NCBI GenBank assembly: GCA_017469955.1
Contig: JAFUFJ010000001.1
Coordinates: 1-37,282, forward strand
Length of the DNA: 37,282 nt
Source of the DNA: Prevotella sp.
GTDB lineage: Bacteria > Bacteroidota > Bacteroidia > Bacteroidales > Bacteroidaceae
Reading direction: 5' to 3'
Shown: positions 1 through 37,282 of the stretch, piece by piece
How positions within the stretch are numbered: position 1 is the stretch's first letter
How the letters are laid out: every line of letters begins with the position of its first letter
The notes under the pieces: model-generated
Databases searched by the model: none
Told to the model about the DNA's origin: nothing
What the model saw: the letters and a program-made list of their open reading frames with translations, nothing else
Program-made: the position numbers and the translations under genes

Positions 1-208
1 TACTATCGTTTTGAATCAGGTATCGGCGGGGATTCTGTTTTTTGCTGCTTCTCAGGGTCTGGTGCCGGTGGTGTTAGCAGGATCTTTTGTCAGTGTGTTG
101 ATTGCCGCGAGTGTGGTATTCGGGTTCCAATGGTCGCGTGTAGATCTTGCTTTTACGGCAGTCGTCTTTCCACTACAGTCTCTTTGCAGGTGGATGGCAA
201 ATAGATAA
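1..208 (+). CDS. C-terminal end of a membrane protein (partial)
   Basis: An open frame enters from the left edge and ends at TAG/TAA just after residues CRWMANR. Its start lies outside the window; the TTG at 11 is only an internal codon and there is no reason to take it as a start. The visible part of about 68 residues has two hydrophobic stretches (roughly residues 5-30 and 45-58) separated by a short polar turn, as in the last membrane helices of a transporter or permease. No family motif is visible, so no function is assigned. It ends 17 bp before the following hydrolase gene, on the same strand. Confidence 0.55.
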   Translation, partial: TIVLNQVSAGILFFAASQGLVPVVLAGSFVSVLIAASVVFGFQWSRVDLAFTAVVFPLQSLCRWMANR

Positions 209-225
209 ATCAGAATTAAAAGAAT

Positions 226-1155
226 ATGAATAGGATACTGACCATTTTTGCAATTATTGTGTTAGCACATACGGCAATGGCTCAATACAAACCTACAGAT
301 AATATGATAACATATCACAAAGTCCAAGTCGAAGACTGCAATGTCTTCTATCGTGAGGCTGGTTCTGCGGAGAAGCCTGCAGTACTTCTGCTACATGGTT
401 TCCCCTCGTCGAGCCACATGTTCCGTGAACTGATACCCGAACTGGCTGACGAGTTCCATCTGATTGCCCCCGACTTCCCTGCGTTCGGGCAAACTGAGAG
501 TCCCGACCGCGAGCATTTTATCTATTCGTTCGACCATCTGGCCCGCATTGTCGATAAGTTCACCGAGGCTGTCGGACTGACGAAGTTCGCAATGTACGTA
601 TTCGACTACGGCGCACCCATCGGCTATCGATTGGCCTTATGGCATCCCGAACGCGTGACGGCCATCATCTCTCAAAACGGCAATATGTACGAAGATGGCT
701 TGGGCAAGAAATGGGAGGCCCGCAAAGAGTATTGGAAGAACCCGACCGACGAACTCCGAAAGCAGTTTGCTTCGGCCTACGCCTTGGAGACCATCATCGG
801 TCAGTACACCTTCGGCACGCCTGAAGGCAGTATAGGTCCCGACGGTTACAGCCTCGACTACTATTACGTCAACCTGCCCGGTCGCGCCGAAATGCAGAAC
901 GACCTCATTCTTGACTACCGTTCAAACGTGGCCCTCTACCCGCAATTCCAGCAGTATCTCCGCACTTATCAGCCCCCGTTGCTGGCTGTTTGGGGTGAGA
1001 ATGACCCGTCGTTCATCCCTGCAGGTGCCGAATCATTCAGACGTGATCTGCCTAATGTTGAAATCCATTTCGTGCCCAGTGGCCACTTTGCCCTCGAAAG
1101 CCATTACACTGAGATTGTCCGATTGATGCGCGACTTTCTGAAGAGAAACAGGTAA
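226..1155 (+). CDS. Secreted alpha/beta hydrolase (haloalkane dehalogenase / epoxide hydrolase-like)
   Basis: The 309-residue protein starts with a signal peptide (residues 1-19, cleavage near AMAQ), so it is probably periplasmic or exported. It has the alpha/beta-hydrolase fold landmarks: the HGFPSS oxyanion loop (57-62), a nucleophile elbow VFDYGAPIG with Asp127 where serine hydrolases have Ser, an acid Asp260 in GENDPSF, and His287 in SGHFALE. An Asp nucleophile together with HGxP is the pattern of the dehalogenase and epoxide hydrolase branch of the superfamily. Which substrate is used cannot be read from the sequence. It probably shares a transcript with the TfoX-domain gene that begins 13 bp downstream. 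The ATG at 226 is chosen because it directly precedes the signal peptide. Confidence 0.85.
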   Translation: MNRILTIFAIIVLAHTAMAQYKPTDNMITYHKVQVEDCNVFYREAGSAEKPAVLLLHGFPSSSHMFRELIPELADEFHLIAPDFPAFGQTESPDREHFIYSFDHLARIVDKFTEAVGLTKFAMYVFDYGAPIGYRLALWHPERVTAIISQNGNMYEDGLGKKWEARKEYWKNPTDELRKQFASAYALETIIGQYTFGTPEGSIGPDGYSLDYYYVNLPGRAEMQNDLILDYRSNVALYPQFQQYLRTYQPPLLAVWGENDPSFIPAGAESFRRDLPNVEIHFVPSGHFALESHYTEIVRLMRDFLKRNR

Positions 1156-1167
1156 ATCGGAATTTAT

Positions 1168-1482
1168 ATGGCAAGCAACGCAGACTTTGTGCAATACATC
1201 GCTGACCAATGCAGTGGGGCAGGCGAGATTGTTACCAAGAAGATGTTTGGTGACTATGGCATATATTGTGACGGAAAGATATTCGGTCTCGTCTGTGATG
1301 ACCGCTTCTATGTGAAACCAACTGAGGCAGGCCGTGCCCTGCTTCGGGCTGTAGAACTTCGGCCACCTTACGATAATGCGAAAGAATATTTCTATATTGC
1401 CGAGGTGGATGACCGCGACTATCTTTCCGATCTCGTACGCGAGACTTGTAAAGCACTGCCTGAGCCGAAGAAGAGGAAATGA
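1168..1482 (+). CDS. TfoX N-terminal domain protein
   Basis: The 104-residue protein matches the stand-alone N-terminal domain of the TfoX/Sxy family in length and pattern. Recognisable parts are KKMFGDYGIYCDGKIFGLV near residues 24-42, the DDRFYVKP segment, and the LRPPYDNAKEYFYIAE segment before a charged C-terminus (PEPKKRK). In gamma-proteobacteria TfoX regulates competence, but single-domain homologues in other phyla have no established role, so only the domain is named. It lies 13 bp after the alpha/beta hydrolase and is probably co-transcribed with it. The following 231 bp contain no gene. Confidence 0.8.
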   Translation: MASNADFVQYIADQCSGAGEIVTKKMFGDYGIYCDGKIFGLVCDDRFYVKPTEAGRALLRAVELRPPYDNAKEYFYIAEVDDRDYLSDLVRETCKALPEPKKRK

Positions 1483-1618
1483 CAACATCCTACTATTCGG
1501 TATCTGTAGAAAATCCAAAAAGTTAACATTGCTTCTTATTGAGGGATTGTATGTGGTTGGCAATGTTAATAATTCTTATATTATGTCCTTGCATAAATGG
1601 CTGGCAGTGATGATTTTG

Positions 1619-1626
1619 TATTTTTG
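1619..1626 (+). promoter_or_regulatory. Possible -7 element before the phosphodiesterase gene
   Basis: TATTTTTG fits the Bacteroidota -7 consensus TAnnTTTG and is followed by CA, as in other promoters of this window. It is about 88 bp before the ATG at 1714. No good TTTG is found 19-20 bp upstream, so the call is tentative. I see nothing else in 1483-1713. Confidence 0.4.
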
Positions 1627-1713
1627 CAAATGATATCATGTAGAACAAGAGTCGTTCAGGTCGCGACGTTTTTTTTGCAAGACATTCCGTATACCTTTTA
1701 AATAATATCTATC

Positions 1714-3294
1714 ATGATCAGAAAACATTATCTGTCGGCAGCAATGGTTGTGGCGTTGTTGGCCGTCATTCAAGTGGCATTTGTGTCGTGTGGTAAAGGA
1801 AGTGATGACACGCGTTTAGTGATTATCACGTTTGATGGACTTCGTTGGCAGGAGCTGTTTAGCGGTGCAGACGAGGAACTTTTGGGAGATACACGTTTCG
1901 TTTCCAATCCCGAACAGGCAAAAGAACGCTTTTGGGCCGACACACCTGAGTCGCGTCGTGAACTGGTAGCACCTTTTCTATGGAGCTATGTACCTGAACA
2001 TGGCTATTTGATTGGCAACAAGAACAAGGACAGTCGTATGACGGTATCCAACACTTTGCGTTTTTCTTATCCCGGATATAGCGAGATGTTCTGCGGTTGG
2101 GCCGACGATGACCGCATCGTGTCCAACGATCCGATTCCCAACCCAAACACCAGCGTACTTGAGGTAGTCAACCGTGACTCACGCTATAAAGGCCAGGTCA
2201 TGATGCTCTCTTCGTGGGAGTCTATTCGCTATGCTGTCAATAATGACAGAGCAGGCATACCCGCCAGTTCGGCCCATGAGCCTTGCTATGCAGAGACTCC
2301 CACCGCTCAAATCGTGCAGGAGATAGACGAATACATCACTGCTGCCACCGATGACAGTGAGCGTGCTGATGTCATTACCTATGCCTTTGCCTTGGAAGTG
2401 CTCAAGAAAAAGCATCCAAAGGTGTTCTATGTCGGCTTTGGAGACACTGACGAATGGGCCCACGGAAGCAAGTATGACCGCTACCTGGAGGCGATAAAGA
2501 CGACCGACAAGTATATTAAGCGCATTGTGGAGACATGCGAGTCAGACCCGTTCTACAAGGGTAAGACCGTGTATATGCTCACATGTGACCACGGAAGAGG
2601 GCGCGGACCTATGTTTAGAACGCATGGTGCCGACGTACGCGGAGCCGAAGAAACGTGGTTCATTGCGTTCGGAAAAGGTATTCCTGCGTTGGGAGAGACC
2701 TCAGGAAACGGTCCTTTCTTCACCAAGCAGCTGTCGGCAAGCATCGCTTCTGTGCTTGGAGTTGAGTTCACTCCCGACAACGGAGTGGCTGTCGAACCTT
2801 TCGATCCTGAGTTTTATAAGGCGCCGGAACCCCCTAAAGCTGCAGCTTCGTTCAAAGCTGTGGAGGCGTCTCCGAAGGGCAGGGGGCTGCGATATGCCTA
2901 TAGCGAAGGCGACTTCATGAGCGTGAAGGAAGTCATTGCAGTGCCAGTCAAGGCCAGTGGCGTCACGCCAGTCTTCACGACGTCGATGAAACAGCGTGAA
3001 GATCACTTCGGACTTGTCTTCAAAGGACTGCTGAAAATCGACAAGACGGGGCTCTATCTGCTTTCGTTGGCATGCGACGATGGTGCCAAACTATGGGTTG
3101 ACGGCCAGCTGCTTTGGGACATAGACCGCGACGGAGGCGGCTTCAAGGAGGACTATTTTGAGTTTGAGTCGGGCTGTCATCGGGTGGAAGTGCAATATTT
3201 TGAGAACTATGGCGGCGAGACCATTGAACTTGGTCTCGTAGGCGAAGGCATCAATGTGGAGAACTTACCCGCCGAGATGCTTTATCATGAATAG
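1714..3294 (+). CDS. Lipoprotein phosphodiesterase/alkaline phosphatase-fold hydrolase with PA14-like domain
   Basis: The 526-residue protein begins with a hydrophobic signal ending in VSC (Cys27), a probable lipoprotein signal. Residues 35-350 show an alkaline phosphatase-superfamily metallohydrolase: ITFDGLRW with metal ligand Asp41, SYPGYSEMFCG with candidate nucleophile Ser123, GFGDTDEWAH with Asp244 and His250, TCDHGRG with Asp292/His293, and His304. This arrangement resembles type I phosphodiesterase/nucleotide pyrophosphatase enzymes. Residues about 420-515 look like a PA14-type module (GLYLLSLACDDGAKLWVDG), a fold often used for glycan binding. It is therefore likely an outer-membrane-linked enzyme that removes a phosphate- or sulfate-type ester from a glycan or nucleotide. 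The substrate is unknown. A strong terminator follows at 3344. Confidence 0.8.
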   Translation: MIRKHYLSAAMVVALLAVIQVAFVSCGKGSDDTRLVIITFDGLRWQELFSGADEELLGDTRFVSNPEQAKERFWADTPESRRELVAPFLWSYVPEHGYLIGNKNKDSRMTVSNTLRFSYPGYSEMFCGWADDDRIVSNDPIPNPNTSVLEVVNRDSRYKGQVMMLSSWESIRYAVNNDRAGIPASSAHEPCYAETPTAQIVQEIDEYITAATDDSERADVITYAFALEVLKKKHPKVFYVGFGDTDEWAHGSKYDRYLEAIKTTDKYIKRIVETCESDPFYKGKTVYMLTCDHGRGRGPMFRTHGADVRGAEETWFIAFGKGIPALGETSGNGPFFTKQLSASIASVLGVEFTPDNGVAVEPFDPEFYKAPEPPKAAASFKAVEASPKGRGLRYAYSEGDFMSVKEVIAVPVKASGVTPVFTTSMKQREDHFGLVFKGLLKIDKTGLYLLSLACDDGAKLWVDGQLLWDIDRDGGGFKEDYFEFESGCHRVEVQYFENYGGETIELGLVGEGINVENLPAEMLYHE

Positions 3295-3343
3295 TGCATT
3301 CGGTGCGGCTTGCCGGGCTGGAGTATGAGCCCGTCCGATGAGT

Positions 3344-3368
3344 AGGCGTAGCAGTGCTACGCCTTTTT
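3344..3368 (+). terminator. Rho-independent terminator after the phosphodiesterase gene
   Basis: A perfect 9-bp stem (AGGCGTAGC / GCTACGCCT) with a 3-nt loop is followed by five T. It lies 50 bp after the stop at 3294. Confidence 0.9.
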
Positions 3369-3471
3369 GTTGCTTGTGGTGATGTGTTTTCTGCCTTGTT
3401 TTCCCGGCATTAGTTTTCCTTTTTCCTTTTCCTGCCCCGCGTCCTGCCCCACATCGGCTGCCAGGGAGCCT

Positions 3472-3581
3472 CAGAAAGCTGCCCTTTCTGGTGTGTACAT
3501 CTTACGTGTATGGTTCATACATCTTGCTGGTATGGTTCATACATGTCATGTGTACGGAGCTGAAAACTTCGGTTTTTAGTA
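3472..3581. repeat. 22-bp palindromic array A (5 units)
   Basis: There are five consecutive 22-bp units, starting at 3472, 3494, 3516, 3538 and 3560. The first has arms CAGAAAG/CTTTCTG. The next three have the class with arms around TAC and GTA (CATAC/GTATG). The last has CTGAAAAC/GTTTTTAG closed by a TTCG loop. Palindrome centres fall near unit position 10. The array lies between the terminator at 3344 and the invertible element at 3619. It does not code for protein: 22 is not a multiple of 3 and the frames carry no family signal. Confidence 0.85.
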
Positions 3582-3618
3582 GAAAAGGTGACTGGGAAGT
3601 GTTAAAAAACACAAATAT

Positions 3619-3647
3619 TTTTCCGACTATCAACGATAGGAGGAAAA
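3619..3647 (+). repeat. Left 29-bp inverted repeat of the invertible element
   Basis: Exact reverse complement of 3854-3882. The core contains CCGACTATCAACGATAGGAG, bounded on both sides by A/T runs. Confidence 0.95.
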
Positions 3648-3648
3648 A

Positions 3649-3675
3649 CAAATGTTACACAAAATGTAACATTTG
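3649..3675. promoter_or_regulatory. Perfect dyad inside the invertible element
   Basis: CAAATGTTAC and GTAACATTTG form a perfect 10-bp inverted repeat around a 7-nt centre, directly beside the left 29-bp repeat. It could be an accessory protein site for inversion or an operator. A second, weaker pair TTTTACAT/ATGTAAAA lies at 3721-3762. The function is not known. Confidence 0.5.
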
Positions 3676-3799
3676 TTGTATATGGAAGTTTTTATTCCAT
3701 TGTAAATCAATAAGATATGATTTTACATCCAGTGCGGGTTCTGAATCACAAAAAATGTAAAAAGGCGAAGAAAACAAAAAGGAAAAAGTTAGGAAATGT

Positions 3800-3830
3800 T
3801 TTGGTAACTTCATAGAAATGAGTAACTTTG
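3800..3830 (+). promoter_or_regulatory. Promoter carried by the invertible element
   Basis: TTTG (3800-3803), a 19-bp spacer and TAACTTTG (3823-3830) give a textbook Bacteroidota sigma-ABfr promoter, followed by CAGCC. It points right. The distance to the BspA-like ATG is about 270 nt, and a terminator-like hairpin (4019-4051) lies between them. Confidence 0.8.
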
Positions 3831-3853
3831 CAGCCGAATTTGTGCAAAAGCAC

Positions 3854-3882
3854 TTTTCCTCCTATCGTTGATAGTCGGAAAA
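3854..3882 (-). repeat. Right 29-bp inverted repeat of the invertible element
   Basis: Exact reverse complement of 3619-3647. It begins 24 bp after the promoter -7 box at 3823-3830, so it would fall in the 5' leader of transcripts made in this orientation. Confidence 0.95.
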
Positions 3883-3969
3883 GCAGGCGACGATTTAGCC
3901 GGTGGCAACTGGAGCGTCGGTAGCGGCAAGACCGGAAAAGACAAGTTCGCGGGCGGTCAGATGCACTAA
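3883..3969 (+). pseudogene. Orphan C-terminal reading-frame fragment next to the inversion site
   Basis: Immediately after the right 29-bp repeat, an open frame of 28 codons encodes a Gly-, Asp- and Lys-rich tail (contains GGNWSVGSGKTGKDKF) and stops at TAA 3967-3969. No ATG lies upstream in frame before a stop at 3823. A start at TTG 3868 is possible but has no supporting ribosome site. The composition recalls the Gly/Asp-rich end of the small protein at 6162. It may be the remnant 3' end of a similar small gene whose 5' part was lost or swapped at the repeat. Flipping the element would not supply an ATG: in the inverted form the same frame meets TAA shortly upstream of the repeat. Confidence 0.3.
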
Positions 3970-4018
3970 GACTTACGCGATAGAAAAATGTTTTATTATT
4001 ATACTTGAATTTTTTTTC

Positions 4019-4051
4019 AAGCCTTCATGTCGTGAGACATCGAGGCTTTTT
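4019..4051 (+). terminator. Hairpin with T-run in the leader of the BspA-like gene
   Basis: AAGCCTTCATGTC pairs with GACATCGAGGCTT (11 of 13 positions) around GTGA and is followed by TTTTT. It would stop or attenuate transcripts from the invertible promoter before they reach 4099, or it ends the transcript of the fragment at 3883-3969. Confidence 0.65.
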
Positions 4052-4082
4052 GGTAGAAAATAGTGGATATACAATAAATTAA

Positions 4083-4090
4083 TAGATTTG
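4083..4090 (+). promoter_or_regulatory. Weak -7-like box just before the BspA-like gene
   Basis: TAGATTTG fits TAnnTTTG but lies only 8 bp before the ATG and has no -33 box at the right distance (nearest TTTG is 30 bp away). It is unlikely to be a main promoter and is listed because it bears on whether the gene depends on the invertible promoter. Confidence 0.2.
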
Positions 4091-4098
4091 ATAGAAGT

Positions 4099-6144
4099 AT
4101 GAAAATGAAGACATGTAAGAAGGAAATGGGGCTCGTGCGTCGCGCGTTGCTCTCATTGATGTGTATTGTCATCCCGTCAGTCGCTTGGGCTGAAGAGTGG
4201 AATGACGGCGTATTTGTGTATAACACGCAGTATACGCAGAGCACGGGAAAAGTCGTCACGCTGTCCGAAGGTGAGGTAGCCATCTCGCTTTACCTCGACT
4301 CCAAGATAGAGAACGTGAAGGATACAGTGTATTATACGCCCTCAAGTGGCGGTGGCCTTGGCACTTTCCCCAGCCAAACCGTGAAAAACAACAGTACAAT
4401 GGTTGGCCAAACGGTGACGTATAACAGCGTGAAGTATACCTTTCTTGGCAAGATTAATGATAGTGGATTTGTGAAAAATGCATATCTGGGCTCAGGAATG
4501 TCGGGTGCCTGTTTCTACTGTCGTGAGTATACTTTGAGTTATTCAGGTGTTGAAGACGTCGTGATTCCCGCCACAGTGGAGCACAATGGCACCACGTATA
4601 AGGTCGTAGCCATCCAGAAGTGGGGCTTCTGCTATTCGAAAGCAACGCTCAATCCCTATACTGTATGCTCCAAATACGCCGAAAACTACACCGCAGGGAA
4701 AGAGCAAAACCCTTCAGAAGCCAAATGGAGTTACAACAATATCAACGACCACAGCAATGACTACCTGAAGACAGTCACGTTTGAAAACCCCTCCAACCTG
4801 CGCTCTATCGGCGACTATGCCTTCATGAGCTGCAACAGCCTGGAGTCGGTTCAGATACCCAACACGGTGGAATATATGGGCGAAGGCATCTTCGAGTGCG
4901 ACAAGAAGCTGGCCGACGTGCGCTTCCAGACGGTCACTGACGAGGCTGATGAGAAGTTCGGACAGGTGCGTTTCACGACGATCAAGAACTGGACATTCTG
5001 GTTTTGCACCGGGCTTGAGTCGCTGGAGTTGCCCGACGGCATCACCACTATCGAGGGCACCTCTACCGGTGCAGCCATGCAATACATGACAAGCCTCACC
5101 TCGGTGCGCCTGCCTAACACGCTGACCACGGTGGGTCCCCACTTCCTTTGCTGCGCCCAGTCGCTGAAGACGCTTGTCGTTCCTGCCAGCGTTACTGACA
5201 TAGCAGGGGCCTGTTTCCATGGATGTGAGAACCTTTCGGAGGTCTATTTATTAGGTCAGGCAGCATCGTTGCAGAAGGCAGGTACGGGCAGCGACAACAC
5301 CTTTGGTGCCAACAATGCCTTCTGTATGAACGGAGTGAGCGACTGTACGTTCTACGTCACGAGCGACTATTACAGCTCTTATGCCAGCCATGGGGTATGG
5401 AAAGAGATTAAAGAGCCCAACTCTCACGGCAACAAGCTTTCGGAAATCAAGCCTGAAACGCGCCTGTTTGCTGCCGGAACATGGGTGACGGCCATCTTCC
5501 CCAACGGCGTGACAAACTATAAGTCGGACCCCAACGAACAGGGAACCGGCGGTTTCGGCGCCAATGCACGTGTGGCTCAGCTGACAAATGTCGAGGTAGA
5601 CTCGAAGAACTCGAACACCTATCACATGACCTTCACGCTGATCGACGGCGATGACATCCCCGCAGCCACGCCGGTAATGATATGCCCCAGTGCCGAGGGC
5701 AGCCATGAAATGTACACTGAAGCCCAGGCTGCCAGTGTCGATTTCAAGAAAGAAATGTCCAAGACTCATGCCGTGTTGAAGTCGGCCAGCAATGGTGCCA
5801 CGGTGTCGATGAACGGACAATATGTCGACTATACGCTGCTTCCCTGGGACTTCTACTTCAACAAGAGCAAGTTCTGGCGTGTGAGTACGTCTGCGAATGC
5901 TCCCAAGATTCGCCAATGCCGCTGCTATTGGTCGCTCAATGTCGACGGTATAAAGACTGATCCTGTCACACCGACGGCAGCCATCAAGAGCCGCCCTACG
6001 GACGTGAACCTGCTGGAAACCGACGCTGTCAGCCTCGTGGTCGACGGCATCTACGATCTGAACGGACGCAAGCTTGACATCCCTCAGTCGGCGCTGCCAC
6101 AGGGAATGTACATCGTGAACGGAAAGAAACTCATCGTTAAATAA
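4099..6144 (+). CDS. BspA-like leucine-rich repeat surface protein
   Basis: The 681-residue protein has a long charged N-region and a signal peptide ending near VAWAEE (about residue 31). Residues about 150-390 contain irregular LRR_5 (BspA-type) repeats, seen as LRSIGDYAFMSCNSLESVQI and later copies with the pattern LxxVxLPxTxTxVGxxxFxxCxxLxxL. A second domain (about 450-620) is unassigned. The C-terminus (LNGRKL...PQGMYIVNGKKLIVK) is the tail style found on other exported proteins here, probably a cell-surface sorting signal. BspA-type proteins bind host matrix or other bacteria; that role is inferred from the family. Upstream lies the putative invertible promoter, so its expression may be phase-variable. 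Start 4099 is preferred; ATG 4105 is an alternative. Confidence 0.85.
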   Translation: MKMKTCKKEMGLVRRALLSLMCIVIPSVAWAEEWNDGVFVYNTQYTQSTGKVVTLSEGEVAISLYLDSKIENVKDTVYYTPSSGGGLGTFPSQTVKNNSTMVGQTVTYNSVKYTFLGKINDSGFVKNAYLGSGMSGACFYCREYTLSYSGVEDVVIPATVEHNGTTYKVVAIQKWGFCYSKATLNPYTVCSKYAENYTAGKEQNPSEAKWSYNNINDHSNDYLKTVTFENPSNLRSIGDYAFMSCNSLESVQIPNTVEYMGEGIFECDKKLADVRFQTVTDEADEKFGQVRFTTIKNWTFWFCTGLESLELPDGITTIEGTSTGAAMQYMTSLTSVRLPNTLTTVGPHFLCCAQSLKTLVVPASVTDIAGACFHGCENLSEVYLLGQAASLQKAGTGSDNTFGANNAFCMNGVSDCTFYVTSDYYSSYASHGVWKEIKEPNSHGNKLSEIKPETRLFAAGTWVTAIFPNGVTNYKSDPNEQGTGGFGANARVAQLTNVEVDSKNSNTYHMTFTLIDGDDIPAATPVMICPSAEGSHEMYTEAQAASVDFKKEMSKTHAVLKSASNGATVSMNGQYVDYTLLPWDFYFNKSKFWRVSTSANAPKIRQCRCYWSLNVDGIKTDPVTPTAAIKSRPTDVNLLETDAVSLVVDGIYDLNGRKLDIPQSALPQGMYIVNGKKLIVK

Positions 6145-6161
6145 TCAAGAACAGTAGAAGT

Positions 6162-6365
6162 ATGATGGAAAAGAAGAAATACATGGAGCCCTGTGTCGAG
6201 GCTGTAGGCATCTTGGAGCCGCTGTTGGTGGTAGAAAGTCAGAACATTGACGGAAAGGTTGACGGTGAAGAAGACACCAACTGGGGCTTCGGAGGCGACG
6301 GAGATCCCAACGACGATCCTCAGGCAAAGGGCGGATCGTGGGAATCGTTTGACATGTGGAATTAG
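6162..6365 (+). CDS. Small acidic Gly/Asp-rich protein (67 aa), unknown function
   Basis: It starts with ATGATG 17 bp after the BspA-like gene, so it is probably in the same transcript. The N-terminal part KKKYMEPCVEAVGILEPLL, then VVES, is followed by a Gly/Asp-rich acidic tail ending in WESFDMWN. Short proteins with a K-K-Y-x-x-P-x-x-E start and a Gly-rich tail are often seen beside exported-protein genes in Prevotella; this is recalled from the group, not searched. There is no signal peptide or membrane segment. A terminator follows at 6396. Confidence 0.65.
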   Translation: MMEKKKYMEPCVEAVGILEPLLVVESQNIDGKVDGEEDTNWGFGGDGDPNDDPQAKGGSWESFDMWN

Positions 6366-6395
6366 CCGGCTCAGGCCTGCAAACCTATATTCCAG

Positions 6396-6440
6396 TGGCG
6401 GGAATGCTCTTCGGCGAGGAGCGTTCCCGCCAGTGTTTTG
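6396..6440 (+). terminator. Terminator after the BspA-like operon
   Basis: TGGCGGGAATGCTC pairs with GAGCGTTCCCGCCA (14 bp, one G-T wobble) around a 9-nt loop, followed by GTGTTTTGG. It lies 31 bp after the stop of the 67-aa gene. Confidence 0.8.
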
Positions 6441-6487
6441 GCATGGAAAGACGGGCAGATATGCCGGCAGACAAGAGATGACAGGCC

Positions 6488-6597
6488 GAGAAAGCTATCC
6501 TTTCAGGGCGAGAATCCATAGACTTCTGGGTGAGAAAGGATAGCTTTCTGGAGGTTAACCCATAGACTTCTCGGGCTAAAGTCTTAGCTTTCTCGCC
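6488..6597. repeat. 22-bp palindromic array (5 units, GAAAG/CTTTC class)
   Basis: Units start at 6488, 6510, 6532, 6554 and 6576. Units 1 and 3 carry mutually reverse-complementary 15-nt cores (GAAAGCTATCCTTTC and GAAAGGATAGCTTTC). Units 2 and 4 share CCATAGACTTCT. None of the TAC/GTA class is present. The rest of 6366-6743 shows only the terminator at 6396. Confidence 0.8.
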
Positions 6598-6743
6598 GGC
6601 AGGGGATGGACATCGGGGAAAGAACGCTCAGGCGTTCGTCGCGGAACCACGGCAAGCCTGTCGGCCTTTTTCTTGCCTTCCGGACAGAGAGAGTTGCGCC
6701 TTCTGCACAATAAAAGGGCCGCTTGGCCGTTTATATAGTTGAT

Positions 6744-7892
6744 ATGCAGTGGACAGACCGTATACGTCAGGTGAAGATTTGGCTCGTGGCAGCAGCAATA
6801 CTCATTGCCGTCACGTCGTTGCTGGTGTCGCATGTGATGGTGCGCGACCTGCAGCGTGAGGAACGCAACCGCATGGAGCTCTGGGCAACGGCCATGAATA
6901 CGTTCAACGAAGCCGACGAGAACACCGACCTTTCGCTCGTGTCGAGCGTGCTGGAGGCCAACAATACGATTCCCGTCATTGTGCTGAACGACGACCATTC
7001 GGTGTACGGCTACCGCAACATCGACGTCTCGGGCACCGACACCATGGCCTATGTAGTTGCTTACGGACAGCGCATGCGCGAGGCAGGCGACACCATTCGC
7101 ATCGACTTCGGCGACTCGGGCGACTACCAACTCGTGTGCTATGACGAGAGCATTCTGTTGAAAAGACTCACACAATACCCCTACTGGCAGCTCGGAATCG
7201 TGATGATTTTCGTGGTGGTGGCTATATTCGCCTTGCTGTCTTCAAAGAGGGCTGAGCAGAACAAAGTGTGGGTAGGACTGTCTAAAGAGACGGCCCATCA
7301 GCTCGGAACTCCTATCTCAAGTCTGATGGCTTGGACAGAGATCTTGCGCGAAACCTATCCCGACGACGAGCTGTTGCCCGAAATGGACAAGGACGTTAAG
7401 CGACTGCAGCTCATCGCAGACCGGTTCTCTAAGATCGGCTCCCTGCCCGAACCTGTGCCGTCAAGCTTGACAGAGGTGATGAATCATGTGATAGACTACA
7501 TGGACCGGCGTACCTCCAACAAGGTGCAAATGGTGCGCATCTTCCCGCCGGAAGACATCGTGGCAGACATCAATGCGTCGCTCTTTGAGTGGGTTATCGA
7601 AAACCTGTGCAAGAATGCCGTCGATGCAATGGAGGGCAACGGACGCATAACCCTGTTTATGAACGTAGAGATGGACACCGTGGTCATCGAGGTAAGCGAC
7701 ACAGGAAAAGGCATCAAGAAGAAGGACATCAAGAACGTATTTACCCCAGGATTCACCACCAAGCAGCGCGGATGGGGGCTCGGACTGTCGCTCGCAAAGC
7801 GCATCGTCGAGGAATATCACCACGGGCGCATCTTCGTAAAGTCGTCGGAAGTGGGCAAGGGAACTACCTTCCGCATAGAACTGAAAGCCTGA
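6744..7892 (+). CDS. Membrane sensor histidine kinase
   Basis: The 382-residue protein has two membrane helices (near residues 10-30 and 155-178) around a periplasmic sensor region. A DHp domain follows with SKETAHQLGTPISSL, whose His is the phosphorylation site, then an ATPase domain with NLCKNAVDAMEG (N box), DTGKGI (G1) and GWGLGLSLAKRI (G2). The H box AHQLGTP is the variant found in many Bacteroidota kinases. The ATG at 6744 is chosen over the upstream in-frame TTG at 6723 because it directly precedes the first charged/hydrophobic segment. No response regulator gene is adjacent, so it is an orphan here. Confidence 0.9.
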   Translation: MQWTDRIRQVKIWLVAAAILIAVTSLLVSHVMVRDLQREERNRMELWATAMNTFNEADENTDLSLVSSVLEANNTIPVIVLNDDHSVYGYRNIDVSGTDTMAYVVAYGQRMREAGDTIRIDFGDSGDYQLVCYDESILLKRLTQYPYWQLGIVMIFVVVAIFALLSSKRAEQNKVWVGLSKETAHQLGTPISSLMAWTEILRETYPDDELLPEMDKDVKRLQLIADRFSKIGSLPEPVPSSLTEVMNHVIDYMDRRTSNKVQMVRIFPPEDIVADINASLFEWVIENLCKNAVDAMEGNGRITLFMNVEMDTVVIEVSDTGKGIKKKDIKNVFTPGFTTKQRGWGLGLSLAKRIVEEYHHGRIFVKSSEVGKGTTFRIELKA

Positions 7893-7961
7893 ATGCGGAA
7901 AGCATACACATGCTAATATCTTCAGAATCAATAGAATATAACCAAAGAGAAACAACAGACT

Positions 7962-8243
7962 ATGATCAGACTGAATGCATTTTTCGAAGTGAATCAGGGT
8001 GCCGAAGCACAAGTCCTGGCACTTGGCAAAGAATTGGTAGAGGCATCTCTGAAAGACAAGGGCTGCGTGGCCTACGACCTTTTCTGCAGCACGACGCGCC
8101 CACAGGTAATGATGTTCTGCGAGACATGGCAGGACGACGAGGCGCTGGCAGCACATTCGTCAGCCGAACACTTCACCCGTATCGTGCCCCAGATTGAGGC
8201 TTTGACGAAAGCAGGCATGCATCTGAACCGGTTCGAGTTCTGA
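7962..8243 (+). CDS. ABM-domain (YgiN-like) monooxygenase
   Basis: The 93-residue protein has the length and pattern of the antibiotic biosynthesis monooxygenase fold: a first strand IRLNAFFEVNQG, a helix, KGCVAYDLFCS, then MMFCETWQDDEALAAHSSAEHF and an end helix. The E-x-W-x-D-x-x-A-x-x-x-H run is typical of small quinol or aromatic-ring monooxygenases that need no cofactor. Many members are dimeric cytoplasmic proteins of unknown substrate. It begins 69 bp after the kinase gene on the same strand. Confidence 0.85.
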   Translation: MIRLNAFFEVNQGAEAQVLALGKELVEASLKDKGCVAYDLFCSTTRPQVMMFCETWQDDEALAAHSSAEHFTRIVPQIEALTKAGMHLNRFEF

Positions 8244-8306
8244 TCTCCCGGCACGGAATCAGGCAACTTGACGGAACAATCCTAAGACATGCCGTCGGCA
8301 ACTCGT

Positions 8307-8357
8307 GAAAAAGGAAAAATCTTTGCATTGCATAAAAAAAACGATTTTTCCTTTCTC
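8307..8357 (+). terminator. Stem-loop between the ABM gene and yceD
   Basis: GAAAAAGGAAAAATC pairs with GATTTTTCCTTTCTC (14 of 15) around a 21-nt loop. It is A/T-rich with no clean T-run, so it is a likely but not certain terminator. It sits just before the yceD promoter. Confidence 0.5.
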
Positions 8358-8375
8358 ACTTCCCCGATTTTTTCG

Positions 8376-8383
8376 TAACTTTG
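8376..8383 (+). promoter_or_regulatory. Promoter -7 box of the yceD-rpmF-fabH operon
   Basis: TAACTTTG followed by CACCCC is a strong Bacteroidota -7 box, 58 bp before the yceD ATG. No clear TTTG lies at the -33 position. It overlaps an in-frame TTG at 8381, which therefore cannot be the translation start. Confidence 0.7.
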
Positions 8384-8440
8384 CACCCCAAATGCGGATA
8401 TGCCCATAAAAAGGCAGTCCTTCGCGTGCGTAATAATATA

Positions 8441-8968
8441 ATGTGTAGCCTGGATGCTTTGAAAATCGACCTGAGAGCACTTGCCGACGACGTGACGACT
8501 CTGCAGGTTCATTTGGATGACAGCTTCTTTGAGGCAGTCGAAGCCCTCGACATAAAACACGGAGAAGTCGACGCAGTCATCACCGTCAGAAAGGCTGGCA
8601 ACGCATTCGAGCTGGTCATACAAACCGATGGAACGGTAGCCGTGCCCTGCGATTTGTGCCTCGATGACATGGAACAGCCCGTCCATTCAGAAACTACGCA
8701 GATAGTAAAACTTGGAGAAGAAAGCTCAGAAACAGACGAAGTCATTGTCGTTGACGAGAACGAAGGAATGCTCAATATGGCTTGGATCGTCTATGAGTCG
8801 ATAGTACTTGATATTCCCATCAGGCACGTGCATGCACCTGGAAAATGCAATGCGGCCATGACAGAGAAGCTCAATGAGCTCTCGGCTGCCCGAAGCAGCT
8901 CGGCGAACAGAGAGACAACTGTCGACCCGCGTTGGAACGCACTGAGCAATTTGAAAATAGAAGATTAA
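8441..8968 (+). CDS. yceD: YceD family (DUF177) protein
   Basis: The 175-residue protein has the family's VPCDLCLDDM motif (two Cys near residues 70-73) and the C-terminal DPRWNALSNLK signature. YceD is encoded next to rpmF in most bacteria; in plants and E. coli relatives are linked to 23S rRNA processing or accumulation. Here rpmF follows after 29 bp, which supports the call. The start at ATG 8441 is chosen because an earlier in-frame TTG overlaps the promoter -7 box. Confidence 0.9.
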   Translation: MCSLDALKIDLRALADDVTTLQVHLDDSFFEAVEALDIKHGEVDAVITVRKAGNAFELVIQTDGTVAVPCDLCLDDMEQPVHSETTQIVKLGEESSETDEVIVVDENEGMLNMAWIVYESIVLDIPIRHVHAPGKCNAAMTEKLNELSAARSSSANRETTVDPRWNALSNLKIED

Positions 8969-8997
8969 AGATTTAAAACTTAAAATTCAAAAGTATT

Positions 8998-9183
8998 ATG
9001 GCACATCCTAAAAGAAGACAGTCGAAGACACGTACCCGCAAAAGAAGAACTCACGACGGAGCAGTAGCACCAACACTGGCAGTATGCCCCACATGTGGAG
9101 CCTACTACATCTACCACACAGTATGTCCTACCTGTGGATACTATCGTGGAAAGGTCGCTATCGTAAAGGAGACTGTTGAATAA
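8998..9183 (+). CDS. rpmF: 50S ribosomal protein L32
   Basis: The 61-residue protein begins MAHPKRRQSKTRTRKRRTHD, the L32 signature, and carries two CPTCG zinc-binding pairs (Cys30/33 and Cys43/46), so it is the zinc-binding form. The order yceD, rpmF, fabH is conserved, and fabH starts 3 bp after the stop, indicating one operon. Confidence 0.98.
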   Translation: MAHPKRRQSKTRTRKRRTHDGAVAPTLAVCPTCGAYYIYHTVCPTCGYYRGKVAIVKETVE

Positions 9184-9185
9184 TA

Positions 9186-10193
9186 ATGAGCACAATGAAT
9201 GCAATCATCACCGGCGTTGCTGGCTATGTGCCCGACTATGTCCTTACCAATGAGGAACTCTCGCGCATGGTAGACACCAACGACGAGTGGATAATGACCC
9301 GTGTAGGCATTAAAGAGCGCCGAATCCTGAAGGGAGAGGGGCTGGGAACCAGCTATATGGCTACCAAAGCTGCCGAAAATCTGATACAGAAGACGGGCGT
9401 TGATCCTGATAGCATTGATGCACTTATTGTCACTACAACCACTCCAGACTACAAGTTTCCATCGACAGCTTCGCTGACTTTAGGGCGTCTTGGGTTAAAG
9501 AACGCCTTCGCTTTTGACTTCTCTGCAGCCTGCTGCGGGTTCCTCTATTCGCTTGATGTGGCTGCCCAGATGATCAGAACCGGAAGATGCAAGAAGATCA
9601 TTGTTATCGGAGCTGACAAAATGTCGTCGATGGTAGACTATACCGACAGGCAGACTTGTGTCTTATTTGGCGATGGAGCAGGGGCCGTACTTGTAGAAGG
9701 TACCGAGGAGAAAGGCATCGGTGTTCAGGATGCTTATTTCCGAACTGACGGCATTGGATACCCCTATCTTCACATGGAGGTCGGCGGTTCTGTGAATCCT
9801 CCCACAAAGGAAAATGCCGAAACACCGGCTGCTTACCTCTATCAAGAAGGCAGAACAGTGTTTCGTTATGCAGTGACGGCCATGAGTGACGACGTGCTTG
9901 AAATCATGAAGCGCAACGATCTTCAGGCTGACGACGTACAGTGGGTGGTGCCTCATGAGGCCAATCTGCGCATCATTGAAACCGTAGCCAAGCGAGCAGA
10001 AGTCCCGATGGACAAGGTAATGGTGAACATTGACCACTACGGCAACACCAGTGCTGCTACGATTCCATTGGCACTTTGGGACTTTGAGGACAAACTGAAG
10101 AAGGGCGACAACATCATCTTCACTGCTTTCGGAGCAGGGTTTGTCCACGGAGCATCCTTCTATAAGTGGGCTTACGACGGTGTAAGCAAATGA
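9186..10193 (+). CDS. fabH: Beta-ketoacyl-ACP synthase III
   Basis: The 335-residue protein condenses an acyl-CoA primer with malonyl-ACP to start fatty-acid synthesis in the cytoplasm. The catalytic triad is visible: Cys116 in SAACCGF, His257 in VVPHEANLRI and Asn287 in HYGNTSAA. The residue after the catalytic Cys is Cys where Ser or Ala is usual. TNDEWIMTRVGIKERR near residues 31-46 is also typical. The ATG at 9186 is taken; ATG 9195 (before NAIITGVAGY) fits the family start equally well. plsX, present between rpmF and fabH in many bacteria, is absent here. Confidence 0.96.
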   Translation: MSTMNAIITGVAGYVPDYVLTNEELSRMVDTNDEWIMTRVGIKERRILKGEGLGTSYMATKAAENLIQKTGVDPDSIDALIVTTTTPDYKFPSTASLTLGRLGLKNAFAFDFSAACCGFLYSLDVAAQMIRTGRCKKIIVIGADKMSSMVDYTDRQTCVLFGDGAGAVLVEGTEEKGIGVQDAYFRTDGIGYPYLHMEVGGSVNPPTKENAETPAAYLYQEGRTVFRYAVTAMSDDVLEIMKRNDLQADDVQWVVPHEANLRIIETVAKRAEVPMDKVMVNIDHYGNTSAATIPLALWDFEDKLKKGDNIIFTAFGAGFVHGASFYKWAYDGVSK

Positions 10194-10206
10194 GAAATCT
10201 ATAATT

Positions 10207-10288
10207 AGGGATTAAGAACTTTGATTGTCCAGGCAAGTGGATACTCCACAATAGGCTTGGTAATCAAAGTTTTTAATCCTTATTTTTT
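10207..10288 (+). terminator. Long stem-loop between fabH and era
   Basis: AGGGATTAAGAACTTTGATT (10207-10226) pairs with AATCAAAGTTTTTAATCCT (10262-10280), with a small inner hairpin GTGG/CCAC in the loop, followed by TATTTTTT. It should end most yceD-fabH transcripts. No new promoter is visible before era, so some read-through is likely. Confidence 0.75.
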
Positions 10289-10308
10289 AATTGCTAATTC
10301 AGTGAACT

Positions 10309-11295
10309 ATGCACAAAGCAGGTTTTGTAAATATCGTTGGAAATCCTAATGTGGGAAAGTCTACGCTGATGAACCAACTGGTTGGAGAGCGCATCTCTAT
10401 TGCAACCTTCAAAGCACAGACCACCCGCCACCGCATTATGGGTATCGTCAATACCGACGATATGCAGATAGTATTTTCTGACACGCCGGGAGTCTTGAAG
10501 CCAAACTATAAGCTTCAGGAGTCGATGCTTGCCTTTTCTGAGTCAGCTTTGGCTGATGCCGACATATTATTGTATGTCACTGATGTCGTGGAAAACCCCG
10601 AAAAGAACATGGATTTCCTTGAAAAGGTGCAGAAAATGACAATTCCCGTGCTGTTGCTCATCAACAAAATCGACGAGCTGGGCAGCAGTTCAAGGAGCGA
10701 AGTCCGAGACATGAAGGGAGGGAGCGGTTCGGAAGAGGATGGAAACGCTGTGGCTCAGCCCTTGAAAGCCTTGTCGGGGAAGTCGCCGGACGAACTTCTT
10801 TCGGAGCTGGTTGAGAAGTGGCATCGGCTGCTTCCCAATGCAGAGATCCTGCCTATTTCGGCACTTAACAAGTTCGGGACTGAGGTCTTGCTGAAGCGCA
10901 TCCATGACTTGTTGCCCGAGAGCCCGGCCTATTTTGACAAAGACCAGTTGACCGACAAGCCTGCCCGCTTCTTTGTTTCGGAGATTATCCGTGAGAAGAT
11001 CCTCCTCTATTACGACAAGGAGATACCTTATAGCGTAGAGGTGCGTGTCGATTCGTTCAAGGAAGCTCCGCAGCGCATCGACATTCATGCCATTATTTTC
11101 GTTGAGAGAGAGTCGCAGAAAGGCATCATCATCGGCCATCAGGGTGTCGCTCTCAAGAAAGTAGGCATAGAGAGCCGCAAGGCATTGGAGCGTTTTTTCG
11201 GCAAGCGCATCAACCTTGAAACCTATGTAAAGGTAGACAAGGACTGGCGATCTTCGCAGCGTGAGCTCGATTCTTTCGGCTACAATCCCGAATAG
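10309..11295 (+). CDS. era: GTPase Era (with insertion in the G domain)
   Basis: Era binds 16S rRNA and acts in 30S assembly. The GTPase motifs are GNPNVGKST (11-19), the switch segment TFKAQTTRHR, DTPG (58-61), NKID (119-122) and PISAL (182-186). The KH RNA-binding domain has IIIGHQGVALKKVG (about 273-286). At 328 residues it is about 30 longer than usual. The excess is a Ser/Gly/Glu-rich stretch at about 125-157 (SSSRSEVRDMKGGSGSEEDG), between the G4 and G5 motifs. The flanks read on in frame, so this is an insertion and not a frameshift. der, the tandem GTPase, lies about 6 kb away. Confidence 0.95.
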   Translation: MHKAGFVNIVGNPNVGKSTLMNQLVGERISIATFKAQTTRHRIMGIVNTDDMQIVFSDTPGVLKPNYKLQESMLAFSESALADADILLYVTDVVENPEKNMDFLEKVQKMTIPVLLLINKIDELGSSSRSEVRDMKGGSGSEEDGNAVAQPLKALSGKSPDELLSELVEKWHRLLPNAEILPISALNKFGTEVLLKRIHDLLPESPAYFDKDQLTDKPARFFVSEIIREKILLYYDKEIPYSVEVRVDSFKEAPQRIDIHAIIFVERESQKGIIIGHQGVALKKVGIESRKALERFFGKRINLETYVKVDKDWRSSQRELDSFGYNPE

Positions 11296-11307
11296 TCGAT
11301 AGCCATG

Positions 11308-11356
11308 AATCGGCAGAAAGCAGCTTCTGAGTTGCTTTCTGCCGATTTTTCTTTTT
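11308..11356 (+). terminator. Terminator after era
   Basis: A perfect 15-bp stem (AATCGGCAGAAAGCA / TGCTTTCTGCCGATT) with a 10-nt loop is followed by TTTTTCTTTTT, 12 bp after the era stop. Confidence 0.95.
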
Positions 11357-11447
11357 GTGTTTCCCTATTGTTTCCGTGGAGGTTATTTTCCGTATTATTG
11401 AAAAGAGAAACCGAAAATTTTGAACATGGTTTTCGGTTGTTTTTCAG

Positions 11448-11455
11448 TAATTTTG
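11448..11455 (+). promoter_or_regulatory. Promoter -7 box of the aldo/keto reductase gene
   Basis: TAATTTTG followed by CACCC, 50 bp before the ATG at 11505. The -33 region has no exact TTTG at 19-20 bp. Confidence 0.65.
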
Positions 11456-11504
11456 CACCCGAAGTGATAATGGAGACAGTATTAACGAATAAGACTTTTT
11501 GATC

Positions 11505-12350
11505 ATGGAAACCATCAAGCTATCTAATGGTGTAGAGATGCCTTTGCTGGGCTATGGAGTGTTTCAGGTTCCGCCTCAGGAGGCAGAGCGTTGTGTTTCA
11601 GATGCCTTGTCAGTCGGCTATCGTTTGATCGACACTGCCCAGGCATATTTCAATGAAGAGGGCGTGGGAGAGGCCATCGTCAAGTCGGGCATCAGGCGCG
11701 AAGACATCTTCCTTACCACCAAAGTGTGGATCAGCAATGCCGGCGAAGTCAAGGCCAAGGCAAGCATTGACGAGAGTCTTCGCAAGCTGAAGACCGACTA
11801 TATCGACCTTTTGCTCATCCATCAGGCTTACGGAGATGTCTTTGGTACGTGGCGTGCAATGGAGAAAGCCTACGAGGAAGGCAAGGTGCGTGCCATAGGA
11901 GTCTCCAACTTCCAGGCTGCCCGTTTCTTCGACTTTGCCCATTATGTCGATGTTAAACCGATGGTCAACCAGCTGCAATGCAACGTCATGGCTCAGCAGA
12001 ACGGCATCGAACCCATTCTTGACGAGACACAGACGCGCATGATGGCATGGGGACCTCTGGGCGGTCAGGGTGCCGAAGGCGTGGTAAAGAGCGAAGTGTT
12101 GACGGCCATCGGAAGCAGGTATGGCAAGAGCGCAGCTCAGGTAGCTCTGCGTTGGCTCATCCAGAGAAACATCATCGCCATTCCGAAGTCGGCCCACAAA
12201 GAGCGCATGCAACAGAATTTTAACATCTTCGACTTCTCGCTTTCTGCCGAGGAAATGCAGGCCATTGCTGCCCTTAACCAGCAAGATGCGGGCTTCATCA
12301 ACTTCCAGGACACCCAGTTTGTGAAGTATCTTATTGAGACTTACGGGTAG
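11505..12350 (+). CDS. Aldo/keto reductase
   Basis: The 281-residue protein fits the NADPH-dependent AKR family (2,5-diketo-D-gluconate reductase-like branch). The catalytic tetrad is visible: Asp and Tyr in LIDTAQAYFNEEGVG, Lys in TTKVW and His in LLLIHQ. GVSNFQ, the AWGPLGGQG loop and the cofactor segment IPKSAHKERMQQN are also present. It reduces aldehydes or ketones in the cytosol; the substrate is not evident. ATG 11505 is chosen over an in-frame TTG 6 bp upstream. It is monocistronic, between the era terminator and a convergent acyltransferase gene. Confidence 0.93.
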   Translation: METIKLSNGVEMPLLGYGVFQVPPQEAERCVSDALSVGYRLIDTAQAYFNEEGVGEAIVKSGIRREDIFLTTKVWISNAGEVKAKASIDESLRKLKTDYIDLLLIHQAYGDVFGTWRAMEKAYEEGKVRAIGVSNFQAARFFDFAHYVDVKPMVNQLQCNVMAQQNGIEPILDETQTRMMAWGPLGGQGAEGVVKSEVLTAIGSRYGKSAAQVALRWLIQRNIIAIPKSAHKERMQQNFNIFDFSLSAEEMQAIAALNQQDAGFINFQDTQFVKYLIETYG

Positions 12351-12414
12351 TCTTCCGTGCTTTTCCTGGCGAGAACCGGCTGAGGCGTCTCTCTCTTCGG
12401 CCGGCTCTGCAGTT

Positions 12415-12502
12415 CATACACACGGCATGTACACTCCATACATGTCGTGTGTATGCGTTGTACATGTGGCATGTATGGAGCATACCAGCCGGATGTACGC
12501 TG
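12415..12502. repeat. 22-bp palindromic array B (4 units)
   Basis: Units start at 12415, 12437, 12459 and 12481, all of the CATAC/GTATG class with variable centres. A degenerate half unit follows to about 12512. The array lies between the converging aldo/keto reductase and acyltransferase genes. Unit 4 is in the opposite sense (CATACCA...GATGTAC), as a reverse complement of the common form. Nothing else is seen in 12351-12587. Confidence 0.85.
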
Positions 12503-12587
12503 CCGGTATGTGGCTGACGAGGCGGTCAAGTGTCGCAAACGGAGCCGGCAACCCTTTGGTTGCCACGGCTGCAAGGGCTGCTTTGGG

Positions 12588-13628
12588 CTACTTGCTGCCT
12601 CCTAAAAAGAAGAAGTTGGACAGTCGGTTTAGCCTTGCCAGACGGGTACACGCGAAGGAAAAGGCAAGGCACAAGGCGAAGGTGAGGGTCACATCGGCTG
12701 CATGATGACCCGTGAAGGGCATGAGAGACAGCCTGCCCGAGAGAAAGAAGAAGAGGGTCTGAAACAGGTAGATGCCCATGCTGTCGCGCCCCAGGGCGAT
12801 GATACTTCGCGTGACTGGATTTTCTTTGCTCCGGCTGTAGAGCCACTTCAGGGCCGTCAGCACGCACAGGCTGCCCGCCATTCCTGTGACCAGCCGCAGC
12901 ATGTCGAGCCAGAAGTAGCGGGCTCCTTCGCTTCTCAACACGCATTGTCCGGAGACGTATACGTAGGTTTCCTTTCCATACAGGGACAGTCCGACGGCAA
13001 ACAGCACCAGCGAAAGGGCGAAAAGCCATCGGCCTTCTGGCCTCTTCTGCTCCGCGAAGCGGTGCTTGCCGGCCAGATAGCCTGCCGCAAAACAGGGGAA
13101 CATGAACGAATAGACGCCGTGGAGCGTGCCCTCAGGCATCAGCAACAGACCTGCCCATGCGAGTAAATAGAGCGCGGGCGAGTCGCCAAGTCGCCTGATG
13201 ACGACAACGAAGAAGGTGTTGAACAGTACAGACCAGAGAAACCACAGGTGGTAGTTCATCACGCTGAAGCTCAGAAAGCCTTCGGCCCATTGCAGGAAAG
13301 TCGTGTCGCCCTTGGCCACGGCTGCCACAGATGCGCCCTTGATGAGCAAGGCAAATGTGAGAATGGGGACGCCCAGACGGCGCAGACGGCTTGTGAAAAC
13401 CTGGCGCGAGGACCTCCTTTCGAGGCTGAAGGCCAGCAGATAGCCGCTGATGAGCATGAAGAGAGGCATGTGGAAGGAATAGACAAACCGGAACAGCGGG
13501 TTGTCGTAATGCTGCTCTGAGGCAAGGTATGACGCGCCGTTGCCATACTGAATGGCATGACCAAGGACCACCATGACGATGGCAGTTCCCTTGGCAAAGT
13601 CAAGATATGCATTCCTTTGTCCAGCCAT
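12588..13628 (-). CDS. Acyltransferase 3 family membrane protein
   Basis: The 346-residue protein has about ten hydrophobic segments and the family start pattern YLDFAKGTAIVMVVLGHA, with the conserved His in LGHA, followed by SFHMPLFMLISGYLLAFSL and the Arg-rich loop SRLRRLGVP. This is typical of acyltransferase 3 (OafA/NodX type) enzymes that add acyl groups to cell-surface or secreted carbohydrates from the inner membrane. The acceptor is unknown, since no polysaccharide genes are adjacent. The ORF ends in NFFFLGGSK. Confidence 0.9.
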   Translation of the reverse strand: MAGQRNAYLDFAKGTAIVMVVLGHAIQYGNGASYLASEQHYDNPLFRFVYSFHMPLFMLISGYLLAFSLERRSSRQVFTSRLRRLGVPILTFALLIKGASVAAVAKGDTTFLQWAEGFLSFSVMNYHLWFLWSVLFNTFFVVVIRRLGDSPALYLLAWAGLLLMPEGTLHGVYSFMFPCFAAGYLAGKHRFAEQKRPEGRWLFALSLVLFAVGLSLYGKETYVYVSGQCVLRSEGARYFWLDMLRLVTGMAGSLCVLTALKWLYSRSKENPVTRSIIALGRDSMGIYLFQTLFFFLSGRLSLMPFTGHHAADVTLTFALCLAFSFACTRLARLNRLSNFFFLGGSK

Positions 13629-13680
13629 AGGCTCAGTTGAAGCTTCCGTGCTCGTCGTGCTACTGCTCGGATAGCGACTG

Positions 13681-13688
13681 CAAATTTA
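13681..13688 (-). promoter_or_regulatory. Possible -7 box of the acyltransferase gene
   Basis: On the minus strand TAAATTTG followed by CAG fits TAnnTTTG, 53 bp upstream of the start at 13628. The -33 box is not clear. Confidence 0.5.
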
Positions 13689-13822
13689 AGAAAAACTATT
13701 GACACTCTCGCCTTTCTTCCCCAAGAAAACGCGGCTGTTGCGGTATGAACCCCCTCCCGAAGGCTTCGGCTTCCCGTCGGGTCTGCTGCCGGCAGTCGCC
13801 GTAAAGCATGAAAAAACTCGGC

Positions 13823-13910
13823 CGTACATCTTAGGTGTATCGTCCATACATGTGTCTGGTATGCCTCATACATCTATGATGTACGGCCGAGAAAGGATAG
13901 CTTTCCCGGC
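13823..13910. repeat. 22-bp palindromic array C (4 units, mixed class)
   Basis: Units start at 13823, 13845, 13867 and 13889. The first three are of the TAC/GTA class (unit 3 has TACATCTATGATGTA). The fourth is GAGAAAG/CTTTCCC-like, in unbroken 22-bp register. It lies between two minus-strand genes, downstream of the C10 protease gene. Confidence 0.87.
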
Positions 13911-13919
13911 GTGAAGACT

Positions 13920-13971
13920 GTTGCCTGCCTTCTGGATGGATTCTCTTTCAGCCCCGCAAAAGGCGGGCAAC
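13920..13971 (-). terminator. Possible stem-loop after the C10 protease gene
   Basis: GTTGCCTGCC and GGCGGGCAAC pair with one wobble around a 32-nt loop, 8 bp after the protease stop. No T-run is present, so the terminator role is uncertain. Confidence 0.4.
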
Positions 13972-13978
13972 GCTGCTG

Positions 13979-16900
13979 CTATTTGATGACAACCTTCTTG
14001 CCTCCCACAATAAACACGCCCTTTGACGGACGTTCTACGCGCTGGCCTTGCAGGTTGTATGCCTCTGATGCTTCAGCCTTTTCGCCCTTGACTTTCTTGA
14101 TGCCGGTCAGGAACTCGTCGCAGATGACAATCTTCTCGGCACTTTCTTCCTTTGGAAGCTTGCTGACGAAGTAGGCACGCATGCCGGTTACCTGGCTTGC
14201 ACGTGAGGCAGGTTCGAACGCTGTGCCGTCGGAATTGACGACATAGACCCCGCTCAGGCGGTCGGTAATCCACGTTCCGTAGAAATTATAGGCGTCGGAA
14301 ACCACCTTGGGCTGGTTGTCTGTCGTCGACGGCATGGTGACTTCTTCAGCAGACATCACGATGGGCTTGCCCACATAGGCAAACGGCACGGCCATGACAT
14401 ACGGCGTCTGCGCAAGTATCTTGTCGACAAAGTCGAACTTCACAGTATTGTCATCTTCCAGATAAGCGAACTCTTTCAGATACAGGTCCTTTTCCTCTTC
14501 GTCGGCCTTCCACCGCAGTTCTGTGCCTTCACAGGCAACACTTGCCGGCTCAAACGGCAGGTTCAAGGCCGTCCAGTTGTCTTTTCCTGTAGAGCCTTTG
14601 GCAAAGGTGCGGGTGAAAGTGACCTTGTCGGCCGTGAACTCCATGGGCGAAACATAGGCCAATCCGTCCTGAAGATGGATCTCTTCGGCATGCTTTCCGC
14701 GCACGACATTAAGCCCGTCAAGGCCTTCAATCTCAGCATCTTCGTCAATGAAGTAGATGGTGTTCTTGTAGCCTGGGTCTTGAATACGGGCTGAATGGAT
14801 GCCTCGCAGGTCGACGGCAGCCGAGGAATTCGGCGTCTGGACGGTCAAAGATGAGGCCTTACCCAGAATCTGTCCGTTGGCCATGTAGAGCAATATGCCC
14901 TCCTTCAGGTCGCCCATACGCGTAAGTCCGGAAATGCTCTCGTTGGTATTGAGGTTGGAAACGCTGATGCCAAAGGTGCGGTTGGTCTCTTTTCCCGTGA
15001 AAATGTAGCTGAGTGTCGACGAGCTTCCTGCCGGAATCTGATAGTGAAGGTTCGCTGCACCGTTTGTCCAGTAGATGTTGTCTTCTATGTTTTTCCGCCA
15101 GAGCTGTACCTTGATTGTGCCGTCATAGTCCTCAGTGCCGGTGTTTTTCAGGGTGAGCTGTCCCGAGATGACTCCTCCGTAGATGTTGTTACCCTCCTTG
15201 TTGGTGATCTTGTTGGATACCAGTGAAAGGATATATCCGGTGGCGGCAGTGTTGCCTTTCTTGGTGATCTCCACCTCACTCTCGCCGATGACCGCGCTTC
15301 CTTGGCTGTTGGTAGCGACCCATACGTGCCATGTGCCAGTCTGTTCAGCCTCGGTGTTGAAGTAGAACGAGATGGTGTTTGGCTTGTCTTTCGTAAGACT
15401 GACGGCCGAACGGCATGCCGCTGTGCCCTTGACATCGGTCATGCTTGCAAAGAAATAGACCGTTCCGAAGTAGTCGCCTACGCTGTTTGCAAACGTGACG
15501 TCTACCGTCTGCTTGCTGCCAGCCTTCTGATCGCCGGTGAAAACGATATCCTGTACGGTCAGTCCGGTTGAGGAATTAATCCTTTGCGCATTGACATTTC
15601 CGTCGGCGTCTACATTCACTTCAATCCATTCTGAACCCATGATGAAGGATGTATTCCAGGCAGAATAGCCCTTCACTCGTCCGATAGGTGCCACTTTATA
15701 GGTGCCGGGGTCGAGGCCTTCGATGATGTATGTGCGGGTGGATGTTGTGTTGTTGGCCAGAGAAAACTCATCAGTCTGACCGATAGGCATGAAGGTTCCG
15801 TCCTCTTTTTGGAAACCTATGCCGGTCTCAAAGGTATTCAATGAGCCGGTCTGGTTGCGGTATCCTGACCGTATTGCGGGCTTTCCGTCCATCTCAGTCA
15901 GCGTGACACTGTTGATGGTCATCTTGAGTTGTGTGTCGTCAATGCCGTCGGGCAGCTTCACATTCAGCATGGCATACTGGGTCATGGAGTAGCCGTCACT
16001 GCTGCTGCTGGCTCCGATGCCGGTGTTGTCGCCGGGGTTTAACACGTCGATACGGAAGTATCCGTCGCTACTTCCGCCCCAACCCCAGTTAACGTGGAAC
16101 AGTCCTTCACCATCATATCCGTCGACAACGAAGGCATGACCTCCACCGGTTGAGTGGCCTGAATAGCTGATAGGATGGCCTGCTGCGAGGTCGTTGTAGA
16201 GCATATCGTGCCACTCTTCGTGGGTATAGCCGGTCCTTGATGCGGCTAAACCGCTGTCGTCGAAGCCGAAGATGTCTTTGTATACGGTCATGGCCTGGCT
16301 GTGTGAAGCGCCTGAAGAGGCCCCGTAGCCCATCTTGATGGCCTGTCCTACCATGAGCATCAGCTTGGCCACTGCGTCTTTTTCCTCGTCGGTGTTGGCC
16401 GAAGTGTAGATGTCGCACATGTGCTCCCAGTCGATTTCTTCTCCGGCATTGATGCGTGGCAGCGAGACAACGATGGTGGTGTCTTTCTGGTATTCGTTGC
16501 CTTCGTCGTCGAGACGCGTCACTTTTGTCTTGTAAGTGTTGGAGTGGGTGCTGATGCTGCGTGCGATTTTATTGGGGAATTTCCAGTAGTTGATGACTTG
16601 TGCGATGGCAGTTGCCACGCATCCTGTTGCCGAATGGTCGCCGTGTCCGCCGTCGGTGGTGTAGTATTCGGGGCACATTCTGTTGTAGGGGTCTCCCTGG
16701 TTCCACTTGCTTTTCATCAGCGGATTGATGGCTCTGCGCACGGGTTTGATGCGTCTTGGCGCCTTTGCTTTGTCGAGTTGGCTGGTCTGGATGTTGTTGT
16801 CGTCCATCCATTTGATCTGGTCGGCATAGCCTTGCAGGAATGAAAGCATGTTTTCGGGCATGTTTTCGGCATCGAAAGTGCCGTGGTCGCAATAGCCAAG

Positions 16901-17170
16901 TACCTGTTCGGTGCGGTCGTCTCCCGACATGATGACGAAGCCTTGCTCCTGGCCTACGTTGAAAACGTAGTAGTAAGCCTGGTCGGAAGTCTGCGAGACT
17001 TTTCGAGGAGCGCGGTAGGCAGTCTTCGCCGTTGTCATCATGACTCCTTTCGAAGCCATGAACTCGCGGGCCTGACTCAAGGCCTGTTCTCTGCTTACTG
17101 GGCCGGCCCACAGGTTGAGTCCTGCCAACAGACCGATTAAGATGCATGTAGTCTTTTTCATTTTAGACAT
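13979..17170 (-). CDS. C10 family cysteine protease (streptopain/PrtT-like), secreted
   Basis: The 1063-residue protein has a signal peptide (ends near LNLWAG), an inhibitory Spi-type propeptide (about 24-125) and a C10 papain-like domain. Catalytic Cys184 lies in ATGCVATAIAQVINYW and His345 in GGGHAFVVDGYDG, followed by FHVNWGWGGSSDGYF. Residues 400-1000 form beta-rich adhesin-like segments, and the C-terminus (YNLQGQRVERPSKGVFIVGG) is a Bacteroidota surface-sorting-style tail. Relatives such as streptopain and PrtT cut host proteins. It is likely made as a zymogen and exported. A promoter is visible at 17232-17262. ATG 17170 is used; ATG 17161 (MKKTTC) is equally possible. Confidence 0.9.
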   Translation of the reverse strand: MSKMKKTTCILIGLLAGLNLWAGPVSREQALSQAREFMASKGVMMTTAKTAYRAPRKVSQTSDQAYYYVFNVGQEQGFVIMSGDDRTEQVLGYCDHGTFDAENMPENMLSFLQGYADQIKWMDDNNIQTSQLDKAKAPRRIKPVRRAINPLMKSKWNQGDPYNRMCPEYYTTDGGHGDHSATGCVATAIAQVINYWKFPNKIARSISTHSNTYKTKVTRLDDEGNEYQKDTTIVVSLPRINAGEEIDWEHMCDIYTSANTDEEKDAVAKLMLMVGQAIKMGYGASSGASHSQAMTVYKDIFGFDDSGLAASRTGYTHEEWHDMLYNDLAAGHPISYSGHSTGGGHAFVVDGYDGEGLFHVNWGWGGSSDGYFRIDVLNPGDNTGIGASSSSDGYSMTQYAMLNVKLPDGIDDTQLKMTINSVTLTEMDGKPAIRSGYRNQTGSLNTFETGIGFQKEDGTFMPIGQTDEFSLANNTTSTRTYIIEGLDPGTYKVAPIGRVKGYSAWNTSFIMGSEWIEVNVDADGNVNAQRINSSTGLTVQDIVFTGDQKAGSKQTVDVTFANSVGDYFGTVYFFASMTDVKGTAACRSAVSLTKDKPNTISFYFNTEAEQTGTWHVWVATNSQGSAVIGESEVEITKKGNTAATGYILSLVSNKITNKEGNNIYGGVISGQLTLKNTGTEDYDGTIKVQLWRKNIEDNIYWTNGAANLHYQIPAGSSSTLSYIFTGKETNRTFGISVSNLNTNESISGLTRMGDLKEGILLYMANGQILGKASSLTVQTPNSSAAVDLRGIHSARIQDPGYKNTIYFIDEDAEIEGLDGLNVVRGKHAEEIHLQDGLAYVSPMEFTADKVTFTRTFAKGSTGKDNWTALNLPFEPASVACEGTELRWKADEEEKDLYLKEFAYLEDDNTVKFDFVDKILAQTPYVMAVPFAYVGKPIVMSAEEVTMPSTTDNQPKVVSDAYNFYGTWITDRLSGVYVVNSDGTAFEPASRASQVTGMRAYFVSKLPKEESAEKIVICDEFLTGIKKVKGEKAEASEAYNLQGQRVERPSKGVFIVGGKKVVIK

Positions 17171-17231
17171 AGGTTTTGTAAGAATAGATTGATATGTTTT
17201 CAGGTTTTCATGAAAGGCAAATAGCCATGCA

Positions 17232-17262
17232 CAAAGGTAGATGTTTTTTTGAAGCGGTGCAA
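17232..17262 (-). promoter_or_regulatory. Promoter of the C10 protease gene
   Basis: On the minus strand TTG (17262-17260), a 20-bp spacer and TACCTTTG (17239-17232) form a good Bacteroidota promoter, leaving a leader of about 55 nt before 17170. Confidence 0.75.
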
Positions 17263-17347
17263 GAAAATGAGCAAAAAAATGTGGCTTCCTGAGCTTTTTT
17301 GTGGTGTACCATCTCTGTTAACGTTGCCGAAGGCCATGAATGTGGTC

Positions 17348-17435
17348 CATACACCTATGATGTACACTTCATACATCTCGCTGGTATGGTTCATACATCT
17401 ATGATGTATGCATGAGAAAGGGTAGCTTTCTCGGC
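17348..17435. repeat. 22-bp palindromic array D (4 units, mixed class)
   Basis: Units start at 17348, 17370, 17392 and 17414. Unit 3 has 8-bp perfect arms CATACATC/GATGTATG around TAT. Unit 4 has 7-bp arms GAGAAAG/CTTTCTC. The layout (three TAC/GTA units then one GAAAG/CTTTC unit, then GCGTGAAG) is the same as array C. It lies in the divergent region between the C10 protease and der. Confidence 0.88.
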
Positions 17436-17531
17436 GTGAAGGCTTTCAGTGTCGGACGGCTTGGCGGTCTCTTCAAGCCGTGTCTGCTCACCCTGAAATG
17501 CTTGAATGGTTTCTCATCGCACCCGCCTGTT

Positions 17532-17673
17532 CGTACCTTTAGATAATATACTCTCGCTCGGAAATACGAAAAAAGTTTTGTATTTCGCTTTTCTTTCCGT
17601 ACCTTTAGATAAGGTACTCTCGCTCGGAAATACGAAAAAAGTTTTGTATTTCGCTCGCTTATTCGTACCTTTG
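17532..17673 (+). repeat. Tandem 66-bp promoter-bearing repeats before der
   Basis: Two near-identical 66-bp copies begin at 17532 and 17598, and a third starts at 17664 and runs into the der promoter. Each begins CGTACCTTT and contains CTCGCTCGGAAATACGAAAA and TTTTG. The -7 boxes are TACCTTTA (17534), TACCTTTA (17600) and TACCTTTG (17666). Copies 2 and 3 have TTTTG with a 19-bp spacer upstream. GAAATAC/GTATTTC and AAAA/TTTT could form a hairpin in each full copy. Confidence 0.85.
17642..17673 (+). promoter_or_regulatory. der: Promoter of der (intact copy)
   Basis: TTTTG (17642-17646), a 19-bp spacer and TACCTTTG (17666-17673) followed by CACG. It is the only one of the three copies with the full -7 consensus, 18 bp before ATG 17692. 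Confidence 0.85.
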
Positions 17674-17691
17674 CACGCAAAAACAGAGCTT

Positions 17692-19008
17692 ATGGCAAAT
17701 AATTTAGTAGCGATCGTGGGTCGCCCCAATGTGGGAAAATCGACTCTGTTCAACCGCTTGACGCAGTCGCGTCAGGCTATCGTGAGCGACGAGGCGGGCA
17801 CAACGCGCGACCGTCAGTATGGCAAGTGCGAGTGGAACGGACGTGAATTCTCGGTGGTTGATACGGGCGGATGGGTAGTTAACTCTGACGACATCTTCGA
17901 AGATGCCATCCGTCGGCAGGTGCTTATTGCCACTGAAGAGGCCGATCTCATCCTGTTCCTCGTCGATACCAAGAACGGACTGACCGACTGGGATGAGGAT
18001 GTAGCCAAGATATTGCGCCGGACGAAGCTGCCGGTGGTGCTCGTTGCCAACAAGGTTGACGACGGAAGACAACAATACTACGCGGCAGAATTCTACAAGC
18101 TTGGGCTCGGTGATCCGCATTGTGTCAGTGCTGCAACGGGCAGCGGAACGGGCGATCTGCTCGACTTCGTGCTCTCAAAACTGCCTGAAGGCAAAGCCGA
18201 GACGCTCGAAGAGGGCATTCCTCGTTTTGCCGTCGTTGGCCGTCCTAACGCAGGCAAGTCGAGCATCATCAATGCCTTCATCGGCGAAGACCGCAACATC
18301 GTCACCGAAATAGCCGGTACAACGCGTGACTCCATCTACACACGCTACGACAAGTTCGGCTTCGACTTCTACCTTGTCGACACAGCAGGCATACGCCGCA
18401 AGAACAAAGTGACCGAAGATCTGGAGTTCTACAGCGTGATGCGCAGCATCAGAGCCATAGAGAACAGCGACGTGTGCATCCTCATGATCGACGCCACCCG
18501 TGGCATTGAAGCCCAGGACATGAACATCTTCCAGCTCATTCAGAAAAACTCCAAGTCGCTCGTTGTGGTGGTCAACAAGTGGGATCTCGTAGAAGACAAG
18601 TCGCAGATAGCCGTCAAGACCTTCGAGAACGCCATCCGAAACCGCATGGCACCCTTTGTCGACTTCCCCATAATCTTTGCCTCGGCCGTGACGAAGCAGC
18701 GCATCTTCAAGGTGCTTGAAATGGCAAAGCAGGTCTATTTGAACCGTACAAAGAAGATCGGAACTACCAAGCTCAACGAGGTAATGCTGCCCATCATCGA
18801 GGCAACACCGCCCCCTTCGAACAAGGGAAAGTACATCAAAATCAAATATTGCTCGCAGCTGCCCAACACGCAGATACCCTCTTTCGTCTTCTATGCCAAC
18901 CTTCCGCAGTATATAAAGGAACCCTACAAGCGCTTCCTGGAGAACAAAATACGCGAGAACTGGTCGATGCACGGATGTCCGATCAACGTGTTCATCAGAC
19001 AAAAGTAG
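17692..19008 (+). CDS. der: GTPase Der (EngA)
   Basis: The 438-residue GTPase acts in 50S ribosome assembly. Two tandem G domains are seen: GRPNVGKST (10-18) and a second GRPNAGKSS near residue 180. Each is followed by DTGGW or DTAGI, then NKVD or NKWD, and the end is a KH-like domain ([20 protein letters not shown]). The start at ATG 17692 is certain: the frame is open upstream from 17506, but that part is translated promoter repeats. The small lipoprotein gene follows after 53 bp. Confidence 0.97.
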
Positions 19009-19061
19009 GACAAGCCCCGGCTCTTCCCTTTTTGCAGAGGAGGAAAAACTGTTCGGAAAAA

Positions 19062-19493
19062 ATGAGAAAAGACAATAAAGACAAGGCTACAGGTGCAGCC
19101 TCTTCCCGCTGTGGACTGTGGGGAATGGTGGTGGCGGGCATGCTTCTTTTGGCATGTTCGCATCAGGATACGGCAAAAGTGGCCGGACAAGTGGCCCGCC
19201 AATACTATGAACAGCTGCTGAAAGGCGACTATGAGTCGTTCGTAGACGGATGCTATCAGCCCGACGCCATTCCCGAAAGCTATCGCGAACAGCTGGTAGA
19301 CAATGCGAAAATGTTTGTCGGTCGGCAGCAGACAGAGCATCGGGGCATCAAGGAAGTGCGCCTGGCCAACGCCGAAGCCGACACCGTTGACAACCGTGTC
19401 AATGCCTTTCTCGTCTTTTGCTACGGCGACTCAACGAGCGAACAGGTGCTCGTTCCGATGATAGAGCAGGGCGGAACATGGTATATGCGGTAG
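19062..19493 (+). CDS. Small lipoprotein (NTF2-like, DUF4878-type)
   Basis: The 143-residue protein has an N-terminal signal with a lipobox LLLAC, so the mature part is a membrane-anchored lipoprotein. The mature domain has VARQYYEQLLKGDYESFVDG, then a strand-rich end finishing at GGTWYMR, the length and pattern of NTF2-like DUF4878 lipoproteins in Bacteroidota. The function of that family is unknown. ATG 19062 is preferred to upstream in-frame codons, because these overlap der. Confidence 0.75.
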   Translation: MRKDNKDKATGAASSRCGLWGMVVAGMLLLACSHQDTAKVAGQVARQYYEQLLKGDYESFVDGCYQPDAIPESYREQLVDNAKMFVGRQQTEHRGIKEVRLANAEADTVDNRVNAFLVFCYGDSTSEQVLVPMIEQGGTWYMR

Positions 19494-19572
19494 GAAATCC
19501 GGAGCAGAACCGACACGGACACCGGACGCAATCCATAGGGATGTGGCGGTGAAGGCCATGGGTTCGCAGAGA

Positions 19573-19631
19573 AAAAGAATATCTTTTGCAAGGGAATAGT
19601 TGATCTTTTACCCGGCAAAAGATATTCTTTT
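19573..19631. terminator. Bidirectional terminator between convergent genes
   Basis: A perfect 17-bp inverted repeat (AAAAGAATATCTTTTGC / GCAAAAGATATTCTTTT) with a 25-nt loop lies between the lipoprotein gene (+) and the GH51 gene (-). Runs of A and T on both sides would let it act in both directions. Confidence 0.88.
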
Positions 19632-19700
19632 ATGCGTTAAGAGCTGAGCCTTCTGGCTCTTATGGATGAGGATTCGGGGGGGTGTCCCTGCCGAAAGACC

Positions 19701-22187
19701 TTATTTGAATCGGATGATGTTGAGCGAATAGGCCGGCACGTCGACCGTAAGATGTCCCTTTGACGGATGTAAGTCGTGACTGACGGGAATGATGTTGGTA
19801 GGCGTGTCAATGGTGTTCTCGTCGGTGCCTTTCAGCGAAGACAGGCGTGTGACGGCAGCATTCTTGATGCTCGTGCCTTTCAAGTTGACCTCGGCAGTGG
19901 TGTCTCCGCCAGTGGTGTTGACGACCTTCACGATGTATTCACGGCTGTTTTCATCATAGGTTGCCGACGAATAGATGCCCGACGAGGTGTCATGGCGCAG
20001 CACGGTGCGGAAGATTTCCTCGTTGTCAAGCAGGCAAGTCACGGTGTCGCCCAGCTCTTCGACGGTGATGTCATACCAACGACCGGCCTCTATGTGGCCC
20101 GCTTTGGTGACGAGTGCGCTCTTCGAACCGTTGATAACCTGCTCTATTCCGTGTTGTGTGTTGCCCCATCCGCCAAGGTTGAACCAGCAATAATTGTCAG
20201 GATCTACGTAGTTGAACACGACCATAAAGCCCTCCCGGCCTTCCTCTTTACGTGCGCGAACCTTTAATTTATAGTGGTCAGACTCGAAAGATGGTGAGCA
20301 GACATAGAGCGTTCCTTCGTCGAACCCCTGCTGGCTGACAACGTTGCCGTTCCTGGTCCATCCCTTTCCAATGGCTTCATCAGCGCCATGCTCCATGGAA
20401 GAAAGGTCGGCATCGCTGCCGTTGGATGGATTGAAGAAGGAGACAAGCTCATAGGAAGACTTGGTTCCCCATGTGGCGAATCCCATCCTGTTTCGCTGAG
20501 GTTTGGCAAGTCCGCTCTCGGCTTTCCTGCCGTACGGATCGGATTGTGTGACGGGAACAATGCGTGTTCCGACATTGTTCGCCATCAGTTGCTGGACGTA
20601 ATAGGAGGGCGTTCCCATGGAATGAGCCGAATTGAAGCGGATCATGTCGGGACGCCAGCGCTGGTCATTCTCGTTGACAAAGATGGGAGCATAGCTGGCC
20701 ATGGCAACAATGTCGCTGTTGTTTTCCATGCCCATCATGAAGACTGCTTCGCCAAGCGCCGCATTGAGGTTGCCGTTCTTGCCGAAACCCTGCGTGACTG
20801 CATATTCTCCACAGTAGATTTTTGGGGCAGGCTTACCGTTGGAAGTGGTGCGTTCATAGCTGTCATATTTGTGGAAATTGTCAGCAAACCATGCCGGACT
20901 GCGGTAATAATGTTCGTCCAAAAGGTCGACAGGCAGGTCAGAATCCCATCGCGGATCGTCCGTACCCCATGCAGCTACGTTGCCGACTATTTTCGTTTTA
21001 GGATATTTTTCGAGAATAGCCTTCCTGAACATGTCATAGCGTTCGTAGTAGTGATCTGCCTGTTCTGTCTGGTTAGGCTGGTTGTTCTCGTTGCCAAGTT
21101 CAATGTATTCGAGGTTGAAGGGTTTCGGATGACCGTTACGAGCACGTATGGCGCCAAATTTAGAGGTAACGGGTCCGTTGGCATATTCCATCGCTTCAAG
21201 GCATTCGCGAATCCAAGTGTCTTGCAGTTCGTCAAGCGGTGTCACGCCTCCATGCCATATTCCAAGGTTGACAACGTAAAGAGGCTTGGCGCCAATGTCT
21301 TCACTTAACTGCAGGAACTCATGGAATCCCATGCCGTCAGTGGCAGGATACCACCAGTTGGCATTCATGTGTCCGGGGCGCTCTTCAATGGGTCCTACGG
21401 TACGTTCCCAATGAAAGGCGTTGTCAGACGACAAGTTTCCTTCCACGACACATCCTCCGGGAAAGCGCACAAAGCGAGGTTTCAGCTCTGCAAGCATCGA
21501 GGCAAGATCGGGTCTACAGCCATTAGGGCGGTCTTTATAGGTAGGGGGAAAGAGCGAGACAACGTCGACATCAACCTCGCCTTTGCCGGTAAAGACCAGC
21601 ACAAAGCGTGCCTTTGGATCGTTGGCAGAGCAGGAAAGAGTCGCAGAAAACTTCTTCCATTGGCTGTCAAGCGTTCCGTTGACGAGGGTTTCGGCATAGA
21701 CTTCTGCTCCATTTTCAATAGCGTTTCCGCCGACAAGCATGGCTTTGATGGTGCCGTTTGCTGTGCCTTTTGCCCAGAAGGAGAGCTGATAGGTGCGGCC
21801 TTGTACGGCATGAATGCCCCAGTATCCTGCGTTTTCCAGATAGGCATAGCCGTCTTCCTGGTTTTCAAACCTGAGTGACATGGCCTTTTTCTGTGCATTG
21901 TTGAGAAGGTCTTTCGTTGTGATTTCCGAAGTCAACTCTCCCGTTTGATTTCCGCAAATACCTGTTTTCCAAGGCTCAAGGGTGTCGTCTTCAAACGAGC
22001 GGTTGCGGATAAGTTCGGCATAAAGGCCTCCGTCTGCGGCATGATTGATGTCTTCGAAGAAGATGCCATATAGCATTGGTGACACTTTTTTGCCGAGTTG
22101 TTTCGGATTGATGTCAATGGTTACTTGTGCATAAGCATTACCAGCCAGAGCCAGAATGAGGCTCATTAAGGTTAGGAGTTTTTTCAT
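19701..22187 (-). CDS. Alpha-L-arabinofuranosidase, GH51 family
   Basis: The 828-residue secreted enzyme removes terminal arabinofuranose from plant polysaccharides such as arabinan or arabinoxylan. After the signal peptide (KKLLTLMSLILALAGNAYAQ) comes the GH51 N-region, with YGIFFEDINHAADGGLYAEL and a carbohydrate-binding-like segment (about 80-210). The TIM barrel has the acid/base Glu367 in LGNENN and nucleophile Glu461 in YCGEYAV. The remainder is the C-terminal beta domain. ATG 22187 is preferred to an upstream ATG at 22223, because it directly begins the signal peptide. It starts 37 bp after the mlaF stop on the same strand, so it may be expressed from the mla transcript. Confidence 0.93.
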   Translation of the reverse strand: MKKLLTLMSLILALAGNAYAQVTIDINPKQLGKKVSPMLYGIFFEDINHAADGGLYAELIRNRSFEDDTLEPWKTGICGNQTGELTSEITTKDLLNNAQKKAMSLRFENQEDGYAYLENAGYWGIHAVQGRTYQLSFWAKGTANGTIKAMLVGGNAIENGAEVYAETLVNGTLDSQWKKFSATLSCSANDPKARFVLVFTGKGEVDVDVVSLFPPTYKDRPNGCRPDLASMLAELKPRFVRFPGGCVVEGNLSSDNAFHWERTVGPIEERPGHMNANWWYPATDGMGFHEFLQLSEDIGAKPLYVVNLGIWHGGVTPLDELQDTWIRECLEAMEYANGPVTSKFGAIRARNGHPKPFNLEYIELGNENNQPNQTEQADHYYERYDMFRKAILEKYPKTKIVGNVAAWGTDDPRWDSDLPVDLLDEHYYRSPAWFADNFHKYDSYERTTSNGKPAPKIYCGEYAVTQGFGKNGNLNAALGEAVFMMGMENNSDIVAMASYAPIFVNENDQRWRPDMIRFNSAHSMGTPSYYVQQLMANNVGTRIVPVTQSDPYGRKAESGLAKPQRNRMGFATWGTKSSYELVSFFNPSNGSDADLSSMEHGADEAIGKGWTRNGNVVSQQGFDEGTLYVCSPSFESDHYKLKVRARKEEGREGFMVVFNYVDPDNYCWFNLGGWGNTQHGIEQVINGSKSALVTKAGHIEAGRWYDITVEELGDTVTCLLDNEEIFRTVLRHDTSSGIYSSATYDENSREYIVKVVNTTGGDTTAEVNLKGTSIKNAAVTRLSSLKGTDENTIDTPTNIIPVSHDLHPSKGHLTVDVPAYSLNIIRFK

Positions 22188-22224
22188 ATGATGTTGTTTG
22201 ATAATAGGAAAATGCGTATGCATG

Positions 22225-22998
22225 CTATTCTTTCATTTCCTCTTCCAGCTCCACTTCCTTGACCTTCTTGAAGAGATCAGAGGCAAAAACGAGGTCATTG
22301 AGGCGCTGGTTGTTGGACGAAATGACCTCATGTGATGTGCCAGTCCATTCTTTATGGCCCTTATAGATGAAGAGAATGTTCTCACCTATGCCCATGACTG
22401 AGTTCATATCATGGGTATTGATGATGGTGGTGATGTTGAGGTCATGTGTGATACCTGACAGTAATTCGTCGATGACAAGGGAGGTCTTTGGGTCGAGTCC
22501 TGAGTTGGGTTCGTCGCAAAAGAGGTATTTCGGTTGCAGCACTATGGCTCTTGCTATGGCCACTCTTTTCTGCATTCCGCCCGATATCTCGGCAGGAAAC
22601 TTGTCTTCTGCGCCTTTGAGGTTGACCCGTTCAAGGCATTCCATGGCTCTTTTCTTGCGATCGCGGAGGCTCATTGGCGAGAACATGTCAAGCGGGAACA
22701 TTACGTTTTCCAGCACTGTTAGTGAGTCGAAGAGGGCTGCACTCTGGAAGATCATTCCCATTTCCCGTCGCATCCTCACTTTTTCCTTTTTCGACATCTT
22801 CACGAAGTCGCGTCCGTCGTAGAGCACTTCACCGCTGGTTGGCTCAAGAAGCCCGACGAGATTTTTCATCAGTACGGTCTTTCCCGACCCTGATTGTCCG
22901 ATAATCAGGTTTGTCTTTCCGTCTTCAAACTGGAAGGTGATGTCGTGGAGCACTTCTTTGTCGTCGAAAGATTTGTATAGTTTCTTAACTTCAATCAT
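22225..22998 (-). CDS. mlaF: ABC transporter ATPase, MlaF-type (phospholipid transport)
   Basis: The 257-residue protein has Walker A GQSGSGKT (34-41), signature ISGGMQKRVA (138-147), Walker B YLFCDEPNSGLDP with Asp162/Glu163 and switch His196. The segment around GGMQKRVAIARA and NSGLDP is typical of the MlaF/Ttg2A branch, which drives lipid exchange between inner and outer membranes. The permease mlaE lies 84 bp upstream in the same direction. An mlaD (MCE-domain) gene is not in the window. Confidence 0.9.
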   Translation of the reverse strand: MIEVKKLYKSFDDKEVLHDITFQFEDGKTNLIIGQSGSGKTVLMKNLVGLLEPTSGEVLYDGRDFVKMSKKEKVRMRREMGMIFQSAALFDSLTVLENVMFPLDMFSPMSLRDRKKRAMECLERVNLKGAEDKFPAEISGGMQKRVAIARAIVLQPKYLFCDEPNSGLDPKTSLVIDELLSGITHDLNITTIINTHDMNSVMGIGENILFIYKGHKEWTGTSHEVISSNNQRLNDLVFASDLFKKVKEVELEEEMKE

Positions 22999-23082
22999 TG
23001 TCTTTTTCGTTAGGGAATTATGGCGTTCTGAGGATCAGCAGCATGGGTGTCTGGTCTTCTTTGTATCATGTTTTCCGGATTT

Positions 23083-23829
23083 CTATGAGAGCAGCAGGGT
23101 CAAGAATACGTCGGAGAAGAGGATGAGGACGCTGCTGCACACCACGGCATCGGTGGAAGCTTTTCCTACTTCGACGCTTCCGCCCTCGACGCTGTAGCCG
23201 AAATAGGAGGAGACGCTTGAGATGATAAAGGCAAAGAACTGGCTTTTGATCATCGACATCCACAGGAACCAGGGCACGAAGTCGTGTTGTAGCCCGGCAG
23301 TAAGGTCGTCGGGAGGCATGATATGTCCCACGTATGCTGTGGCATAAGCCCCCATGATGCCCATTGCAGAGGAGAAGATGACGAGGATGGGCATGATGGT
23401 AAGCATGCCGAGAATCTTGGGAAGGATGAGGTAAGAGGCCGAGTTGACGCCCATGATTTCGAGGGCATCAATCTGTTGTGTGACGCGCATGGTGCCGAGT
23501 TCTGATGCGATGTTCGAGCCTACTTTTCCCGAAAGTATCAGGCACATGATGCTTGACGAGAATTCGAGGAGCATGATTTCGCGCGTGGTATAGCCTGCTA
23601 CCCATCTTGGCATCCACGGACTCTCGATGTTTTCCTTCATCTGAATGCAGATGACAGCTCCGATAAAGAACGAGATAAGCAGCACGATGCCGATCGAATC
23701 GATGCCGAGTTGCTGCATCTCCTTGACGTATTGTTTCCAGAACATGCGCAGTCTCTCGGGCATGCTGAAGGTGCGTCCCATGAGCATCAGGTAGCGTCCG
23801 AAGGTGGTAAGGTATCGGGTGATGAGCAT
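23083..23829 (-). CDS. mlaE: ABC transporter permease, MlaE-type (phospholipid transport)
   Basis: The 248-residue permease has about five membrane helices and the MlaE (DUF140) pattern: LLISFFIGAVICIQM, the SGKVGSNIASELGTMRVTQQ motif with conserved Glu, DALEIMGVNSASYLILPKIL, and the C-terminal FGYSVEGGSVEVGKASTDAV. It forms the inner-membrane part of the lipid transporter with MlaF. A promoter -7 box faces it at 23861-23868. Confidence 0.92.
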   Translation of the reverse strand: MLITRYLTTFGRYLMLMGRTFSMPERLRMFWKQYVKEMQQLGIDSIGIVLLISFFIGAVICIQMKENIESPWMPRWVAGYTTREIMLLEFSSSIMCLILSGKVGSNIASELGTMRVTQQIDALEIMGVNSASYLILPKILGMLTIMPILVIFSSAMGIMGAYATAYVGHIMPPDDLTAGLQHDFVPWFLWMSMIKSQFFAFIISSVSSYFGYSVEGGSVEVGKASTDAVVCSSVLILFSDVFLTLLLS

Positions 23830-23860
23830 AGTCTTTATTTACAAATGGTTGAAGATTATG

Positions 23861-23868
23861 CAAAAGTA
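23861..23868 (-). promoter_or_regulatory. Promoter -7 box of mlaE-mlaF
   Basis: On the minus strand TACTTTTG followed by CAT, 32 bp upstream of the mlaE start. A -33 box is not clear. Confidence 0.6.
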
Positions 23869-23913
23869 ACTAAAAATTCTGAGTTTGACGGAGGTCGTTA
23901 GCAACATTTTTAC

Positions 23914-23921
23914 TAATTTTG
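23914..23921 (+). promoter_or_regulatory. Promoter -7 box of lptB
   Basis: TAATTTTG followed by CAAAAATA, 22 bp before the lptB ATG. It is divergent from the mlaE promoter, 53 bp away. Confidence 0.7.
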
Positions 23922-23942
23922 CAAAAATAAAAGAACAGCGAC

Positions 23943-24818
23943 ATGAGCGAATCAACTGACAAAGTGAAAGTTTCGCCTTCTGCGGAGGGCATTTCGGCGG
24001 GCTCCGAGGGTGTCGTTTCTCAGGTGTCAAAGGGCTCGTCGGTGCTGCGAACGGAGGGGCTTGTGAAGGTATATGGCAAGCGTACTGTGGCCAACGGCGT
24101 ATCGATCAACGTGCGCCAGGGCGAGATTGTGGGCTTGTTGGGCCCCAATGGTGCGGGCAAGACCACGTCGTTCTACATGACGACGGGGCTGGTCGTGCCC
24201 AATGACGGGCATGTTTATCTCGACGATGAGGACATCACTGACTATCCCGTATATAAGCGTGCACGGGCTGGAATCGGCTATTTGCCGCAGGAAGCATCGG
24301 TGTTTCGCAAGCTGAGTGTTGAGGACAACATCATGGCTGTGCTTGAGATGACGGGCAAGCCTCGCGACTATCAGCTGCAGAAGCTGGAGAGCCTGATCGA
24401 CGAGTTCCGCCTGAACAAGGTGAGAAAGAACAAGGGCGACCAGCTTTCGGGTGGTGAACGCCGGCGTACTGAGATAGCCCGATGCCTTGCCATCGAGCCG
24501 AAATTCATCATGCTCGACGAGCCTTTTGCCGGTGTAGACCCGATAGCTGTGGAGGATATCCAGTATGTTGTATGGCATCTGAAGTACCGGAACATAGGCA
24601 TCCTCATCACCGATCACAATGCTAATGAGACGCTCAACATCACCGACAGGGCCTACCTTTTGTTTGAAGGGCGCATTCTCTTTCAGGGGCGTCCGGAAGA
24701 GTTGGCTGCCAATCCTGTGGTGAAAGAGAAATATCTCGGCACCAACTTTGTGCTGCAGCGGAAGGATTTTCAGCTGATAGACGAGGAGCGTCGTCGCCGT
24801 GAACAGCAGGAAGACTGA
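23943..24818 (+). CDS. lptB: LPS export ABC transporter ATPase LptB
   Basis: The 291-residue ATPase powers LptB2FG extraction of lipopolysaccharide from the inner membrane. It shows Walker [10 protein letters not shown] (67-75), the [17 protein letters not shown] segment typical of LptB, signature LSGGERRR (168-175), Walker [13 protein letters not shown] (Asp192, Glu193) and His225 in LITDHN. It is longer than usual (about 245) because of a Ser/Gly/Val-rich N-terminal extension of about 37 residues before [13 protein letters not shown]. The frame has no later in-frame ATG before the Walker A, so the extension is accepted. Confidence 0.94.
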
Positions 24819-24840
24819 CCTTGGCGCACGGGAATGAACG

Positions 24841-24883
24841 ACTGAAGGCATGTTTCTCTTTTGGCGAGGAGCATGCCTTCAGT
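24841..24883 (+). terminator. Stem-loop after lptB
   Basis: A perfect 12-bp stem (ACTGAAGGCATG / CATGCCTTCAGT) around 19 nt, 22 bp after the stop. No T-run follows, so it may stabilise or terminate. Confidence 0.6.
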
Positions 24884-24973
24884 GCGTAGAGGGAGCCGGT
24901 TGTGCATGGTTTTCGCCACGAGTGCAGAGCAGGACCGTCGCCATACCGGCGCTGACGGCTTTCGGATGTGAAC

Positions 24974-25083
24974 CATACCAAGCACATGTATGAGGAATAC
25001 ATGATAGGTGTATCGTTCATACATCTGCTTGGTATGCCGTTGAAAGGTCAGCTTTTTTGCCGGGAAGGCTATGGCTTTTTGCC
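24974..25083. repeat. 22-bp palindromic array E (5 units, mixed class)
   Basis: Units start at 24974, 24996, 25018, 25040 and 25062. The first three are of the TAC/GTA class. Units 4 and 5 resemble the GAAAG/CTTTC class (GAAAGGTCAGCTTTTTTGCC and GGAAGGCTATGGCTTTTTGC). The 19-bp cores of units 1 and 3 are reverse complements with one mismatch. The array sits between converging lptB and the GH2-GH43 gene. Confidence 0.85.
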
Positions 25084-25139
25084 GCGATTGCTTCCCGTTC
25101 GGGTCAAGAATGCTTTTTGTTGCTTCCTTCAGAAATGTG

Positions 25140-25177
25140 GAAACCGCACGGCAGGCGTGTCGCTGCTGTGCGGTTTC
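25140..25177 (-). terminator. Stem-loop before the 3' end of the GH2-GH43 gene
   Basis: GAAACCGCAC pairs with GTGCGGTTTC around 18 nt between the convergent genes. There is no T-run. The stop of the giant gene is 62 bp away. Confidence 0.5.
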
Positions 25178-25238
25178 TGCATGATGTCAGGGTGACGTGG
25201 CGCTGCAGTGCTCCCGTCATCAGGAAGCCTGTCTTGGT

Positions 25239-28200
25239 CTATTTGCGCAAGACCTTGCGCCCGTTGATGATGTTGATGCCCCGCTGTGGTTGCTCAAGCT
25301 GTTGTCCTTGCAGGTTGAAGATGCCCTGCTGGATGGCCTTCACGTCGCTGAAGGTGGGGGCAATAGCCGTTTCGATGGGCTTGATGGTGCGCACGCCGAC
25401 ATCGATATACTGGCCTCCGCCTGTCTGATGACAGTGTACAGCGATGACGTTCGTGTCGTCTGCTTTCAGGGTTGCCTTGGCCTCGGCTGATATTTCATGG
25501 TTCTCATAGGCCTGCGTATAGCCCGACAACTGGCAGGCAAGCACGCCGTTGATGTACACTTCCACGTCTTCATCGTGATAGAGTCTGAGCGAAAGGGCTG
25601 TGATCTGGCGCTCGGAAAGACCGGTCAGGTCGAGCGAGTGTCGCATGTAGATATCACTTGAATTCCAGTTGGTCTTGATGATAGAGTTAGGCGGATTGCC
25701 TGCCCCGAAGCCCGTAAGTCCCTTGCGCCAGACACCTCCGCTGACCTCAACGTTCATCCATCCGTCGACCAGTGTTGTGACATATGTCCATTGCTGGGGC
25801 TCAGTCTCGGCCGTAGGCAGCACGTCGGTGGGCTCCCAGGCATATTCATCAATCAGCCGTTGCAGCTCTTCACGGGTCACAACCTCGACGCTTCCCTGGC
25901 GCATGCCTTGCGGCATTGCCACGTCAGCGTCACCATAGGGGCGCCAAAGGAAATCACCAGTAGACGAGGCTGTGAAGAGATTAGGCGTGCCATTCTCGGC
26001 CAGTGCATACATGAACCATCCCTTTCCGTCGAAAGAAGGGTAGGTGGCAGCTGCGCTGAGGGCAGGATAGGTGTTGGAGAACAGGCGCGAATAGCTGAGC
26101 CTGCCTGCCGTAAGCTGATTGGAAATGCCCATCGAGAGACGATTGCTGTTGCCCATGTCGGTGAAAAACACATTGTATTTACCGTCTGCGGGCAGGACGG
26201 TCACGTCGCCACCGCTCACGTTTGAGAACAACACTTGTGGGCGTGTAAACGTTTTCCAGTCGGCCGTTGTCATGTAGTATACGTTGTAGTTGTCGCCAAT
26301 ACGCGAAGTCCAGTAGACCGTAAAGCGGCCGGTAGCCTCGTTGTATGTGAACTCTGGTGCCCATGCACACTCGGCTTCGGTGCCGTTGGCTCCATTCATG
26401 ACAGGGATGAGACCATTGTCAGAACCGTCGGCAGCCGTCCAGTTGATGAGGTCTTCCGACTGCCAGTGATAGATGCCTTGGTTGTCAAGACCCCAGGTAT
26501 GCACAAGGTGGAAGACCGTCTTGCCGTCGGTCTCGACGCACCTCAGGAACGGATCGCGCAGGCGAAGGGCTTCGTCGTGGGCATTGAACACGGGACGCTC
26601 GCCGTTCAAGGCTTGCCAGTTCAGCCCGTCATAGCTGTAGGCGTAGAGCATTTTCTCAAGACCTTCTCCGAAATAAGCCATCAGGTAAGCCTTTTCTTCA
26701 TCGGTTTCCGGCTTCGGACTGACTACCTCTGCCATCGGAATGACGGCCAGTTCGTCGCAAGGAACATAGTTGCGCAGGCTCAGACCGGCGTCGATATACT
26801 GCCCGCCTGTGGTCTGAAGACAGTGAATGGCCATCACGTTGTCTCCGTCAAGGTTGAGCGCTGCCAGCGCTTCGGGCAAGATGTCAAAGTTTTCATAGGA
26901 CGAGTTGTAGTCGCTGATGCTGATGGCCAACACGCCGTTGATATAGACTTCTGTGTCTTCATCGTGGAACATGCGCAGGGCAAGGTTGCTCAGGTCGGCA
27001 TTCTTGTCAAGTTTTTCAAGCGTGAAGTGACGGCGGATCCAGATGTCAGAACTTCTCCATGACGTGCGGTTTGACGAGCGAGACATGCTGCCAAAGCCTG
27101 CTCTGTTCTGGCTCCACGACGTATCGTCGAAGTCAGGTTGATACCATTCTGCAGCAGGTTCGTCCGTAGTCATGCGCCAAACAATATTGCTGTTGGTGTC
27201 GCCGGCATCCACTATTGTGGTCGAACCGGTATATCTGTAGTTGATAGTCTGCTCGATGCGCTGCTTCATCAGTGCGCGTTGCTCGTCAGAAACCTTCAGC
27301 ACCTTGCGGTCGTAGGTCAGCAGTCCGTTGACCTCTTGCTCCACATCAGTGATTTGAGTGTATACAGATCCCCATATACCTCCTGATGGTTGCAGCTCTT
27401 GAAGACGGTTGGTGTAGCGGTTGTAGAGGGCAGTGAACGACTGGTTGTCGGCCACAGATGTGTATACTTGCTGGCTTCCGGCCCACAGATGGCCTTCCTC
27501 CAGGAGCGTGATGCCTCCGAACTCTCCGCAGACATTAACGCGCTCGTTGCTGGGATTGCTGCTCACGTTAGGAGCAGGATAGCTATGGATGTCGAGGATG
27601 TCGCCCACTTCGAAGTCGGTCCATCCTGTTACGGAATGGACAAGACGGTATGGATCGTCGTCGGCATTGCGCACGGCTCTCACTCCCCGAAGGGTGTGTT
27701 GACTGCCGCTTCCGGCATCTTGTCCCCAACCTTCATTATAGACAACCCATGCAGCTATGGAGGGATGTTGCTTCAGGGCATTGACGATTCTCACGCTCTC
27801 GTCGTAGAAATTCTGTTGGATTTGCTCTTTGTTGCCGATGGTTCCGCCCGTGCCTCCGTTGGGCATGTCTTGCCAAACAATCAGACCATTGCGGTCGCAC
27901 CACTCATACCAGAGGTCGGGTTCGACCTTGATATGCTTGCGAACCATGTTCATCCCAAACGACTTGATGACCTGAAGATCGTAGACCATGGCCTCATAGC
28001 TTGGCGGAGTAAGCAGTCCGTCGGGCCACCATCCCTGGTCTAACGGGCCATACATGTAGATAGGTTTGTTGTTAAGCAGGAAAGCAGGCTTGCCATTGAC
28101 CATGCCACGGCTGAACTTTCTCATTCCGAAATAGCCGGCAGCCTGATCGGTCTGCTCGCCATTGACTGACAGTTGGATGTCAAGGTCGTAGAGGAAAGGT

Positions 28201-29069
28201 GAGTCGGGCGACCATAATTTAGCATCAGGAACCTGCAGGATGACGTTCTCATTGACAGGCACGTCAGTCGCTGTTGCAATGGTCTTGCCTTGGTCTTTCA
28301 CCGTAATGGTGGCCTTGGCGTCAGATGATGCAGAGAGTACTTTGACAGCAACCTGCCCGTTGTCGACATCAGGTATTACCTCATAACGCTCTACATAGGC
28401 TTTTCCTACCGGTTCAAGCCAAACAGTCTGCCAGATGCCACTGACGGGCGTGTACCAGATGCCGCTGGGATTATTGCTCTGTTTGCCTACAGGTTGTCCG
28501 CCTCTTGTGCAGGGATCATGGACTGCCATCACAATGGTCTGCTCGCCTTCTTCATTCAAATATGGCGTGATGTCAATGGTAAAGGGGTCGCTTCCTCCAG
28601 TATGGCTGCCGGCTTCTTGGGCATTGATGTAGACGGTACATTTCCAGTCGACGGCACCAAAATGAAGCAACACGTTCTTCCCCTTGAAAGAAGCAGGAAG
28701 CGTAAAGGTGCGCCGATACATCAATGTGCTCTTTGAGTTGTTGTCATAGTCGGTCAACATGATGCCGGAAAGAGCCGACTCTACACAGAAAGGCACAAGA
28801 ATCTCGTCGCGGAAACGTGCCTTGCTGGCATCGTATCCCATGTTTTCCGTCCCGCTCCGGCGGAAATAAGTCCAGATACCATTGAGGTTCATCCAGTCGC
28901 TACGTACCAGTTGCGGTCGCGGATACTCCTGCCAAACTGCTTCGGGGTTGATACTTTCGCCCCATGGAGTCATGATAGGAGCACTTTTTCTCTGCCATTC
29001 TGCTGACTGAACCAGTTGGCTGCTCAGTAGCAAGGCAGTCAATGCGAGAAATAATTTTTTGAAGTCCAT
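25239..29069 (-). CDS. GH2-GH43 fusion glycoside hydrolase with two carbohydrate-binding-like modules
   Basis: The 1276-residue exported protein has a signal peptide (ending near VQSAEW). Residues 25-620 are GH2: the sandwich domains, then the barrel with acid/base Glu446 in YNEGWGQ and nucleophile Glu516 in CGEFGG. Residues about 625-766 are a beta module (RMFHDEDTEVYINGVL). Residues about 790-1055 look like a GH43 five-bladed propeller with RDPF (Asp839) and AWAPE (Glu906). A second copy of the beta module follows (1090-1226; RLYHDEDVEVYINGVL), then a C-terminal sorting-type tail (FNLQGQQLEQPQRGINIING). The GH2 half suggests beta-galactosidase-like action and the GH43 half arabinofuranosidase-like action. 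Substrates are inferred. Confidence 0.85.
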   Translation of the reverse strand: MDFKKLFLALTALLLSSQLVQSAEWQRKSAPIMTPWGESINPEAVWQEYPRPQLVRSDWMNLNGIWTYFRRSGTENMGYDASKARFRDEILVPFCVESALSGIMLTDYDNNSKSTLMYRRTFTLPASFKGKNVLLHFGAVDWKCTVYINAQEAGSHTGGSDPFTIDITPYLNEEGEQTIVMAVHDPCTRGGQPVGKQSNNPSGIWYTPVSGIWQTVWLEPVGKAYVERYEVIPDVDNGQVAVKVLSASSDAKATITVKDQGKTIATATDVPVNENVILQVPDAKLWSPDSPFLYDLDIQLSVNGEQTDQAAGYFGMRKFSRGMVNGKPAFLLNNKPIYMYGPLDQGWWPDGLLTPPSYEAMVYDLQVIKSFGMNMVRKHIKVEPDLWYEWCDRNGLIVWQDMPNGGTGGTIGNKEQIQQNFYDESVRIVNALKQHPSIAAWVVYNEGWGQDAGSGSQHTLRGVRAVRNADDDPYRLVHSVTGWTDFEVGDILDIHSYPAPNVSSNPSNERVNVCGEFGGITLLEEGHLWAGSQQVYTSVADNQSFTALYNRYTNRLQELQPSGGIWGSVYTQITDVEQEVNGLLTYDRKVLKVSDEQRALMKQRIEQTINYRYTGSTTIVDAGDTNSNIVWRMTTDEPAAEWYQPDFDDTSWSQNRAGFGSMSRSSNRTSWRSSDIWIRRHFTLEKLDKNADLSNLALRMFHDEDTEVYINGVLAISISDYNSSYENFDILPEALAALNLDGDNVMAIHCLQTTGGQYIDAGLSLRNYVPCDELAVIPMAEVVSPKPETDEEKAYLMAYFGEGLEKMLYAYSYDGLNWQALNGERPVFNAHDEALRLRDPFLRCVETDGKTVFHLVHTWGLDNQGIYHWQSEDLINWTAADGSDNGLIPVMNGANGTEAECAWAPEFTYNEATGRFTVYWTSRIGDNYNVYYMTTADWKTFTRPQVLFSNVSGGDVTVLPADGKYNVFFTDMGNSNRLSMGISNQLTAGRLSYSRLFSNTYPALSAAATYPSFDGKGWFMYALAENGTPNLFTASSTGDFLWRPYGDADVAMPQGMRQGSVEVVTREELQRLIDEYAWEPTDVLPTAETEPQQWTYVTTLVDGWMNVEVSGGVWRKGLTGFGAGNPPNSIIKTNWNSSDIYMRHSLDLTGLSERQITALSLRLYHDEDVEVYINGVLACQLSGYTQAYENHEISAEAKATLKADDTNVIAVHCHQTGGGQYIDVGVRTIKPIETAIAPTFSDVKAIQQGIFNLQGQQLEQPQRGINIINGRKVLRK

Positions 29070-29095
29070 TTGCTGTAAAATTGATTTTTATGCAA

Positions 29096-29126
29096 CAAAG
29101 GTAAACACTCAGTACAAGACTGCAAA
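29096..29126 (-). promoter_or_regulatory. Promoter of the GH2-GH43 gene
   Basis: On the minus strand TTTG (29126-29123), a 19-bp spacer and TACCTTTG (29103-29096) match the full Bacteroidota promoter, 27 bp before the start at 29069. Confidence 0.85.
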
Positions 29127-29281
29127 GAAAAACAATATAAGTTTATGTTTTTTTATGTTTTCGAAAGACAACTGCCCAATATGGAAGACGACTGAAAGAA
29201 TTTGCCGAGGCTGGCAAAGGTGCAGTTCGTTAAAAAAACAAATTATTCGCATTTATATTAGGTGTTTACAACGAAAATGAC

Positions 29282-29289
29282 TAATTTTG
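29282..29289 (+). promoter_or_regulatory. Promoter -7 box of tig
   Basis: TAATTTTG followed by CACCT, 43 bp before ATG 29332. The -33 box is weak. Confidence 0.65.
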
Positions 29290-29331
29290 CACCTCCAAAT
29301 CGCATTATATAATAAAATAGCACAATAAGAA

Positions 29332-30690
29332 ATGAATATTGTATTTGAAAATCCAGACAAAGTGAATGGCCTGCTGACCGTCACTGTAGAAGAAAATGAC
29401 TACAAAGAGAGCGTAGAAAAGACTTTGAAAGACTACCGCAAGAAGGCGAATTTCCCTGGTTTCCGCCCAGGAATGGTACCGATGGGACTCGTAAAAAAAC
29501 AATATGAGCTGCCCATAAAGATGGATACCGTCAATAAACTCGTTGGCGAGAAAGTCTACGGCTACATGAAAGAGAACAACATCCAAATGCTTGGCGAACC
29601 TCTTCCGTCGGAAAAACAAGTGCCGGTAGACCTCGAAAAAGAGGCACCTTACACATTCCTCTTTGACATAGCCGTGGCCCCTGAATTCAAGATAGAGCTG
29701 AATGGAAAAAATAAAATCGATTATTTCGTCATCGAGCCAGACGAAAAAGTCGTCGACCAGCAAGTGCAATCGTATGCTCAACGCATGGGATCTTACGAGA
29801 AAGCCGATAGCTATGAGAAGAATGACATGCTGCGTGGCGACCTTAGAGAGCTTGATGCAGACGGCAATACTCTTGAGGGTGGTGTGACAGTAGAGGCAGC
29901 TCCAATGATGCCAGAGTATATCAAAGTGGACGAGCAACGCTCGCTTTTTGACAATGCAAAGCCAGGCGACATCATCATTTTCAATCCCAGAAAAGCCTAT
30001 CCGGAGAATGATGCAGAGGTGTCTTCTCTGCTGAAAATCAAAAAGGAAGAACTGCCACAACACGAAGGAAACTTCAGCTATCAGATTACAGAGATCAGCC
30101 GTTACAAGGCACATGAGGTCAATCAAGAACTCTTTGACCAAGTGCTTGGAGAGGGAACTGTAACGAATGAAGCAGAATTTCGTCAGAAAATAGCCGAGCA
30201 GCTGAAAGCTCAGTTTGCAGGCGAGAGCGACTATAAGTTCTTGCTCGATGTCCGTTCTTATGTAGAAAAGAAAATAGGCAATCTGACTTATCCTGACGCT
30301 CTGCTGAAGCGTATTATGCTGAAAAACAATGAAGACAAAGGCATCGACTATGTAGAGCGCAATTATGCAGAAAGCATTAAGCAGCTCACATGGCATCTTG
30401 CAAAAGAACAGCTCGTCGCAGCTAATGGCATCAAGGTGGAAGATGCTGACGTAAAAGCCGCAGCTATCGAAGCAGCACGCGCCCAATTTGCCCAGTATGG
30501 CATGAACAATGTTCCTGCAGAATACCTTGAAAACTATGCCAACGACATGTTGAAGAAACGCGAAAACATAGATGGATTTGTCGATAGAGCAGTAGATCAG
30601 AAGCTTATTGCAACCTTGAAAAATGTTGTTAAGCTGAATGAAAAAACCGTTACTTTGGACGAATTTAATAAGCTTTTCGAGGAGAAATAA
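29332..30690 (+). CDS. tig: Trigger factor
   Basis: The 452-residue ribosome-bound chaperone shows the N-terminal domain pattern ending in the ribosome-binding loop with KANFPGFRPGMVPMGLVKKQ near residues 38-57. The family GFRxGxxP signature is clear. The middle region is weakly PPIase-like, and the C-terminal arm has long helices (KAQFAGESDYKFLLDVRSYV). It is followed by clpP and clpX, the conserved order tig-clpP-clpX in many bacteria. The terminator at 30725 lies between tig and clpP. Confidence 0.95.
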   Translation: MNIVFENPDKVNGLLTVTVEENDYKESVEKTLKDYRKKANFPGFRPGMVPMGLVKKQYELPIKMDTVNKLVGEKVYGYMKENNIQMLGEPLPSEKQVPVDLEKEAPYTFLFDIAVAPEFKIELNGKNKIDYFVIEPDEKVVDQQVQSYAQRMGSYEKADSYEKNDMLRGDLRELDADGNTLEGGVTVEAAPMMPEYIKVDEQRSLFDNAKPGDIIIFNPRKAYPENDAEVSSLLKIKKEELPQHEGNFSYQITEISRYKAHEVNQELFDQVLGEGTVTNEAEFRQKIAEQLKAQFAGESDYKFLLDVRSYVEKKIGNLTYPDALLKRIMLKNNEDKGIDYVERNYAESIKQLTWHLAKEQLVAANGIKVEDADVKAAAIEAARAQFAQYGMNNVPAEYLENYANDMLKKRENIDGFVDRAVDQKLIATLKNVVKLNEKTVTLDEFNKLFEEK

Positions 30691-30724
30691 CTTTTTTTTA
30701 GAAAAAAATCTCCAAAATATAGGG

Positions 30725-30780
30725 AGGTTACCAACTTTTTCCGTATCTTTGTATATGAAAGAGTTGGCAACCTTTTTTTT
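30725..30780 (+). terminator. Terminator after tig with a promoter inside its loop
   Basis: AGGTTACCAACT (30725-30736) pairs with AGTTGGCAACCT (30762-30773), 11 of 12 positions, followed by eight T. The 25-nt loop contains TATCTTTG at 30744-30751. Confidence 0.85.
30744..30751 (+). promoter_or_regulatory. clpP promoter -7 box within the terminator loop
   Basis: CCGTATCTTTG has the TAnnTTTG form and is close in sequence to the box at 35175 (CCGTATCTTTGCA). Transcripts starting just after it carry only the right arm of the hairpin and so would not terminate there. The -33 region falls in the left arm and shows no clear TTTG. Confidence 0.6.
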
Positions 30781-30816
30781 ATTGTGCAACAGATAAAACA
30801 GGAAAGAGATAAAACT

Positions 30817-31479
30817 ATGAAAGATTTTAGAAATTATGCAACAAAGCATCTCGGAATCAACGGTATGGCATTTGACGATGTTGTCAGTGCCCAGTCACAG
30901 TACATGAATCCATATATCCTTGAGGAGCGACAGCTTAATGTTACCCAGATGGACGTGTTTTCTCGCTTGATGATGGACAGAGTGATATTCCTTGGCACCG
31001 AAATCAACGACTATACCGCAAACGTATTACAGGCTCAGCTCCTCTATCTTGACTCGAACGATCCTGAAAGAGATATAAATGTCTACATCAACTCACCCGG
31101 AGGAAGCGTCTATGCAGGTCTTGGAATCTATGATACCATGCAGTTCATCACTTCAGATGTAGCCACCATCTGTACGGGTATGGCAGCATCAATGGCAGCC
31201 GTCTTGCTGGTAGCCGGCAAGAAAGGCAAGCGCTCAGCCCTTCCTCATAGCCGGGTTATGATACACCAGCCGTTGGGAGGAGCACAGGGACAGGCCAGCG
31301 ATATTGAGATAACAGCCAGAGAAATCCAAAAACTCAAGAAAGAACTGTATACGATCATAGCCGATCACTCTAACACTTCTTACGAAAAAGTGTGGGCAGA
31401 CAGTGACAGAGACTATTGGATGAGTGCCGAGGAAGCCAAGGAATATGGCATGATAGACCAAGTGCTAATCAAGAAATAG
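30817..31479 (+). CDS. clpP: ATP-dependent Clp protease proteolytic subunit
   Basis: The 220-residue serine protease has the catalytic triad Ser125 (TGMAASMAAVLL), His150 (VMIHQPLGGA) and Asp199 (DSDRDYWMSAEEA), with spacing identical to E. coli ClpP. It assembles as a tetradecamer and degrades unfolded proteins delivered by ClpX. ATG 30817 is chosen over an in-frame GTG at 30784, which would add MQQIKQERDKT without support. clpX begins 6 bp after its stop. Confidence 0.97.
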   Translation: MKDFRNYATKHLGINGMAFDDVVSAQSQYMNPYILEERQLNVTQMDVFSRLMMDRVIFLGTEINDYTANVLQAQLLYLDSNDPERDINVYINSPGGSVYAGLGIYDTMQFITSDVATICTGMAASMAAVLLVAGKKGKRSALPHSRVMIHQPLGGAQGQASDIEITAREIQKLKKELYTIIADHSNTSYEKVWADSDRDYWMSAEEAKEYGMIDQVLIKK

Positions 31480-31485
31480 GGGAGA

Positions 31486-32721
31486 ATGGCCAAGAAAGTA
31501 TGTAGCTTCTGTGGGAGAAGTGAGAAAGAAGTCAAGCTGCTTATCACGGGTCTTAGTGGCTTCATTTGTGAAAACTGCTCGCTTCAAGCCTATGACATCG
31601 TGCAGTCAACCGGCTTGTTGGACGCTGACAAAAAGAAGGCTACTGGGCCGGCAGGGAAACCTCAGAACAAGAAAATCCCCAAACCTAAGGAGATAAAGGA
31701 TTATCTTGACCAGTATGTCATCGGGCAAGACCAAGCCAAAAAGTTTCTTTCCGTGGCGGTCTATAACCACTATAAGCGGCTGCAACAGCCAGTGGACGAC
31801 AGCGGAGTGGAGATAGAAAAGAGCAATATCATTATGGTCGGCTCGACAGGAACGGGCAAAACCCTGCTCGCCAGGACCATTGCTCGTCTGCTTGATGTTC
31901 CCTTTACCATCGTAGATGCCACAGTGTTCACCGAGGCTGGTTATGTGGGTGAAGATGTTGAAAGCATTCTCTCGCGCCTGTTACAGGTAGCGGATTACAA
32001 CGTAGAGGCTGCTCAAAGAGGTATTGTTTTCATTGACGAAATCGACAAGATTGCTCGCAAAAGCGACAATCCTTCCATCACTCGCGACGTGAGTGGAGAG
32101 GGCGTTCAGCAGGGACTTCTTAAGCTGTTAGAGGGAACAATGGTCAATGTGCCCCCCAAAGGTGGCAGGAAGCATCCCGACCAAGACTATATTCATGTAG
32201 ATACACGCAATATATTGTTCATCTGTGGCGGGGCCTTTGACGGTATAGAACGCAAGATAGCCCAGCGAATGAACACCAATGTCGTGGGATATAATTCAGT
32301 GCAGAACGTCCGCAAGATCGACAAAAACAACCTGATGCAGTATGTGTTGCCGCAAGACTTGAAATCGTTTGGCCTCATTCCTGAGATCATAGGTCGACTA
32401 CCTGTATTGACATATTTGAATCCCCTTGACCGTGAAGCTCTTCGTAGAATATTGGTTGAGCCGAAGAATTCCATCGTGAAGCAGTATGTAAAGCTGTTTG
32501 AAATGGATGGTATTAAGCTCACGTTCTTGCAGGAAACCCTTGACTATCTCGTTGACAAGGCCGTAGAGTACAAGCTTGGAGCCCGCGGACTCCGCTCGAT
32601 TGTCGAGACGGTGATGATGGATTCCATGTTCGACCTTCCCTCTCGCAAGGTAAAGTCCTTTGAGGTAACCCTTGACTATGCGAAGGAGAAATTAGAGAAC
32701 TCTCTGGTGCTTGGCCAGTAG
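31486..32721 (+). CDS. clpX: ATP-dependent Clp protease ATP-binding subunit ClpX
   Basis: The 411-residue AAA+ unfoldase has an N-terminal zinc-binding domain (Cys6, Cys9, Cys28, Cys31), Walker A GSTGTGKT (119-126), Walker B IVFIDEID and the sensor/arginine-finger region [11 protein letters not shown]. It recognises substrates and feeds them to ClpP. The 6-bp spacing shows one transcript with clpP. Confidence 0.98.
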
Positions 32722-32761
32722 ATTCCTGCATAACACCCCAGCAACTACAAACCTACCCCTT

Positions 32762-34936
32762 ATGATGAATGTTAATCTTACTGAGAACCTGAAGCATTAT
32801 TTCGGCTTTGACAAGTTCAAAGGCGATCAGGAAGAGATCATCCGCAACCTGCTTGATGGCAAAGATGTCTTTGTGTTGATGCCCACGGGAGGCGGTAAAA
32901 GCCTGTGTTATCAGCTTCCTTCGCTCTTGATGGAGGGCACGGCTATCGTCATCTCTCCTCTAATAGCCTTGATGAAAAATCAGGTCGATGTGGTCAATGG
33001 GATGAGCGAAGAAAGCGGAGTGGCCCACTATCTTAATTCCTCTTTGAACAAGGCTTCCATTCAGCAGGTGATGGATGATGTGCGACAAGGCAAGACAAAG
33101 CTTCTCTATGTTGCTCCCGAGTCGCTCAACAAAGAGGAGAACGTAGAGTTTCTCCGCACGGTGAAGATCTCGTTCTATGCCATCGATGAAGCCCATTGCA
33201 TATCGGAATGGGGACATGATTTCCGCCCCGAATACCGCAACATTCGTCCCACTATCAATGCCATCGGTGCTGCTCCCGTCATAGCTCTCACAGCTACGGC
33301 CACCGATAAGGTGCGCACCGACATCAAGAAGAATCTTGGAATACTCGATGCCGTCGAGTTCAAGAGTTCCTTCAACCGTCCGAACCTCTATTATGAAGTG
33401 CGCCAGAAAACCAAGGAAATCGACAAGCAGATCATCCGATACATCAAGCAGAATGCCGGCAAGAGCGGTATTATCTATTGTCTTTCCCGCAAAAAGGTAG
33501 AGGAGCTTGCTGCCGTTTTGCAGGCCAACGACATAAAGGCAGCAGCATATCATGCAGGCTTAGACTCCGTCACCCGTTCGCAAACCCAAGACGATTTCCT
33601 GATGGAACGCATTGACATCATTGTCGCGACGATAGCCTTTGGCATGGGCATCGACAAGCCCGATGTGCGTTTCGTGATACACTACGACATTCCAAAGTCG
33701 CTGGAGGGCTACTATCAGGAGACCGGACGTGCCGGTCGCGACGGAGGAGAGGGAGTATGCATCGCCTTCTATGCCTACAAAGACCTCCAGAAGTTAGAGA
33801 AATTCACCGAAGGAAAGCCCGTCGCAGAGCAGGACATCGGTCGGCAACTGTTGCAGGAAACTGCAGCCTATGCAGAGTCAAGTGTCTGCCGTCGCAAGAT
33901 GCTTCTCCACTATTTCGGCGAGGAATATCCGCATGACAACTGCGAGAATTGTGACAATTGTCTCCATCCCCACTCGCGTCGTGAGGCCGGAGAAGCCCTG
34001 CTTGTCGTGCTGAATGCCGTACAGGCGTTGAAGGAAAACTTCCGGCAAGACTATGTCATCGACTTCATTAAAGGCCGGGGCACCGACGATATCGTCTCGC
34101 ATAAGCACGACCAGCTCGATGAGTTTGGTGAGGGTGAAGACATGGATGCCAAGCTTTGGAACCCCGTCATTCGTCAGGCATTGATAGCAGGCTACTTGAA
34201 GAAGGACGTCGAAAACTATGGCTTGCTGAAGCTGACCCCTGACGGACGCCGGTTTATAAAGGCTCCGGCGTCGTTCATGATTGTCGAGGATGTCGAGTTC
34301 AACGAAGACGATGAAGAAGATGGAGGCGATGGTACGGGCGCTGCGCTCGACCCCGTTTTGCTCAGCATGCTGAAGGATTTGCGCAAGCAAGTGGCCAAGA
34401 AGCATGCCTTGCCGCCCTACGTCATCTTCCAGGATGTGTCGCTTGAACAGATGGCCACCATGTATCCCGTCACCACAGAGGAGCTGCAACAGATTCAGGG
34501 TGTGGGCGCAGGCAAGGCACGTCGCTATGGTTCCGAGTTCTTAAGGCTCATCAAAGCCCATTGCGAAGAGAACGAGATCGAACGACCTCAGGAGCTCCGC
34601 GTGCGCACCGTGGCCAAGAAGTCAATATTGAAAGTGAAAATCATCCAGAGCATTGACCGCCAGATTGCGCTCGACGACATTGCCAATGCTCAGGGAATAC
34701 CCTTGGAAGACCTGCTCACCGAGATCGAGGCTATTGTCTATAGTGGCACCCGACTCAACATCGACTACTACCTCGATGAGACCATTGACGACGACCGCAT
34801 CGACGATATCTACGAGTATTTCCGCGAGAGCGACACCGACAATATCGACGCTGCCCTTGACGAGTTAGGAGGTGACTACACTGAAGAGGAGATCAGACTC
34901 GTACGCATCAAGTTCCTCTCCGAGCAGGCCAACTGA
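32762..34936 (+). CDS. recQ: ATP-dependent DNA helicase RecQ
   Basis: The 724-residue helicase has motif I LMPTGGGKSLCYQ, motif II YAIDEAHCISEWGHDFRPEY, motif III LTATAT, motif V-VI segments GMGIDKPDVRFVIHYD and QETGRAGRDG. A zinc-binding region follows (Cys cluster near YPHDNCENCDNCLHPH), then winged-helix and an HRDC domain (QIQGVGAGKARRYGSEFLRL). About 100 acidic residues follow the HRDC domain. It acts in recombination and repair. ATG 32762 (MMNVNLTENL) is used; ATG 32765 is also possible. An in-frame TTG at 32711 would overlap clpX. Confidence 0.95.
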   Translation: MMNVNLTENLKHYFGFDKFKGDQEEIIRNLLDGKDVFVLMPTGGGKSLCYQLPSLLMEGTAIVISPLIALMKNQVDVVNGMSEESGVAHYLNSSLNKASIQQVMDDVRQGKTKLLYVAPESLNKEENVEFLRTVKISFYAIDEAHCISEWGHDFRPEYRNIRPTINAIGAAPVIALTATATDKVRTDIKKNLGILDAVEFKSSFNRPNLYYEVRQKTKEIDKQIIRYIKQNAGKSGIIYCLSRKKVEELAAVLQANDIKAAAYHAGLDSVTRSQTQDDFLMERIDIIVATIAFGMGIDKPDVRFVIHYDIPKSLEGYYQETGRAGRDGGEGVCIAFYAYKDLQKLEKFTEGKPVAEQDIGRQLLQETAAYAESSVCRRKMLLHYFGEEYPHDNCENCDNCLHPHSRREAGEALLVVLNAVQALKENFRQDYVIDFIKGRGTDDIVSHKHDQLDEFGEGEDMDAKLWNPVIRQALIAGYLKKDVENYGLLKLTPDGRRFIKAPASFMIVEDVEFNEDDEEDGGDGTGAALDPVLLSMLKDLRKQVAKKHALPPYVIFQDVSLEQMATMYPVTTEELQQIQGVGAGKARRYGSEFLRLIKAHCEENEIERPQELRVRTVAKKSILKVKIIQSIDRQIALDDIANAQGIPLEDLLTEIEAIVYSGTRLNIDYYLDETIDDDRIDDIYEYFRESDTDNIDAALDELGGDYTEEEIRLVRIKFLSEQAN

Positions 34937-34968
34937 CCGCGCGAGGAGCCCTTTCGTCGCATATATGC

Positions 34969-35013
34969 TCCGTGCCAGCCGTCGAAAGTCCGTGGCTGGC
35001 ACGGAATTTTGTT
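34969..35013 (+). terminator. Terminator after recQ
   Basis: A perfect 12-bp stem (TCCGTGCCAGCC / GGCTGGCACGGA) around 13 nt is followed by ATTTTGTTG, 32 bp after the recQ stop. Confidence 0.88.
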
Positions 35014-35174
35014 GTCATTTCAGGTGGCAGAGGCTTGCTTCGCCGTGCCCTTTGGCCGTCTTGTCGAGACAGACTCCAAAGGAAACAGAGCGGAAAAATC
35101 CGGATTATAGATTTTTAACACCCCAATTCCTTACATTTTATCTTCTGAAAAGAGGCCGTTAGCCAACAATTCCG

Positions 35175-35182
35175 TATCTTTG
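35175..35182 (+). promoter_or_regulatory. Promoter -7 box of the TonB-domain gene
   Basis: TATCTTTG followed by CAACG, 62 bp before ATG 35245. No clear TTTG at -33. Confidence 0.6.
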
Positions 35183-35244
35183 CAACGACAGCAAACACAA
35201 GACAATCTGTTGTTTAACAACTAAACGCCAATCATATAGAAGCA

Positions 35245-36693
35245 ATGAATACCAAGCAAACCCTGTCGGCTCTTTCCCTGTTTCTCGCCTTGATGGCTAT
35301 GCCTTCTTTGGCACAAACCATCAAGACAGCCGACATTCCGCAGAAAGTATACGACTATGTAGAGTTTCCTCCCCACTTTCCTTCTGGCGTCAGAAAGGGC
35401 ATGGAGACTCTCTTCTCCCAGCGGTTCCACTATCCTGAAGAGGCCTGGAAGGCTGCCAAGGTGAAGGAGACTGAAGTGTCGTTCATCGTGCGTCGCGACG
35501 GAACCGTCACCAGTGTGGTCACCGACGAGAGGCTCCATCCTGCTCTTGCCGACGAGCTGAAGGCCGTCATCCCACGCATGCCCCTGTGGTATCCCGCCTA
35601 TCTCAACGGCCAGAAAATCGATGCGCGGGTAGGAATGACCGTCAGTCTGGTCGACACAAAGACGGGTGTTCCCTACCATCTGAAGTCGCTTGTCAAGAGC
35701 ATCGAAGGCTACACCTCCGTGGGCTATGTCCCGAAACCGATGTCAGCCTCGCAGCTTGCCACGGCCATTGCCGAGCTCAACAAGGTGGCAAGCGTCTATC
35801 CCGAGCACAAACCGACGGCCGTCACCCTTTCGCGTATGCAGGCCTCTCTTGGCGAAACAGAGGCAGCAGTCTTGACCATCGACCGCAGTGCCCGTGAATA
35901 TGAGCTCCTGAATCCTTGGCGAACAGCGCAAGACATGTCGGCAATGCTCGCCTATAGACCTGGTTATAATGGCAAAGACGACGTGGCCATTCAGCTGCAG
36001 AGAGCCGTCGCCTTCGACTGGGCCGGGCGCGAAAACACGGCCAGAAGGGCCTACGACAAAGCCCTGCAGCTGGCACAGTTGAAGGTCACGACCGGCGACA
36101 TTGGCGTGCCCGTCTTTGATGAAGACGAGCAAACAGAGCGAGCCTTCAAGCGGTCAAGTCTCATGACCGACCTGTTCTATCGTCTCGACTTCATGGACGG
36201 AGAGCAGCTCGACGATGCCGACAAGGCACGCCTCGTCACCATTCAACGCACCCCCGAGAACATCGTTCCCATTGTCGACGAATTCATCAAGTCTGGCAAA
36301 CTGAAGGATGTTAAGACAGCCCAGCTGAACGAACGCATCAAGAAACTCGTCAACGAAGATGCCCGCGGTCCGGTCAACAAGCGCGATGTGCAGAACCTTT
36401 ATGCCACCCAGGTGCTCATCGTCTGCCTGCGCGACGGCCAACAGTCAGCCCTCAGCTATGTCGACCAGTTGCTCCGAGAGGACAGTCTGCGTGCCGGAGC
36501 CAGGAAGACACTCACAGCCTTGCGGCGCCAACTTGTCGCCCATGCCCAGCAACTCTCCAACCGTCGGCAGCTGCTTCGGCCGTTAGCCTGCTACGCACCG
36601 CTGGCTGACGATGTCGACACGGCTGACTTCCATCGCGCGGCTGAAGTGCTCTCTGCGGTCTTTCCCCTTAGCTGGCTCAACCAGACTCCTTGA
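35245..36693 (+). CDS. Secreted protein with TonB C-terminal-like domain and helical C-terminal half
   Basis: The 482-residue protein has a cleavable signal peptide (ends PSLAQ). Residues about 38-136 fit the TonB C-terminal domain: FPSGVRKGMETLFSQRFHYP, VSFIVRRDGTVTSVV, HPALADELKAVIPRMPLWYP and NGQKIDARVGMTVSL. Unlike real TonB energy transducers it has no N-terminal membrane anchor and no Pro-rich linker, so it cannot work as TonB itself. Residues 150-480 are mainly helical and TPR-like (e.g. REYELLNPWRTAQDM), but no repeat is certain. Such periplasmic TonB-CTD proteins are common in Bacteroidota and of unknown role. Confidence 0.7.
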   Translation: MNTKQTLSALSLFLALMAMPSLAQTIKTADIPQKVYDYVEFPPHFPSGVRKGMETLFSQRFHYPEEAWKAAKVKETEVSFIVRRDGTVTSVVTDERLHPALADELKAVIPRMPLWYPAYLNGQKIDARVGMTVSLVDTKTGVPYHLKSLVKSIEGYTSVGYVPKPMSASQLATAIAELNKVASVYPEHKPTAVTLSRMQASLGETEAAVLTIDRSAREYELLNPWRTAQDMSAMLAYRPGYNGKDDVAIQLQRAVAFDWAGRENTARRAYDKALQLAQLKVTTGDIGVPVFDEDEQTERAFKRSSLMTDLFYRLDFMDGEQLDDADKARLVTIQRTPENIVPIVDEFIKSGKLKDVKTAQLNERIKKLVNEDARGPVNKRDVQNLYATQVLIVCLRDGQQSALSYVDQLLREDSLRAGARKTLTALRRQLVAHAQQLSNRRQLLRPLACYAPLADDVDTADFHRAAEVLSAVFPLSWLNQTP

Positions 36694-36792
36694 CAATCCC
36701 TTCTGCCGGCGTCACCTTATTTATTCGTATCACGCGCGTAAAAGATCGCCCTTGCCCTTGACGAATAGTCAGAAGACAGTCTTATGGATATC

Positions 36793-36823
36793 AGGGATGC
36801 GACCTCGGCCGCGTCCCTTTTTT
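36793..36823 (+). terminator. Terminator after the TonB-domain gene
   Basis: GGGATGCG pairs with CGCGTCCC (one wobble) around 8 nt and is followed by a T-run (TTTTTT). It lies 100 bp after the stop at 36693. Confidence 0.8.
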
Positions 36824-36857
36824 GTTTTCTTTCCTCTCGTCCTCATCCTTTCCGCTT

Positions 36858-37077
36858 GAGAAAGCTATGGGTTCAAGTCGAGAAAGGGTAAGGTTCTGGG
36901 TGAGAAAGGATAGAGTTTTGGGGCAGAACCCATAGACTTCTGAGGCTGTAAGCTTAGCTTTCCCGCCGTCATGGCCCGGTATACCCGCCTGTACACGTCG
37001 CTGGTATGCTTGATACCAGGCACATGTATGCCCCGTACATCATAGGTGTATGGAGCATATTCCGTAGGTGTACGGCC
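36858..37077. repeat. 22-bp palindromic array F (10 units, both classes)
   Basis: Ten units start at 36858, 36880, 36902, 36924, 36946, 36968, 36990, 37012, 37034 and 37056. The first five are of the GAAAG/CTTTC and CCATAGACTTCT kind, the sixth is transitional, and the last four are of the TAC/GTA class. All share one 22-bp register. It is the longest array in the window and lies between the TonB-domain gene and the promoter at 37161. The rest of 36694-37251 holds the terminator at 36793. Confidence 0.88.
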
Positions 37078-37160
37078 CAGATTCCTTACGACTCGCTGTA
37101 ACTACTCTCATAACTGGAGGAATATTTTGGATTTTTTTATAAAAAAAATATTCATTTTCG

Positions 37161-37192
37161 TTTGGAAATATTCCATAAAAACGTTATCTTTG
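37161..37192 (+). promoter_or_regulatory. Promoter of the gene at the right edge
   Basis: TTTG (37161-37164), a 20-bp spacer and TATCTTTG (37185-37192) followed by CACCA form a strong Bacteroidota promoter, facing the partial gene at 37252. Confidence 0.85.
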
Positions 37193-37251
37193 CACCATAG
37201 CATACAAAAACTGATGTCTTTGAGAATAAATGCATTGGAAAACTTGCAGAT

Positions 37252-37282
37252 ATGACGAATAACGTGTGTATTTGCATCGGAA
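37252..37282 (+). CDS. Start of a gene cut by the window edge
   Basis: ATG 37252 begins an open frame (MTNNVCICIG) that runs off the edge. An alternative ATG at 37213 gives only a 14-residue peptide that ends at TGA 37253-37255, overlapping this ATG as ATGA. The strong promoter at 37161 supports a gene here. Too little is visible to name it. Confidence 0.4.
   Translation, partial: MTNNVCICIG

Follow-up and report, generated by a model that had tools for sequence, protein, structure and literature searches.

A putative promoter inverton before a BspA-type protein gene of Prevotella sp., with three related units and a candidate trans-acting tyrosine recombinase

Promoter inversions involving Tsr19/BF2766 of Bacteroides fragilis were reportedly treated by Roche-Hakansson in 2007. 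According to the accessible part of PMC4747536, Tsr19/BF2766 inverts two promoters, one local and one distant, with links to outer membrane proteins and extracellular polysaccharide, and the serine enzyme Mpi of the same species inverts 13 regions; Mpi promoters are also described in the accessible part of PMC12632263. A survey ties inverton groups to invertase groups by proximity and gives the inverted repeats of invertons as 10-40 nt long (PMC11892184, accessible part), and Prevotella species appear in a table of invertible-promoter classes in the accessible part of PMC8748976. A literature search found no paper on tyrosine-recombinase invertible promoters in Prevotella and no paper joining BspA with invertible phase variation.

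The locus considered here lies in a 37,282-nt stretch of a Prevotella sp. genome (the window). It is very probably an inverton of a familiar kind, with a few uncommon parts that recur among its sister units, in a genus with species already listed for invertible promoters, and it appears to work like the Tsr19-type trans-acting promoter invertons. Likened by description only, from the accessible part of PMC4747536, the two have in common a tyrosine recombinase, short promoter segments, a distant site and surface products; Tsr19, however, lies beside one of its two targets, whereas the candidate enzyme found here, encoded on contig C9, lies beside none of four. The common dyad, the leader hairpin and the locus-specific arm centres presented below were not found in the Tsr19 descriptions in that part of the paper. 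With Mpi, as far as the accessible texts describe it, the likeness consists of one master enzyme, many distant promoter invertons and surface diversity, and the leader hairpin recalls the UpxY/UpxZ antitermination that serves there as a second control layer. Mpi differs in being a serine enzyme, a type not found here (PF00239, 75.6%-complete genome), and the targets here are proteins rather than capsule loci.

Anatomy of the locus

The locus comprises the following features (window coordinates):

1714-3294, plus strand: upstream gene, 526 aa, with PA14 and Metalloenzyme matches
3474-3618, plus strand: left flank common to the window and the C10 unit, collinear (85.6% over 174 bp including the left arm)
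3619-3647, plus strand: left, promoter-distal arm, 29/29 complementary to 3854-3882
3648-3853, no strand: putative invertible segment, 206 bp; the C10 unit has it in the opposite direction, with the flanks collinear
3653-3671, no strand: dyad TGTTACA-N5-TGTAACA, separated by 5 bp from the promoter-distal arm
3800-3830, plus strand: predicted promoter, -33 TTTG (3800-3803), 19-nt spacer, -7 TAACTTTG (3823-3830), 23 bp from the right arm
3854-3882, minus strand: right, promoter-proximal arm, 29/29 complementary to the left arm
3987-4060, plus strand: target-side leader element, an AT-rich tract and a hairpin with a GUGA loop and a T5 run behind it (pattern match 4019-4050)
4099-6144, plus strand: target gene, a 681-aa BspA-type leucine-rich-repeat (LRR_5) protein with a signal-peptide-like start (by eye)

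The arms are perfect complements over all 29 positions, separated by 206 nt, and the original prediction had placed them correctly; such a repeat length around a short segment falls within the 10-40 nt range of invertons. Among perfect inverted repeats with a gap of up to 1 kb, the longest in the window measured 29 nt, and 100 first-order Markov sequences built from the window reached 11-16 nt; with a control maximum of 16 bp, a chance origin was ruled out. The prediction had also held that a complete outward promoter faces the BspA-like gene, and this agrees with what was found: the element TTTG-N19-TAACTTTG lies inside the segment and is directed rightwards, towards 4099-6144. By the usual consensus, we take this element to be of the Bacteroidota promoter type; a sigma-70 scan of 3300-4300 gave no sites. 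The present orientation of 3648-3853 is read as the ON state, in which the right arm would fall in the 5' untranslated leader of the target; after a flip the promoter would be directed at the upstream gene from its 3' end, and orientation would set target transcription on or off.

Three parts of the locus had been overlooked by the original prediction, namely the internal symmetry of the arm, the dyad at 3653-3671 and the hairpin at 4019-4050. The window arm is a near-palindrome on its own, with the left arm composed of TTTTCCGACTA-TCAACGA-TAGGAGGAAAA; in our own division, the arms may be read as tyrosine-recombinase core sites made of two 11-bp half sites and a 7-bp centre. The hairpin, AAGCCTT-CATGTC-GTGA-GACATC-GAGGCTTTTT, lies between the promoter and the gene, and its loop presumably belongs to the GNRA type. 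In the stretch between the right arm and the hairpin (3883-3969), a coding-like stretch with no clear start was seen by eye.

The intergenic regions of the window contain two families of dispersed repeats. Repeats of the TACATC..GTATGGTTCATACATC type occupy 3496-3539, 13817-13891, 17338-17396, 24969-25013 and 37004-37062; the family, which looks REP-like, also has a member in the C10 unit's left flank. The outer left flank of the locus (about 3496-3539) is thus part of a dispersed repeat; for the inner flank from 3560 (3560-3647), the C10 unit is the sole genome match as a left flank (blastn). The second family, with GAGAAAGCTATCCTTTC, is found at 6482-6549 and 17416-17438 of the window and in the flanks of the C12 and C4 units, with about 108 bp common to these two units (78%), and a similar stretch was seen by eye downstream of the C9 recombinase gene. 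Elsewhere in the window, 13979-17170 (minus strand) encodes a 1063-aa cysteine peptidase of the C10 family with a Spi-type inhibitor domain.

Four units in two orientations

The genome containing the window (G000; 2.26 Mb in 22 contigs, 75.6% complete) was searched for further units by blastn and by patterns. The suggestion of several loci with the same repeat agrees with what was found, namely four inverton-type units, that of the window included, in two orientations relative to homologous flanks. The other three are:

C10:11294-11556: arms of 29 bp with one mismatch, gap 205 bp
C4:46905-47167: arms of 29 bp with no mismatch, gap 205 bp
C12:35499-35762: arms of 31 bp with no mismatch, gap 202 bp

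The arms are near-identical across the four units, and the middle of the segment is poorly conserved. A pairwise blastn comparison of the window and the C10 unit aligned the left flank on the plus strand (174 bp, 85.6%), the segment on the minus strand (267 bp, 74.2%) and the target-side element again on the plus strand (78 bp, 87.2%); the segment is reversed between collinear homologous flanks, so both orientations exist among paralogous loci. Between the window and the C4 unit, the segment likewise aligned on the minus strand (274 bp, 70.1%) and the target-side element on the plus strand (58 bp, 87.9%). With the hairpin taken as the target side, the promoters of the window and C12 units point towards the target and those of the C10 and C4 units away from it, and in all six unit pairs this arrangement agrees with the strands on which segment and hairpin align. 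The evidence for inversion is thus a comparison of paralogous loci, not of one locus in two states, and from it we infer that the segments flip in this organism.

The TAnnTTTG box lies 23 bp from one arm in 4/4 units, with a TTTG 18-19 nt upstream of it. As palindromes, the arms of the four units surpass at least 296 of 300 shuffled sequences, and they can be divided as 11-7-11 with an asymmetric centre of 3 nt. The central three bases are equal in both arms within each unit (AAC, ACC, GCC and AGT) and different in all four units. Recombination by tyrosine recombinases needs a matching overlap; centres matched within a unit and distinct between units are expected if strand exchange requires matching centres. 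Palindromic arms with locus-specific centres would thus be fitting for tyrosine-recombinase sites, and the centres may stop the units from recombining with one another. In the left arms of the C10 and C4 units (C10:11294-11322 and C4:46905-46933), the palindrome extends 4 bases beyond the arm on each side (17/17 pairs), which is not so in the window and C12 units.

Within the segment, 5 bp separate the dyad from the promoter-distal arm (17 bp in the C12 unit), and with up to one mismatch the dyad occurs at four places in the genome, one per unit (two exact, two with one mismatch); it is a possible accessory recombination or regulator site. The hairpin is present on the target side of 4/4 units and at four places in the genome (blastn, and a pattern search with up to three mismatches); the same pattern search found none in 79 other genomes. 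Predicted folding energies of the four copies range from -13.5 to -19.2 kcal/mol, with z-scores between -3.0 and -4.4; each copy is more stable than at least 199 of 200 shuffled sequences, and each ends in T4-5. The element resembles an intrinsic terminator or an attenuator, and it may act as the latter; the copy at 4019-4050 was not among the hits of a terminator scan. A search of 3300-4300 for known RNA families gave one sub-threshold snoRNA model (23.7 bits, cut-off 55), which we attribute to chance, and the PF02357 profile (the NusG/UpxY antiterminator partner) gave no matches, missing the expected housekeeping gene too. The stretch from arm to hairpin is little conserved, with only the C12 and C4 units aligning through it (70.6% over 136 columns including arm and hairpin).

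The gene starts 48 nt past the hairpin in the window and 52 nt past it in the C10 unit, whose 1033-aa target protein matches the InlB repeat weakly, below the cut-off. At the C4 unit, a 73-aa ORF (from 47354 on) comes first on the target side, followed by a 778-aa protein without Pfam match; the short ORF sits between the leader hairpin and the larger gene. The 1033-aa and 778-aa proteins were each compared to the window target; each shares with it a C-terminal tail, aligned over 31 columns in the former (E 4e-06) and over 46 in the latter (E 1e-04), and outside this tail they are mostly dissimilar to it. The tail resembles a Bacteroidota secretion tail. The C12 unit is situated between the 3' ends of apparent tadA and pyrH genes (named by eye from translations), with no large ORF on its target side; in C12:35397-35762 the promoter, arm and hairpin have the same direction, with no large ORF behind. 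This unit is possibly a phase-variable small RNA or an orphan unit.

An arm search of 249 same-genus genomes, with up to one mismatch, revealed the arms in only one, G000 itself. In the genome_contigs set, a scan gave one stretch with a single palindrome and no second arm among the matches listed, and in the viral_contigs set there were none; either scan may omit records of this genome or near ones.

The candidate recombinase and its relatives

Five PF00589 proteins were found in the genome, all on contigs other than that of the window, and the serine recombinase profile PF00239 gave no match in this 75.6%-complete assembly while detecting proteins in 10 of 14 control genomes. The window accordingly gave no match to either family, in line with the original prediction. 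That prediction had left the choice between a serine and a tyrosine invertase acting from elsewhere. The tyrosine alternative gained support from a candidate with inverton-linked relatives, and the serine, Mpi-like one gained none, with zero PF00239 matches in the genome at its present completeness. The candidate is:

C9:49769-50710: recombinase P0001, 313 aa, with SAM-like and catalytic domains and without an arm-binding match

The gene stands alone among neighbours that look housekeeping by eye, and there is no inverton and no recognisable arm beside it. Searches against PDB gave weak matches to XerC/XerD-type chains. Tyrosine recombinases canonically have a first catalytic arginine and an HxxR motif; in the C9 enzyme the canonical arginine is missing and YxxR takes the place of HxxR, which is the same in 18/18 aligned homologues, inverton-linked ones included, and 7/18 have an arginine three residues earlier. 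Of the remaining PF00589 enzymes, C4:20409-21323 scores as XerC/D-like, those on C1 and C12 have arm-binding domains, and that on C6 lies beside an apparent restriction cluster (by eye); in the tree, the C1, C6 and C12 enzymes are placed apart from the C9 enzyme and its homologues.

Matches to the C9 enzyme at E ≤ 1e-30 were obtained in 44 of 100 same-genus genomes (its own included); the strongest non-self match is 46% identical, and none of the listed matches exceeds 47%. At 1e-75, there was no match in 247 other same-genus genomes, with at most nine candidates per genome scored among the matches listed, which accords with the absence of the arms from 248 genomes. On plasmids, 76 records matched the enzyme, all below 60% identity.

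Twenty homologue loci were examined, each in a different genome; the genomes were taken out of 43, besides G000, that contain a homologue (E ≤ 1e-30). Two with in-frame stops (L069 and L079) were omitted from the protein alignment and the tree. At 8/20 loci (L062, L065, L066, L072, L074, L075, L078 and L080), an inverted-repeat unit follows the 3' end of the recombinase match at a distance of 5-344 bp, with a gap of 149-168 bp and with TAnnTTTG in the loop in 7/8. The arm is palindromic beyond at least 292 of 300 shuffles in 7/8 linked units, the exception being L066 (76/300, no better than chance). The remaining 12 loci have no linked inverton of such type; two of these have broken frames, and L070 ends 57 bp past the match. 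Other repeats were seen nearby at L069, L071 and L081. These cis-linked invertons resemble the window locus in the promoter box (7/8), the palindromic arms (7/8) and the LRR_5 neighbour of L062, and differ from it in directly following the recombinase.

L072 and L074 (genomes G080 and G079) contain the same recombinase, with flanks 94.6% and 96.3% identical and the segment between them reversed (95.0%, 222 bp), so segments beside members of the C9 enzyme group do invert. The genome of the window contains, as in the Tsr19 case, a tyrosine recombinase, one with inverton-linked relatives. L062, the best homologue, has an inverton adjoining a 692-aa LRR_5 (BspA-type) protein on its target side, and the invertons of L072 and L074 precede a NusG-like gene. 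The respective regions, L072 10156-11133 and L074 10423-11398, present a promoter-type inverton in opposite orientations before that gene. The genes adjoining the invertons of L075 and L080 encode an SNF2/PLD helicase-type protein and a DUF6079 protein and may belong to restriction or defence. In G008 and G060, where the pattern fits exactly, exact arm matches occur only at the recombinase-linked unit; one extra match with one mismatch is on another G008 contig.

Competing readings and significance

The original reading of the window locus as an invertible promoter is strengthened by the four units, their two orientations and a candidate trans-acting tyrosine recombinase with relatives beside invertons, and we hold with high confidence that the locus is a promoter inverton. 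The flipping enzyme is very likely a tyrosine recombinase, and we consider likely the reading as a whole, in which such an enzyme, probably that of C9, flips the promoter inverton and acts in trans on four units. The recombinase would recombine the 29-bp arms across their centres and flip the 206-bp segment; in the present orientation, the promoter would drive the BspA-like surface-protein gene through a leader with the right arm and the hairpin, and in the other it would point towards the 3' end of the upstream gene, leaving the target off. The units served would be three before large predicted secreted proteins and one without a gene. Against this reading stand the lack of an inverton or arm adjoining the C9 gene, the 12/20 homologue loci without a linked inverton of such type, the L066 palindrome at chance level, the departures from the canonical catalytic residues (alike in all 18 aligned homologues), the C12 unit without a large ORF on its target side and the fact that the left-flank similarity between the window and C10 units comes in part from a dispersed repeat; moreover, with the genome 75.6% complete, another invertase could be missing.

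The last point bears on the identity of the enzyme. The lone 313-aa C9 recombinase is the best invertase candidate and, with moderate confidence, the flipper, and we infer that it may act at the four units. An inverton flipped by another enzyme, encoded in the missing quarter of the genome, XerD-like, or the integrase of a mobile element, is possible though less probable. Besides the incompleteness of the assembly, the absence of an arm-like site next to the C9 gene and the four further PF00589 proteins speak for it; the XerC/D-like scoring of C4:20409-21323, the arm-binding domains of the C1 and C12 enzymes and the separate position of the C1, C6 and C12 enzymes in the tree speak against it. 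The inverton-linked enzymes among the C9 homologues point the same way, but their grouping with C9 is partly built in, since the homologues examined were gathered with the C9 enzyme, alone of the five PF00589 proteins, as the query.

Other readings dispense with a dedicated promoter switch. It is doubtful that the leader RNA itself is the product, with phase-variable small-RNA genes ending at the hairpin and surface genes reached by read-through: the C12 promoter, arm and hairpin with no large ORF behind them and the stable, T-ended hairpin in four copies would suit this, but in 3/4 units the hairpin is followed by a gene for a large predicted secreted protein, at 48 nt (window) and 52 nt (C10) or behind the 73-aa ORF (C4), the arm-to-hairpin stretch is little conserved, and the terminator scan left the hairpin unflagged. 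A MITE-like non-autonomous element with terminal inverted repeats and an incidental promoter, which four dispersed copies and a C12 copy without target gene might suggest, is very improbable. No target-site duplication is visible by eye at any of the 4 units, as the prediction had stated for the window, and the conserved parts reach outside the arms, with the C10-common left flank and the four-unit hairpin both lying beyond them, which together weaken the mobile-element explanation, as had been anticipated; a MITE or insertion element would be expected to show such duplications and homology that stops at the repeats. Moreover, 4/4 units retain the promoter box at 23 bp from the arm while the middle diverges, and the central triplets are locus-specific. 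Hardly probable at all is a fixed promoter between regulator-binding palindromes, with the arms as operators: each arm is near-palindromic alone, but operators have no need for an exact 29-bp match within a locus together with locus-specific centres, and the segment is reversed between collinear flanks.

The promoter inverton flipped by a tyrosine recombinase may be extended, tentatively and at a strength that makes it rather unlikely, to a species-private regulon of four invertons and one unlinked tyrosine recombinase, in which the triplets would serve as barcodes, allowing each unit to be flipped but preventing exchange between units, the dyad would gate recombination or transcription from one arm, the hairpin would provide a second control and the C12 unit would make just a small RNA, which may act on the others. 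If the inverton reading is true, at least three dissimilar predicted surface proteins would be switched by one enzyme, giving a mixed population from one clone, and the four units would be a natural test of how one recombinase serves several sites without chromosome scrambling; the dyad and the leader hairpin would mark two further parts of the switch.
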